Shown here one piece after another: positions 1 to 55,072 of a stretch of 55,072 nucleotides of DNA (positions within the stretch are counted from its first letter, which is position 1; every line of letters starts with the position of its first letter). Where the stretch lies: contig JADGBZ010000016.1 in NCBI GenBank assembly GCA_015231175.1, positions 1-55,072 on the forward strand, in the 5' to 3' direction. A program made the translations under genes and the position numbers. The notes under the pieces were generated by a model. The model did no database searches, was not told the DNA's origin, and saw only the letters and a list, made by a program, of their open reading frames with translations. This DNA comes from Magnetococcales bacterium (GTDB taxonomy: Bacteria; Pseudomonadota; Magnetococcia; Magnetococcales; DC0425bin3).

Positions 1-80
1 GGGTTCGGGGCGAAGCCCTGACAAAGGCTTTCATGTCCAAGCTTTTCTTGAAAGGATCCTGGAATAGTTACAAAAAAAAA
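1..80. repeat. Dispersed repeat, partial copy at window edge
   Basis: The first ~70 bases match the right half of the 232-bp element at 4282-4513: the run from the GGGGCGAAGCCC hairpin arm through the AAGCTTTTCTTGAAA segment and the GGAATAGT box is nearly identical. The left part lies outside the window. The copy diverges after the GGAATAGT box, so the terminal inverted repeat is not recognisable here. It sits directly upstream of the groESL promoter. Confidence 0.75.
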
Positions 81-92
81 TGCCACCCGCTC

Positions 93-121
93 CTTGACAG
101 GCTGGTTTTGCGTTCCCATAT
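93..121 (+). promoter_or_regulatory. Sigma32-like heat-shock promoter of groESL
   Basis: CTTGAC at 93-98, inside TTGACA at 94-99, is followed after about 16 bases by CCCATAT at 115-121. This resembles the heat-shock sigma consensus (CTTGAA, then CCCCAT-T). The same TTGACA with CATATG 17 bases downstream could also act as a sigma70 promoter, with a poor -10. I see no CIRCE-type inverted repeat (TTAGCACTC) between here and groES, so HrcA control is not supported by this sequence. Confidence 0.5.
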
Positions 122-166
122 GGCGAGTACGCTCTTCCCACACACATTTTGGTTTGGAGGTAAACG

Positions 167-463
167 ATGAAGGTGAAATTTCAGCCATTGAATGACCGTG
201 TCCTGGTCAAGCGGAGTGGCGAGGAAGAAAAAACCCCCTCCGGGATCATCATTCCCGACTCGGCCAAGGAGAAACCCTTGCAGGGCGATGTCATCGCCGC
301 CGGCAAGGGGATTTTGCTCGATAATGGCAAAATTCGCCCGTTGGAGGTCAAGGCCGGAGATCGGATACTGTTCGGGAAATATTCCGGCACCGAGGTCAAG
401 ATCGATGGCGAAGAGATGTTGATCCTGCGGGAAAACGATATTCTGGGGATCCTGGAGAAATAG
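167..463 (+). CDS. groES: Co-chaperonin GroES (Cpn10)
   Basis: Co-chaperonin that caps the GroEL ring during ATP-driven protein folding in the cytoplasm. The 98-residue length is normal. The N-terminal [10 protein letters not shown] strand, the mobile-loop region near residues 18-32 and the C-terminal [12 protein letters not shown] segment are all typical. The ATG is preceded by GGAGG about eight bases upstream. groEL follows after 65 bases, the usual groESL operon order, and the putative heat-shock promoter lies 45 to 75 bases upstream of the start. Confidence 0.97.
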
Positions 464-510
464 GTTCTCCCGGACCATGACTCGACTCTTGGGATTGTGT
501 TGACACGTAA

Positions 511-2160
<1,650 letters not shown>

Positions 2161-2186
2161 TCCAGCCACGCCCTCGGGACTGTTTT

Positions 2187-2210
2187 CCCGTATCTTACGG
2201 GGTATTTTTT
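2187..2210 (+). terminator. Rho-independent terminator after groEL
   Basis: CCCGTA (2187-2192), a three-base loop and TACGGG (2196-2201) form a short stem, followed by GTATTTTTT. It sits 27 bases after the groEL stop, in the expected place to end the groESL transcript. Confidence 0.7.
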
Positions 2211-2215
2211 CGACT

Positions 2216-2246
2216 ACCGGCAGCACGGCAACCCTGTGCTGCCGGT
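2216..2246 (+). other. Perfect 11-bp hairpin upstream of acyP
   Basis: ACCGGCAGCAC (2216-2226) and GTGCTGCCGGT (2236-2246) are exact inverted repeats around a nine-base loop. There is no T-run behind it, so it is not a textbook terminator. It lies 30 bases before the acylphosphatase start and just after the groESL terminator. It could be a second termination or processing site, or a 5'-UTR structure of acyP. Confidence 0.55.
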
Positions 2247-2275
2247 ATCGTTGTCGATATCGATCAGGTGGTCAT

Positions 2276-2569
2276 ATGCCCGGTGAAGAGAAAAAAATCT
2301 GCCGTCACATCAAGGTTCATGGGCGCGTTCAGGGTGTGGGATTCCGGGAGTCCACCCGGGAGGAGGCCGATCAGCTCGGCGTGATGGGTTGGGTGCGCAA
2401 TGAAGCCGACGGCACGGTTGAGGCCCTGTTTTGCGGCACCCCGGGTTTGGTGGAAACCATGGTCGTCTGGTGCCAGAAAGGCCCCCCCATGGCGCGTGTC
2501 CTACGCATGGATGTCCAGGATCACCCTTTGCCGGATCCGGTTCCGACCCGCTTTGCCGTGCGGTGGTAG
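2276..2569 (+). CDS. acyP: Acylphosphatase
   Basis: Small cytoplasmic enzyme that hydrolyses acyl phosphates to carboxylate and phosphate. The 97-residue protein has the family signature GRVQGVGFR with catalytic Arg24, and the second signature GWVRNEADGTVEA with catalytic Asn42. Length and fold order fit the family. The ATG at 2276 lies just after the 11-bp hairpin; an upstream in-frame extension has no family match and is not used. It probably has its own transcript, because groESL appears to terminate before it. Confidence 0.95.
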   Translation: MPGEEKKICRHIKVHGRVQGVGFRESTREEADQLGVMGWVRNEADGTVEALFCGTPGLVETMVVWCQKGPPMARVLRMDVQDHPLPDPVPTRFAVRW

Positions 2570-2586
2570 TCTCCCCGAGAATTGTC

Positions 2587-2615
2587 TTGCCATGCGGGGG
2601 GAATTTCGGGATAAT
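2587..2615 (+). promoter_or_regulatory. Sigma70-type promoter for the flagellin-like pair
   Basis: TTGCCA (2587-2592) and GATAAT (2610-2615) are separated by exactly 17 bases, and each box matches the consensus at five of six positions. Transcription would start near 2622 and run into the flagellin-like gene at 2684. I see no sigma28 (flagellar class 3) signature here, which is unusual if these really are late flagellar genes. Confidence 0.55.
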
Positions 2616-2683
2616 TTGACATAAGGCGGGTGGGTGAGGTTGAGGCTCGCCTTTTGTTGTCAAACTGTTCCGGGGGAGGGGTC

Positions 2684-3448
2684 ATGACCGTCAGCTTCAA
2701 TTCTTACAGTTCACTGTTGAGTTCGAAATATTTGTCGTATGGCGTTGCTCATTTTCCTGCTTCGTCGGGCACGGTCTCGCCGCCCAGCGCCACTTCTGGC
2801 AGTTCCTCCTCGGTTGATTTCGGCAACACGCTTACCTCGGCCACCCAGGCCTACGCCTCGGCCATGTCCAGCGCCGGCGAAGGTGTGGTCCGCATCCACA
2901 CGGCCCAGGTCGGGTTGGAACAGATCAGCGCCAACATGGTCAAACTGAAAAATCTGGCGACCATAGCCAACAGCGCGACCATCTCCCAAGGTTACCGCGA
3001 TAAGCTGCAAGCCGATGCTGCGGAAATCCAGAAAGAGAACAGGCTGATCATTGCCCGTTCCCAGCATGGTCCGGAAAAATTGTTGTCCTCCAAACATACC
3101 ACGACGGTGCAGAGCGGTGTTGGGGCCTTTGATACAACGGAGATCTCTTTCAAGGATTATTCGAAGTCGTTTGTCGAGGTGGATTTATCGACCCAGAGTG
3201 GCGCCTCTGCCGCCATGAAGACCCTGGACGCCAATGTCGCCGAGGCTACTCAGGGAATCACCGAGTTGGGCAAGACACGCATGGAACTGGAAAAATCCCT
3301 GGACTCCATGGGCAAGGCCGCCAAGGCATTGCTGGATGTTCAATCCACGCTGAAGGGACAATCCGGTCAGTCAAGCCGCAGCAAAGGGACTGCGTCAGGG
3401 TCTCAGGGCGCTTCCAACGCAAAGCTCGGCATGAGCTTTATGGCATGA
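2684..3448 (+). CDS. Flagellin-like protein, copy 1
   Basis: 254 residues. The middle (about 60-130) resembles the flagellin N-terminal core: a helix of the form RIHTAQVGLEQISANMVKLKNLA, then a second helix with RDKLQADAAEIQKE and an EKLL turn. The region 185-225 resembles the flagellin C-terminal helix. The canonical N-terminal D0 segment (INTN..AL..QR) and the C-terminal LLR-type end are missing; both ends are low-complexity Ser/Gly instead. The start at 2684 follows a strong GGGGGAGGGG ribosome site. It is a close paralogue of the next gene and probably cotranscribed with it. Function could be a minor filament, cap or sheath component, or a filament unrelated to flagella. No other flagellar gene is in the window. 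Confidence 0.7.
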   Translation: MTVSFNSYSSLLSSKYLSYGVAHFPASSGTVSPPSATSGSSSSVDFGNTLTSATQAYASAMSSAGEGVVRIHTAQVGLEQISANMVKLKNLATIANSATISQGYRDKLQADAAEIQKENRLIIARSQHGPEKLLSSKHTTTVQSGVGAFDTTEISFKDYSKSFVEVDLSTQSGASAAMKTLDANVAEATQGITELGKTRMELEKSLDSMGKAAKALLDVQSTLKGQSGQSSRSKGTASGSQGASNAKLGMSFMA

Positions 3449-3502
3449 GGGGCTGAAGAGGGTCTGTTGGGTTTTTTCGCAGGTTGACCGGGGAGGTGTA
3501 CC

Positions 3503-4285
3503 GTGGCCATCAGCTTCAGCTCTATCGGCTCGTATAGCACGCTCGGCTCGCTGTTGAGTAGCCGCTATGGGGTCACAAGTCAGGGTTCCTCGGCTGCGTG
3601 GAACAATACCCTCGCCACGTTGGGTTCTTCTTCCGGGAATGCAGCCGCTTTCAAATTGGGAAACAACCTCACAACGGCCATCAAGTCCTATGGTCAGGCC
3701 ATATCCAGCTCCAATGATGGTGTGAGTCGTATTCAAATCGCCCAGGAGGGACTGGGCAGGATAAACGACAATATGACCAAACTGAAGGATTTGGCGACTC
3801 AGGCGAGTAGCACGACCATCACCCAGACCGACCGGGACAAACTCCAGGCTGCGGCTGACAAAATCCAAAAGGAGAACGATCAAATCATCTCCACAACCAA
3901 GTTTGGTTCGGAGAAGCTTTTGGCGTCGAAGCATAGTGACTCGGTGCAGTCGGGTGTCAATTCCTGGAATACGACGAGCATCTCCTTCAAGGATTTTTCC
4001 AAATCTTTCGCAAAGGTGGATCTAAGTTCCCAGCAGGGCGCCTCGGATGCCTTGGATACCTTGAAGACGAATATGGCTACAGCCGGCAAAGGTGTCGCCG
4101 ATCTCAGCAAAACACGTGCCAAGCTGGAAAGTTCCCTCAACACCATGACGCAAGCCTCCAATTCCCTGTCCAATGCACGCGACGTGACGCTCAGTTTGGG
4201 CAGTCAAGGGGGGCTGGGCAGCGGATCCCTGTTTGGATCCCAGGGTGGTATCGATTCGATGCGCGTCCTGCAACTACTGGGCTAG
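3503..4285 (+). CDS. Flagellin-like protein, copy 2
   Basis: 260 residues, closely related to the preceding gene over its whole core. It shares the RIQIAQEGLGRIND helix, the DRDKLQAAADKIQKEN helix, the GSEKLLASKH turn, a QSGV..W/F.T..ISFKD.SKSF strand region and a C-terminal coiled helix near 195-235. The match to flagellin is clearer here (KLKDLATQAS, SLNTMTQASNSLSNAR). It starts at GTG 3503 behind GGGGAGG. It lacks the conserved flagellin D0 start. The last codon and stop (GGC TAG) lie inside the left inverted repeat of the element at 4282-4513, so the present C terminus may have been set by that insertion. Confidence 0.7.
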   Translation: MAISFSSIGSYSTLGSLLSSRYGVTSQGSSAAWNNTLATLGSSSGNAAAFKLGNNLTTAIKSYGQAISSSNDGVSRIQIAQEGLGRINDNMTKLKDLATQASSTTITQTDRDKLQAAADKIQKENDQIISTTKFGSEKLLASKHSDSVQSGVNSWNTTSISFKDFSKSFAKVDLSSQQGASDALDTLKTNMATAGKGVADLSKTRAKLESSLNTMTQASNSLSNARDVTLSLGSQGGLGSGSLFGSQGGIDSMRVLQLLG

Positions 4286-4513
4286 TGGCTCAACCGTGTT
4301 GATTTGATGTGCAGAAATGTTCCAATGCTCCGGGAACAGCTCAACCATGAAACGGGGTCCAGGGGGCTGGCTCCCTGGCTTTGTCCAGGGCAGCGCCCTG
4401 GTGGGGTTCGGGGCGAAGCCCTGACAAAGGCTTTCATTTCCAAGCTTTTCTTGAAAGAGTGCGGAATAGTCACGAAAAGTGAACACTTCAAATCATGTCG
4501 GTTGAGCCACTAG
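4282..4513. mobile_element. MITE-like element with 30-bp terminal inverted repeats
   Basis: The left end (4282-4311, CTAGTGGCTCAACCG...) and right end (4484-4513) are inverted repeats of 30 bp with four mismatches; the outer 15 bp are exact. The 232-bp interior has no convincing gene and holds nested GC-rich hairpins: CCAGGG/CCCTGG, then CCAGGGC/GCCCTGG, then a GGGGCGAAGCCC fold. The interior is shared with the copies at 1-80, 10190-10242 and 39375-39514. CTAG at both ends is self-complementary, so it could be part of the repeat or a target duplication. It most resembles a non-autonomous transposable element. No transposase with matching ends is visible. Confidence 0.7.
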
Positions 4514-4534
4514 GTTGCATCGTTGTATCTCCCT

Positions 4535-4564
4535 TTGATTCAGCGGTCCGATTGAATATAGAAT
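4535..4564 (+). promoter_or_regulatory. Possible sigma70 promoter for the PAS-GGDEF-EAL gene
   Basis: TTGATT (4535-4540) and TAGAAT (4559-4564) are 18 bases apart; TATAGA at 4557 is an alternative -10 with 16-base spacing. It lies just right of the MITE-like element and about 160 bases before the start codon at 4724. The rest of the 4514-4723 leader shows no gene. Confidence 0.3.
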
Positions 4565-4723
4565 AGCGGCGCCGGGTGTGTCCTTCTCCCTTCGATTTTG
4601 TGTGGGGAGAAGGTGTCCACTCGGTCGCGCCGGCCCTTTCTGCCCATCGCGTGAAGCCTTTTTCTGACTCCTGGGTCGATGGTCGGCATGGGGGCGGTGT
4701 GCCTGCGTTTGAAGGGAGTGGAT

Positions 4724-7700
4724 ATGGCCTTTTTGGGGACTTTTCAGACGGAAAAAGCCAGAATTTTTTTTGTCGCACTTTTGCCAGTGCTCTTTATTGT
4801 GATGTCCATGGCCACGGTCAACAAAATGACCCGGACAGAAATCAATACGACCAGGCTGGAAATCCAGGGAGTCGGATTGATCCGACAGTTGCAGAAAATC
4901 AATGATTTAGTCATCGAGTTGCGGGGGTTATGGCAAGTTCAACCGGGACAGAATCGAGAGATTATCCATCATATTCATGAAACGAATGGTTTATTGAAGT
5001 CACGGCTTACACAACTTTTTCATTCACCGGAGGTCACCCCACTGGGTGTTGACAGGGACATCCAGAATTTGAGTACGTATATTTTGCAGCACGTTTCGGA
5101 ATATCCGCAAGCGGCCACTGCGGAAGAGGCCTTTCAGTCGCATGGTTTGGCCCTGTCCAGGATTCACGAGGTAGCCGAATTGGTGGCGGTTCGTGCCTAT
5201 TTGCGTCAGGACCATTTTGAGGAGAGCCATTTTTTGGTGTCTCTCATCCTGGAATACCTTCCTTCTCTGGCCGAGGCGACTGGGCGAGTCCGGGACGTTG
5301 GGAGACATATGGTCGGCAAAGAGGTTTTGCCGATGTCGGATCGTCTGCGCCTGGGTGAGTCCCTGGGAAGATTGCACCACTACATGGAGGAGTTGACGGA
5401 GCTAAGGCAGGTTTCATCCCATTCCGGGCCGGAGCTTGTTGGTCTGACGGATTGTGTTTTTCAAAAAGCGGAAAGAGACGTTCGTGAATTTTTCCTCACC
5501 TCCCAGGCACTTGCCTCCGGGGCATTGCGAATCACTCCGGCTGATTTTAATCGTCAGGGGTCTGCTGCCGTCCAACAGGCCATGGCCTGTTTCGACTCAT
5601 ATGCTGACCAGTTGAGCGCTGTCTTGGAGGAGCGCCTCATTCATCTCAATCGACAACGAAACCTGGTCATGGGAGGTTTCCTGATCGGTTTGTTTCTGAT
5701 CTTTTATGGCTTTCGGAATTATTATCTGCGGGAGCAGGAGATCCGCAAGTCCCTGGCCGCCAGCGAGGCGCGTTCGCGGGCGTTGGTGGAGTCGGCTGTG
5801 GATGGCATCGTCATCATCGACCATGATGGGACCATGTTGTCGACCAACCAAGCCCTTGACGACATGTTTGGTTACCCGAATGGGTTCCTGGTTGGAAAAA
5901 ATGTCACCATTCTCATGCCTGAACCCCATGCCACGCAACACGATCAATATCTTCGTAATTTTCTTGGTTCAGGGATCAAGAAGATCATTGGCACGAGCCG
6001 GGAAGTCGAGGGAGTATGCCGGGATGGGGGAATCTTTCCTCTGGAACTTTCCGTGGGTGTGTTCAAGGTGGAGGAGAGAACCTATTTTTCTGGAATCATC
6101 CACGACATTACCGCACGCAAACAAGCCAGCAAGGCGCTGCGGGAGGCTTATGGTCAACTGGAGAATCGGGTCAGGAAGCGTACCAGGGAGTTGCAGGAGA
6201 CCAACGATCGCCTCAAAGATGAAATTTTGGAACGGATCCGGGCCCAGGCCAGCTTGCAGTTGGCTGGCAAAGTGTTTGAAAATGCCAGTGAAGGCATCAT
6301 CATTACTGACAACCATGCTGTCATCCTGGATGTCAATCCGGCCTTTACCGAAATCTCCGGTTATTCTCGTGAGGAGGCGATTGGCGCCGACCCGAGCATG
6401 GGTCGGTCAGGTCGGCATGACAATGAATTTTATGCGCACATGTGGAAGACATTGCTGGAGGCAGGGAGCTGGCGGGGGGAGGTTTGGGATCGCCGCAAGG
6501 ATGGCACAGTCTACCCCAAGATGGTCAGCATCAACGCCGTGCGGGACACCTGGGGTCGAACCCTCAATTATGTGGGTATCTTCTCCGACATCACCCGGAT
6601 CAAAGCAACCGAACAGCGCCTGGAACAATTGGCCTATTACGATCCTCTGACCGGCCTGCCCAATCGCATGTTGTTTCGTGACCGTCTTGTGCATGAGATC
6701 GAACTCAGCAAACGCAACGAGAACATGCTGGCCGTGTTTTTCATCGATCTGGACCGATTCAAGTATGTCAACGACACCTTTGGCCATGCAGCCGGTGATC
6801 AACTGTTGATCGAAGTTTCCCAAAGAATCTCCGGGAAGGTTCGTAAATCGGATACGGTCTCTCGTTTGGGTGGTGATGAATTTACTGTCATCCTGTCCAA
6901 TATTGGCAAAGAGAGTCAGGCGGCCAATATTGCTTCAGCCATCATTCAATCCTTGCAGGAGCCCATCATGTTGGGTGCCCACGAGGCCTATGTTGGCGCC
7001 AGCATCGGCATCTCCATCTTCCCGGCTGATGGGAGTGATTTTGATACCCTGACCAAAAACGCCGATCTGGCCATGTATCGGGCCAAAGAGAGTGGGCGCG
7101 GCGTTTTCCGCTTCTTCGAGACGGTCATGGATACTGACTCCAACAAACGTATGAAGTTGGAGCTGAAAATGCGCCGTGCCGTGGAGAACAACGAGTTTAC
7201 CATGTTCTATCAGCCCAAGTTTTTGGTGGCCAACCGACAGTTGGTTGGGGCCGAGGCTCTGGTACGTTGGAATGACCCGGAAATCGGCATGGTCTCCCCG
7301 GCCCAGTTCATTCCTCTCGCTGAAGAGACGGGCTTGATCATCCCTTTGGGCGAATGGATTTTGAATTCCGTCTGCTGCCAGACGAAACAATGGTGTGATC
7401 AAGGGTTCAATCCCAAGGTCGCGGTCAATCTTTCCGCATCGCAATTCATGCTGGACAACATTGCCGATACCATTCAGAACATTCTGAAGACGACAGGATT
7501 GTCTCCGGCCAACCTCGAACTGGAGGTTACGGAAAGCATGGTGATGGTGGACCTGAACAAGGCCATCCACACCATGTCTCTTTTGCAGGATATGGAGCTG
7601 GGCATCACCGTCGACGATTTTGGCACCGGGTACTCTTCTCTCAACTATTTGAAACGTTTTCCCCTGCGTTCCCTGAAAATCGACCAATCTTTCGTTCGGG

Positions 7701-8050
7701 ATTTGACCGAGGATTCCGATGATGCGGCCATTGTCTCCGCCATCATTTCCATGTCGCACAGCCTGAATCTGCGCGTGGTGGCCGAAGGGGTGGAGACCGA
7801 GGAGCAGTTTGCCTTTCTGCATCGCCATGCTTGCGACGAGGTGCAAGGCTATCTGCTGGGGCGGCCCATGCCAGCCGATCAATTTGAACGTCTGCTGGCG
7901 GAACATGAGACATTCTGTTCCGTTGTTTTACCAAGCCCCACACCCAAGATGGACGACCATTCCGTCATGCTACCAGGCCCCGCCGCCAAAACGGGCAACA
8001 AAAAGAGCGGGGTCAGAAGAAAAAGGAAAGAGCCTAAAATCGGGAGCTGA
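4724..8050 (+). CDS. Membrane PAS-PAS-GGDEF-EAL c-di-GMP protein
   Basis: 1108 residues, predicted to make and/or break down cyclic di-GMP. Order: transmembrane helix (about 10-30), periplasmic helical sensor region (about 31-305), second transmembrane helix (about 308-330), PAS 1 (345-470, FixL-like), a coiled coil, PAS 2 (about 510-640), GGDEF and EAL domains. GGDEF is intact at 716-720 and is preceded by RKSD five residues upstream, a full inhibitory I-site. EAL is intact at 844-846, with the downstream DDFGTGYSSL, KIDQSFV and EGVET motifs. Both activities are therefore possible. ATG 4724 is chosen over an in-frame start 45 bases upstream because GAAGGGAG precedes it. The charged C-terminal tail is Lys/Arg-rich. 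It appears monocistronic. Confidence 0.95.
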   Translation: MAFLGTFQTEKARIFFVALLPVLFIVMSMATVNKMTRTEINTTRLEIQGVGLIRQLQKINDLVIELRGLWQVQPGQNREIIHHIHETNGLLKSRLTQLFHSPEVTPLGVDRDIQNLSTYILQHVSEYPQAATAEEAFQSHGLALSRIHEVAELVAVRAYLRQDHFEESHFLVSLILEYLPSLAEATGRVRDVGRHMVGKEVLPMSDRLRLGESLGRLHHYMEELTELRQVSSHSGPELVGLTDCVFQKAERDVREFFLTSQALASGALRITPADFNRQGSAAVQQAMACFDSYADQLSAVLEERLIHLNRQRNLVMGGFLIGLFLIFYGFRNYYLREQEIRKSLAASEARSRALVESAVDGIVIIDHDGTMLSTNQALDDMFGYPNGFLVGKNVTILMPEPHATQHDQYLRNFLGSGIKKIIGTSREVEGVCRDGGIFPLELSVGVFKVEERTYFSGIIHDITARKQASKALREAYGQLENRVRKRTRELQETNDRLKDEILERIRAQASLQLAGKVFENASEGIIITDNHAVILDVNPAFTEISGYSREEAIGADPSMGRSGRHDNEFYAHMWKTLLEAGSWRGEVWDRRKDGTVYPKMVSINAVRDTWGRTLNYVGIFSDITRIKATEQRLEQLAYYDPLTGLPNRMLFRDRLVHEIELSKRNENMLAVFFIDLDRFKYVNDTFGHAAGDQLLIEVSQRISGKVRKSDTVSRLGGDEFTVILSNIGKESQAANIASAIIQSLQEPIMLGAHEAYVGASIGISIFPADGSDFDTLTKNADLAMYRAKESGRGVFRFFETVMDTDSNKRMKLELKMRRAVENNEFTMFYQPKFLVANRQLVGAEALVRWNDPEIGMVSPAQFIPLAEETGLIIPLGEWILNSVCCQTKQWCDQGFNPKVAVNLSASQFMLDNIADTIQNILKTTGLSPANLELEVTESMVMVDLNKAIHTMSLLQDMELGITVDDFGTGYSSLNYLKRFPLRSLKIDQSFVRDLTEDSDDAAIVSAIISMSHSLNLRVVAEGVETEEQFAFLHRHACDEVQGYLLGRPMPADQFERLLAEHETFCSVVLPSPTPKMDDHSVMLPGPAAKTGNKKSGVRRKRKEPKIGS

Positions 8051-8060
8051 ATCGTTGCCC

Positions 8061-8092
8061 AAAAAAAAACCGGGGGAGTGAATCCCCCGGTT
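8061..8092 (-). terminator. Rho-independent terminator of glnK-amtB
   Basis: AACCGGGGGA and TCCCCCGGTT (8068-8092) form a perfect 10-bp stem with a five-base loop. On the minus strand the stem is followed by a run of nine T. It lies 66 bases after the amtB stop and terminates that operon. It may also slow transcription arriving from the plus-strand gene. Confidence 0.9.
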
Positions 8093-8157
8093 GGGAAGAT
8101 GCGATCAGCTGCGTCTTTCCCTTGCAGTTGCAGAGGGTTTTTTGGGGAGGATTGATA

Positions 8158-9462
8158 TTACAGGTTGTAACCGCGTTCGTCGTGAAGGGAAATGTCCAAT
8201 CCCATGGTCTCTTTCTCTTCGTCCACCCGCAACCCGATGAGGGCGTCAAGAAGTTTCAAAAGGATGAAGGTCACGATCCCGCAGTAGACGATGGTGGCGC
8301 CCGCTCCGATCAGCTGGGCGGTAAACTGGTCTCCCATACTGCTGATTCCTTTGGCAAAACCGGAACCTCCCAGCTCGGGAGAGGCAAAAACACCCGTTAA
8401 CAGGGCGCCGATGATGCCACCGACGCCATGGACTCCGAAGGCGTCCAGGGAGTCGTCATAACCCAAGGCTCTCTTCACGGAGGTGGCAGTGATGAAGCAG
8501 ATGACACCAGATGCCAAGCCGATAGCCAGGGCGCCTACGGGCCCAACGAAACCCGATGCCGGGGTAATGGCGACCAAACCTGCCACGGCGCCGGTGACGA
8601 TGCCCAAGGCGCTCGGTTTGCCGTGTTTCATCCACTCCGCCAACATCCAGGAAACGGCTGCCATGGCTGTGGCAATTTGGGTGACGGCCATGGCCATGCC
8701 CGCCGTACCATCAGCCGCCAACTGACTGCCGGCATTGAAGCCGAACCAGCCAACCCAGAGCATGCCAGCCCCCGTGACAGTCAAGGGAAGGCTGTGCGGA
8801 GGCATATGGGTTGTCGGATAGCCCTTGCGCTTGCCCAAAACAAGGGCCGCCACCAGACCGGCAATACCAGCATTGATATGCACCACGGTGCCTCCGGCAA
8901 AATCAAGGACACCCTTGTCACTCAGCCATCCACCGCCCCAAACCCAATGGCAGACCGGTACATAGACCACGGTTACCCAGAGGATCATGAAAATCAACAT
9001 ACTGGAAAACTTCATGCGTTCGGCGAAGGCGCCGATGATCAAGGCTGGAGTGATGATGGCAAACGTCATCTGGAAGATGATGAAGACGGACTCGGGAATG
9101 GTCTGTTTCAGACTGGCCACGGCCAACGACTTCAGGAACACCTGATCCGTTCCACCCAGGAAGACGTTCATGGAACCACCGTCGGTGAAAGCCACCGAGT
9201 AGCCAAAGACCGTCCACAAAATGGTGATCACGGCAGTGATGGCGAAACACTGCATGAGGACCGACAAGACGTTTTTCGCTCGGACCAGGCCACCATAGAA
9301 CAGGGATAACCCGGGAATGGTCATGAACAAAACCAGCGCAGTTGAAGTCAATATCCAGGCTGTGTCTCCGGAATTCAGCTTGTTCTCGGCCCAGGCTGAA
9401 CCCGGAAAAGCCAATAACGGCAGGGCAAGAGCCCATGTCCGGAGGGAAAGCGTCGATCGCAT
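8158..9462 (-). CDS. amtB: Ammonium transporter AmtB
   Basis: Inner-membrane trimeric channel that takes up ammonium. 434 residues with a cleavable signal peptide (GSAWA near residue 25) and about eleven transmembrane helices. The Amt signature DFAGGTVVHINAGIAGL is present with the first pore histidine; the second lies in the FGVHGVGG segment. GlnK docks on the cytoplasmic face of such channels, and its gene lies 32 bases upstream in the same operon. Expression under nitrogen limitation is inferred from the sigma54-like site upstream of glnK. Confidence 0.97.
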   Translation of the reverse strand: MRSTLSLRTWALALPLLAFPGSAWAENKLNSGDTAWILTSTALVLFMTIPGLSLFYGGLVRAKNVLSVLMQCFAITAVITILWTVFGYSVAFTDGGSMNVFLGGTDQVFLKSLAVASLKQTIPESVFIIFQMTFAIITPALIIGAFAERMKFSSMLIFMILWVTVVYVPVCHWVWGGGWLSDKGVLDFAGGTVVHINAGIAGLVAALVLGKRKGYPTTHMPPHSLPLTVTGAGMLWVGWFGFNAGSQLAADGTAGMAMAVTQIATAMAAVSWMLAEWMKHGKPSALGIVTGAVAGLVAITPASGFVGPVGALAIGLASGVICFITATSVKRALGYDDSLDAFGVHGVGGIIGALLTGVFASPELGGSGFAKGISSMGDQFTAQLIGAGATIVYCGIVTFILLKLLDALIGLRVDEEKETMGLDISLHDERGYNL

Positions 9463-9494
9463 GCTCGTCTCCTTATAGGTACAAAGTCGTGTGG

Positions 9495-9833
9495 TCAGAT
9501 GGTCGATTCGCCGGTTTCCCCGGTACGGATTCTTACGACCTGCTCCAAATTCAAAACAAATATTTTTCCATCGCCGATCTTGCCGGTATGTGCCGCATTG
9601 CGAATCGCCTCCAAGGTTTGCTCCAGGAGGGCATCGGGAACGGCAACCTCAATTTTCAGTTTGGGCAAAAAGTCCACCTGGTATTCCGCACCGCGATAGA
9701 GTTCGGTATGGCCTTTTTGCCGACCAAATCCCCGGACTTCGGACACCGTGATGCCGGCAATGCCCACATCCGTCAAAGCTTGCCGCACGTCATCCTGTTT
9801 GAACGGTTTGATGACTGCAATCACCCACTTCAT
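9495..9833 (-). CDS. glnK: Nitrogen regulatory protein P-II (GlnK)
   Basis: Trimeric cytoplasmic signal protein that reads ATP/ADP, 2-oxoglutarate and glutamine status. It is exactly 112 residues, the standard length, when started at 9833 behind AGAGGAG; a longer in-frame start is rejected. Both family signatures are present: the T-loop with the uridylylation target Tyr51 (EYQVDF) and the TGKIGDGKIFV segment at 83-93. Its place directly before amtB identifies it as the GlnK type that gates the channel. Confidence 0.96.
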   Translation of the reverse strand: MKWVIAVIKPFKQDDVRQALTDVGIAGITVSEVRGFGRQKGHTELYRGAEYQVDFLPKLKIEVAVPDALLEQTLEAIRNAAHTGKIGDGKIFVLNLEQVVRIRTGETGESTI

Positions 9834-9995
9834 ACCGTAACTCCTCTCGATTGGGTTGCTCATATGGACAGCACGGGAAGCATGCCTGATCTTCGACCAG
9901 GATCTTCACCCTATCGCGGATACTCTTCGTTTGACCCTGGGTACCCTACCCATGACCCCCGGACGAGAGTTCGCGTTCGTGTTCGAACGCCTTAC

Positions 9996-10012
9996 CGCAC
10001 AGGCTGTGCCAA
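9996..10012 (-). promoter_or_regulatory. Sigma54-like promoter upstream of glnK-amtB
   Basis: Read on the minus strand, TTGGCACAGCCTGTGCG has the invariant GG and GC doublets separated by ten bases, and matches the -24/-12 consensus (TGGCAC...TTGC) at most positions. Transcription would start near 9985, leaving a leader of about 150 bases before glnK. NtrC-controlled sigma54 promoters are common for glnK-amtB. I could not find a convincing pair of NtrC sites in the AT-rich DNA from 10013 to 10200. Confidence 0.55.
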
Positions 10013-10189
10013 GAATGTAACTATTTGAAATAACGTAAACAATATTTGATTACTGGTCGATTTGGGCACGAAATGCACAGAAAATAATCATGCATGTGTT
10101 TGTTTGATCAGCAGGAGACCACAAGGCACAATTCTGCCTAAACAGAACGCACTTCAAAAAAGGTTTGATGGGGGTATTCAACAGGTCTT

Positions 10190-10242
10190 GTTGATTTGAT
10201 TAATTATTTTGCATCGGGATCCAGGGGGCTGGCTCCCTGGCT
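10190..10242. repeat. Dispersed repeat, internally deleted fragment
   Basis: GTTGATTTGAT (10190-10200) matches a motif in the left end of the 4282 element, and GGGATCCAGGGGGCTGGCTC and the CCCTGGCT that follows (to 10242) match its first interior hairpin. In the full copy these parts are about 60 bases apart, here about 30, and the right half is missing. The fragment ends eight bases before the stop codon of the CDF gene. The rest of 9834-10250 holds the sigma54 site and AT-rich DNA with no gene. Confidence 0.55.
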
Positions 10243-10250
10243 CGTTACAG

Positions 10251-11438
10251 TTACTTTTGTGCGGATCGTTTTTGACTGGCCAGAGCGGTGTGAATGCGGA
10301 CTTCCACAACGTAACCAAGTTTTTCGAGCAGTCGGCGGCAAAGCTTCTGTCCCGCCAGATGCAGATGGGTCGGGTCTTGGCTGTTTTGGGTGGTCACCAA
10401 AACCAGATCCAGAATGATGCCCTCCATGGTGTAGTGAGGGGTCAACGACTCCAAACGGGAAAAATGGTCGCCATTTTGGATCTCCTCTTCCACGTGTTTG
10501 GTCAAATCTGTTCGGTCTGACAGTGTGGGCAGGGATTCGACCTGGTCGTCGACGGTATCGACATGGACCAAAACTTCGGTGATGGCGGCAACGTTTTCCA
10601 GAAGCGATATGCGGACCTTCTCGGATATCTGGTGTCCTTCGGAGACAGACAAAAACGGGTCGACCACGACATGCACGTCTACACGGATGTCAGGCCCCAT
10701 ACGTCTGGCGGAGAGGAAATGGGCAGAGTGAACTTCCGGAATGGCCTCGACCAGGGATGTGATGTGATGCTGAATCTGGTCATCGATGGCGCGTGTTGAA
10801 TCTGTCAATTCATCCATGGCCTCTTTGAGCAGATCCCAACCCGTTTTGGCCAGAATCATGGCGACGACGATGGCAGCGATGGGATCGAGAATGGGGTATC
10901 CCAGCATGGCGCCGCCCACGCCCAACAGGGCCGCCAGGGTGGATACCACATCGGAGCGGTGGTGCTGGGCGTTGGCAATGATGGCACGGGCGTCATATTT
11001 TTTGCCGACGCGCAACGTGTAGTGGTACAGGGCCTCCTTGGCAGCGATGGAGAGGATGGCGGCAATCAGTGCCACCATGCCAGGTGGTTGCAGCGCAGGT
11101 GAGCCCAACCGGTAGGCGGCATCCCAGAAGATACCCATCGCCAGCAGCAGGAGGCTGACGGCAATGAACTGCGAAGCCAGCGTTTCGTAGCGCCCATGTC
11201 CATACGGGTGGGCGTCGTCGGCGTCCTTTTTCGCGTAGTGCATGCCGATCAGGACAGCGGCATCGACAATCAAGTCCGACAAGGAGTGAACCCCGTCGGC
11301 CACCATGGCGGCGGAGCGGCCAAGAAGCCCAGCCAAAATTTTGCCGATCGAGAGGAGGAAGTCGACGGCAACCCCCAGCACGGTGACCCGATGGGCAGCC
11401 GCAAACCGTTCCTGTTTTTGTTCTTCAGATAGGGCCAT
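10251..11438 (-). CDS. Cation diffusion facilitator (CDF) metal exporter
   Basis: Inner-membrane proton-coupled exporter of divalent metals (zinc, iron, manganese or cobalt; the substrate is not decidable here). 395 residues: six transmembrane helices in the first ~215, with metal-site residues in ADGVHSLSD (Asp48, Asp55) and in AQHHRSD (His159, Asp163), and a His/Asp-rich loop between helices 2 and 3. The C-terminal part is about 100 residues longer than in a typical 300-residue family member and looks like two successive metal-binding ferredoxin-like lobes. The start at 11438 has GGAAGGAA upstream and overlaps the end of the ABC-F gene by 14 bases, so translation is likely coupled. Confidence 0.9.
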   Translation of the reverse strand: MALSEEQKQERFAAAHRVTVLGVAVDFLLSIGKILAGLLGRSAAMVADGVHSLSDLIVDAAVLIGMHYAKKDADDAHPYGHGRYETLASQFIAVSLLLLAMGIFWDAAYRLGSPALQPPGMVALIAAILSIAAKEALYHYTLRVGKKYDARAIIANAQHHRSDVVSTLAALLGVGGAMLGYPILDPIAAIVVAMILAKTGWDLLKEAMDELTDSTRAIDDQIQHHITSLVEAIPEVHSAHFLSARRMGPDIRVDVHVVVDPFLSVSEGHQISEKVRISLLENVAAITEVLVHVDTVDDQVESLPTLSDRTDLTKHVEEEIQNGDHFSRLESLTPHYTMEGIILDLVLVTTQNSQDPTHLHLAGQKLCRRLLEKLGYVVEVRIHTALASQKRSAQK

Positions 11439-13413
11439 GGGCGTGTTCCTTCCGGGCGGCATCTTCTCGTTCTTCGATGGCAAGGGAGATCTCCTCCCAT
11501 TCGGCCATGAGGGTGTCCAGATTGCGGACCAACTCTCCCTCGCGGGCCAACGCCTCCTTGAGGGTCTCTTTCTGGGCTGTGTCATACAGGTTGGGATTGG
11601 CCAACTGCCCTTGAATATGAGCGCGTTCCTGCTCCAGGATATGAATTTTTTGTTCGAGTTTTTGGGAGCGTGACCGAAGTTCCCGTGTGTCGCGATGCAG
11701 GCGATTGCGGATCTCCGCAGCCAACCGCCGCACGTCGCGTTCGGAACGGACAGAGGGGGGAGGTGATCCGGCAGCCTGTTCGGTTGGCTCCGAGGAAGAG
11801 GCGCTGCGTGCCGAAGTGATCTGGGCCAAATACCCCTCCAGGCCATCTTCCAGGGGCCGAATGGCGCCATCGCCAGCCACCAGATAGCGGTCGCAAACCC
11901 CTTCCAACAGATCCCGGTCGTGCGAAACCAGGACCAGGGTGCCGGAATAGGACTCCAGCGCATCTCCCAGGTTGGCGCGTGCAACCATGTCGAGATGATT
12001 GGTGGGCTCGTCCAGCAACAAAAAGTTGCTTCCGGTCAAAAACAGGCGCGCCAGGGCCAGTCGGGCCCTCTCACCGCCAGAGAGCACGTTGACTCGGTTG
12101 AAAACCATATCACCGGAAAACAGGAAGCCACCCAACAGGGAGCGGACGGCACTTTCCGGCATGTCCCGTGTAGCCATGGAGCAGGCTGATTCCAGGATCG
12201 TCTGATTGGCATCCAGGGCATCCATGGCGTGTTGGGCATAGTAGGCGGGATGAACCCGGTCCCCCAGTTTCAAGGTTCCGGCATCGGGCTGAACCTGCCC
12301 GGCGACCAGTTTCAGGAAGGTGCTTTTGCCGTAGCCGTTGGCCCCCAGCAGACCAATCTTTTCTCCCCGCCAGATCGAGAGGTCCACACCTGAGAAGACT
12401 TTTTTGTCGCCAAAATTTTTCTTCAGGGCCCGGACGGAGAGCACTTCGCGGGCACAGGGGGCCGGTTCGGGCAGACGGATGCGCGGGGCGAGAATTCTCT
12501 CCTGGGGCCGGGCGACCGGAGCAAGTTTTTCCAATGCCTTGACCCGGCTCTGCACCTGTTTGGCTTTGGTCGCCTTGGCTCGGAACCGGTTGATGAACCT
12601 CTCCAGTTCAGCCGCTCTTTGATCACGCTTTTCGGCCTCCTTTTCGAGGAGGTGCATGCGCGTGGCTTTTTGTTCCAGGTAGGCATCGAATGCCCCCTGG
12701 TAGCGGGTCAGCGAACCGCCTCCCATCTCTACGGTCACTTCCGTGACCCGGTTGAGAAAGGCACGGTCATGTGAGACCACGATGAGAGTTCCCGGCAGGC
12801 GTTTCAGGTAGGATTCAAGCCAGGTGACCGACTCCAGGTCGAGATGGTTGGTGGGTTCGTCGAGGAGCATCAGGTCAGGTCGGGAGAAGAGCAGTTGCGC
12901 CAGGGCGACCCGCATGCGCCAGCCACCGGAAAAGGAGGCCAGGGGTTGGTCAAGGTCGGCACGGGTGAACCCTAGACCCATGAGAATGGCCCCGGCACGG
13001 GAGTGGGCCGAGTAGGCATCGATCGTCTCCAGACGGTGATCGATCTCTCCGAGTCGGTGGGAAATACGCTCCTGCTGGTCTGGGGTGGTGGCCTGCTCAA
13101 GCTCCTGGTGGTGCATGTCCCGTTCTTGTTCGAGGGCGATCAGCTCCTGGTCCCCCTGTAGGGTTTCAGCCAGAATGGACCCTCCCGAGCCGGCCAACTC
13201 CTGACGCAAAATACCCAGCCGGGCACGGGGCAACACCTCGACCCGGCCCGCATCGATCTCCTCCTGCCCCAGGAAAATACGAAAAAGCGTGGTCTTTCCT
13301 GCCCCGTTGGGGCCGATCAAGCCAACTTTTTCGCCAGCGTGGATAGCCAGATCGGCGTTCTCCAGCAGGAGGCGCGGGCCAAAACGTTTAGCGACTTTTT
13401 CCAAACGCAGCAT
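11425..13413 (-). CDS. ABC-F family ATPase (YheS/Uup-like)
   Basis: Soluble tandem ABC ATPase of the ABC-F class, which acts on the ribosome or in translation control and has no membrane domain. 662 residues. NBD1 has Walker A at 34-42, signature FSGGWRMR at 161-168 and DEPTNHLD at 185-192. The linker with charged helices spans about 235-320. NBD2 has Walker A GANGYGKS at 357-364, LSGGERAR at 444-451 and DEPTNHLD at 468-475. A C-terminal coiled coil spans about 575-645. That extension fits the YheS or Uup groups better than EttA. The downstream CDF gene overlaps its end. Confidence 0.93.
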   Translation of the reverse strand: MLRLEKVAKRFGPRLLLENADLAIHAGEKVGLIGPNGAGKTTLFRIFLGQEEIDAGRVEVLPRARLGILRQELAGSGGSILAETLQGDQELIALEQERDMHHQELEQATTPDQQERISHRLGEIDHRLETIDAYSAHSRAGAILMGLGFTRADLDQPLASFSGGWRMRVALAQLLFSRPDLMLLDEPTNHLDLESVTWLESYLKRLPGTLIVVSHDRAFLNRVTEVTVEMGGGSLTRYQGAFDAYLEQKATRMHLLEKEAEKRDQRAAELERFINRFRAKATKAKQVQSRVKALEKLAPVARPQERILAPRIRLPEPAPCAREVLSVRALKKNFGDKKVFSGVDLSIWRGEKIGLLGANGYGKSTFLKLVAGQVQPDAGTLKLGDRVHPAYYAQHAMDALDANQTILESACSMATRDMPESAVRSLLGGFLFSGDMVFNRVNVLSGGERARLALARLFLTGSNFLLLDEPTNHLDMVARANLGDALESYSGTLVLVSHDRDLLEGVCDRYLVAGDGAIRPLEDGLEGYLAQITSARSASSSEPTEQAAGSPPPSVRSERDVRRLAAEIRNRLHRDTRELRSRSQKLEQKIHILEQERAHIQGQLANPNLYDTAQKETLKEALAREGELVRNLDTLMAEWEEISLAIEEREDAARKEHAHGPI

Positions 13414-13588
13414 GACAGCTCAATCATATTTCCAGGATTTTGAGAAAAGCGCCGCCCCTACGCTATCGCTGAACGCAGCTATCCGTGCCGTGCAGGGCTG
13501 GAGTACACCAGTCGGGCGTATTTGGCAAGGGAACCCTTTCGCCGATTATTTTCCTTTGTGACGTTTCAGACGATTCAAGAGCTTCGGT

Positions 13589-15658
13589 TTAGAAATTGTC
13601 GAACGTATCGTCATCGACATGTGTTGGGGCGGTTGGTCGGCGAGGCGCCGGCAGGGCTTTTGGCTTTTGTTTCTTCATGGTGGGGGCAGAATGTGTAGCT
13701 GAAGCCTCCCTGCGAGGGGGTGTCTTTTTTGTGGAACGGGGGGCAACCGCATCTTCATGGCCCGTCTTGAAAAAGGAGATGATTTCGGCGAGTTGGCCTG
13801 CCTGGGAGTTCAACTCTTCAGCGGTGGCGGACATCTCTTCGGATGCACCGGCATTTTGTTGGATCACTTGATCGAGTTGCTGTATGGCGCTGTTGATTTG
13901 CGATGCACCTTGATTTTGTTCCAGTGAACCCGACGTGATCTCTTTCACCAGGTTGGCTGTCCTTTGAATATTGGGAACCAGCTGGTTGATAATTTCTCCA
14001 GCTTTTTCCGCGATATCAACGCTGGTGGCCGAGAGTTGGCCAATCTCTCCGGCAGCGGTTTGGCTGCGCTCGGCCAGCTTGCGCACTTCAGCGGCCACGA
14101 CGGCAAAACCCTTGCCATGTTCCCCAGCTCGTGCGGCTTCGATGGCGGCATTCAAGGCCAAGAGGTTGGTTTGTCGGGCGATCTCTTCGATGATGGATAT
14201 TTTGCCGGCAATCTCCTTCATGGCATTCACGGCCAGAGTAACGGATCGACCGCCTTCTGCGGCTTCCGTCGCTGCCTGCTCGGCCATTTTTTGTGTGGTT
14301 TGAGCATTTTCCGTGTTTTGCGCAATGTTGCTGCTCATCTCTTCCATGGAGGCGGAAGTCTCCTCGATGGATGCAGCTTGTTCTACCGCTCCTTGAGAGA
14401 GGTTTTGAGCTGTAGAAGCAAGTTCCGAGCTGCCGTATGAGACATTTTGGGACGCAGTGCGTATTTCACCTACGATGCTGCGCAATTTTGTGGACATCTC
14501 ACCCATGGCATTCGACAACGTGCCGTACTCGTCTTTTCGATTCAACTGACAGCTGATTGCCAGATTGCCTTCCGAAAGTTTCTTCAACAAACTTGCGCAA
14601 CTGGCCAAAGGGGCGGCAAAGCTGTTGGCTATCGATACGGCCAGTATGGTCACCAGCAGTGCTATGATGCCACCGACCACGGCGTTGGCTTTATGAAGGG
14701 CGATAATGGGTTCCTGCACCTCGGCCAGATCAATCTCTGCCAGGATCGCCCAGGTCAGATCTCCCACTTTGACCGGGGCAAAGGCTGATAAAACCAGGTT
14801 GCCGTTATAGTCTTTGATGATCCGACTGTCCGTGGTTCCTGCCAGGGCAGCTCTCGATCCATCGGTATCGACACCGTTTTTTTCGATGGTTCCGGCGAAT
14901 GATGCCTTGACAGAGTGGCCTTGTTTATCAAGAAACGAGTCGGATCGCATCCGCTTGTCTGGCCCGACGAGATAGGCTTCTCCGGTCTTGCCCATGCCAT
15001 CGCGCTGTTGCATGACGGCATTGATCGATTCAAGGGACAGCTGTAAACCTACAGCGCCGATGACTTCTCCTCCGGCTTTGATCGGAGCCACCACAAAAGC
15101 GGCGGGTTCACCCTTCGAGGGAGCATAGGGAGCAAAGTCACCCACAGACGGTTTTCCACTCCGCATGGCCAGATCGTAGGCTTTGCCCAGGCTGCTGGTG
15201 CGCAAATCTCCGTTGACCAGATTTTGTCCCAGATCGCTCTCTTTTGCTTGCGAATAAACGATGTCGTGATCGGGAGAGATCAAAAACAAATCGTAGTAGC
15301 CATACTCCTTGACAAAAAAATCGAGCCAAGTTGTAGATTCCTTGGCGGCCAAAGCCCAGGCCGGTCCACCCGCCTTGCGACCTTCTGCTTCAAAGGCCTT
15401 TTTCATGACAGGAATGGCTCGTATCATATCGCCACTGGACGCCAGGACTGCAAGATCGCCAAGGCGTTCTGAAAAATACCTGTCAATTTGTCCTTTTTTG
15501 ATGGCCTGTACGGACTTCAGTTGATTGAAAGCGACACTCATCAGCGATTGATCTGCCGCATCTGTGGAGAGCCAACCACCCAGCATGAGCGGCAACAAAC
15601 CCGTCACAAGAAACAGGCCTATCAATTTCGGTTTGAGCTTGATATCAGCAAATCTCAT
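13589..15658 (-). CDS. Methyl-accepting chemotaxis protein
   Basis: Transmembrane chemoreceptor, 689 residues. Transmembrane helix 1 is at about 12-32, followed by a large periplasmic Cache-type sensor (about 35-300), helix 2 at about 322-345, a HAMP domain, then a long cytoplasmic signalling coiled coil. Its hairpin tip contains [20 protein letters not shown], the CheA/CheW-binding signature. The ligand is unknown. A Pro/Lys/Thr-rich tail follows the coiled coil and the protein ends in TFDNF. That ending fits the aromatic x-[FYW]-x-x-[FYW] pattern of C-terminal pentapeptides that tether CheR or CheB. Confidence 0.95.
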
Positions 15659-15976
15659 GTGTCTTCTCCCCCTCCCCGCTATGATTGGTTACAGAGATTT
15701 ATTAAGATATCTTAACTATCATAACACCTGCTGTGCATGTCCTCTCGATCATCCCAAGCACTTCGACGCTACTTGGGTAGAGAGTTTTCTGTCAAGAAAA
15801 AACACCATTGATATCATCGAAACTTCTTTTTTTTAAACGGCTTGACCGCCTTGCGGGGTTGCCGAGGTGGTCGACGATATCCTGATACCTTGCATGATCT
15901 CATCAGGGGTGAAATGCTGCCCGACCCACCACTTCCGGTTTTTCAGGCTTGGGCGCCTGATCTCCCCACGGATTGT
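15659..15976. other. Intergenic region with 14-bp palindrome
   Basis: 318 bases between the divergently placed chemoreceptor (minus) and the Rpn-like pseudogene (plus). It contains the perfect palindrome TTAAGATATCTTAA at 15702-15715, 44 bases upstream of the chemoreceptor start, where an operator or promoter would lie. The surrounding DNA is AT-rich, consistent with a promoter. The right part (15840-15976) reads open but matches nothing known. Confidence 0.5.
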
Positions 15977-16788
15977 ATGCCAGATATGAGCGATCACGAC
16001 AGCGGTTACAAGCGGCTTTTTTCCCACCCCGAGATGGTTCGCGACCTGTTGTTGGGTTTCGTCCATGGTAACTGGGTCCGGGAATTGGATTTTTCGACTT
16101 TGGAAAAGGTGAGCGGGAGCTATGTCACGGATGATCTGCGTGACCGGGAAGATGACGTTGTAGTGAAAAATTACCGCCCGTGCTGCCCATTGTGGTATAT
16201 AACGGGAAATCGGGGTGGACAGCATCCCTCGAAGTGGCAGACCTGATCACCCAGCCTCCCGGAGGGTTGGAGAAGTATCGGCCCAGGATGTCCTATATGC
16301 TGATTGATGGTGTCAGATATGCCAACTCGGAACTTGTGTCACAGCGCAATCTGGTGGCTGCCCCTTTTCGTTTGGAAAAGTGCCGCAGCACAGAGGAGAT
16401 TCGCGTTGTGTTGCAGGATTTGATCGACTGGGTTCGTGCCCCGGAGCAGGCTGGTTTGCGGCGCGCTTTTACAGTGTGGCTTGGGCGGGTGTTGTTACCC
16501 AGGCGCATACCGGGACAAACCATTTCGGAAAAATCCAATTTGCAGGAGGTCGATGCCATGTTGGCAGAAACGGTGCAGGAGTGGACGTTGCAGTGGAAGG
16601 AAGAAGGACTCAAGGAAGGACTCCAGAAAGGAAGTTCTTCCCTTCTCCTCCTCTTGCTGAGAGAAAAATTTGGAGAACTGCCTGATCAGGTGCGGGAGAA
16701 AATCCTCCAAGCGGAGCAACCCATCCTGGAGAAGTGGAGTCTCCGCCTTTTGCGAGCCCACTCCCTGGCGGAAATTTTTGACGTGTGA
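15977..16788 (+). pseudogene. Rpn/YhgA-type PD-(D/E)XK nuclease, broken
   Basis: The first part (to about 16165) carries the family start SDHDSGYKRLFSHPEMVRDL and the DFSTLEKVSGSYV and DDLRDREDDV motifs. The second part, in another frame from about 16170, continues with LPIVVYNGKSGWTA and runs to the usual Lys/Glu-rich C terminus with the GLKEGLQKG repeat. Between them the stretch of roughly 45 residues that normally holds the LLEFQS catalytic motif is gone, and the frame shifts. These proteins (PF04754) are associated with RecA-independent recombination and are often called putative transposases. No intact product is expected, though a protein starting near 16180 could still be made. Confidence 0.8.
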
Positions 16789-16887
16789 CTTGTGCTGTGG
16801 CTTGTTTATGGAACGGACCTTCGCCGCAGGGCCGTTTCCGAGGCGTCGTGACGGCGGTGCAGGAGTCCTCTGGAGCTGGGGTGATGT

Positions 16888-17334
16888 ATGAAATGGCAAC
16901 AAAAATGCGGTTCGGACGGCTTTACCCTGATTGAAATCATGGTTGTCCTGGTGATCCTGGCGGTCCTGGCGACTTTGGTGGTTCCGCGCATCATGGATCG
17001 TCCGGATCAGGCGCGTGTGGTCAAGGCAAAACAGGAGATACGCATCCTGGAAAATGCCCTGAATCTCTACAGGCTGGACAACTACGTCTACCCCTCCACG
17101 GATCAGGGCCTGGAGGCCCTGGTCAAGAAACCGCGCGGTCAACCGGAAGCCCCCAACTGGAAGGATGGGGGGTATATTGCCCGGATGCCGATGGATCCCT
17201 GGAAACGGCCCTACCAGTACCTGCAACCAGGGACGCATGGTGGCACGTTCGATCTTTTTACGCATGGGGCCGATGGCCGTGAGGGAGGAACTGGCATCAA
17301 TGCCGACATCGGAAACTGGAATCTGGACGACTGA
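16888..17334 (+). CDS. gspG: Type II secretion major pseudopilin GspG
   Basis: Major subunit of the periplasmic pseudopilus that pushes folded proteins through the outer-membrane secretin. 148 residues. A short leader ends in Gly before FTLIE, the prepilin peptidase site with Glu at +5, followed by the hydrophobic helix. The C-terminal part has the GspG hallmark: DPWKRPYQY, then FDLFTHGADGREGG and NADIGNW, which bind calcium. It is first in a tight run gspG-H-I-J-K-L-M-N. gspC, D, E and F are not next to it. The gene directly upstream is the broken Rpn nuclease. Confidence 0.96.
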   Translation: MKWQQKCGSDGFTLIEIMVVLVILAVLATLVVPRIMDRPDQARVVKAKQEIRILENALNLYRLDNYVYPSTDQGLEALVKKPRGQPEAPNWKDGGYIARMPMDPWKRPYQYLQPGTHGGTFDLFTHGADGREGGTGINADIGNWNLDD

Positions 17335-17344
17335 TGGCCTGCCG

Positions 17345-17905
17345 GTGAATGCGGTGGCTGGGCGTTTTGTTCCTCCCCTCAGGAGTGACGGAAGCCCCAT
17401 AGCCCGGCGTGATCGTGGTTTCACGCTGCTGGAATTGATGGTGGTCATGGTCATCATCGGTGTGGTGACCAGCATGGCTTTGATGGTTCGTGGCGTTCCG
17501 GATGTTGGCGAACTGGCCAAGGAGGAAGGAAAACGTCTCAAGGTGCTGATATCCTTCTCCACGGAAGAGGCCATACTGACCGGTCGCGAAGTGGGTATGC
17601 AATTCTACCGGGGGGGGTATCTCTTCCTGCAGAGGGAAAATGACGAGAAATGGCAATACGTGTCCGATGGTCCCATGAAGGAACGTCGTTTCCCGCCGGG
17701 GTTTCGAGCCGAGTTGACGCTGGATGGACGCACGGTCGAATTGCCGACAGGTGATGAACGGAAACCCAAACCTCATCTGGTATTCGGAACCACGGGAGAG
17801 ACGGCTTCCTTCAGACTTGAACTACAAGGTCCAAAAGGTTACCGGATGGTGCTCTCGGGCAATGGACGGGGAGGCATGGAGTTGAAACGGTCCGACAGGT
17901 CTTGA
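17345..17905 (+). CDS. gspH: Type II secretion minor pseudopilin GspH
   Basis: Minor pseudopilin with the class III leader RRDRG before FTLLE and a hydrophobic helix (MVVMVIIGVVTSMALMV), then a beta-rich globular domain typical of GspH/FimT. The start is uncertain. GTG 17345 or GTG 17354 lies just after the gspG stop and gives a leader of about 25 residues; no in-frame ATG is close. A start inside gspG is open but gives an implausible N terminus. Confidence 0.85.
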   Translation: MNAVAGRFVPPLRSDGSPIARRDRGFTLLELMVVMVIIGVVTSMALMVRGVPDVGELAKEEGKRLKVLISFSTEEAILTGREVGMQFYRGGYLFLQRENDEKWQYVSDGPMKERRFPPGFRAELTLDGRTVELPTGDERKPKPHLVFGTTGETASFRLELQGPKGYRMVLSGNGRGGMELKRSDRS

Positions 17906-17906
17906 T

Positions 17907-18287
17907 GTGGTCGTGAAACGATCATTGGATAAAGGTTTTTCTCTTCTGGAGGTATTGGTGGCCTTGACGGTTTTGGCCATCTCTCTGGGCGTCATGGTGG
18001 TTTCCAGTGGGCGTCAGGCGGAAAATTCCGTTTACATGCGTGATCGTGTTTTGGCCCACTGGGTGGCCATGAATGTGGCTACGACACAGATGGTCATGAA
18101 AAAATGGCCGGATCCGGGTGTCCTGGAGGGCCATGAGGAGATGGCCAAACGGGAGTGGTTTTGGACCATCCAGGTTGTGCCGACCCCGGAGTTGACCATA
18201 CGGCGATTGACTATATCGGTACGGCAGGGAAAACAGAAAAAATCGGCTCCCCTTGCGCGTCTGGAGTGTTACATTGGTCAACCCTGA
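17907..18287 (+). CDS. gspI: Type II secretion minor pseudopilin GspI
   Basis: 126-residue minor pseudopilin. A short basic leader (KRSLDKG) precedes FSLLEVLVALTVLAI, the processed and methylated N terminus with Glu at +5. The small globular domain that follows (HWVAMN, then WFWTIQV) is typical of GspI, which forms the pseudopilus tip with GspJ and GspK. GTG 17907 lies two bases after the gspH stop, and the 3' end overlaps the start of gspJ. Confidence 0.9.
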   Translation: MVVKRSLDKGFSLLEVLVALTVLAISLGVMVVSSGRQAENSVYMRDRVLAHWVAMNVATTQMVMKKWPDPGVLEGHEEMAKREWFWTIQVVPTPELTIRRLTISVRQGKQKKSAPLARLECYIGQP

Positions 18288-18921
18288 ACGGGAAGAAAAA
18301 CAGCGACTGCATGCCCCTGGAGAGGCGTATGGCCGCTCGGGTTTTACCCTGGTGGAGTTGTTGATCGCCCTGGCTGTGCTTGGCATCATGTTTGTGATGG
18401 CTTTTGGGGGCCTCAAGGCATTGCTGGGCGCCCAGGAAAGTGTCAGCCAGCGCAATCGGGATTTGAGCCGCCTGCAAATGTTTGTCAACCAAATCAGGAC
18501 CGATCTGGAACAGGCCATCGATCGGTCCATACGAGACAGTGAAGGGGTCGAAAGGCCCTCCATGGAAGGCTTGGGAGAAGGGGAAACCTTCCTGGTTTTT
18601 ACCAGGACGGGTCGGGATAATCCCCGGCAAGTACGTCGGAGCGCCATGCAAAGGGTCGCCTACAGTTTCGAGAAAAATCAGCTCATCCGTTTGTCCTGGG
18701 AGCTATTGGATCAGGCGCCCGATACGGCACCAACCAGGGAGGTGCTGCTGGACGATCTGCTTGGGGTGGATGTGCGGTATCTGGACAACGATCTGGCCTG
18801 GCACACGCATTGGCCGGCGAGTACCCATACCCTTGGGTCCAATTTGCCCCGGGCGGTGGACATTGTGTTGGAAATACGCAACTGGGGAAGGCTGCGCCAG
18901 CTTGTAAAGGTCCGGGATTAG
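18274..18921 (+). CDS. gspJ: Type II secretion minor pseudopilin GspJ
   Basis: Minor pseudopilin of the tip complex. The leader ends RSG before FTLVELLIALAVLGI. The globular part has the family features LVFTRTG and VAYSFEKNQLIR and a C-terminal VDIVLEIRNWG strand. I chose TTG 18274 because GGAG lies seven bases upstream; TTG 18253 is the alternative. Either way it overlaps the end of gspI, so translation is coupled. The product is about 215 residues, a normal length. Confidence 0.88.
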   Translation: MVNPEREEKQRLHAPGEAYGRSGFTLVELLIALAVLGIMFVMAFGGLKALLGAQESVSQRNRDLSRLQMFVNQIRTDLEQAIDRSIRDSEGVERPSMEGLGEGETFLVFTRTGRDNPRQVRRSAMQRVAYSFEKNQLIRLSWELLDQAPDTAPTREVLLDDLLGVDVRYLDNDLAWHTHWPASTHTLGSNLPRAVDIVLEIRNWGRLRQLVKVRD

Positions 18922-18929
18922 GTGAACCT

Positions 18930-19874
18930 ATGATCGACAAGTGGGTGCCTGGTGCGCGGACCGGCGAACGGGGTGTGGCTTTGATCATGGCCCTGCTGAT
19001 CGTGGCCATGGCGACCACGGCCATCGTGTCCATGGTCAATGCCCAGCGCATCGATCTGCGACGAACGGAAAATATTTTTTTCCGGAACCAAGCCATCCTG
19101 GTTGCCTATGGCGGGGAGGTGTGGGCAAAAAAAGTGCTCACCAGGGATGCGGCGGAGAGCCGTCTGGATAGCCTGGATGAAAACTGGGCACGGAGATTGG
19201 CGCCCATGACCCTCGAAAATGGCGTGGTTTCCGGCTACATTGAGGATATGGAGGGCCGGTTCAATCTGAACAACCTTGTCTCTGGAGGGAGTCAGAGCCT
19301 GCTGGATATGGAACGTTTTCGGAGGTTGTTGCTTTTGCTGCGCATCACCCCGGATCTGGCCTACGCTGTGGCGGATTGGATTGACAACAACGGCGAAATT
19401 GGCGGTCCGGGGGGGGCTGAAGATCCGGACTATCTGGCCATGGATCCTCCCTACAGAGCGGCGAACAAGACCATGTCCAGCCCGTCTGAATTGATGTCGA
19501 TCAAGGGATTTGACTTTGAAACCTGCCAGAAACTGGCGCCGTTTGTGACAGCTCTGCCGACCTACACCAGCATCAACGTCAACACGGCTTCCCCCATGGT
19601 TTTGCGCATTTTGGCAGATGACCTCAAGGATGCCGATGTCGAACGGCTGGTTGAGCGACGCAAACAGAAACCATATGAAAGTATGAATGATTTTTTAAAG
19701 GAGCCATCCTTGGCGCACTCTCTTATGCCCCAACGGGGGATCGGTGTCTTGAGCCAACATTTTTTGGTGACGATCCAGGTCAGGGCCGGCAATACTCATC
19801 TGCACTTGTTCAGCTTGCTGCAACGTGGCAGTAATGGCGTCAGCGTGTTGGTACGTGGGCAAGGGGCAATCTAG
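18930..19874 (+). CDS. gspK: Type II secretion pseudopilin GspK
   Basis: Largest minor pseudopilin, which caps the pseudopilus tip. 314 residues. The leader ends TGERG before VALIMALLIVAMATTAI; this start lacks the Glu at +5, as is normal for GspK. Family motifs follow: YIEDMEGRFNLNNL, DWIDNNGE with the following acidic GAEDPDY loop, and INVNTASP. The ATG at 18930 is chosen over upstream frame extension because it follows AGGTGA and sits eight bases past the gspJ stop. Confidence 0.92.
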   Translation: MIDKWVPGARTGERGVALIMALLIVAMATTAIVSMVNAQRIDLRRTENIFFRNQAILVAYGGEVWAKKVLTRDAAESRLDSLDENWARRLAPMTLENGVVSGYIEDMEGRFNLNNLVSGGSQSLLDMERFRRLLLLLRITPDLAYAVADWIDNNGEIGGPGGAEDPDYLAMDPPYRAANKTMSSPSELMSIKGFDFETCQKLAPFVTALPTYTSINVNTASPMVLRILADDLKDADVERLVERRKQKPYESMNDFLKEPSLAHSLMPQRGIGVLSQHFLVTIQVRAGNTHLHLFSLLQRGSNGVSVLVRGQGAI

Positions 19875-19917
19875 ATGTGTGGGGATGGCTTAACATGCGA
19901 GGCGCGGTGACCATGTC

Positions 19918-21123
19918 ATGAGGAATTATGCGTATGTTCATCTTCCCGCTGCTGCGGGTGATATGCTCACCTGGGTTGGATTGGAGGGGGATGCCAAAAG
20001 CGAGGTGGCCAGCAAGGTGGCTGCCGCAATCTCCCGTATGCGTGTGGTTGCAGTTGCACCCGGGGTGGATGTTCTGCTCGAATCCCTGGCTGTGCCCAAG
20101 ACAAGTCGCCGCAATTTGGCCAAAGCCCTCCCTTTTCTGCTTGAGGAGAGGGTGGCCTCGCCCCTGGATAAACTGCACTTCTCACTTGGCCCCACCCTGA
20201 AGGAGGGGTATCGGGCTGTGGCCGTGGCGGAAGTCGAACGGATGGAGGAGTGGCTTGCCACACTCGCACATGTCGGCATACGACCGGACATGATTGTCAG
20301 TGAAACACTTCTATTGCCTTGGAAATCAGAGAGTTGGACCCTTCTTTCAACCCCGGATCGGGCGCTCCTGCGCACAGGGGCGTGTACTGGCCTGGCCATG
20401 GATAACGCCAACATCCGGTTTGTCCTTGACCAGGCCTTGCGTGAGCTGGATCAAGCTGATCGGCCTAAAAAGCTGTTGGTGCTGAACTATACAACCGAAC
20501 CCTGCAACAGCATGCTGCCTGATTTGCCGGATTTGGAAGTCGAGGAGTCTCGCCCCGAAGTCGATCCCGCGACCCTCCTGGCTGGGGCCAACCTGGAAAC
20601 AGGAACCATCAACCTGTTACAAGGCCGATATGGAATCCAGGGCCGTTGGGAGGGAATTGTCCGCCCTTTTCGTCTGACGGTTATTCTGGCCGCCATCTGG
20701 ATCCTGGTGAAACTGGGTATCGTTTATGTCGAAAACATACGCATGGAGAGTCAGCTTCTGGCATTTGATGCCCGCATTCAGGAGATTTTCCAGAAAACAT
20801 TCCCCGGTACCCGGGTGGTCCACCCCGAAGCACAGATGCGCGAACGCATGAAACGTATGAGCAAGGAGGCCGGGGGTGGTCAGGAATTTTTGAACCTCAT
20901 TGTGCAGGCAGGTTCGACCATCATGGATTTTCCCGGAACGGTTCTGGAACGGATTCGCTATCAGGATGGTCTTTTGGATCTTTATATTCGGATTCGGGAT
21001 CTGGAACAACTGAACAAGCTCAAACAAGCCATGGAGGCCTCGGGCCGGATGCAGGTCAATATCCGATCGGCTGTCAAACAGGGTGAGTCCGTGGAAAGTC
21101 ATTTGCAGATCAAGGGGTTGTAA
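19918..21123 (+). CDS. gspL: Type II secretion protein GspL
   Basis: Inner-membrane protein that couples the GspE ATPase to the pseudopilus machinery. 401 residues: a cytoplasmic actin-like domain (1-245), the short INLLQGRY motif at 231-238 just before one transmembrane helix (about 252-271), then a periplasmic ferredoxin-like domain (about 310-395). The stop codon overlaps the gspM start by one base. Confidence 0.92.
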   Translation: MRNYAYVHLPAAAGDMLTWVGLEGDAKSEVASKVAAAISRMRVVAVAPGVDVLLESLAVPKTSRRNLAKALPFLLEERVASPLDKLHFSLGPTLKEGYRAVAVAEVERMEEWLATLAHVGIRPDMIVSETLLLPWKSESWTLLSTPDRALLRTGACTGLAMDNANIRFVLDQALRELDQADRPKKLLVLNYTTEPCNSMLPDLPDLEVEESRPEVDPATLLAGANLETGTINLLQGRYGIQGRWEGIVRPFRLTVILAAIWILVKLGIVYVENIRMESQLLAFDARIQEIFQKTFPGTRVVHPEAQMRERMKRMSKEAGGGQEFLNLIVQAGSTIMDFPGTVLERIRYQDGLLDLYIRIRDLEQLNKLKQAMEASGRMQVNIRSAVKQGESVESHLQIKGL

Positions 21124-21638
21124 TGTCAAAGCTGAAACAATTCCTGTATGTTCGGTGGTCTTCCATCAGCGATCGCGAAAGGCTGCTGGTCGCAGGGGGC
21201 GGTTTTGTGTTGATCGTCCTGATTTTTTTCTCCCTGGTCTGGTTGCCGGTGCGGGAACGGTATCGCGAGTTGCGTGAAATCACTGAAAAACGTATCAATA
21301 CAATACGTTGGATGGAGCAGGCCTCGTATGACGCAGCCCGTTTCAAGGTCTCCACCGGATCCAGATTGAGTGTGCAAAAAGGAGACTCTCTCCTCTCCCT
21401 GGCGGACCGAAGTGTGCGCAAACAGGGTTTGGGATCTGTGCTCAAGCGGGTTGAACCGGAAGGACAGGACAAGGTCCGTTTGTGGTTCGAACAAGCTCCC
21501 TTCCAATCCTTGCTCACCTGGATGGAGGGGTTGCACGATCAGTACGGTATCGAGGCAGTCAATGTCGCAATTGAAAAAGGTAAAATTCCTGGATTGGTCG
21601 ACGCCCAGCTTGTGTTGGTCATGACGGCTGTACCGTAA
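21123..21638 (+). CDS. gspM: Type II secretion protein GspM
   Basis: 171-residue bitopic inner-membrane protein that partners GspL in the assembly platform. It has the family SDRERLL motif at 16-22, then a transmembrane helix (about 23-40), a coiled segment with RERYRELREI, and a periplasmic domain. It starts at the ATG overlapping the gspL stop (TAATG). Confidence 0.88.
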   Translation: MSKLKQFLYVRWSSISDRERLLVAGGGFVLIVLIFFSLVWLPVRERYRELREITEKRINTIRWMEQASYDAARFKVSTGSRLSVQKGDSLLSLADRSVRKQGLGSVLKRVEPEGQDKVRLWFEQAPFQSLLTWMEGLHDQYGIEAVNVAIEKGKIPGLVDAQLVLVMTAVP

Positions 21639-21654
21639 CGGATAGGGAAATGCC

Positions 21655-22437
21655 ATGATGTTTGTTCTGAGAAAGTGGTGGTTCTACGGCATCGTTGCTG
21701 TTTTGTCCTTCATATATTTTTTGTTTGGCAATCTTCCGGCCTCCTTTGTCTATCAGTTGGTATCCACCCGGATTGCTCCACTGCAATTGGTCTCCCTTTC
21801 CGGCACCCTGTGGAGCGGGCGGGCGGACCAGATGATTTATCCCCCTGTCCAGTTGGATGCGGTTCGTTGGGAGGTCAATCCAAGGGAGATTGTGCGGGGA
21901 AAATTGACAGGTCTGTTTTATCTGGGTAACTCCAAGCAGTTTCGCGTGCGGGGCCGTTTTGATCTTCTTGAGCATAACCGTGTCCGCCTGCGGCAGGTGA
22001 ACGGAGAGTCGAGCATCCCGTTTGTGACCAATCTGTTCAAGGGGTTTCCCCTGAGGATCAATGGCGACATCGATTTGGCTCTCGATGATTTTTCCTTGCG
22101 GGAGAATGGTTTTCCCGAGATAACCGGGCGGGTTCATCTGACAGGATTCGAAATAGGCCCTCCCTGGAAGGTTTTTCTCGGGGATCTTCGTTTGGTCTTT
22201 GGCATGGACGGGGATCTTCTCAACGTCCAGATCAATGATGTTCGGAGTCCCTTGATCGTCGATGCCAAGTTGCAGGTTTGGGAGGCTGGCCGTTATCGGC
22301 TCAAAGGTGATATCGAGGTGCGAGCGGACACAAACAAACAGGCCATGGAAGAGTTTTTGCGGAATAATCTGGGTCTGGTTGCCAATAATGGTCGCTTTTC
22401 TCTTAACTACACCGGGGATGTGCCTTACTTCCGGTAG
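21655..22437 (+). CDS. gspN: Type II secretion protein GspN
   Basis: 260-residue bitopic inner-membrane protein of the GspN family, a non-essential type II secretion component. One N-terminal membrane helix (about 7-25) is followed by LPASFVYQLV and LSGTLWSGRAD, both typical, and a long periplasmic beta-rich region ending NNGRFSLNYTG. It is the last gsp gene in the cluster. The phosphodiesterase gene follows after 22 bases. Confidence 0.85.
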   Translation: MMFVLRKWWFYGIVAVLSFIYFLFGNLPASFVYQLVSTRIAPLQLVSLSGTLWSGRADQMIYPPVQLDAVRWEVNPREIVRGKLTGLFYLGNSKQFRVRGRFDLLEHNRVRLRQVNGESSIPFVTNLFKGFPLRINGDIDLALDDFSLRENGFPEITGRVHLTGFEIGPPWKVFLGDLRLVFGMDGDLLNVQINDVRSPLIVDAKLQVWEAGRYRLKGDIEVRADTNKQAMEEFLRNNLGLVANNGRFSLNYTGDVPYFR

Positions 22438-22459
22438 GGTGGGCGTCGGAAAACAACCC

Positions 22460-22945
22460 ATGATCATTGGCCTGATGTCCGACTCTCACGACCATGTGGG
22501 CCATATGCGCCGGGCCCATGCCATTTTTCAGGAGCGGCAGGCGGAATTGATCGTGCATGCCGGCGACATGATCAGCCCTGCCGCGTTGCGACTCCTCCAA
22601 AACATCCCCCTGGCGGCAGTTTTTGGCAACAACGATGGCGAAAAATATGGCCTGCTGCACCTGTTTCGTGAACGGGGCTGGCGTTTGCAGGGAGACTATC
22701 TCGAACTGGATGTCGCGGGGAAACGCATGGCTGTCTATCATGGTACGGTTCCCGCGATCCGCGATGCCCTGCTTGCCTGCGGACGCTTTCAATACGTCGT
22801 TTCGGGCCATACGCACCACCCCGAGAACCGATACTTTGCAACGACCCTTGCCCTGAATCCCGGGACTACGCACGGCTTTGGCGGCCCTGCGACAGTGATG
22901 CTTTTGGATACCTGCCATGATGGTATCGACTTGATTGATTTGTGA
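22460..22945 (+). CDS. Metallophosphoesterase (YfcE/MJ0936 family)
   Basis: 161-residue dinuclear-metal phosphodiesterase. The metal-ligand motifs appear in order: SDSHDH near residue 7, HAGDMIS near 35, GNND near 60 and SGHTHHPE near 115. The natural substrate is unknown; relatives cleave model phosphodiesters. ATG 22460 puts the DxH motif at the usual distance from the N terminus. It sits between gspN and the response-regulator gene; its stop overlaps the next start (TGATG), so the two are translationally coupled. Confidence 0.88.
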   Translation: MIIGLMSDSHDHVGHMRRAHAIFQERQAELIVHAGDMISPAALRLLQNIPLAAVFGNNDGEKYGLLHLFRERGWRLQGDYLELDVAGKRMAVYHGTVPAIRDALLACGRFQYVVSGHTHHPENRYFATTLALNPGTTHGFGGPATVMLLDTCHDGIDLIDL

Positions 22946-25017
22946 TGATGCAAGAAAAAATTCCATACTTTCTCGTCGCGGACGATGATCCGGTAACCCG
23001 GTTGATGTTGTGTCGTTTTTTGGAAAAAATCGGCTATGAGGCCCTTGGGGTGAAGAACGGGGCGGAAGCCGTGAGGTGTTTTGAGGAACGGGTTCCGGAT
23101 GTCGTCCTGATGGATGCCAAAATGCCTGTCATGGATGGTTTTCAGGCCTGTCTGGAGATCAAGCGACAGCCTGATTCCGCACACGTTCCGGTCATCATGA
23201 TTACAGGCTTGCATGACGACGAGTCAGTGGATAGGGCCTTCGCCGTTGGGGCGACCGATTTTGTTCCCAAACCTATCCATTGGGCCATCTTGCGCAACCG
23301 TGTTCGTTATCTGATCCAAATATTGCACACCGAAAAACAGCTTTATTTGGCAGCCAGTGTCCTCGAAAATACCGCCGAAGGGGTGGTGGTGACCGGACCG
23401 GACGCAACCATTCTCTCGGTTAATCCAGCCTTTGAACGCATCACGGGTTATGCGCCGGAGGAGGTGGTTGGGCAGCGGACAAGTTTGTTGCGGTCCGGGC
23501 GGCACGAGGCGTCCTTCTATCAAAATCTTTGGGCATCCCTGACCTCTGGCAACAGTTGGCAGGGGGAGATATGGAATCGGAAAAAGAGTGGTGAAATTTA
23601 TCCGCAGTGGTCTCACATCAACGCCATCCGCACGCCAAACGGCAGCACCATCAATTACGTGATGGTTTTTTCGGATCTGACGGCTGCCAAAGAGTCAGAG
23701 GAGAGTCTGCTCTACCTGACCGGCCACGATCTCCTGACCGGTCTGCCCAATCGTCTCATGTTCCACGAGCGTCTGGGACACCTGCTGGCCGACGCCAGAC
23801 GGGAAGATGGGGCGTTGGTTGCCGTGTTCCTTCTCGACCTGGATCGGTTCAAGGTCGTCAACGATACCATGGGGCACGACATGGGTGACCGTTTGCTCGT
23901 GGAGGTGGCGCAACGGCTCTCCGGCAGCATCCCGCCCCAGGCCGTTCTGGCCCGCATGGGAGGTGACGAATTCGGTATTGTCTTGCCACGTCTGGAGAGT
24001 GCCGATGACGCAGCCACTCTGGCACGCCATATTCTTGCCTGTCTCTCCGAGCTGCATAAAATTGATGATATGGAATTTTATCTGGGTTGCAGTATAGGCA
24101 TTGGGATCTACCCCCTGGATGGTCAGGATGTGAAGACCCTGACCAAAAATACCGATGCAGCCATGTCCCATGCCAAGGAACAGGGACGAAACAATTGGCA
24201 GTTTTACCGCCAAGCGTTCAATACCGCATCGTTGGCACGCATGCTTCTGGAAAACAGTTTGCGCAGTGCTTTGGAACGGCAAGAGTTTTTGTTGTATTAT
24301 CAGCCTCAGATCGATCTGCGCAACATGGAGTTGGCGGGCGTCGAGGCCTTGATTCGCTGGAACCACCCGGAGAAGGGTATGGTATCACCGGGAGATTTCA
24401 TTCCCCTGGCCGAGGCGACGGGTTTGATCATTCCCATAGGTCGGTGGGTCTTGCTGAGTGCTTGCCATCAGGCAAAATCCTGGCTTGATGCCGGTTATCC
24501 GCCCGTGCGCATGGGTATCAATTTATCGGGGATCCAATTTAAACTGCCTGACTTTCCTGAGCAGGTGTTGGCCACCATTAACGATGTCGGTTTGGATCCC
24601 CGCTGCGTGGAGTTAGAGCTGACGGAAAGCATCGCCATGGGGGATGTCGCCGAAAGCTTGACCAAGTTGTTGACCTTGTCACGCAGCCATATCCGTCTGG
24701 CCATCGACGATTTTGGCACCGGGTTTTCTTCCTTTGGCTACCTGAAGAAATTTCCGGTCAACACCTTGAAAATAGACCAATCCTTTGTACGAACCTGCAC
24801 GTCGATCCCGGAGGATGCCGCCATTGTGCGCGCCTTTATTGGCATTGCCCACAGCCTGGGGTTGAAGGTCATTGCGGAGGGGGTGGAAACTGAGGAGCAA
24901 TTGGATTTTTTGCGTCAAGAACAGTGTGATGAGATTCAAGGATATTTTTTCAGCCGACCGCTTTCGGCCAGCGCATTTCAGTCTTTCATGGACTCCTGGC
25001 TGACCAACAAGAGGTAA
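22945..25017 (+). CDS. Response regulator with PAS, GGDEF and EAL domains
   Basis: 690-residue cytoplasmic c-di-GMP protein. A receiver domain (about 8-125) has an acidic pocket (ADDDP), the phospho-acceptor Asp in VLMDAKMP and the Lys in VPKP. A PAS domain spans about 135-250. GGDEF is intact at 339-343, but the position of the I-site reads PPQA rather than RxxD, so product inhibition is probably lost. EAL is intact at 467-469, with DDFGTGFSSF, KIDQSFV and EGVET. Its sensor kinase is not in the window. Starts at 22945 or 22948 are both possible. Confidence 0.95.
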   Translation: MMQEKIPYFLVADDDPVTRLMLCRFLEKIGYEALGVKNGAEAVRCFEERVPDVVLMDAKMPVMDGFQACLEIKRQPDSAHVPVIMITGLHDDESVDRAFAVGATDFVPKPIHWAILRNRVRYLIQILHTEKQLYLAASVLENTAEGVVVTGPDATILSVNPAFERITGYAPEEVVGQRTSLLRSGRHEASFYQNLWASLTSGNSWQGEIWNRKKSGEIYPQWSHINAIRTPNGSTINYVMVFSDLTAAKESEESLLYLTGHDLLTGLPNRLMFHERLGHLLADARREDGALVAVFLLDLDRFKVVNDTMGHDMGDRLLVEVAQRLSGSIPPQAVLARMGGDEFGIVLPRLESADDAATLARHILACLSELHKIDDMEFYLGCSIGIGIYPLDGQDVKTLTKNTDAAMSHAKEQGRNNWQFYRQAFNTASLARMLLENSLRSALERQEFLLYYQPQIDLRNMELAGVEALIRWNHPEKGMVSPGDFIPLAEATGLIIPIGRWVLLSACHQAKSWLDAGYPPVRMGINLSGIQFKLPDFPEQVLATINDVGLDPRCVELELTESIAMGDVAESLTKLLTLSRSHIRLAIDDFGTGFSSFGYLKKFPVNTLKIDQSFVRTCTSIPEDAAIVRAFIGIAHSLGLKVIAEGVETEEQLDFLRQEQCDEIQGYFFSRPLSASAFQSFMDSWLTNKR

Positions 25018-25023
25018 TGCGAC

Positions 25024-25701
25024 ATGCAGGATGAACGTTCCAGGATCAGAAAAATGGCGCCCACCCTGTTGGTTGCCTTGGTCATCACGCTTTTGATCGG
25101 CTCACGCATCTATTATCGTCTCTCCGGTGAGCACTGGGAAAACAGCGCCCAGCTCCCGCCCGATCTTGTCGGGAGCCTCATGCCAGCCCCAAAGCGCCTC
25201 ACCGACTTTCAGTTGACAGACCATCTGGGTCAGGTGTTTACTCTCTCCCGGTTGCGGGGTCTTTGGACCGTACTCTTTTTCGGTTACACGCACTGCCCGG
25301 ATGTCTGTCCCACCTCCATGGGATTTTTGCACCAGGTTTTTACCCATCTGGGCGAGAGCCCCTTTGGGCAGACAAGGTTGCAGGGGGTGTTTGTCTCCGT
25401 GGACCCCAAGCGTGATTCTCTGGGGCTGCTCAAGGATTATGTCACCTTCTTCAATCCAGGATTTTTTGGGGTGACCGGCAAGGAGTCGGTGTTGAAAGAT
25501 CTTGCGCATCAGGTTGGGGCCTACTATGCCATCAATCCCGGTGGTTCCGACGATGCCTACGAAATCACGCACAGTTCGGCATTCTTTCTCATCTCGCCGG
25601 ATGGCAGGCTGGTCGGCATCATATCGCAAAGCAACAATCCGCCTGACATGGCTGCTGACAAAATCAGACGTATCGTCAACTTTACTGGAGGAAAATCATG
25701 A
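25024..25701 (+). CDS. SCO1/SenC copper chaperone
   Basis: Membrane-anchored thioredoxin-fold protein that delivers copper to the CuA site of cytochrome c oxidase. 225 residues: an N-terminal anchor helix (about 12-28), then the domain with the CPDVC motif (Cys91, Cys95) and the ligand His183 in ITHSSAF, all intact. It overlaps the PCuAC chaperone gene by four bases (ATGA), which supports a shared role in copper delivery. No oxidase subunit is in the window. Confidence 0.95.
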   Translation: MQDERSRIRKMAPTLLVALVITLLIGSRIYYRLSGEHWENSAQLPPDLVGSLMPAPKRLTDFQLTDHLGQVFTLSRLRGLWTVLFFGYTHCPDVCPTSMGFLHQVFTHLGESPFGQTRLQGVFVSVDPKRDSLGLLKDYVTFFNPGFFGVTGKESVLKDLAHQVGAYYAINPGGSDDAYEITHSSAFFLISPDGRLVGIISQSNNPPDMAADKIRRIVNFTGGKS

Positions 25702-26186
25702 AGTCTTTGCAAAGGCGACTTTGGGTGTCGTGCCTGGCGGCCTTCTGTTCCCTTGCCGATGTGGCCATCGCCGGTGGGCCGGGAGTGAGTGTCGAGGGTG
25801 CGTGGGTGCGTGAAATGCCACCGGCCATGCAGCTCACAGCTGCCTACATGGTCTTGAAAAATACGGCGATCGAACCGTCCACCCTGATCGGTGCCACCGC
25901 TCTGGACTTTGTCAAAGTCGAGATGCACGAAACGGTTCAACATCTAGGCAAGGCGCAAATGCAGGGGATCAAGGAGTTGATCATACCCGCCAAGGGTCAG
26001 GTGGTCTTGCAACCCGGTGGATACCACCTGATGTTGATCACCCCGCAGAAGAATGTTCTTCCACGTGCAGGCGATCAGGTCGCCTTGACGTTGAATTTTA
26101 AAAATGGAACATCGATCGACGTGAAAGCAAAGGTTCAGAAGGGTACGGAGGATCCTGCCGCAGCAGACGCTCACCACATGCACTAG
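25698..26186 (+). CDS. Periplasmic copper chaperone PCu(A)C
   Basis: 162-residue periplasmic Cu(I) carrier that works with SCO1 on cytochrome oxidase assembly. It has a signal peptide (cleavage probably after AIA near residue 25). The family copper motif is complete: Met76-His77 in VEMHETV, Met88, then His110 and Met112 in PGGYHLML. The C-terminal AHHMH tail may add metal ligands. The ATG overlaps the SCO1 stop. Confidence 0.95.
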   Translation: MKSLQRRLWVSCLAAFCSLADVAIAGGPGVSVEGAWVREMPPAMQLTAAYMVLKNTAIEPSTLIGATALDFVKVEMHETVQHLGKAQMQGIKELIIPAKGQVVLQPGGYHLMLITPQKNVLPRAGDQVALTLNFKNGTSIDVKAKVQKGTEDPAAADAHHMH

Positions 26187-26281
26187 ATGCATGACCAGCG
26201 AAGTGAGCGCTGTGAAAAAAATGGCTGAGTGCAAGTCGGGCTGCTTTGTCTTCGTTTGCGGGAAAAAGTGATGAGGCGTTC

Positions 26282-27241
26282 GTGAGCGCGTTGATCGAAG
26301 TCGACAATCTGTGCAAAGCATTCCGCTGGGTCAAGGCAGTCGATGGGATCTCGTTTTGCGTGCGGCAAGGGGAGGTGTTGGGTTTTCTGGGACCGAATGG
26401 CGCCGGGAAATCCACCACCATGCGCATGATTACCGGTTTTCTGTCACCCACCTCCGGTCATGTCCGTGTCGCCGGTTTTGATATGACCCGTCGCCCCTTG
26501 GAGGGTAAGCGCTGTGTTGGCTATCTCCCGGAAGGCTCCCCGGCCTACGGTGATATGACACCAGCCGGCTTTCTTGATTTTGTGGCCGGTATCCGCAAAC
26601 TGACTGGACTGGAGAAAAAACGCTGCATCGAGGCCGCCGTGGCCCTGCTCCATATCGAAAAGATCATGTACCGGCCCATCGAGACGCTCTCCAAAGGGTT
26701 CAAGAGGCGGGTGGGATTGGCCCAGGCCATCCTGCATGACCCGGACATTTTGATCCTCGATGAGCCCACGGATGGTCTCGATCCCAATCAAAAGCAGGAT
26801 GTGCGTGCGTTGATTCGGCACATGGCCCCCCGAAAGGCCATCATTCTTTCCACGCATATTCTGGAGGAGATCCAGCCGGTTTGTACCCGGGTTGCGGTGA
26901 TCGCCCGGGGCCGGCTTTTGGCCGATGAAACTCCCGACGCTTTTGCGAGCCGCTCGCGTTATCACAATGCTGTGACCCTGGGCCTGAATCCTGCCCAGGC
27001 CAACGAAGCCCGCCATGTTTTCGGCGATCATCCCGATGTGTTGGCGGTGGAGACGCTTTTGGAAGGGCCCGATCATGTCGAACTCCGCTTGCTGGCACGT
27101 TCGGGAACGAGCCTCGCCGCCGTGGTGGGAGCGATCGCGCACGGACGCGGGTGGTCGCTGGAAAAACTGTATGTGGACCGGGGCCATTTGGATGAGGCAT
27201 TTCACACATTGACCCAGGCTGGACATGCGCAGCCTTCCTGA
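26282..27241 (+). CDS. ABC-2 exporter ATP-binding protein, GldA-like
   Basis: 319-residue ATPase of an ABC-2 type exporter. Walker A GPNGAGKST at 37-45, signature LSKGF at 136-140 (in place of LSGGQ, common in this group) and Walker B ILILDEP near 156-162, followed by a C-terminal regulatory extension of about 90 residues. I chose GTG 26282 with TGAGG upstream; a start 36 bases further up is possible. The next two genes encode the matching permease and the auxiliary membrane protein, so the three form one transporter of the GldAFG type. The cargo is unknown. Confidence 0.9.
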   Translation: MSALIEVDNLCKAFRWVKAVDGISFCVRQGEVLGFLGPNGAGKSTTMRMITGFLSPTSGHVRVAGFDMTRRPLEGKRCVGYLPEGSPAYGDMTPAGFLDFVAGIRKLTGLEKKRCIEAAVALLHIEKIMYRPIETLSKGFKRRVGLAQAILHDPDILILDEPTDGLDPNQKQDVRALIRHMAPRKAIILSTHILEEIQPVCTRVAVIARGRLLADETPDAFASRSRYHNAVTLGLNPAQANEARHVFGDHPDVLAVETLLEGPDHVELRLLARSGTSLAAVVGAIAHGRGWSLEKLYVDRGHLDEAFHTLTQAGHAQPS

Positions 27242-27255
27242 GGGACTCTGACCCC

Positions 27256-27993
27256 ATGTGGAACTCTGTCGCTCATGTGTTTCGCCGCGAAATGTCGGGT
27301 TATTTCACAACCCCGATTGCCTATGTGTTCCTGGTGATTTTCCTGGTGCTTTCGGGCGTGTTCACCTTCCAGTTGGGACATTTTTTTCCGCGTGGTCAGG
27401 CGGATCTGGTTGCGTTTTTCACCTACCACCCGTGGCTCTACCTGTTTCTCATCCCTGCCTTGACCATGCGCCTGTGGGCGGAAGAGAGAAAAAGTGGTTC
27501 CATAGAACTGCTGCTGACCTTGCCGATACGTGCTGTGGAGGCCGTACTGGGCAAATTTTTTGCGGCCTGGTGCTTCGCGACCATGGCATTGGGCCTCACC
27601 TTTCCTTTGTGGCTGGTGGTCAACTATCTGGGTAACCCGGACAATGGTGTGATCCTGGCCAGTTATGTCGGCAGTATTCTGCTGGCCGGGGGCTTTCTGG
27701 CCATGGGTGCATCGCTTTCGGCCATGACCCGCAACCAGGTCATCGCTTTCGTCGTGACGGTGACTGCGGGGCTTGGTTTTGTCCTGAGTGGTCATCCGGT
27801 TGTTCTGGGGTTTCTTGAGGGGTGGACCCCCCTTGTCATACGGGAGACGGTGGCTTCTTTCAGTTTTCTGACGCACTTTTCCCATATCAGCAAGGGGGTG
27901 ATCGATCTTCGGGACGCCATCTATTTTGGCTCATTGATCGCTTTTTGGCTCTATGTCAATGTCCTGGTTCTTGAGCTGCGCAGGGGGGAGTGA
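27256..27993 (+). CDS. ABC-2 exporter permease, GldF-like
   Basis: 245-residue integral membrane protein with six predicted helices. The N terminus (VFRREMSGYFTTPIAYVF) and the EERKSGSIELLLTLP segment are typical of GldF/ABC-2 permeases. It lies 14 bases after the ATPase gene and three bases before the auxiliary gene. In Bacteroidetes the relatives support gliding. In proteobacteria similar sets exist without gliding, and their substrate is undefined. Confidence 0.9.
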   Translation: MWNSVAHVFRREMSGYFTTPIAYVFLVIFLVLSGVFTFQLGHFFPRGQADLVAFFTYHPWLYLFLIPALTMRLWAEERKSGSIELLLTLPIRAVEAVLGKFFAAWCFATMALGLTFPLWLVVNYLGNPDNGVILASYVGSILLAGGFLAMGASLSAMTRNQVIAFVVTVTAGLGFVLSGHPVVLGFLEGWTPLVIRETVASFSFLTHFSHISKGVIDLRDAIYFGSLIAFWLYVNVLVLELRRGE

Positions 27994-27996
27994 CCT

Positions 27997-29901
27997 ATGT
28001 TGACAGGGAATGGGGCCCCTATCCGCATGGGTGGGCGACTTTTGCTGGCAGCGGCGGTTTTTTTCGCGGTCAACATTCTGGCCAACTCGTTTCTCAGGTC
28101 GGCGCGACTGGATTTGACGGCCAACAAGCTCTACACCCTGTCGGAAGGAACCCGACATATCCTGGCCAACCTGCAAGAGCCCGTGGAGCTATGGTTTTTC
28201 GTCTCCCGTTCGTTGACCAGTCACATACCCGGCTTGGGCCTCCACGTGACCCGGATTCGGGATCTCCTTGATACCTATCTCCATCTCTCCGGGAACAAAT
28301 TGCATTTGACCGTGGTCAATCCCGAACCCTTTTCCGCCGAAGAAGATTTGGCCATGGACTCGGGTTTGCGGGGTATTTCCATTCCCACTGCTGCCGGAAA
28401 AATTTATTTGGGTCTGGTGGCTCGCCATGCTTCGGGCCGAACGGAGGCGATTCCTTTTCTGCTCCCTGCCTGGGGGGAACAACTCGAATATGATCTTACC
28501 TCTCTCCTTTTTCGCCTTGCCCGTACCAAAAGGCCTGTGTTGGGCCTGCTCTCGACCTTGCCCCTGGCTGGAGTCCCTTCGTCCCTGTTGCCTGATGCCC
28601 CCCCGGCCAAGCCCCCGTGGGCCATCCACAAGGAGTTGGAAAAATCATTTACCATCAAGACCATTCAGGTAAGCGATGACAAGATTCCAGACGATGTTGA
28701 TCTTCTGATGGTGGTGCATCCCCGCGAGTTGCCCCGGCCCATTCTTGACGCTGTCGATCAACACGTCCTGCGCGGCAAGCCGACGGTCATGTTTGCCGAT
28801 CCCTATTGCCAGGCCCAGGAGAATGCCACACCCTGGTTGGCCAACTCCCTGCCCAATGCCCTGTTGTCCGGATGGGGTGTTGAAATCTTGCGAGAGCAGG
28901 TTGCCGCCGATTTGCAGTCATCCAGACAGGTTCGTTTCAACAGCCTGGAGACGGGGAGTACCCTGATCAACTACCCGGTCTGGATCGACCTCGGTCCCGG
29001 GCAGATGAACAGCCAGGATCCCGTGACCGCTTACCTGGATCGGGTCACCCTGGCGACGGCAGGCATCATCTCCCCCAAGTCCGGGCACGGCCTGCGGGTT
29101 GAGCCTTTGCTCATGACAGGGAAGCAGGGAAGTTGGTTCGATATGGCCCTGCTCGGGCCGACATCTTCCCCGCAGCGTCTGATCCAGGAGTATCGACCCA
29201 AAGATCAGGCTATCCTGGCAGCTCGGATCCACGGTCCCTTCGCTTCGGCTTTCCCTGCCGAGGGTCCGGACAATAATACCTCCGCCACGACTGCCCCGGA
29301 TCATCAGACCGGACATCTGCGCCGATCCACGGAGCCGATCAAGCTGGTCCTGGTGGCCGACAGCGATCTTCTCCAGGACCAATTCTGGGTACGGAAAAGC
29401 GAGTTTTTGAATATGCCGGTCGATGTACCCTATACCGCCAACGGACGGCTGGTCATGAATATTTTGGACGATCTGTTGGCCCGGACAGATCTGGTCAACG
29501 TCAGAAATCAAGGATATTCCCAGGCTGCACGGCCCTTTGTGCGTTTGCAGGCCATTCGGCAACAGGCCGAACTTCGCTTCCAGGAGATGCAAAAAGTTTT
29601 GAACCAGCGTATGCAGGAGACGCAAAAGCGTTTTGTGGAACTCCAGAACCAGGGCAGGAACACCACTCTTAATCCAGCCCAGGTGGCCGAGATCGAAAAA
29701 TTTCGCCAGGAGCTGCTTACCATCCGCAAGGAGTTGCGGGATGTCCAAAGGCATCTGACCCTTGAGGTGGAACGCTTGCAAACCTGGATCAAATTTTTTG
29801 TGATCGGCTTGGCCCCTTTGCTGGTGGGTATGAGTGGCGTTCTGGTGGGCATGCGGCGCCTGCGGCGCGCAAGATCCGTCGTCGCAAACGGTGGGAGTTG
29901 A
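27997..29901 (+). CDS. ABC exporter auxiliary protein, GldG-like
   Basis: 634 residues. An N-terminal membrane helix (about 14-33) is followed by RLDLTANKLYTLSEGT, the hallmark of GldG-type auxiliary proteins, and a large periplasmic region with an ABC_transp_aux-like fold. A charged coiled coil runs from about 515 to 600 (RFQEMQKVLNQRMQET onward). A second membrane helix lies near 605-625, with a basic tail. It completes the three-gene exporter. Confidence 0.88.
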   Translation: MLTGNGAPIRMGGRLLLAAAVFFAVNILANSFLRSARLDLTANKLYTLSEGTRHILANLQEPVELWFFVSRSLTSHIPGLGLHVTRIRDLLDTYLHLSGNKLHLTVVNPEPFSAEEDLAMDSGLRGISIPTAAGKIYLGLVARHASGRTEAIPFLLPAWGEQLEYDLTSLLFRLARTKRPVLGLLSTLPLAGVPSSLLPDAPPAKPPWAIHKELEKSFTIKTIQVSDDKIPDDVDLLMVVHPRELPRPILDAVDQHVLRGKPTVMFADPYCQAQENATPWLANSLPNALLSGWGVEILREQVAADLQSSRQVRFNSLETGSTLINYPVWIDLGPGQMNSQDPVTAYLDRVTLATAGIISPKSGHGLRVEPLLMTGKQGSWFDMALLGPTSSPQRLIQEYRPKDQAILAARIHGPFASAFPAEGPDNNTSATTAPDHQTGHLRRSTEPIKLVLVADSDLLQDQFWVRKSEFLNMPVDVPYTANGRLVMNILDDLLARTDLVNVRNQGYSQAARPFVRLQAIRQQAELRFQEMQKVLNQRMQETQKRFVELQNQGRNTTLNPAQVAEIEKFRQELLTIRKELRDVQRHLTLEVERLQTWIKFFVIGLAPLLVGMSGVLVGMRRLRRARSVVANGGS

Positions 29902-29985
29902 AGATACATTTTTAATTGCATTCTCGACTTACCTGGATCATCTTCCTCGTGTCGGCACTGCAATCGACTGAGCAAGGGGGGGTGA

Positions 29986-30597
29986 ATGGTCACCGACGAG
30001 GCGACACTCAAGCGGCAAAAGCGGTTTCGGGAACGACGTATCAACGAGGGGCAAAAACGGGTGGCGGTTTGGCTTACCCCGGAGGCGCTGGCGGCCTTGG
30101 AGTTTCTCAAATCCCAAGAGGTTGGTGCGAGTGACTCTTCGGTGATCAGCCAGGCCCTGTTGACGGTCGTTGATGTTGTCAAACAAAAGAGACCTGATCT
30201 CCCTGACTCTCCGGCTGTGATCCAGAAGCGTCTGGAAGATGTGCTGCAGTCTTTCCGGGAACTCAAGCCCGATATCCAGTTGCATGCCATCCTGGCTTTT
30301 GCCATTCTTGGCAATCGCTCCGAAATCGAGATGAACCAACTGGCCGAGGATGTTGGAAAATCCCGTCTGGTGACCATGTGGGATCTACAGGACTTTCAGG
30401 AACCTCCACATGGGCGCAATGCCGCCATGGGTCTGGTGCAATTTGAGCACCCCCTGGGCGCACGGGGCCAGTCGGGGCCCATGCGCCTGACTCCCAAAGG
30501 GGAGGCGTTCGTGCGCCGGTTGGGGGAGATCATGCTGGGAATCCCGTCCGAACCAAAGCGCCCGTCGGGACAGGTTGTGCCCCCCGGGCCTGAGTGA
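29986..30597 (+). CDS. Putative ribbon-helix-helix DNA-binding protein
   Basis: 203 residues, not recognised as a named family. The N terminus (about 8-60) has the pattern RQKRFRERRINEGQKRVAVW, with strand VAVWLTPE and two helices, resembling short regulators of the RHH/CopG type. The middle (85-150) is helical and could form a winged-helix-like domain (IEMNQLAEDVGKSRLVTMW). The C-terminal 40 residues are Pro/Gly-rich. The start has GGGGGG just upstream. It lies 84 bases after the exporter and 18 bases before lgt, so it may regulate one of them. That is inference only. Confidence 0.55.
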   Translation: MVTDEATLKRQKRFRERRINEGQKRVAVWLTPEALAALEFLKSQEVGASDSSVISQALLTVVDVVKQKRPDLPDSPAVIQKRLEDVLQSFRELKPDIQLHAILAFAILGNRSEIEMNQLAEDVGKSRLVTMWDLQDFQEPPHGRNAAMGLVQFEHPLGARGQSGPMRLTPKGEAFVRRLGEIMLGIPSEPKRPSGQVVPPGPE

Positions 30598-30615
30598 TTG
30601 TCAGGGGGGTGCGTC

Positions 30616-31434
30616 TTGGGGCATGTCGCGCACTGTCTGATCTGGGACGTGGATCCCGTTGTGACGTTGTGGTCCCTGCATATCCGCTGGTATGGGATCC
30701 TTTTTGCCTTGGGCGTGGTGCTGGGTCACATGCTCCTCTCCTGGCAGATGGCGCGTGCCGGCCATCCAGAGGACACGGACATACGTCTGACCTGGGCGCT
30801 GGCCACGGGCATGTTGATCGGCGCGTTTACTGGGCACCGTCTGTTCTACGAGTGGGATCGTGTGCTGGCTGATCCGTGGAGCGCCTTCAGTCTGAAAGGG
30901 CCTGTTATCGGGCTCTCCAGCCATGGCGCCACGGTAGGGATTCTGTTTGCGGCCTATCTTTTCCATCGGTGGACACGCATTCCGTTTCTGGAGTTGACCG
31001 ACCGGATCACCTTTGGCACGGCTTTGGTGGCCGTTTTTGTGCGTCTGGGCAATCTTGTCAACTCAGAGATTGTCGGCAAGGCTGCCTCTGTTCCCTGGGC
31101 CATCTGTTTTACCCATTATGACCGGGCCGGTTTGGTTCCCCGGCATCCTGTACAAATTTATGAGGCCCTGCTGGGTGTTGTGGTACTCGGATTATTGTTC
31201 TGGGCCGACCGTAAAAGCGGCGGGGAGAGGCGTCCGACCGGTATGCTGACGGGGTTGTTTGCCACCAGTTATTTTGGTTTGCGCATCGTGGCGGAGTTTT
31301 TCAAGGAGCCTTTGGTGCTCTCTCCCGATTCTCCTCTCTCCATGGGCCAAATCCTCTCCTTTCCGTTCTTTCTCGTCGGCGTCGTTCTCCTGGTGCGGTC
31401 CCTGACCAAGGGGGGGGCGCAGACCACAGCCTGA
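30616..31434 (+). CDS. lgt: Prolipoprotein diacylglyceryl transferase
   Basis: Inner-membrane enzyme that transfers diacylglycerol from phosphatidylglycerol to the lipobox cysteine of prolipoproteins. About 272 residues with seven helices. IRWYGILFALG, the His in SSHGATVG, the Lgt signature VRLGNLVNSEIVG with its Arg and Asn, and the late RIVAEFFKEP with the second catalytic-region Arg are all present. HGA replaces the usual HGG. The start is uncertain: TTG 30616 has AGGGGGG six bases upstream, while TTG 30598 lacks a site. The stop codon lies inside the first unit of the 31-bp-period tandem repeat. Confidence 0.92.
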   Translation: MGHVAHCLIWDVDPVVTLWSLHIRWYGILFALGVVLGHMLLSWQMARAGHPEDTDIRLTWALATGMLIGAFTGHRLFYEWDRVLADPWSAFSLKGPVIGLSSHGATVGILFAAYLFHRWTRIPFLELTDRITFGTALVAVFVRLGNLVNSEIVGKAASVPWAICFTHYDRAGLVPRHPVQIYEALLGVVVLGLLFWADRKSGGERRPTGMLTGLFATSYFGLRIVAEFFKEPLVLSPDSPLSMGQILSFPFFLVGVVLLVRSLTKGGAQTTA

Positions 31435-31485
31435 ATCCCCCTGACGCACCCCTTCCTTAGCCTGAATCCCTCTGACGCACCCCTT
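31428..31485. repeat. 27-bp tandem duplication across the lgt stop
   Basis: Two copies of a 27-bp unit (31428-31454 and 31459-31485) differ at one base and repeat with a period of 31. The first contains the lgt stop codon. The second ends at the stop codon of the convergent Wzz-like gene. The arrangement suggests a recent slippage or duplication event. Confidence 0.85.
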
Positions 31486-32579
31486 TAACCCGCGACAGGT
31501 TTGGCGACGGCGACCTTGGCGTCGCCTCTTTTTTCGTTATCTCGATCTGTTTCGGCTTCCTTGGTCTCCTTCTCCTCATGCCGCTTACGCCGTTTTGTTT
31601 TGATCACTCTCTCCAGAAAGTGGAGGCAGATGGTCAAGGCAAAGCCGATGACAAACCCCTTGCCAATGCCGGCAATGACGATTTGGGGCTTGTTGGGACC
31701 GATAAATTCGTTGGGTTCCGGGGGGATGGCCGGGTCGATGATGCGGAAAAGAAACTCCTTTCTCAGACGGGCCCCCATCATTTTTTTGATTTCCACCTCA
31801 AGAAGCCCGGTGATTGCCTGCTGAATCTCGACGTAGGATGTCACTTTGACCTGACTTGTCAAATAGGCCAGCCTCTCTTCACTCTCCTGGATGGCTTTCT
31901 CCCGCAACCTTTTGTTCAGAATGTCAACGAACAGATTGGCCATGTGTGCGGCTTTTTTGGGATCAGTCGATGTGACAGACAGGCTGGTGGTGCCAGAGGA
32001 AGCGTCCTTGCCAATGGCAATCATTCCTTGCAGTTTATGGAAGGCATGAATCAGATTGGGCTCCCGGCCATCTTTCCATTTTTTGTTTACGGCATCCCAC
32101 AACTCTGGATAGATGTCCGGCAGCAGGTTTTCTTCCTGGATCAGGGAGACCATGAAAGTGCGGGAGCGCAGGTTGATGTTGGCTACCCCGATGACCCCAC
32201 CCGTGCTGTCTCCCATCAACAATCCGGAGAGCGGTCCGATCAGACCCACCAGACCTCCACCACCGGAACCGGAACTCCCGCTGCTGGCCGCAGCCGTTCC
32301 CGTGTCTTCGGAAGCGGACATGATGGAAGCGGAAGCGCGGTAAATGTAGGGCTGTCCCTTGGCATCTTTGTAGGCATTGTAGCCGGTAACGGCAGTCAGG
32401 ATAACGATGATCCAGGAGAACTTGAACAGACCCCACCAAAGTTCGCTCAAATCAAATTTGACGCCCGACTCTTCGCTCATGCCAAGGGAGGCAAAACCAG
32501 GAAAGCCGGTTGGCGGGAACATGCCCGGAAACGGAAAAGGGGGCTGGGCTGGACCTTCCGGCTGATTTTTTGCACTCAT
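31485..32579 (-). CDS. Wzz-type polysaccharide chain-length regulator
   Basis: 364-residue inner-membrane co-polymerase that sets the length of O-antigen or capsule chains. Transmembrane helix 1 is near 47-66, a long periplasmic helical region follows, and a Pro-rich stretch (DPAIPPEPNEFIGPNKP) precedes transmembrane helix 2 near 305-325, as is diagnostic for Wzz. The N terminus has an unusual Pro/Phe/Gly-rich stretch before the first helix, and the C terminus is a long charged cytoplasmic tail. It lacks a BY-kinase domain. It is downstream of the 4,6-dehydratase gene on the same strand. Confidence 0.88.
   Translation of the reverse strand: MSAKNQPEGPAQPPFPFPGMFPPTGFPGFASLGMSEESGVKFDLSELWWGLFKFSWIIVILTAVTGYNAYKDAKGQPYIYRASASIMSASEDTGTAAASSGSSGSGGGGLVGLIGPLSGLLMGDSTGGVIGVANINLRSRTFMVSLIQEENLLPDIYPELWDAVNKKWKDGREPNLIHAFHKLQGMIAIGKDASSGTTSLSVTSTDPKKAAHMANLFVDILNKRLREKAIQESEERLAYLTSQVKVTSYVEIQQAITGLLEVEIKKMMGARLRKEFLFRIIDPAIPPEPNEFIGPNKPQIVIAGIGKGFVIGFALTICLHFLERVIKTKRRKRHEEKETKEAETDRDNEKRGDAKVAVAKPVAG
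31509..31534 (+). terminator. Terminator for lgt inside the wzz-like 3' end
   Basis: GGCGAC (31509-31514) pairs with GTCGCC (31521-31526) around a six-base loop and is followed by TCTTTTTT. On the plus strand this is a plausible rho-independent terminator about 75 bases after the lgt stop. It lies within the last codons of the convergent Wzz-like gene. Confidence 0.45.
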
Positions 32580-32658
32580 GTTCCGTATACCTTCTGTAGG
32601 GCTTCAATATGACATCCAGGGTTTATCCATAAAGACTCAAACCGAAGATGACTCCACT

Positions 32659-34587
32659 TTACTGTGACCTGTGGATCCAGACCCAATCCTGGATACCACT
32701 GGGGGGATGGTATCCGCTGACCGCACCTTCCAGTACTTTGATGATTTCCATGTAATCAAAATCCTTGGAGGCCTGCACGAGCCTGGACAGATCCTTCTGA
32801 ATGCGCTCCCAGGGCAGGGACTCTTCCTGGGCATGCAGGATCATTTCGTGTTCGGTAGGCAAGAGGTTGTTGCCGATCAGCAGCTCTTCATAGAGCTTTT
32901 CCCCCTCTCGCAGGCCGGTATACATGATCTCGATATCGCCGTAAGGGTTGTTTTGATCTTTCACCGTCAATCCAGCCAGTCGAATCATGCGCCGGGCGAA
33001 GGCGTCGATGCGGATTTGTTTTCCCATATCCAAAACAAAGACATCACCCCCGTGGCCCATGGATCCGGCCTGAATGACCAGTTCCGCCGCTTCGGATATG
33101 GTCATGAAGAAACGTTCCACGTCAGGATGGGTCACTGTCACAGGGCCACCGCGTTTGATCTGATCCCGAAACAAGGGGACGACGGATCCGGAAGATGCCA
33201 GTACGTTGCCGAAACGGACGGAAACGAAGCGGGTCTTCACCCCTTCTTGCTGGGAAAGTCCTTGCAGGATCAATTCGCTGAAGCGTTTGGTGGCGCCCAT
33301 GACATTGGTTGGCCGCACCGCCTTGTCGGTGGAAATCAGGACAAACGTCTCCACCCCGCCAAGATTGGCGGCTTCAGCAAGATTGAGGGTGCCAAAAATA
33401 TTGTTTTGCACCCCCTCGATGGGATTGCGTTCGATGATGGGGACGTGTTTGTAGGCTGCCGCATGATAGACGGTGTTGATCGCAAAAGATTCGATGACCG
33501 AACGCATGCGTTTGTGATGCTCGGTGGAACCAAGGATGGGGATCAGGTCAAATTTGACGGGGAGACCTTCCAGAATGCGTCGCAACTCCTGTTCAATGGT
33601 ATAAAGGGCAAATTCCGTCCGCTCGACCAGAACCAGGCGCTTGGGAGATAACTGGAGGATTTTTCGGCACAATTCCGACCCGATGGAACCCCCGGCGCCG
33701 GTCACCAATACGGATTTGTCACGAATACAGGCATCCATCAAGACCTGGTTGGGTTGCACAGGGGTTCGTTCCAGCAGATCCTCGATGCCAACTTGTTCCA
33801 CATCTTCGACACGTTTGTTGCCGCTAGCGATCTGGCCTAGATCCGGAACGACCATGACTTGTGCTGGCAACTTCTCCAGTTCACGGATGATTTCCGAACG
33901 GCGTACCCGACTGACCGAGGGCATGGCCACCATGATGCGATGAATGCCAAACTGCTTGATCAGGTCAGGAAGTTCTCGGGGGGAGTGAACGGGCAAACCG
34001 AGAATTTCGTGTCCCTGGATCTCCTTGTTGTCATCGATGAAAAGGAGAGGTTGCACTTCAACGCTGTGTTTGATGGCCATGGCCAGCCGGACACCTGCGT
34101 CGCCTGCCCCATAGATGGCGGTAGGCAGGCGCTTTCTGGGCGAGCTGGGACCGGAAATCAACAGGAATCGAACCAGCAAGCGGCTCCCCCCGATCAGGAT
34201 CAGCAACAGCATGCCTTCAACGGCCCAGACCGTCAGCGAGAAAAGAGGAATGCCGAGCAGTTTGGCGCCATACACCGTCAGCAGGACGCTAAGCGCAACA
34301 GCTTTCAGGATACTGAAGACCGCTTGCGCCTCCATGAAGCGGATGATGGCCCGATAAAGACCAAAATATTGAAAGACAGGGAACGAGACCACCATGGCCA
34401 GAGGCATGGAGACCCAGCTGACTTTCAGCGCGTCCGGGAGAAAAACGTCGTACCGCACAGCAAAACCGCCCCAGATGCTGGTCAGAATGGCCAGCATGTC
34501 GAAATAGAGCAGAATGGACTGTTTCGTGCGGCGCGAGCGCGTCAACAGATAGGAGCTTATTTCCCTCCAAAATCTGTGAATTTTCAA
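32659..34587 (-). CDS. WbpM/PglF-type nucleotide-sugar 4,6-dehydratase
   Basis: 642-residue membrane-bound enzyme that converts UDP-GlcNAc-type sugars to the 4-keto-6-deoxy form, the first step to several rare sugars in O-antigen, capsule or glycoproteins. Four transmembrane helices (about 25-145) are followed by a first Rossmann-like domain (IYGAGDAG at 158-165) and the catalytic SDR domain with TGAGGSIG at 296-303. The active-site segment is STDKAVRPTNVMGATK (419-434): Met430 replaces the usual Tyr and Lys434 is kept, as in the WbpM/FlaA1-like class. The start is TTG 34587, with AAGAGG eight bases upstream; no ATG lies nearby. The Wzz-like gene follows. Confidence 0.92.
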   Translation of the reverse strand: MKIHRFWREISSYLLTRSRRTKQSILLYFDMLAILTSIWGGFAVRYDVFLPDALKVSWVSMPLAMVVSFPVFQYFGLYRAIIRFMEAQAVFSILKAVALSVLLTVYGAKLLGIPLFSLTVWAVEGMLLLILIGGSRLLVRFLLISGPSSPRKRLPTAIYGAGDAGVRLAMAIKHSVEVQPLLFIDDNKEIQGHEILGLPVHSPRELPDLIKQFGIHRIMVAMPSVSRVRRSEIIRELEKLPAQVMVVPDLGQIASGNKRVEDVEQVGIEDLLERTPVQPNQVLMDACIRDKSVLVTGAGGSIGSELCRKILQLSPKRLVLVERTEFALYTIEQELRRILEGLPVKFDLIPILGSTEHHKRMRSVIESFAINTVYHAAAYKHVPIIERNPIEGVQNNIFGTLNLAEAANLGGVETFVLISTDKAVRPTNVMGATKRFSELILQGLSQQEGVKTRFVSVRFGNVLASSGSVVPLFRDQIKRGGPVTVTHPDVERFFMTISEAAELVIQAGSMGHGGDVFVLDMGKQIRIDAFARRMIRLAGLTVKDQNNPYGDIEIMYTGLREGEKLYEELLIGNNLLPTEHEMILHAQEESLPWERIQKDLSRLVQASKDFDYMEIIKVLEGAVSGYHPPSGIQDWVWIHRSQ

Positions 34588-34754
34588 TATCTTAACCTCT
34601 TATCGCCTCGTCGTTAAAAAGAGAAACAGAAACAGTTTGAACGCATTTTTCCTTGGCGGGCACTGCACTTTCAGAGAGACTGCCCGGAGAAGGCACGGAG
34701 CGGACAACATACCATTTCTTTTCTCTCTCTCAAATCCATTTTCAGTTGGCGGCC

Positions 34755-36473
34755 ATGAACAATATCTCCTTGACCCAAGCCGATCCATCAGCTGACCTGG
34801 GAGGTGAATCCTCCCGTAACCTCCTGATGCTGGTTTGGGTGGTGTCTCTGACAGTGTCGTTTTTTATTCTGGTTCCCAATTCTGACGACATTTTCTATTT
34901 TGGTCCAGCACTCGGGTTGGCCACCAAGGGGGTTTTGGCTGTGCCCATGGACAACACCAACGTCTACCTGTTTTCCATTTTTGGTACATACTCGTTCTTC
35001 CAGGGAATTTTTCTTTTTGTCACCAACTTGTTGGGACTGCCTGTCCATTTTTTCACCTATCGGTTGTTTCAATCACTTGTTGTTATGGGCAGCCTGGTGT
35101 TTGCCCTGCGTACTTTTTGGCTTGCCCGGCCTGCCGATGTACGAGGCAATGCCAACCGGCAGGCTCTCTTTTTGGGTCTTTTGGCTTTCACCCCTTTTTC
35201 CATGGCGCTTTTGCCTGTGCGCCCGGAATTTTTGGGCTGCCTGTTTCTTTTTGGCGCACTTTCTGCGTTTGGTCGATATGTGCGCAAAGAAACCGGGTGG
35301 GGCAGTCTGCTGTTGACAGGAATTTTGTTGGGTCTATCTGCTGTCTCCCATCCTGTTTTCGCTCTTCCATCCGCTGCCTGGTCCATCGTGGCTGCCTATC
35401 AGCTTTGGCAACGCAAATCGAGATCCCTTGCAGCTCCTTTGTTTCTGCTCTTCTCGGCCCTGCTTCCCCTGTTTGCCATGGCGGCGTTTTATGGGTTGCA
35501 CTACCCGGAGTCGTTGGTGGAAATTCAAGGGCATGGCCGGGAGTTGACCCAGCAGACCGCTGAGTCCAACGCTTTATGGACGGGACTGTTGGAACGTGTG
35601 CGTAGAATTTTTTTACTCGTACCACCGTGGCAGATCCGGGTGCTCGACGCTTTGTTCTATCTGCCACTCTTTGTCATTTTGTTCATGGTTATTGCCGTGG
35701 GTTGGCGCCAGGATGTGCGCAGGTCCGAGGGCTCCCTCGTTCCGGATCGTCCGGTCATGACGCTCATGCCGTTCCAGTGGGTGATCTGGCTCACGGTACC
35801 CCTGTGTCTGTTCTTGGTGTACGACATGCGGATTTTTGACGGGCTGATCGCTTTTTTTGCGACCTGGGCCCTGGCCCACGCCACTGGTGACAGGCTGATT
35901 CTCTGGTCCCGGGGATGGATGGGAGCCAGGGCGAGACGTTTCCTGTTGTGGGTCACTTGTGCCTGCATCCTCGCATGGCCTGCGGCGCACACCGCGAAGC
36001 TGCTCCTTGCACCTGACGCCTACATGAATCCCTTCAAAATGCGCGCGCTGCTCGAACAACTGCCAGGAAGCGTGACCAGCCTGCTGATTGAAAATCCGGA
36101 AGGTGTTCCACTGTTTCTGGGAGAATTGCAGGATACCATTTTGCGAGGGGATCAGGCCCCCCGGAGGACTTATTGGGTTTTTCCCCAACTGGGAAGCATG
36201 ACCTCCAACGAAACAGCCAGCTGGATGATATCCTTCCTCTCCGGCCTCCGGGATGAATCGGGCCGGTATCAGGTCGGGTGGTATTTCAACCGGCACCACC
36301 TGCATTTGAATGATAAAACAGGTCAGTATTGCGCGTCGTTCCCGAAAGCCGGGTACGACGCCGAACTCCGTTTGAGCGGATTTGAAGTGGCCCTGCACGG
36401 TGTCCACATCATCCATAAGGATCGCAGAAATGTCCTCCTGACCACCAACGATTTCTCCCTGGGATGTCCCTGA
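34755..36473 (+). CDS. Polytopic membrane protein, GT-C glycosyltransferase-like
   Basis: 572 residues with about eleven predicted transmembrane helices in the first 430, then a soluble, probably periplasmic, C-terminal domain. The first extracytoplasmic loop has PNSDDIFYFGP with adjacent Asp44-Asp45, the position and pattern of the catalytic acidic pair in GT-C enzymes (ArnT, PMT and relatives), which use polyprenyl-phosphate sugars. I do not recognise a named family. It is divergent from the 4,6-dehydratase gene, so a role in modifying a surface glycan is plausible. ATG 34755 is chosen over an upstream hydrophilic extension. The last 17 codons and the stop lie in a 56-bp sequence duplicated just downstream. 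Confidence 0.65.
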   Translation: MNNISLTQADPSADLGGESSRNLLMLVWVVSLTVSFFILVPNSDDIFYFGPALGLATKGVLAVPMDNTNVYLFSIFGTYSFFQGIFLFVTNLLGLPVHFFTYRLFQSLVVMGSLVFALRTFWLARPADVRGNANRQALFLGLLAFTPFSMALLPVRPEFLGCLFLFGALSAFGRYVRKETGWGSLLLTGILLGLSAVSHPVFALPSAAWSIVAAYQLWQRKSRSLAAPLFLLFSALLPLFAMAAFYGLHYPESLVEIQGHGRELTQQTAESNALWTGLLERVRRIFLLVPPWQIRVLDALFYLPLFVILFMVIAVGWRQDVRRSEGSLVPDRPVMTLMPFQWVIWLTVPLCLFLVYDMRIFDGLIAFFATWALAHATGDRLILWSRGWMGARARRFLLWVTCACILAWPAAHTAKLLLAPDAYMNPFKMRALLEQLPGSVTSLLIENPEGVPLFLGELQDTILRGDQAPRRTYWVFPQLGSMTSNETASWMISFLSGLRDESGRYQVGWYFNRHHLHLNDKTGQYCASFPKAGYDAELRLSGFEVALHGVHIIHKDRRNVLLTTNDFSLGCP

Positions 36474-36548
36474 GGGGGGGCTTTGGAAGGGCCGCAGAAA
36501 CGTCCTCCTGACCACCAACGATTTCTCCCTGGGATGTCCCTGAGGGGG
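36423..36548. repeat. 56-bp direct repeat across the GT-C-like gene stop
   Basis: Two 56-bp copies (36423-36478 and 36493-36548), period 70, differ at one base. The first holds the last 17 codons and the stop codon of the upstream gene; the second is in the short gap before the convergent GGDEF gene. GGGATGTCCC inside is palindromic. Confidence 0.9.
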
Positions 36549-36560
36549 CTTCATCTGGTT

Positions 36561-38255
36561 TTATATGGGCCCCATTTCCATGCCGACGTGGTACACCTTG
36601 GCATGGTTGCGACCCGTGCGCTTGACATCGTAGAGCGCCATGTCGGCGCGGCGGACCAAATCTTCCGGGGTTGTGGAGTGGGCAGGATAGAGAGAGATGC
36701 CGATGCTGCAACCGATTTGGCAAACGTGTTGGCCAATGCGGAACTCCTCACCCAGTTGACTGACGATCTTGCCGGCTACCGCAAGGGCGTGACTTTCGCT
36801 GATCATGCCAACGAGCAGGACGCAAAATTCGTCTCCACCCATCCGAGCCAGGGTATCGGACATGCGCAATGCCGTAGAGATGCGGGAGCAGACCATCTTC
36901 AACAACTCATCTCCCACCGGGTGGCCGAAGGTATCATTGATTTTTTTAAAACCATCCAGATCAATATACAATAAGGCAAAATCCCTTTTTTCCCGGCGTG
37001 CCCGGGTAATCTCCCTGGTCAACTCCTCATAGAAGCTGCGGCGGTTCAAAAAACCCGTCAGGCTGTCGAAACGAACCAGTCTGCTCATTTCATCTTCGAT
37101 GATTTTTCGTTCGATAATGCCAGACAAAGTGTTGCCGACCGTGGCAAGAAACCCCTGCTCTTCGGGGTCGGGAGAGTGTCCATCCGTGACGTAAAGGTTT
37201 AAAATACCAAGAAGCTTGTTTTGTGAAAGAATCGGCACACAATAGTGTCCATGTGGCATGATGCCGACAAATGTGACATCGTGTTGTTCATCAAGAGTTG
37301 GCGAAAAAACGATTTGGTGTTCTTGCGCGGCACGGCCACACAGGCAGTAACCATAAGGGACGATACGGCATTTCTCCAAAAGTTGGGGAGATAAATTGTG
37401 TTGCGCAGCCAAACGCAAGGTTCGGTTGATGGGGTCGGCAAGGAATATGGAGCCTTTCGATTCCAGGGAAAGCCAAGGGACAGACAGGATGATTTTTAAA
37501 AGGGATGCCAGCATGGCATTCATGTTGATCGGTTCGAGAGAGACTTCCAACATGGCCGCAATGGCGATGCGTGACTCCAGGGCGCGCCGGTTGAGCCATT
37601 CAAGTTCCTGGGCTTTGGATGACTCGCGGTTGTAGTAAAGCCAAAGTGTGATCTGGTTGGCGATCATCTCCAGGTGTTCGATCTCCAAGGCCCGGAAGGC
37701 ATCAGGATTGGCGGAATAAAAATTGATGGATCCATAAATTTCATTCCCGGGTTTGAGCGGTACTGCCAACATGGATCTGAATCCATGTCTCTTGGATAGT
37801 TCCAACCAGGGAAGAAAATGGGGATCGGTGGTGGTATCAGAGCAGTATTCGGTGCGCCCCCCTCGGATGGCCCGACCTGAAGGGCCGTGACTATGGATGT
37901 CCGTTTCTGACCAATTGACCTGGACCTCCGCAATATAGTCAACACCTACCCCATCCCAGGCTATGGGCTTGACCGTTTTCTGGGCATCAAACTGTTTCTC
38001 CCCGACCCAAGCCAGCAGGTACCCTCCCTGTTTGACGGCAAAATGACAGAAATGGGTAAAAAGCTCGATCTCCGAGGAGGCGTTGCCCACGGCATGACAA
38101 TAACCGGAGAAGACCTGCAACAAGCGCTGCTTTTGGGCAATCTCGGCAAGAAGTTGCTGGTTGATCCGTTTTTGATCCCTGTACCTCAATGCAATCGATT
38201 TGAGAACACGTTTTGACGTTGCACCCTTGCCGTGTGATATCCTGTTTTGTGCCAT
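36561..38255 (-). CDS. GAF-GAF diguanylate cyclase
   Basis: 564-residue soluble protein predicted to synthesise c-di-GMP. An N-terminal coiled segment is followed by two GAF-type sensor domains (about 45-190 and 215-375) and a GGDEF domain. GGDEF is intact at 473-477, and RMSD five residues upstream is a full I-site, so activity and product inhibition are expected. There is no EAL domain. ATG 38255 follows AAGGGG; the longer upstream frame has no domain and is AT-rich leader DNA. The second GAF contains CLCG and HGHYCVPI, which could bind a cofactor, though this is speculative. Confidence 0.93.
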   Translation of the reverse strand: MAQNRISHGKGATSKRVLKSIALRYRDQKRINQQLLAEIAQKQRLLQVFSGYCHAVGNASSEIELFTHFCHFAVKQGGYLLAWVGEKQFDAQKTVKPIAWDGVGVDYIAEVQVNWSETDIHSHGPSGRAIRGGRTEYCSDTTTDPHFLPWLELSKRHGFRSMLAVPLKPGNEIYGSINFYSANPDAFRALEIEHLEMIANQITLWLYYNRESSKAQELEWLNRRALESRIAIAAMLEVSLEPINMNAMLASLLKIILSVPWLSLESKGSIFLADPINRTLRLAAQHNLSPQLLEKCRIVPYGYCLCGRAAQEHQIVFSPTLDEQHDVTFVGIMPHGHYCVPILSQNKLLGILNLYVTDGHSPDPEEQGFLATVGNTLSGIIERKIIEDEMSRLVRFDSLTGFLNRRSFYEELTREITRARREKRDFALLYIDLDGFKKINDTFGHPVGDELLKMVCSRISTALRMSDTLARMGGDEFCVLLVGMISESHALAVAGKIVSQLGEEFRIGQHVCQIGCSIGISLYPAHSTTPEDLVRRADMALYDVKRTGRNHAKVYHVGMEMGPI

Positions 38256-38483
38256 GGTGCATGCCCCTTTTCGTTTCGACAGGTCGGTGTCGAATGGAAC
38301 GAACAGAATGAATGGGATGCTACCACCATTCTGCGCCCTTTGAAAGATTGTAAGACCATTGGAGGGGCATAAAATATTGAAAGGGAATATTGTGGTTATT
38401 GCATGAAACATCTTGTGTGGTATAAAAACATCTTTTTTTCGTGTCATATTGTCATTCATAACGATGTCTGATTTTGTTATCCC

Positions 38484-40517
38484 TTAGACCTCCTTCCTGA
38501 ACCATCCGACATACCATGGGGGAAGGTGTTGCTCGACCGCATGGGTTGTGTAGAAGCATCGGCCAGCGACGGGGTGGGCGGGCAGAGGTCGATCGGAAAG
38601 ATTGGTCAGCACGGTGAGCCGTGAACCTGTCACCAGACGCCAGGTGACCACCAGAACGTTCCCTGGGTACACGCGCCATCGTCCGGCATTGGCTCCGATC
38701 AGGGAGAGGCATGGGAGAATCTCCCTGCGGCGCAAAGCGAACAGCTCCTTGTGCAGGGCCAGCCATCTCTGGCCTTCCGGGGTGTGCAGGCCGTCCCACT
38801 CCAGTTGCGCCGCAGCAAAGGTGTCCGGCGCCATGGGATGAGGCAGGGGTGGCCAGGATCGCGCATTTTGGAAACGAAAAGAGTGCTCGAACTCCCGATG
38901 GCGCCCGGCAGAGACGGCAGCGGCAAGGTCGTTGTGTAAGTCGCAAAAAAATGGAAAAGGTTGTTGGCAACCCCACTCCTGTCCCATGAAGAGCAAGGGT
39001 ATCTGCGGCGCCAGCAGAAATATCGCCGTGGCAGCACGCACCGCTGCAAAAGGGGCCAGGCCCACGATGCGATCTGCGTTGAGACGATTGCCAACCTGGT
39101 CGTGATTTTGCAAAAAAGAGACAAAGGCTGTGGGGGGCAAATGCGCACTGCTCTCGCCACGCAACCGGCCATCGCGATAGGGAGAAGGTTCGCCCTGAAA
39201 AGAGAACCCCTCGGCCAGGGCACGGCCCAGATGGTGGAGAGGGTGATCCCGAAAATCCAGGTAATAACCTTGCGTCTCCCCGGTCAGCATGTGATGCAAT
39301 ACATGATGCAGATCGTCGTTCCATTGAGCCTGGCAGCGGGGCAGGGGTAACCATTCAGTACCCGGCCACGCTTCGGGGTCCGGGGGGCTGGCTCCCTGGC
39401 GGGTCCAGGGGAGCGCCCTGGTGGAGTTCGGGGCGAAGCCCTGACAAAGACTTTCATGTCCAGGCTTTTCTGGAAGGGGTGCTGATCCAGGTTTTTCTGG
39501 AAGGGGTGCTGAGTCTGGATGCGGCAGATGGGTCTCTCCATCGCGCCCAGCCGGGTGGCCGCCAGGTGCAGATTGTAACAGATGAGCGGCGTTGTCATCG
39601 TTCTCCAGGATCAGGTGAATGTGTCGGTGGGCGCCTGGACCACACCGAACGGCTGCCGCCAACTCCTGCACAATGTGGGGTCTGGAGTCGTCAAGCATGG
39701 CCTGCACGGCATCCAGGCGCAGACCGTCCATGTTGTACTCCTCCAGCCAGTACAAGGCGTTGTGAATAAAAAATTGCCGAATCCAATAACTGGACGCACC
39801 CTCAAAATTCATGGCCACGCCCCAAGGAGTGTGACGGCAGGGGTGGAAAAAGTCGGGCGCCTGGAGGTGCAAAAAGTTGCCCTCTGGACCAAAGTGGTTG
39901 TACACCACATCCAAAAACACCATTATGCCATGCGCATGGGCACAGGCGACCAGGTTTTTCAAATCGTCCGGACGCCCGTAGGTTGCCTCAGGGGCAAAAA
40001 GCAGAACGCCATCGTAACCCCAGCCATATTGGCCGGGAAAATCAGCCAACGGCATCAACTCGATGGCTGTGATGCCCAGTTCGGCAAGGTAGGGAAGGCG
40101 CTGGATGATGCCATGGTAACCGCCGGTGGGGGAAAAGGCGCCGACATGCAATTCATAAATGACGGCCTCGGACCAGGGACGTCCTTGCCAACCGGCATCG
40201 TGCCACCCCCAGGCCAGGGGATTGACAACACAACTGGGGCCGTGCACATCACGAGGTTGAAACCGGGAGACTGGATCCGGTACATGCTGCCGACCGTCGA
40301 TACGAAAAAAATAGAGTGAACCGGCATGGGCCATGCCGGTCGACAAGGTGAACCAACCCTCGGCCTCGGCCTGCATCGGGAGGATGATCTCTCCCTCTGC
40401 CACCGTCAAACACAACTCGACCTGACGGGCCGCCGGTGCCCAGAGGCGGAAAGAGGTGGTATCGTCATCTTGCAGATGTGTTCCAAACGGCATACGATGC
40501 TGGCGGTGCTGGATCAT
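38484..40517 (-). CDS. treZ: Malto-oligosyltrehalose trehalohydrolase with repeat insertion
   Basis: GH13 enzyme that releases trehalose from maltooligosyl-trehalose, the second step of the TreY-TreZ route from glycogen or maltodextrin. 677 residues, longer than the usual ~600. An N-terminal E-set domain (about 10-100) precedes the barrel. Catalytic residues are intact: nucleophile Asp269 in GLRLDAV, acid Glu305 in LILEND and Asp473 in QNHDQ. Between Glu305 and the conserved QWNDDLHH motif there is an extra stretch (about 335-386) encoded by the dispersed repeat at 39375-39514, with the frame kept open. Whether the enzyme works with it is unknown. treY and treX are not in the window. Confidence 0.9.
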   Translation of the reverse strand: MIQHRQHRMPFGTHLQDDDTTSFRLWAPAARQVELCLTVAEGEIILPMQAEAEGWFTLSTGMAHAGSLYFFRIDGRQHVPDPVSRFQPRDVHGPSCVVNPLAWGWHDAGWQGRPWSEAVIYELHVGAFSPTGGYHGIIQRLPYLAELGITAIELMPLADFPGQYGWGYDGVLLFAPEATYGRPDDLKNLVACAHAHGIMVFLDVVYNHFGPEGNFLHLQAPDFFHPCRHTPWGVAMNFEGASSYWIRQFFIHNALYWLEEYNMDGLRLDAVQAMLDDSRPHIVQELAAAVRCGPGAHRHIHLILENDDNAAHLLQSAPGGHPAGRDGETHLPHPDSAPLPEKPGSAPLPEKPGHESLCQGFAPNSTRALPWTRQGASPPDPEAWPGTEWLPLPRCQAQWNDDLHHVLHHMLTGETQGYYLDFRDHPLHHLGRALAEGFSFQGEPSPYRDGRLRGESSAHLPPTAFVSFLQNHDQVGNRLNADRIVGLAPFAAVRAATAIFLLAPQIPLLFMGQEWGCQQPFPFFCDLHNDLAAAVSAGRHREFEHSFRFQNARSWPPLPHPMAPDTFAAAQLEWDGLHTPEGQRWLALHKELFALRRREILPCLSLIGANAGRWRVYPGNVLVVTWRLVTGSRLTVLTNLSDRPLPAHPVAGRCFYTTHAVEQHLPPWYVGWFRKEV
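39375..39514. repeat. Dispersed repeat copy inside treZ, with 27-bp duplication
   Basis: The GGGGTCCGGGGGGCTGGCTC hairpin region, the GCGCCCTGGTGGAGTTCGGG block and the GACAAAGACTTTCATGTCC segment match the interior of the 4282 element in the same order. The terminal inverted repeats are absent. At its right side a 27-bp unit is duplicated (39461-39487 and 39488-39514), which gives a nine-residue peptide repeat (SAPLPEKPG twice) in TreZ. Confidence 0.85.
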
Positions 40518-40612
40518 GGTTGACTCGTCATGGCAGCTTGTGGGGTGGGCAAGCGGGGATGCTCGATGATGCAGTGCGATACTTTTCCATTTGTGACAAG
40601 GATCTCGTGGTC

Positions 40613-41518
40613 ATGAAACGGTCGTCACTTGCGGTTTTTCTGTTGGTCCATTGGTTTGCGATTCTCTTGTTTATGACAGGCGCGACGGTTCGGGCGGAGG
40701 ATTTTGCGGCGACCCTCCGCAAGGCCCAGGATGGGGATGCCCATGCCCAATATGAACTCGGTTTGATGTATGCCTCGGGCCAGGGCGTTCCGCCTGACGA
40801 TGAAAAATCCGTGACATGGTATCGTAAGTCTTCCGACCAGGGAAATGTCCTGGCGCAGCTTCACCTGGGCGTGATGGTCGCGGGAGGGCGTGGCACCCGT
40901 CAGGATGATCAGGAGGCGGTGGATCTGTTTCGCAAAGCAGCCAGCCAAAATGTTGCCTGTGCCCAGTACAATCTCGGCGTGATGTATGCCCATGGCCGTG
41001 GGCTTCCCCAGAACAACGACATGGCGGTCAGGTGGTTCCGCAGGGCGGCTGAACAGGGATATGCCAACGCCCAATACAACCTGGGTATCATGTACGCCGA
41101 AGGACGTGGTCTGCGCCGAAACCTCCAGGAAGCGGCAAAATGGTTCCTCCTGGCAGCCCGGCAGGGGGTTGCCATGGCCCAGTTCAAACTTGGCGTGGCC
41201 TACCATCGCGGCCAGGGTGTCGCCAGAGATGCCAGAGAGGCGCTGACCTGGTTTCGCAAAGCGGCAGAACAAGGCAACGCCAGGGGCCAGTACAATCTGG
41301 GTGTCATGTACAGCTTTGGCCAGGTTGTTAAAGAAGATTTTATCCAGGCCTACATGTGGTACACTCTTGCCTCCAGCCAGGGCTACCAACATGCCAACAT
41401 CAAACTCACCTCCCTTGCCGCGAGGATGACCCCCGACGAGATTGCCCGGGCTAAGGCGTTGGCCAGTCAATGGCAACCAAAAAAAGGGGAAGGCGGTTCA
41501 GCTCTGGCCATTCAGTAG
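40613..41518 (+). CDS. Sel1-repeat (TPR-like) secreted protein
   Basis: 301 residues with an N-terminal signal peptide (hydrophobic helix about 6-26, cleavage near VRA-ED). It has six full Sel1 repeats of 36 residues (pattern A.AQY.LG.MY..G.GV..D...A..W+RKAAEQG) and a partial seventh, forming an alpha-solenoid for protein binding in the periplasm. It lies divergently from treZ and convergent with the cyclic-nucleotide-binding gene. The partner is unknown. The start at 40613 is chosen because it begins the signal peptide. Confidence 0.9.
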   Translation: MKRSSLAVFLLVHWFAILLFMTGATVRAEDFAATLRKAQDGDAHAQYELGLMYASGQGVPPDDEKSVTWYRKSSDQGNVLAQLHLGVMVAGGRGTRQDDQEAVDLFRKAASQNVACAQYNLGVMYAHGRGLPQNNDMAVRWFRRAAEQGYANAQYNLGIMYAEGRGLRRNLQEAAKWFLLAARQGVAMAQFKLGVAYHRGQGVARDAREALTWFRKAAEQGNARGQYNLGVMYSFGQVVKEDFIQAYMWYTLASSQGYQHANIKLTSLAARMTPDEIARAKALASQWQPKKGEGGSALAIQ

Positions 41519-41535
41519 GATGGTGGGTAACGCCC

Positions 41536-42021
41536 CTACTTGGTGGGGTGACATTTGGCGAGTGCTGCGACCAATGTCTGGTTGGCGAGCTTTTGCCGGG
41601 CCAGGTCGGCGTTCAGGCGGGATACGCGATCCACAAGAATGTTGATCAATTGATTCTTGATCTTGAGTTGCATGCCGAGATCCAGAGCCCCCATCTCTGA
41701 ACCATCGATGCGAAAAACAATGGTTTCCTCGCGGGCGGTGACATTGGAAGCCCGAGGGTGCTTGGTGAGAAAGGACATCTCCCCGATGACCGCCCCGGTT
41801 TCCAAAACGGCGAGTATGCTTTGCGGATGACTTTCCTGTGTCACCTCCACGGAACCTTTCATGATGATGAACAGGGCGTCATCGGTGTCACCTTCGCGGA
41901 TCAACTGCTTGTTCTTGTGGTAGGTGACGAAAAAGCTCTCCCCCTCTACGAGCATGGCACGTTCCGCAGGGGTGAACTCCCGGAAAAAAGGCGCCGTTTC
42001 GATCAGTTTATGAACGAGCAT
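41536..42021 (-). CDS. Cyclic-nucleotide-binding domain protein
   Basis: 161-residue cytoplasmic protein made almost entirely of one cNMP-binding domain (about 10-125), with a short C-terminal helical tail. The phosphate-binding cassette reads IGEMSFLTKHPRASNVTA, with Glu and Arg at the ligand positions. No DNA-binding HTH domain follows, so it is not a full CRP/FNR regulator; it may act on a partner protein. ATG 42021 is chosen because of AGGA six bases upstream. It lies 11 bases after mnmA on the same strand. Confidence 0.85.
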   Translation of the reverse strand: MLVHKLIETAPFFREFTPAERAMLVEGESFFVTYHKNKQLIREGDTDDALFIIMKGSVEVTQESHPQSILAVLETGAVIGEMSFLTKHPRASNVTAREETIVFRIDGSEMGALDLGMQLKIKNQLINILVDRVSRLNADLARQKLANQTLVAALAKCHPTK

Positions 42022-42032
42022 GAATCGTCCTG

Positions 42033-43115
42033 TCAGAGGATCCAACCCCCCCCGATGACCTGGTCCCCGACATAAAAGACACAGGCCTGACCGGGCGTGA
42101 TGGCGCGCTGGGGTTGTTTGAAACGCACCTTGACCCGGTGGTGATCATCCATAGGTTCAACTGTGACTGGCTGGGGCGTTGCAGCGTAACGAATCCTGGC
42201 CCCAACCGGATGCGGTCCTTCCCACGGGTACCGGGCCAACCAGTTGGCATGAATGACTTCCAGCCGATCCTTATACAGGGATTCAACGGGTCCGACAATG
42301 ATGCGATTCCGTGCCGCATCGATGCTCACCACAAAGAGAGGTCGAGGAGCTGCGATGCCCAGGCCGTGCCGTTGACCGATGGTGTAACATCCGATGCCGT
42401 GATGTTGTCCCAATGGGCGCCCTTCCTGATCGACGATCTCCCCAGACGTGACCAGGGTGGGAGCATGCCGACTGAAAAAAGCCCGATAGTCGCCATCCGG
42501 CACAAAGCAGAGATCTTGGCTCTCCCGCTTGGTGGCATTGTGCAGGCCAAATTTTTGCGCCAGACCACGGGTTTGCTCCTTGGTCAGAGGCCCCAGCGGG
42601 AAGCGAAGAAAAGGGAGTTGTTCCAGAGGCGTGGCAAAAAGAAAATAAGATTGGTCCTTGGCTGGGTCCACTCCCCGCCAAAGCTCATGGTGACCGGATG
42701 CGGTCCGGCGCAGCACCGCATAGTGTCCGGTCGCCAGAGCTGTGGCATCCAGGGCTTTGGCTTTGGCCAAAAGGTGGGAAAATTTCACCACCTGGTTGCA
42801 ACGCACACAGGGGTTGGGTGTCTGGCCAGCAGCATAGGCCGCGATAAAGTCATCCACAACGGCGGAACGAAAGGGATCTTCGAGGTTGACCACATAGAAG
42901 GGGATGCCCAACCGTTCGGCGACGCGCCTGGCGTCGTGGAGATCGTCGCTGGCACAGCAGGTGCGGCCTCCGGAAATCCCTGTCTGGGCGTGATCCCAGA
43001 GTTGCATGTTCAGGCCGATCACTTCGTACCCTTGTTCCAGAAGCCAGGCTGCCACGGTGGAAGAGTCGACGCCACCAGACATGGCTACGGCCACACGTTC
43101 TTTATGGTGCTTCAT
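42033..43115 (-). CDS. mnmA: tRNA-specific 2-thiouridylase MnmA
   Basis: Forms 2-thiouridine at wobble position 34 of tRNA Lys, Glu and Gln, using a persulfide relay. 360 residues, the normal length. The PP-loop SGGVDSS is at 13-19, catalytic Cys103 lies in TPNPCVRCN and Cys203 in SQDLCFVPDG. The C-terminal beta-barrel region is complete. The start at 43115 puts the PP-loop at the usual place; the upstream in-frame extension is not conserved in form. Confidence 0.96.
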   Translation of the reverse strand: MKHHKERVAVAMSGGVDSSTVAAWLLEQGYEVIGLNMQLWDHAQTGISGGRTCCASDDLHDARRVAERLGIPFYVVNLEDPFRSAVVDDFIAAYAAGQTPNPCVRCNQVVKFSHLLAKAKALDATALATGHYAVLRRTASGHHELWRGVDPAKDQSYFLFATPLEQLPFLRFPLGPLTKEQTRGLAQKFGLHNATKRESQDLCFVPDGDYRAFFSRHAPTLVTSGEIVDQEGRPLGQHHGIGCYTIGQRHGLGIAAPRPLFVVSIDAARNRIIVGPVESLYKDRLEVIHANWLARYPWEGPHPVGARIRYAATPQPVTVEPMDDHHRVKVRFKQPQRAITPGQACVFYVGDQVIGGGWIL

Positions 43116-43504
43116 GTCGCAAACCCCTGTTGCGGAGTGGCCATGCGGCACCCCAACCAGGCCAATGGCCTCCAGGCGACGAATATTTGGCGCCGCAGAG
43201 GAAAAAATGTGCCGACCCCCGGGAAAAAAAGTTCTCCCGTCCTCCAATCTGCCCAGTTTTTATATCACAAATAGCTGTTTTGTCATGGAAAATAAATATG
43301 GTCCCAGAGTTGCAGCAGGGCCGGAGCGCCAGGAAAACGATTGGCAGGTTGTGCCGATCAGGGGAGTGGCCTCTTCCTGCGAGGGCGTTTTATTGCGGGT
43401 GTCGAGGGCGTTGCAGGTCGTTGTCAGGTGGCTGGCCAACCGTGTGCCGGAAGCGTGCGGGTGTGGGCCGGTCGGGTCGAACATGTTACAGGATTGAGGT
43501 GGAT
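43116..43504. other. Divergent intergenic region
   Basis: 389 bases between mnmA (minus) and the operon at 43505 (plus). An AT-rich stretch at about 43255-43300 is the likely promoter zone for one or both directions, but I cannot assign clean -35/-10 boxes. A short open frame (43285-43497) is listed separately. No RNA gene or strong hairpin is visible. Confidence 0.4.
43285..43497 (+). CDS. Possible 70-residue ORF upstream of the AAA-SPOR operon
   Basis: ATG 43285 to TGA 43497 ends seven bases before the next gene. The product is basic, with an amphipathic middle (LLRVSRALQVVVRWLANRV) and three Cys, two of them in ACGCG. The start lacks a clear ribosome site and sits right in the AT-rich promoter-like stretch. 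It may be a leader peptide, a small protein or chance. Confidence 0.25.
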   Translation: MENKYGPRVAAGPERQENDWQVVPIRGVASSCEGVLLRVSRALQVVVRWLANRVPEACGCGPVGSNMLQD

Positions 43505-44005
43505 ATGAGTTCCTTGCAAAGTGGTGCAAAAGGATTGCGCCCGGCTCCCCGTAGCAGGGCTTTAGCCAAACCCATCGACCCCGAAGAGGCTGAAAGGATG
43601 CTCTCTGGCCAGGGAACTGGTTCCGGCAGGTTGGCATCTGACCGGCGCAGTGCCCAGAATGGCGATGAAGTTCACGATACGTTGCGCGGATTTTTGAGCA
43701 ACGCCAGAAGGGAACGTCTGGAGTGTGTGGTTCCCCTGATCGAGACCTTGCAGGTGGCTTTGGCGTTGGACCGGGCCAAGGGTGGCGCTCCCCCGGGAAC
43801 ATTGACGGTAAAAGGGTGGCTCACTCTCCTCAACAGCTGGGAAAAACAGTTGCAGGGCATGCAACCTCGGCAACTGTTGTTTGGCAAGACCTTTGTTCAG
43901 GAGGCTGTTGACAAGGTGACCTTGGATAAATCACCTCTTCTGCCCATCCTCCAGGAGTTGATGCACATGATGGAAACGGCAAAAAATCAGGCAGCGGCGG
44001 CCTGA
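43505..44005 (+). CDS. Hypothetical protein, first gene of AAA-SPOR operon
   Basis: 166 residues, family not recognised. The N-terminal 60 residues are polar and low in predicted structure (Ser/Arg/Gly). The rest is helical (ECVVPLIETLQVALALDRA, then LTLLNSWEKQLQGM) and ends MMETAKNQAAAA. No signal peptide or membrane helix. ATG 43505 follows GAGGTGG. Its stop is one base before the GTG of the AAA-SPOR gene, so the two are almost certainly cotranscribed and may act together. Confidence 0.75.
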   Translation: MSSLQSGAKGLRPAPRSRALAKPIDPEEAERMLSGQGTGSGRLASDRRSAQNGDEVHDTLRGFLSNARRERLECVVPLIETLQVALALDRAKGGAPPGTLTVKGWLTLLNSWEKQLQGMQPRQLLFGKTFVQEAVDKVTLDKSPLLPILQELMHMMETAKNQAAAA

Positions 44006-44006
44006 A

Positions 44007-45374
44007 GTGGTTGACGCGCAGAACCGCATGGCCCCCTTTTCCTCCGTAAACGATCCGCGGGTGTACTACCAGGTGGCGGGCCACAAAGTTGTGTGGCGGA
44101 CCCTGCGGAGCGCGTTGCGTCGGGAGGAGGGGGTTGTGGTTATCACCGGTCCGCCTGGGGTGGGCAAGAGCTTGGCCTTGCTGCGCCTCCGACAGATTCT
44201 TCCGGGAGATCATCGGGAAATGCTGCATCTGCCCGATGCGGATGCAGATGCCATGACCTTTTTGAAGGCTCTGTTGTGCGTCTTTGATGTGGATGCAAAA
44301 GTGGGTGACACCCTCCCAACACACGGTGATCTGCTTGCGGCCATGGAGAGATGGGCCGCCCAGGGGAGGCGGATCCTGGTCGCAGTGGACCGCGCTGAAC
44401 TGTTGGATGGGGACAATCTTGAGGTCTTGAAGATGGTCGCATCCTACCAATGGGATGGTCGCCACCCTCTACAGTTGCTTCTTGTCGGTCGCCTTGAATC
44501 GGCGTCCATGGCCTTGGATCCGCGTTTTTGCGGCCTTGTGCCACTGTTGGTGGGAACGGTGAAGTTGGATCCTCTGAATGCGGAGGATATGGCGGGCTAC
44601 GTCAGATTCCATCTCGATCGCCACGGGTTGACGGAGTGGAAGCTGACTCAGGGGGGTTGGCGCACCTTGCAGAGAGAAAGTGGAGGCATTCCACGCAGGA
44701 TCAATCGTGTCATGTCCGCCGTGATGTTCCAACTGGGTGATCGCCGGGCGGCTCGTGTTGGTGGTTTCACCATACGGCGTGCGGCTTCCGCAGCGGGAGG
44801 CGCCGGATTGCAAGTGCCCCGGTTGCGGTGGCGCGTCCCCTTTGGGACTTCTGCTGCCAAAACCGAGGTCAGACAGCCGCGCCTTTTTGCCCTGAGGCAT
44901 CCCCAGGGTACACGCCCTGACCTCGATCGCTGGCTGATACGTTTGGCAGGGGTGGGTGTGTTGATCGCCGTGGCTGGTTTGGTATGGCGTGCGGTTCTCC
45001 TGGATCCAGAGGCTCATGTAACAGCGGATATCGATGGCAGGCGCACAACCTACGGGAGTGATATCACTGCGTCGGCACCTGGCGGGGGGAACCCATCAAC
45101 CCGTACTTCCTTGCCCGTGGTTGTCAGGGTGGCGGCATTCAATCAACGTCATGATGCAACAACCCTCATGTCCGGTTTGTTCCAAAAGGGATATCGGGCT
45201 TATCTCTACCAGGGGGAGTATCCGGATGGTTCGGCGTGGTTTGAGGTTCGAGTCAATTTTCCTGATCCCTCCCAGGCTGGAGCCGGCATGGAGCGTCTGG
45301 AACGGCAGGAAGGGTTGGTAGCCGAGGTTGTTGGAGAGAACACCGAACAAGACATGGACCGGGGGGAAAAATGA
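44007..45374 (+). CDS. Membrane AAA ATPase with SPOR domain (ExeA/DamX-like)
   Basis: 455 residues. A cytoplasmic ExeA-type AAA domain has Walker A GPPGVGKS (48-55) and Walker B-like RILVAVDRAE (about 122-131); the GIPRRINR sensor motif is near 227-234. A linker and one transmembrane helix (about 312-332) lead to a periplasmic C-terminal SPOR domain (about 371-443), which binds denuded peptidoglycan. GspA/ExeA and DamX share parts of this design: GspA helps insert the secretin through the wall, DamX acts at the division septum. It lies about 21.6 kb from the gsp cluster. The 3' end overlaps the TPR-sulfotransferase gene by four bases. Confidence 0.85.
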   Translation: MVDAQNRMAPFSSVNDPRVYYQVAGHKVVWRTLRSALRREEGVVVITGPPGVGKSLALLRLRQILPGDHREMLHLPDADADAMTFLKALLCVFDVDAKVGDTLPTHGDLLAAMERWAAQGRRILVAVDRAELLDGDNLEVLKMVASYQWDGRHPLQLLLVGRLESASMALDPRFCGLVPLLVGTVKLDPLNAEDMAGYVRFHLDRHGLTEWKLTQGGWRTLQRESGGIPRRINRVMSAVMFQLGDRRAARVGGFTIRRAASAAGGAGLQVPRLRWRVPFGTSAAKTEVRQPRLFALRHPQGTRPDLDRWLIRLAGVGVLIAVAGLVWRAVLLDPEAHVTADIDGRRTTYGSDITASAPGGGNPSTRTSLPVVVRVAAFNQRHDATTLMSGLFQKGYRAYLYQGEYPDGSAWFEVRVNFPDPSQAGAGMERLERQEGLVAEVVGENTEQDMDRGEK

Positions 45375-46834
45375 ATAAGGGGGGGGGAATGAACAAGGGC
45401 GATAGCCGGGATGGAAGATCGGAAGTTGATGATACGGAAATCAAGCTGCAAAAGCTGAAGCTGGCTGCTTTGCAGGCGCATAAAGCGGGCAATCAGCACC
45501 AGGCCTTGCGTCATTATGAGCACATTCTCCAGGTGGAGCCTGACAATGTCCAGATGCTCCTGTTGGCAGGCCAAATCTTGTTGGACCTCGATGAACTGGA
45601 ACGAGGTGCGGATTTTTTTCGACGTGCCATTGCATTGGAACCAAATCAACCAAGGGTTGTATTCAATCTGGCGCACGTTTTGTGTTATCTATTAAAATAT
45701 GAGGAGTCTCTCTATTATTACAACAAAGTTCTTGCCATGGATTCTGCCAAAGAGCAAATTTTCTATTTTATCGGCCATGTTTTATTCAGGCTTGAAAGAT
45801 TTGAAGAGGCATTGCATTATTTGAATCTTGAATATCAGATCAACCCCCATGATCCACTGACGCTCCACGATATGGGCCTCATCAAACTTCGGCAGGATAA
45901 ACAAGCTCAGCAAGAGGGCGTGGTCTTGATACGCAGAGCGTTGGAATTGAAACCAGACCTGTGTGGCATTGAAATACCTGATCTCGAACCCCTGCAAAGA
46001 CATCGTGAGGAACAGAAGAGTATCACTCATATTTTTCGCACGCCAGATGAACCCGTTGCGATAAATTCACCCACCCGTTATGCCTGTTTGTCATACCCCA
46101 AGAGCGGGACGCATCTTCTGTCGGATATTGTGCAGTTGATCACAGGTGATGGCTTTTATTGGCCAAACGATTACGAGTCCAAGGCCTTTCCCAAGGGAGG
46201 TCTGGAGAAGGCGTCCGACGGGCATTTTTTGATTGGGCATTGGTGTGCCAACCACGACCTGGGCGCGGATCTGCGCGATGGCCGTTACAAAATCGTTGTT
46301 CAATATCGGGAACCTCGGGATCAGATGGTGTCGTTTTACTGTTATTATACCGGCGTCGCTGCGGACCCCGACAACATGTTCACGCAAATGTTGACAGGTG
46401 TCAGTCAGGAAGTGGGTTTTCACCGGCTCATCATCGGGTGTCCTGTTGAAGGCGGTGGTCTGATTCCCGGGCAGGCATTCAATATGGCCGTCTGGATCGA
46501 ACAGTGGCGCCTTCTGGGGGGGATGTACCAGGTTCCGGTTTATTTTGTCACTTATGAGGAGATGGTGGAAAACAAGGTGGAAACCATTGGCCGGATCGCC
46601 CGCTTTCTTGACCGGCCCCTGTCCAGGGAAGAGTGCAAAAAAATTGCGGAAACAACCGATTTCAAAAAACCTTCGGCAACCATGAAAAAGGAGGATGTCC
46701 CGGAAAAATTTAAACGGAAAGGTATTGTCGGAGATTGGCGAAACTATTTTTCAGAAAGCAATAAACTTCTCTTCAAGGCCGTCAATGGAGAAATTCTCAC
46801 AAAACTGGGGTACGAAAGTGGGGATGACTGGTAA
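45371..46834 (+). CDS. TPR-sulfotransferase fusion protein
   Basis: 487 residues. The N-terminal half (about 25-200) has several tetratricopeptide repeats. The C-terminal half (about 235-480) is a PAPS-dependent sulfotransferase: the 5'-phosphosulfate loop YPKSGTHLL at 242-250, the 3'-phosphate motif REPRDQMVSFYCYY at 313-326, and KGIVGDWRNYF near 450, which closes on the cofactor. It should sulfate a sugar, lipid or protein; the TPR part may choose the target. The start ATG overlaps the AAA-SPOR stop (ATGA). The gene is more AT-rich than its neighbours, a hint of transfer. The IS1-like remnant begins 15 bases after its stop. Confidence 0.85.
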   Translation: MNKGGGMNKGDSRDGRSEVDDTEIKLQKLKLAALQAHKAGNQHQALRHYEHILQVEPDNVQMLLLAGQILLDLDELERGADFFRRAIALEPNQPRVVFNLAHVLCYLLKYEESLYYYNKVLAMDSAKEQIFYFIGHVLFRLERFEEALHYLNLEYQINPHDPLTLHDMGLIKLRQDKQAQQEGVVLIRRALELKPDLCGIEIPDLEPLQRHREEQKSITHIFRTPDEPVAINSPTRYACLSYPKSGTHLLSDIVQLITGDGFYWPNDYESKAFPKGGLEKASDGHFLIGHWCANHDLGADLRDGRYKIVVQYREPRDQMVSFYCYYTGVAADPDNMFTQMLTGVSQEVGFHRLIIGCPVEGGGLIPGQAFNMAVWIEQWRLLGGMYQVPVYFVTYEEMVENKVETIGRIARFLDRPLSREECKKIAETTDFKKPSATMKKEDVPEKFKRKGIVGDWRNYFSESNKLLFKAVNGEILTKLGYESGDDW

Positions 46835-46849
46835 GGTTGTGAGGGTCTC

Positions 46850-47836
46850 GGCACTGGGCTGCCACCGTTCCGTAAACTCTTCCCTGTGCTGTCAAATGAT
46901 GTTCAAATACTGGTCAAGACGTGACATCAACCCAATCTGTTCCCAACGGTGATCCACGGACGGACATTCCCGACAGCCCAAAATGCCCGACCTGCCAATC
47001 CACGGATGTGGTGGTTTGCAAGATTTATCTTACGGCTCACAATGGTGACCGGACCCTGCGCCGGTGTTGCGGATGTGGAACGCATTTTTCTGAAACGCAT
47101 GGAACGCCCATGGAGGATCTCAAATCTCCGATCATCAAGGTGGCCTCTGCTTTGAAAATTCGCAGTGAAGGCATGGGGCTTCGGGCAACAGCCCGCGTGA
47201 TGGGCACCCATAAGAACACGATCAGCGAATGGGAAAAGAGATTCGCTGACCAGAAAGAAACGTTGATGCTGTATGCCTTTTGCCATCAATTCGTATCCCT
47301 CACCTTTGAAGGGGACGAGCTGTACACCATCGTGGGGAAACGTGCGGAACCGCTTGAATCCAAGGGCTGGACAGCTGTCATCGTGGAACGTGGCAGTCGA
47401 TTTCTCGTGGATCAGCAGTGTGGAGTGAAGGATGCCGATTTGTTTACTGCGGTCATGAGTACGGTCTGCCAGTCCATTGACCAGACACAGAATTTAACAT
47501 TCCTGTCAGATGGGGAACGGCGTTACGGCAAGATATTATTTTCCTTATGTTCAGAGGCATTGCAAACGGGGAGCAAAGGTCGTCCACCCAAGGTTCTTCC
47601 AAGTATGCCAAGTCTGAAGATGGTCTCCAGCGCACGCTGGATGCTCAATTGGTCATCGACAATTTTGTCCGTCCTCATTGGACGACCGGAGTGGTGCTGG
47701 CAGTCAAGTTGGGTATCAAGAAGGCACCCTTGCGCCTTGAAGACATATTGGCCATGAAAAGGGCTGCCTGAAGGCACAGGACAGGCAGGGAGCGTCTGCC
47801 CCACGGTCCATCTCGGAACGGTCGAAGCCCACTGCC
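46850..47836 (+). mobile_element. IS1-family-like insertion sequence remnant
   Basis: The ends are imperfect 23-bp inverted repeats (46850-46872 and 47814-47836, 20 of 23 matching, outer GGCA, inner ACCGTTCCG), enclosing a broken transposase. The total of about 987 bp is near the usual size for the family. I find no clear target duplication at the flanks. The element lies between the sulfotransferase gene and the solitary CRISPR-like repeat. Confidence 0.75.
46921..47771 (+). pseudogene. IS1-like transposase, frameshifted
   Basis: The N-terminal part has a zinc-finger-like CPTC..C..CGCG region, an HTH (GLRATARVMGTHKNTISEW) and the first acidic residues of the DDE catalytic core (GDELY, then SDGERRYGKILF). 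After the GRPPKVLP motif (about 47595) the frame breaks. The normal C-terminal end (LVIDNFVRPHWTTG) is found in another frame, ending at 47771. The region between, including the third catalytic acid, is largely missing. No active transposase is expected. Confidence 0.8.
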
Positions 47837-47851
47837 GCAGGAAGAAACGCC

Positions 47852-47880
47852 AAGTCTATCCCCGCGCGTGCGGGGAACCG
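47852..47880. repeat. Solitary CRISPR type I-E-like repeat
   Basis: A 29-base stretch containing ATCCCCGCGCGTGCGGGGAA followed by CCG matches the usual type I-E repeat core: CCCCGC stem, short loop, GCGGGG stem, GAACCG-like end. Only one copy is present; the next 150 bases have no second repeat, so there is no array, and no cas genes are in the window. A T-run eight bases later means it could instead serve as a terminator-like hairpin on the plus strand. Confidence 0.5.
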
Positions 47881-47911
47881 TGTTTTTTCTGGATGTCTCT
47901 GGATGATGAAT

Positions 47912-47987
47912 TGGTGGAGCCGGGGGGAATCGAACCCCCGACTTCAGCATTGCGAACGCTGCGCTCTCCCATCTGAGCTACGGCCCC
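47912..47987 (-). tRNA. tRNA-Ala (anticodon CGC)
   Basis: 76 bases on the minus strand with encoded CCA. The acceptor GGGGCCG pairs with CGGCTCC with one G-U. The D arm is GCTC/GAGC; the anticodon stem-loop CAGCG-TTCGCAA-TGCTG gives anticodon CGC for codon GCG. The T arm contains GGTTCGATTCC. It lies 34 bases after the uppP stop, in the same direction. Confidence 0.96.
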
Positions 47988-48021
47988 ACGACGACAGGCG
48001 GCGATTATCTACGGCTGATTG

Positions 48022-48828
48022 TTAAAATGCAAGCCAAAAGACGACCATGCCGAGAAGAACACGATAGACGACAAAGGGGGTCAGATTGTGGCGGCGCAGC
48101 CAGCCCAGCAACCAGTGGATCACAGCCAAGGCTGAAAGGGTGGCGGCCAGAAAGGCGACGCCAATCTGTAGCCAAGCGGCGAGAGGAATTTTTTCGTGCA
48201 GGAGTTCCTTGATATCCAAAATGCCGACGGCAATTCCGATGGGAATGGCCAGGAAAAAGGCAAATCGGGCAGATGCCTCCCGATTAAAACCGAGGAAGAG
48301 GGCAGCGGTGATGGTGATGCCAGAACGCGAGGTTCCCGGGACGAGCGCCAGGGTCTGGGCCATGCCGATCAACAAGGCCTCCCGCAGGGTGAGCGTGTCG
48401 AGAGAACGCACCAGGGATGCGCGCCGATCAGCCAACCAGAGCAGTAGGCCATAAAAAATCAACGTGCTGCCTACAACCCGTGGATCCCGGGCAGAACCTT
48501 CCACATATCCCTTGATCAGGACGCCCGTCACACCAGCGGGAATGGTTGCCAAACCAATGGCCCATGCCATGCGTCCCTGTGGGTTGTCGGCCATCCCCCC
48601 ACCGGACAGAGTGCGAAACCATCCCTGTGCCAACCCAAAGACATCCTGGCGAAAATAGATGATCAGGGCCAGGAGGGTTGCCGTATTGAGCGCCATGTCG
48701 AACAACAGGCCCTGATCCTGCCACTGAAAAAAATAGGGTACGAGAATCAGGTGACCGGAGGAACTGACCGGGAGCAGTTCAGTGACACCCTGAATGAGAC
48801 CCAGGATAATCCCGTGAAGCCATTCCAT
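48022..48828 (-). CDS. uppP: Undecaprenyl-diphosphatase UppP (BacA)
   Basis: Integral inner-membrane phosphatase that recycles undecaprenyl diphosphate to the monophosphate carrier for peptidoglycan and O-antigen. 268 residues, eight helices. The family motifs QGVTELLPVSSSGHL (near residues 13-27) and PGTSRSG (near 165) carry the catalytic Glu, His, Ser and Arg. ATG 48828 follows GGAGAG; the long upstream open frame is antisense noise. Loss of function gives bacitracin sensitivity in other bacteria. Confidence 0.96.
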   Translation of the reverse strand: MEWLHGIILGLIQGVTELLPVSSSGHLILVPYFFQWQDQGLLFDMALNTATLLALIIYFRQDVFGLAQGWFRTLSGGGMADNPQGRMAWAIGLATIPAGVTGVLIKGYVEGSARDPRVVGSTLIFYGLLLWLADRRASLVRSLDTLTLREALLIGMAQTLALVPGTSRSGITITAALFLGFNREASARFAFFLAIPIGIAVGILDIKELLHEKIPLAAWLQIGVAFLAATLSALAVIHWLLGWLRRHNLTPFVVYRVLLGMVVFWLAF

Positions 48829-48928
48829 GCTGTATTCTCTCCTTGTCTTCCATGCAAAATTCTCGACTATTGCCCGGAATCGCCGGGGCAGGGGCGATGC
48901 TTGAAAAGGCGGTTTGAAAACACTGGGC

Positions 48929-49696
48929 TCAGTAAAGAACCCGGTTAAGATACAAGCCATGCGCTGGTGCCGTCGCACCAGCCAAGCTCCGCTCTCGACT
49001 GGCCAACACCTTCGCAAACCAGGAAGCGGACTCTTTTTCCTGTCCGACCAGAGCCATGGATCCGACAATATTTCTGACCATGTGGTGCAAAAAACCGTTT
49101 GCCCCCAGAATAATCCGAATCTCTCTATCCTGGCGATGCACTTCGCAGCGGCTGAGAGTCCGCACCGGCGATCTGGCCTGGCACTGGGCGGCGCGGAAGG
49201 CGGAAAAATCATGGGTTCCCAACAGAAAACCCGCCGCTTGCCGCATCGCCCTCGCGTCGAGGGCCGCAGGATAATGCCAAACTCGACCTCGATCCAGGGC
49301 AGACGGCGTTTCCCGGTCGGAGATGCGGTATACATACTCCCGGTATCGGGCTGAATACCGGGCATGAAACGTATCGGGAACTTTCGTGACGCGCAACACC
49401 GTCAAGGCATGCGGCGTGGTTGCATTCAGGGCGCGCAGCAGAACATTTTCCGGGCGAGGTCGCGGTGTATCAAAATGGGCCACCTGACCCAAGGCATGCA
49501 CTCCCGCATCCGTGCGTCCTGCACCGATCAACGTGACAGGATGACCACATAGGCGGGTCAGGGACTCTTCGAGAACCCCTTGCAGCGTCACACCCGCGGC
49601 CTGCCGTTGCCAGCCGGAAAAAGCCTCGCCGGCATACTCAAGATCAAGGCGAAAGCGAACCGGGGGGGGCGGTTCCAAGGTTTGGGGTACGCTCAT
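48929..49696 (-). CDS. truA: tRNA pseudouridine(38-40) synthase TruA
   Basis: Isomerises uridines 38-40 in the anticodon stem of many tRNAs. 255 residues, full length. Catalytic Asp63 is in GAGRTDAGVHA; SGWQRQ near 27, ARYREYVYRI and the late NGFLHHMVRNIVG motif are all present. It lies 100 bases before uppP on the same strand. Confidence 0.97.
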   Translation of the reverse strand: MSVPQTLEPPPPVRFRLDLEYAGEAFSGWQRQAAGVTLQGVLEESLTRLCGHPVTLIGAGRTDAGVHALGQVAHFDTPRPRPENVLLRALNATTPHALTVLRVTKVPDTFHARYSARYREYVYRISDRETPSALDRGRVWHYPAALDARAMRQAAGFLLGTHDFSAFRAAQCQARSPVRTLSRCEVHRQDREIRIILGANGFLHHMVRNIVGSMALVGQEKESASWFAKVLASRERSLAGATAPAHGLYLNRVLY

Positions 49697-49861
49697 CCTG
49701 GTGGGAACGTCCTCGTTGCAGCCAGATGATGCATCAGGCGATTTTCCAGGACGTTGCCCGCATTGTGAAGAGAATTGGCGGACGGTGGCGTGATGGACGG
49801 TTCCCTTTCAATGGCCATTGCCTATATCCTGGCGTGGAGGGATCGAGCGGTCGAAGCAGCT

Positions 49862-49891
49862 CCCAGGCACACTTGGCCCAGGCACACTTGG
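49862..49891. repeat. Perfect 15-bp tandem duplication
   Basis: CCCAGGCACACTTGG occurs twice head to tail in the leader of the ParA-like gene, 29 bases before its start. The rest of the 223-base gap from truA shows no gene. Confidence 0.8.
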
Positions 49892-49919
49892 AATATGAGC
49901 AGGGAAAGAGCGAAGGACC

Positions 49920-50663
49920 ATGAAAATTTTTTCTCTTTATAATTTTAAAGGCGGCGTGGGAAAAACCACCAACACGGTCAATTTGGCCCACCTTTCCGCG
50001 CTGGAGGGAACACGCACCGTCATCTGGGATCTGGATCCACAAGGTGGTACCAGCTTTTTTTTGTGTGTCAAGCCAAAAATCAAGGGGGGCGCCAAGGCCA
50101 TCCTGAAAGGAAGGCTTGATCTGGATGGACACTTGCGCACCACCGGATATTCCAACCTGGATCTCCTTCCGGCTGATATTTCCTACCGTCACTTGGATCA
50201 GTATCTGCACGACAAGAAGGATCCCGTCAAGGCTTTTGCCCGTATTCTCAAGTCGTTGGCACACGACTATGACCATATTTTTCTCGATTGCCCTCCAGGT
50301 CTTTCACTGCTGGCGGAAAATGTTTTCCGGGTCTCCCATGTTCTGGTTGTTCCCCTGATTCCTTCCACGCTCTCCTTGCGGGCGTACAACAGGCTGGTGC
50401 AGTTTCTGGCCAATCGCCGCACCAAAAAGCTGCGGGTGGCGCCGTTTTTCAATCAGGTCAACCTGGAGAAGCCGATCCATCAGGTCGTGACCAGGAATGT
50501 ACTGGAACAACATCCCATCTTTCTCAGGACCACCATTCCGGACTCCAACGTCATCGAGTCCATGGGGGTCAAACGGGCGCCTGTTTTGGCCTACGCTCGT
50601 TCATCTCCGGAAGCCGATGCGTTTCGGGCCTTGTGGCGGGAGATCCAGGAGAGAAAGCTCTGA
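49920..50663 (+). CDS. ParA/Soj-family ATPase without a ParB partner
   Basis: 247-residue deviant Walker ATPase: KGGVGKTT at 10-17, DLDPQGG near 37-43, and LDCPPGLS near 122. Such proteins position chromosomes, plasmids or large protein complexes. No ParB or centromere-like repeat is next to it, so it may be an orphan of the MinD/ParA positioning class or a remnant of an integrated replicon. The ATG has GAAGGA just upstream. It is convergent with hisD. Confidence 0.88.
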   Translation: MKIFSLYNFKGGVGKTTNTVNLAHLSALEGTRTVIWDLDPQGGTSFFLCVKPKIKGGAKAILKGRLDLDGHLRTTGYSNLDLLPADISYRHLDQYLHDKKDPVKAFARILKSLAHDYDHIFLDCPPGLSLLAENVFRVSHVLVVPLIPSTLSLRAYNRLVQFLANRRTKKLRVAPFFNQVNLEKPIHQVVTRNVLEQHPIFLRTTIPDSNVIESMGVKRAPVLAYARSSPEADAFRALWREIQERKL

Positions 50664-50704
50664 TCAATGCTCCCGAACATCGCCGGGATGGGTGCCGCCA
50701 TCAT

Positions 50705-52036
50705 TCAGCTGGATGAGCCGGATGGTTTCTGGACCAGACGCTGGTCCAGGCTCAGTTGGTGGGCCGTCAATCCCTCCCCAGCTGCCAGACGGGAAGCTGC
50801 CGGACCAATGATGGCCAAAGACGCTTCCGTACAGCCAATCAGACTGGTGCGCTTGATGAAGTCAAATACGCTCAATGGACTGGAAAAACGCGCCGTACCA
50901 CTCGTTGGCAAGACGTGACTGGGACCGGCAACATAATCTCCTATCGCCTCAGGGGTATACCGTCCCAAAAAAATGGCGCCGGCGTTGCCAACGTGAGGCA
51001 GGAGTCGTTCGGGATCGGCGACAGACAGTTCCAGGTGTTCCGGGGCCACCCTTGAAGCCAACGCACACGCCTCGTGCAGATTGTTGACGACGATGATGGC
51101 GCCGCGTTCGGCCAAGGATTGCGCACAAATCGAGCGTCGTTCCAATATTGCAAGGTGTTGCGCCAAAGCCAGTTCCACGGCATTGGCCAAATCCTCATCA
51201 TCGGTCAGGAGGATGGCCTGGGCCGACACATCGTGTTCGGCCTGGGAGAGCAGATCTGCCGCCAACCAAAGCGGGTCGTTCTCCCGGTCGGCAATGACCA
51301 AAATTTCTGATGGACCGGCAATCATGTCGATGCCCACCTGTCCAAACAACTGCCGCTTGGCTGTAGCCACATAAATGTTGCCCGGACCGACGATTTTATC
51401 GACAGCCGGGACAGTTTGGGTTCCCATGGCCAAGGCTGCAATGGCTTGGGCGCCCCCGATGCGAAAGATTTGATGGATGCCAGCGATTTGGGCCGCCACG
51501 AGGAGGAGGGGATTGACCACGCCGTCGGGAGTTGGCACCACCATGACCAGATCGGTCACGCCTGCCACGCGAGCCGGAATGGCATTCATCAGGACCGTGG
51601 ACGGATAGGTGGCCAAACCGCCTGGAACGTACAAACCAACGCGGCTGACAGGTGTCAGGCGTTGTCCCAGCAGGGTTCCTGATGCATCGCAAAAATGGTG
51701 TATGCCCATCACGGGCATTTGCCATCGATGGTAGGCTTGGATGCGCCCGGCGGCCAGTTCAAGGGCGGATCGATCCGCCGGAGAGACCTGCCGGGCGATG
51801 TGGTTGATCTCCGTCTCGGTCAGTGCCAGGGTTGCGGGGGTGAGTTCGACCCGGTCGAACTGACGCGAATAATCGATCAGAGCCTGGTCCCCATCCCGCT
51901 GCACTGTAGCGATGATGTCGGCCACTGTCTGTTCAATGGCCGCCATTTTTCCACTTTCCCAGCGGAGAAGACGGGTGAAGGCTGCCTGAAAGTCAGAATC
52001 TCGGGTGTTGAGACGGCGTATCGTGGTCTGGATCAA
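50705..52036 (-). CDS. hisD: Histidinol dehydrogenase
   Basis: Zinc enzyme that oxidises L-histidinol to histidine in two NAD-dependent steps, the last steps of the pathway. 443 residues. The PGGLATYPS, GPGNIYVA, LLSQAEHD (catalytic Glu-His) and APEHLEL motifs are intact. All candidate starts are TTG. I chose 52036, with GGAG eight bases upstream, which gives a normal N terminus (RRLNTRDSDF); 52075 would add 13 residues and lies eight bases after the murA stop. Operon with murA. hisG, often placed between the two genes in proteobacteria, is absent here. Confidence 0.94.
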   Translation of the reverse strand: MIQTTIRRLNTRDSDFQAAFTRLLRWESGKMAAIEQTVADIIATVQRDGDQALIDYSRQFDRVELTPATLALTETEINHIARQVSPADRSALELAAGRIQAYHRWQMPVMGIHHFCDASGTLLGQRLTPVSRVGLYVPGGLATYPSTVLMNAIPARVAGVTDLVMVVPTPDGVVNPLLLVAAQIAGIHQIFRIGGAQAIAALAMGTQTVPAVDKIVGPGNIYVATAKRQLFGQVGIDMIAGPSEILVIADRENDPLWLAADLLSQAEHDVSAQAILLTDDEDLANAVELALAQHLAILERRSICAQSLAERGAIIVVNNLHEACALASRVAPEHLELSVADPERLLPHVGNAGAIFLGRYTPEAIGDYVAGPSHVLPTSGTARFSSPLSVFDFIKRTSLIGCTEASLAIIGPAASRLAAGEGLTAHQLSLDQRLVQKPSGSSS

Positions 52037-52082
52037 GGCCAACTCCGCTTTTCTCGAAAGGGCGTTGAACGGCAACCCAAAA

Positions 52083-53339
52083 TCAATGGCTCAGACGATG
52101 GATATCGGCGCCCAGGGCCATCAATTTTTCTTCGATTCGCTCATACCCACGGTCAATATGATAAACCCGGGAGATGTAGGTCTCTCCCGATGCTGCCAAG
52201 CCTGCCAAAACCAACGATGCCGAGGCCCGCAAATCCGTGGCCATGACGGGGGCGCCACGCAATTTTGCGCCGCCTCGAACCACGACAGTGTTGCCCTGCA
52301 ACGTGATATCAGCCCCCAATCGTTGCAGTTCCGACACATGCATGAAGCGGTTTTCAAATATTGTCTCGGTCACGGTACCCGTCCCGGAGGATACACTGTT
52401 GAGCACCAGCATTTGCGCCTGGAGATCGGTTGGAAACCCGGGATAGGGAAACGTTGTGATATCCACGGCTCGCAGGGGGCGATCAACAGTGACGCGCAAG
52501 GCGTTGGGTTTTTCCTCCACGATGACCCCGGCCTGACGCAACTTGGCGATGGGGGCTTCGAGAATGTGCGGATCGGTGTAATTCAGCGTCACATCTCCCC
52601 CGGTGATGGCTGCCGCAATCATGAAAGTCCCGGTTTCGATCCGGTCGGGAAGAATGTGGTGGGCTGCGCCATGCAAACGTTCAACGCCCTCTACGCGGAT
52701 GCTGCTGCTTCCGGCACCCTCAATGCGAGCGCCCATTTTATTGAGAAGCCTTGCCAAATCTGTGACTTCCGGCTCACATGCAGCATTTTCCAGGACGGTT
52801 TGACCGTCGGCCAGGGCGGCTGCCATCATCAAATTTTCCGTCCCGGTCACGGTTACGAGATCAAAGACGATGGATGCCCCGTGCAGGCGTTTGGCCCGGG
52901 CCTTGATATAGCCGTCCTCCAGGACAATCTCGGCCCCCATGCTCTCCAGGCCCCTGAGGTGCAGATTGACAGGGCGGGTACCAATGGCACACCCGCCAGG
53001 CAAAGAAATTTCCGCCTGACCGTGCCGAGCCAACAAGGGCCCCATGACCAAGATCGATGCCCGCATGGTCCGGACCAGATCGTAAGGCGCTCGGGTGTTG
53101 TGAATGCCTGAGCAATCGATCTCCACACCCAGGCGCTCGTCAATGGTGATCGCCGCCCCATGCTGACCCAAAAGCTCCAGCATGGTGGTGACGTCGCGCA
53201 GGTGAGGGATGTTGGAAAGGGTCAGGGCCTCATCCGACAGCAGAGAGGCTGCCAGTGCCGGCAAAGTGGCGTTCTTCGCGCCACTGATGGGGATGGTACC
53301 CACCAGGGGTCTTCCCCCGCGTACAAGTATTCTATCCAT
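52083..53339 (-). CDS. murA: UDP-GlcNAc 1-carboxyvinyltransferase MurA
   Basis: First committed step of peptidoglycan synthesis: transfers enolpyruvate from PEP to UDP-GlcNAc. 418 residues. Lys22 in SGAKNA and catalytic Cys117 in [11 protein letters not shown] (the fosfomycin target) are present, so fosfomycin sensitivity by this route is expected. ATG 53339 gives the standard MDRILVRGG start. hisD follows in the same direction. Confidence 0.97.
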
Positions 53340-53424
53340 CCCCAATTCTTACCAAATCCAGGGGATCCAGGGCAAGAGTTGCAGCGGAAAATTTTGTGCG
53401 GAATTTGCGGAGTTGAATAAATGT

Positions 53425-53454
53425 TTGAAATTCTGTGGGTGCATGTGGTAGATT
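53425..53454 (+). promoter_or_regulatory. Sigma70 promoter of ssrA
   Basis: TTGAAA (53425-53430) and TAGATT (53449-53454), 18 bases apart. Transcription would start near 53461, about 30 bases before the mature tmRNA 5' end, consistent with a precursor trimmed by RNase P. Confidence 0.5.
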
Positions 53455-53489
53455 GAAGGATCAGGGCTGTTGTTGAAATCATGCAGCAA

Positions 53490-53857
53490 GGGGGTGAAAC
53501 GGCTTCGACGGGGTATCGAAAGGCTTTGACGGCGACCCGGCATGAGCGCTGCCGCAATAGGCTCATACTTACAATTGCCAACGACGAAATCTACGGCGAA
53601 GCTCTCGCCGCCGCCTAAAACGGCAGCGAAGCGGGGCCCAGACCTGGGCCCGGCAACAGAAGCATAAAAACAGGGTCAAGCCGGAATGATGAAACCGCCG
53701 GTCTAAATCCAAGGTTTCCCAGTTCTCCGAGGTAACGGGGGTCCATGGGCCAGCCGGCTGCAACGGCCCAAGGACACTCAGGCCGGCAAAATGGTCGTGA
53801 CTCCTTCAGGTTCAGTACGTATCTCGGACCCGGGTTCGACTCCCGGCACCTCCACCA
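53490..53857 (+). ncRNA. ssrA: Transfer-messenger RNA (tmRNA)
   Basis: One-piece tmRNA, 368 bases with encoded CCA. The acceptor GGGGGTG (53490) pairs with CACCTCC before ACCA. The 5' GAAACGGCTTCGACGGGG and 3' GGGTTCGACTCCCGGC arms are the usual tRNA-like domain. The tag reading frame 53577-53618 encodes ANDEIYGEALAAA before TAA, a proteolysis tag ending in the required small hydrophobics. Pseudoknot-like GC stems follow (GGGCCCAGACCTGGGCCC). It rescues stalled ribosomes with SmpB. The 3' end is a common integration site for islands, and the DNA beyond it looks atypical. Confidence 0.98.
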
Positions 53858-53887
53858 TTTTGATTTCAGGAAAAGGTCTCGGCATGG

Positions 53888-53913
53888 AAGCCGCCCTGTG
53901 GGGCGGCTTTTTT
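53888..53913 (+). terminator. Rho-independent terminator of ssrA
   Basis: AAGCCGCCC (53888-53896), loop TGTG, GGGCGGCTT (53901-53909) and T-run to 53913. Placed 31 bases after the tmRNA CCA end. Confidence 0.92.
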
Positions 53914-54286
53914 GTTGCGGAAAAGGCCAATGTTTCCAAGGTGTACGTTGGGTGGGTGGTTTGAGATGGGAAGGGGGTGGGCGTACCTTTCTCCCTGGGG
54001 AGGTGCGGCTCTCTTCTCTCCTGGCCCACATTCTCCCAAACCTGTTGACTTCGGGGCGAGAAGTACGGGTTTTCCGTACGTCACTTTTTCATTGGAAAAC
54101 AATGGGGCGTGAAGTACGGGGTGGGCGTACCTGTTCGATGAGTGGCTTGGGTGGCGTGGGGGAAGGGAAAAGGGGTACGGGGCAGTGGATGAATTTCGCT
54201 GGGTGTCCTTGGTTACCGGTGTTCTGCCATTTCAAATCAACGCACTACGGTCAATCTTGACGTAAGTCCTTCCCTGGGGGTGGATA
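53914..54286. other. Region of GTAC-containing direct repeats after ssrA
   Basis: 373 bases with no credible gene. Two exact copies of GGGGTGGGCGTACCT (53974-53988, 54118-54132), two copies of GGGGCGWGAAGTACGGG (54053-54069, 54104-54120) and a GTACGG/CCGTAC hairpin at 54063-54079 give a cluster of GTAC-centred sites. These look like binding sites or the debris of a mobile element. I do not recognise the family. Confidence 0.55.
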
Positions 54287-54652
54287 TTGGCCATTGAAGT
54301 TTTCATCTCCTATGCTCATGAGGACAAGACCTTCCGCAAGGCACTCAATAACCAGTTGATGCCCCTAAAGCGCGTAGGCTTGGTGTCAGTCTGGCATGAC
54401 CGCATGATTGCTGCTGGCACAGAATGGGAAAGCCAGATTGATGCGGCACTGGAACGCTGCCAGATCGTTCTCCTCCTGGTTAGCCCTAACGGGCATGGCG
54501 ATGGACCTTATAACCCCATGCTGACGACCTCGATATGTACGATAAAGAAAAAGAGGTGGCAAGAGCAAGGTCGCGCACGAAATTGGTGGTTCCAACCCTG
54601 TTACCTAACGAGACCTGACGCTTCGAATCGTACCCCGGACTGCTTCCTTTGA
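54287..54652 (+). pseudogene. Truncated TIR-domain protein
   Basis: The first ~65 residues are a clear bacterial TIR domain start: VFISYAHEDKTFRKAL, then RVGLVSVWHDRMI, EWESQIDAALERCQIVLLLVSPN. Normally the domain goes on for another 60-80 residues, including the NADase Glu. Here the reading frame runs into unrelated sequence and stops at residue 121. The start is TTG 54287 with GGGGG upstream. TIR proteins often belong to anti-phage systems, but this copy is a fragment and no partner gene is visible. Confidence 0.7.
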
Positions 54653-54784
54653 GAGCGCACGGTAAAAAGGCCGTTGGCGGGCAACCGCCTTCAGGTTGAA
54701 TCGCAGCGTTTTCCTGCCACCTCTCCACTGACATCTTACAACTCGATGTTCAAGTTTTTCCCTTCTTGACAGTTTTTTCACCCG

Positions 54785-55072
54785 TCAAACAGCCATTGCA
54801 TGGTGTTTCAGGGATGGCGATGATTCTTGGCGTCCCAACTCCCTGCCAACCATATGCTTTTCCGATGTCATCAATGGAAACAGCTTGGCCAGTTGATCGG
54901 CCATTTCGGCCAATTTCTGTTCTGGATCATTGGCGGCCAGGACCGTCCGAATCGTCGTCAGAAGGCTTTCGATTTTGACTGTATTGATCAGGCTTCCCAC
55001 GGTAAACGCAGGCTTATTTTGTTTCAGACGGGCCAGTTGATCTGGATGCAGCAAGAGACAATGATCAACCAA
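54785..55072 (-). CDS. Unidentified protein, cut by the window end
   Basis: Open on the minus strand up to the last base, so the true start may lie beyond the window; TTG 55072 is only the first possible codon. The 95 visible residues are mostly helical (SLLTTIRTVLAANDPEQK, LAEMADQLAKLFPLM), with a polar end. I do not recognise a family. The 132-base gap to the TIR fragment holds nothing clear. Confidence 0.4.
   Translation of the reverse strand: MVDHCLLLHPDQLARLKQNKPAFTVGSLINTVKIESLLTTIRTVLAANDPEQKLAEMADQLAKLFPLMTSEKHMVGRELGRQESSPSLKHHAMAV

Follow-up and report, generated by a model that had tools for sequence, protein, structure and literature searches.

The treZ gene of a Magnetococcales bacterium, encoding malto-oligosyltrehalose trehalohydrolase, contains a copy of a dispersed, palindrome-rich repeat between its catalytic acid and the next conserved motif, without loss of the reading frame. 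This raises two questions: how mobile DNA came to encode part of a conserved enzyme, and whether the repeat family behaves as a protein-coding insert in general. The window analyzed here is the whole stretch of 55,072 nucleotides around this gene, complemented by the genome it comes from and those of related bacteria. The preferred answer, to which a probability of about 0.9 is given, is that a MITE inserted antisense into a length-variable loop of TreZ, diverged, and stayed in frame, giving a tolerated, unstructured loop of ~58 residues.

The treZ product scores 640.7 bits against the TIGR02402 profile (curated cut-off 538.8), and the genome has one TreZ locus only. Alignments with TreZ structures cover the protein in two blocks, residues 17–313 and 393–647, separated by an unaligned stretch of ~80 residues. 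The catalytic Glu305, correctly numbered in the initial annotation, sits within LILENDDN, and the conserved QWNDD corresponds to residues 398–402. Asp269, Glu305, and Asp473 are invariant across the 34 sequences aligned, and the 677 codons contain neither a stop nor a frameshift. The presence of a repeat copy after Glu305 and before QWNDD, with an open frame and the catalytic residues kept, is confirmed. The features discussed below are gathered in Table 1.

Table 1. Position of the treZ gene, of the element copies, and of other features mentioned in the text.
Feature	Location	Strand	Remarks
treZ, malto-oligosyltrehalose trehalohydrolase	window 38484-40517	minus	677 aa, ORF intact
MITE copy inside treZ	window 39347-39521	+ (antisense to treZ)	TreZ residues ~333-391
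Left terminal inverted repeat GTAACCATTCAGTACCC	window 39347-39363	+	intact; family consensus GTAACYATTCASCACCC
Core hairpin modules TCCAGGGGAGCGCCCTGG and TTCGGGGCGAAGCCCTGA	window 39403-39449	+	
Core 18-mer of the treZ copy	window 39432-39449	+	
27-bp tandem duplication, right side of the treZ copy	window 39460-39513 (approximate)	+	SAPLPEKPG encoded twice
Partial copy of the repeat	window 1-54	+	cut by window edge
Other core copy	window 4282-4513	+	30-nt IS630-like termini (CTAGTGGCTCAACC...GGTTGAGCCACTAG)
Two 62-nt direct repeats	window 36417-36548		95% identical, 70 nt start to start
Degenerate IS66-type transposase gene	G000:C27:4778-5757		between GTAACCGTTCACCA and TGATGAACGGTTAC
SLFN_AlbA_2 gene	L171:15669-16790 (= L025 site)		IS630-ended repeat form
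Cas9-like ORF	L155:12014-15191		~1000 residues
CheW	L180:4078-4689		tail-bearing
CoaE	L184:15398-16126		tail-bearing
TPR protein	L129:12205-13125		tail-bearing
Unknown protein	L137:9810-10343		tail-bearing

The repeat itself is far from unique to this gene. The 3.81-Mb genome, a draft of 175 contigs, contains 536 core sites on both strands (≤2 mismatches) and none for a reversed-pattern control, and the best other genomic copy matches the treZ stretch with E = 2.9e-42, so that the similarity first noticed at this locus proves significant genome-wide. Complete copies measure 147 or 148 bp, with GTAACYATTCASCACCC at the start and its inverse at the end; these 17-bp terminal inverted repeats (GTAACYATTCA...) are paired in most copies. 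Perfect 8-bp target duplications flank 34 of the 102 copies of the larger sample. In the first sample, flanks were perfectly identical in 10 of 26 copies at a length of 8, and in none at the other lengths among 2–11. As such duplications are a signature of transposition, the repeat is a MITE: short, devoid of transposase, bounded by terminal inverted repeats, flanked by fixed-length target duplications, and dispersed in high copy number.

Three hairpins occupy the element interior. One pair of hairpin 2 alternates between A-T (38) and G-C (26) (pair counts on palindromes), a compensatory switch which argues that pairing is kept; the RNAalifold consensus fold did not pick this expected hairpin, and an Rfam search with the treZ locus and copy matched no family. 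Across the order, the core hairpin pattern has a patchy distribution, with 220 matches in the own genome, 84 and 7 in the congeners G001 and G002, 185 in G004, 161 in G020, and zero in many other genomes; G002 holds further, more diverged copies, visible only by translated search. The same hairpin core is found within two kinds of transposon ends, of GTAAC type and of CTAGTGGCTCAACC type, as if it had been captured twice. Elsewhere in the window, two 62-nt direct repeats lie beside a GGDEF-domain gene.

Insertion sequences of the IS66 family have GTAA ends and generate 8-bp target duplications, and the element is consistent with IS66 on both counts. A literature search on IS66 termini returned no matches. 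In the own genome (G000), a degenerate IS66-type transposase gene lies between termini nearly identical to those of the element; the 8-bp flanks of this remnant do not match, and an intact element was not seen. The MITE was presumably moved by an IS66-family transposase.

The copy inside treZ, initially placed at 39375-39514, extends from 39347 to 39521 in the window. It is an element of the 147 type enlarged by a 27-bp tandem duplication, across which the frame is kept because 27 is divisible by 3. Its right terminus is decayed, and its right end was set by the expected length rather than by a clear target duplication. When the DNA of the treZ loop was aligned to the element, the score was 107, versus at most 22.5 for 500 dinucleotide shuffles. 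The ~50 added residues of the initial annotation hold as an in-frame addition, the size being larger: ~58 Pro-rich, low-complexity residues (333–391) come from the element. With 85.7% identity to the family consensus, below the family median of 91.8%, the treZ copy is probably an old one. No target duplication is recognizable around it (best 5/8, at the expected end), and the exact right boundary and the original frame effect are, therefore, unproven. Of 76 full-length copies, 14 have the frame used by treZ open, and 60 a different antisense frame. As the treZ frame is seldom open, the original insertion required a copy of favorable sequence; it probably also required a minor compensating change, since a newly inserted 147-bp element with its 8-bp duplication would shift the frame.

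The site of insertion is itself prone to variation. Counted from Glu305 through QWNDD, this segment of TreZ comprises 98 residues here; the family-mate G003 and most others have 28, and the congeners G001 and G002 have 42 and 58, respectively. By a slightly different count, the loop spans 22–33 residues in the 67 scorable loci (out of 80 matched) of other genomes. The view that homologues devoid of the repeat have shorter loops is borne out by these 67 loci, but less so by the two congeners, whose loops, without the element, are still longer than usual. The whole excess of ~70 residues is thus larger than the ~58 of the element itself, since the congeners are also longer at this site. Decayed element copies were sought in both congener loops, and the similarity was not significant. 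The 98-residue loop is thus unique among the relatives compared, at a site that is length-variable within the genus. An AlphaFold2 model (built with 33 relatives; mean pLDDT 84.1, pTM 0.86), whose best structural matches in the PDB are 3m07 and 2bhu, shows a confident TreZ fold with a single segment of pLDDT below 50, residues 318–390. With this insert predicted to be unstructured and the catalytic residues all kept, the simplest reading of the element-derived segment is a tolerated, disordered surface loop, presumably without function, in a TreZ that is presumably made and active.

The preferred history runs as follows. A non-autonomous element of 147–148 bp with IS66-type ends most probably entered treZ antisense, in an already length-variable loop after the beta strand bearing Glu305. 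Since then, the copy has accumulated changes, its right terminus has decayed, and an internal stretch of 27 bp has been doubled, the frame being kept. The outcome is ~58 extra Pro-rich residues, in a loop predicted to be unstructured that the TIM-barrel fold would tolerate.

The relation of the family to genes was assessed on 180 copies in 1.254 Mb, one third of the genome, of which 85% is predicted to be coding (gene calls from a simple codon model, hence approximate). Core midpoints fall in a predicted CDS for 10 of the 180 copies, versus ~152 expected. These ten comprise treZ, one SLFN_AlbA_2 gene, five C-terminal overlaps, and three false cases (a misplaced Tex start, a chance core in Cas9, and a tiny ORF). 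Several candidate in-frame cases were discarded: the true start of Tex (L078/L152) lies after the element, the upstream part being antisense; the core matches in a TamB-like protein (L179) and in Cas9 (L155) arose by chance; the frame at L182 is antisense; and the SLFN_AlbA_2 gene (L025/L171) is frameshifted downstream. In this last gene, the reading frame continues through an IS630-ended form of the repeat and is broken by the frameshift ~100 nt after it. Among the sampled copies, only the one in treZ lies in frame within the interior of an intact gene. Copies occur in 35 of the 85 gaps between convergent genes, in 78 of the 342 between tandem genes, and in 24 of the 118 between divergent ones (approximate, codon-score gene calls), a preference for the 3′ ends of genes. 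The family thus stays clear of genes, and where it affects proteins it does so mostly at the termini, with treZ as the exception.

Where the element does reach coding sequence at gene ends, it leaves a recurrent trace. At least four unrelated genes end in a common element-encoded tail of ~31 residues that also brings the stop codon, and four of the five C-terminal overlaps follow the pattern N(Y/D)(S/P)PP..(H/N)(E/K)SGS(R/K)G.AP(W/R)QVQD.VLVGFGAKP*. Alignments of the tail-bearing CoaE (243 residues) with its homologues in G001 and G002 end at residue 211–213, and that of CheW (204 residues) with its G002 homologue at residue 174; as these alignments stop short, the tails come from the element. 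The tail-bearing unknown protein has no Pfam match. C-terminal tails are a second coding mode of the element. That the MITE family is a source of new protein segments, some with a gained function, among them the treZ loop and the recurrent tails on CheW, CoaE, the TPR protein, and others, is unlikely.

These counts bear directly on the proposal of the initial annotation that the family is a protein-coding insert comparable to Rickettsia palindromic elements (RPEs), its copies being adapted to land in reading frames, with treZ as one of many. The frame open in 60 of 76 copies, the in-frame treZ copy, and the tail-bearing genes speak for it. Nevertheless, the avoidance of genes is strong (three of the ten coding midpoints being false), the sole internal insertion in an intact gene is treZ, one among the 180 sampled copies, and the frame used there is open in only 14 of 76. 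Such a family property is weakly supported and the proposal highly improbable; a MITE with IS66-like ends is a better description of the repeat than a relation to RPEs. A trivial origin, in which parts of the contig were joined at a high-copy repeat to give a false in-frame insert, can be imagined in a draft that is split into 175 contigs and holds over 500 repeat copies. However, the flanks together make up a single TreZ, correctly ordered and in frame, with similar identity to the same relatives, which a random join would not produce; the single TreZ locus, and the copy-specific changes and 27-bp duplication that set the treZ copy apart, also make mis-assembly scarcely credible.

Two further explanations concern the fate of the enzyme. 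TreZ may have been inactivated, its frame staying open by luck. TreY is the usual pathway context of TreZ, although not strictly defining, and no TIGR02401 match above cut-off was found in G000–G004, so that TreZ stands without its usual partner in the own genome and its nearest relatives (among them G000, 100% complete; G002, 100%; and G003, 99%, all with TreZ). Moreover, the N-terminal part of TreZ carries six substitutions at otherwise invariant columns (0–2 in relatives), which may hint at a slight relaxation. Against decay, all catalytic and invariant motif residues are kept over 677 uninterrupted codons, and relatives with shorter TreZ loops lack TreY too. The part after the insert is 81.2% identical to G002, versus 82.7% between G001 and G002, and by this comparison is as conserved as between congeners. 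Decay is thus very unlikely. Conversely, the insert might have been co-opted, altering the specificity or regulation of TreZ, e.g., by covering the active-site cleft. It does sit between Glu305 and QWNDD, it is older than most copies by its divergence yet still open, and the congeners also have long loops at this site; but it is predicted to be disordered, is of low complexity and absent from every relative, and neither congener loop is related in sequence to the element, which renders co-option quite unlikely. The tolerated insertion of a MITE is, therefore, retained as the preferred reading.

Outside Rickettsia, the locus offers a clean case of a bacterial MITE incorporated into a conserved enzyme of known structure. 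As the loop adjoins a catalytic residue, the cost of the insertion is directly measurable. The sampled count provides a base rate: 180 copies kept out of genes, save for 3′ ends and one tolerant loop.

Several known systems resemble this one in part. IS66-family insertion sequences and their MITEs share the GTAA start, the 8-bp duplication, and, here, a transposase remnant with matching termini; unlike the insertion sequences, the element has no transposase, and its interior is an unrelated hairpin sequence. TreZ structures 2bhu, 3m07, and 1eh9 share the whole fold and the catalytic residues, but have ~28 residues from Glu to QWNDD rather than 98. RPEs (Ogata et al. 2000, via PMC10969869) are likewise ~150-bp palindromic mobile repeats that can lie in frame in a metabolic gene and add ~50 residues. 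In Rickettsia conorii, nearly half of them are in frame inside genes (PMC10969869), whereas here one in 180 is internal to an intact gene; the clear transposon termini and 8-bp duplication also set the present family apart. In Coxiella burnetii, QMITE1 and QMITE2 (45 and 78 copies) extend over the 3′ ends of functional genes, altering protein C-termini, and internal in-frame cases are rare and reported in hypothetical proteins (PMC5896051). The family described here shares this habit, with other sequences, in another host, with 536 core sites versus 45 and 78 copies, and with a conserved enzyme hit. It thus resembles the QMITEs in habit and the RPEs in the single treZ case: in-frame mobile repeats are known from Rickettsia, but here such an insertion is a rare exception within a family that is otherwise kept out of genes.
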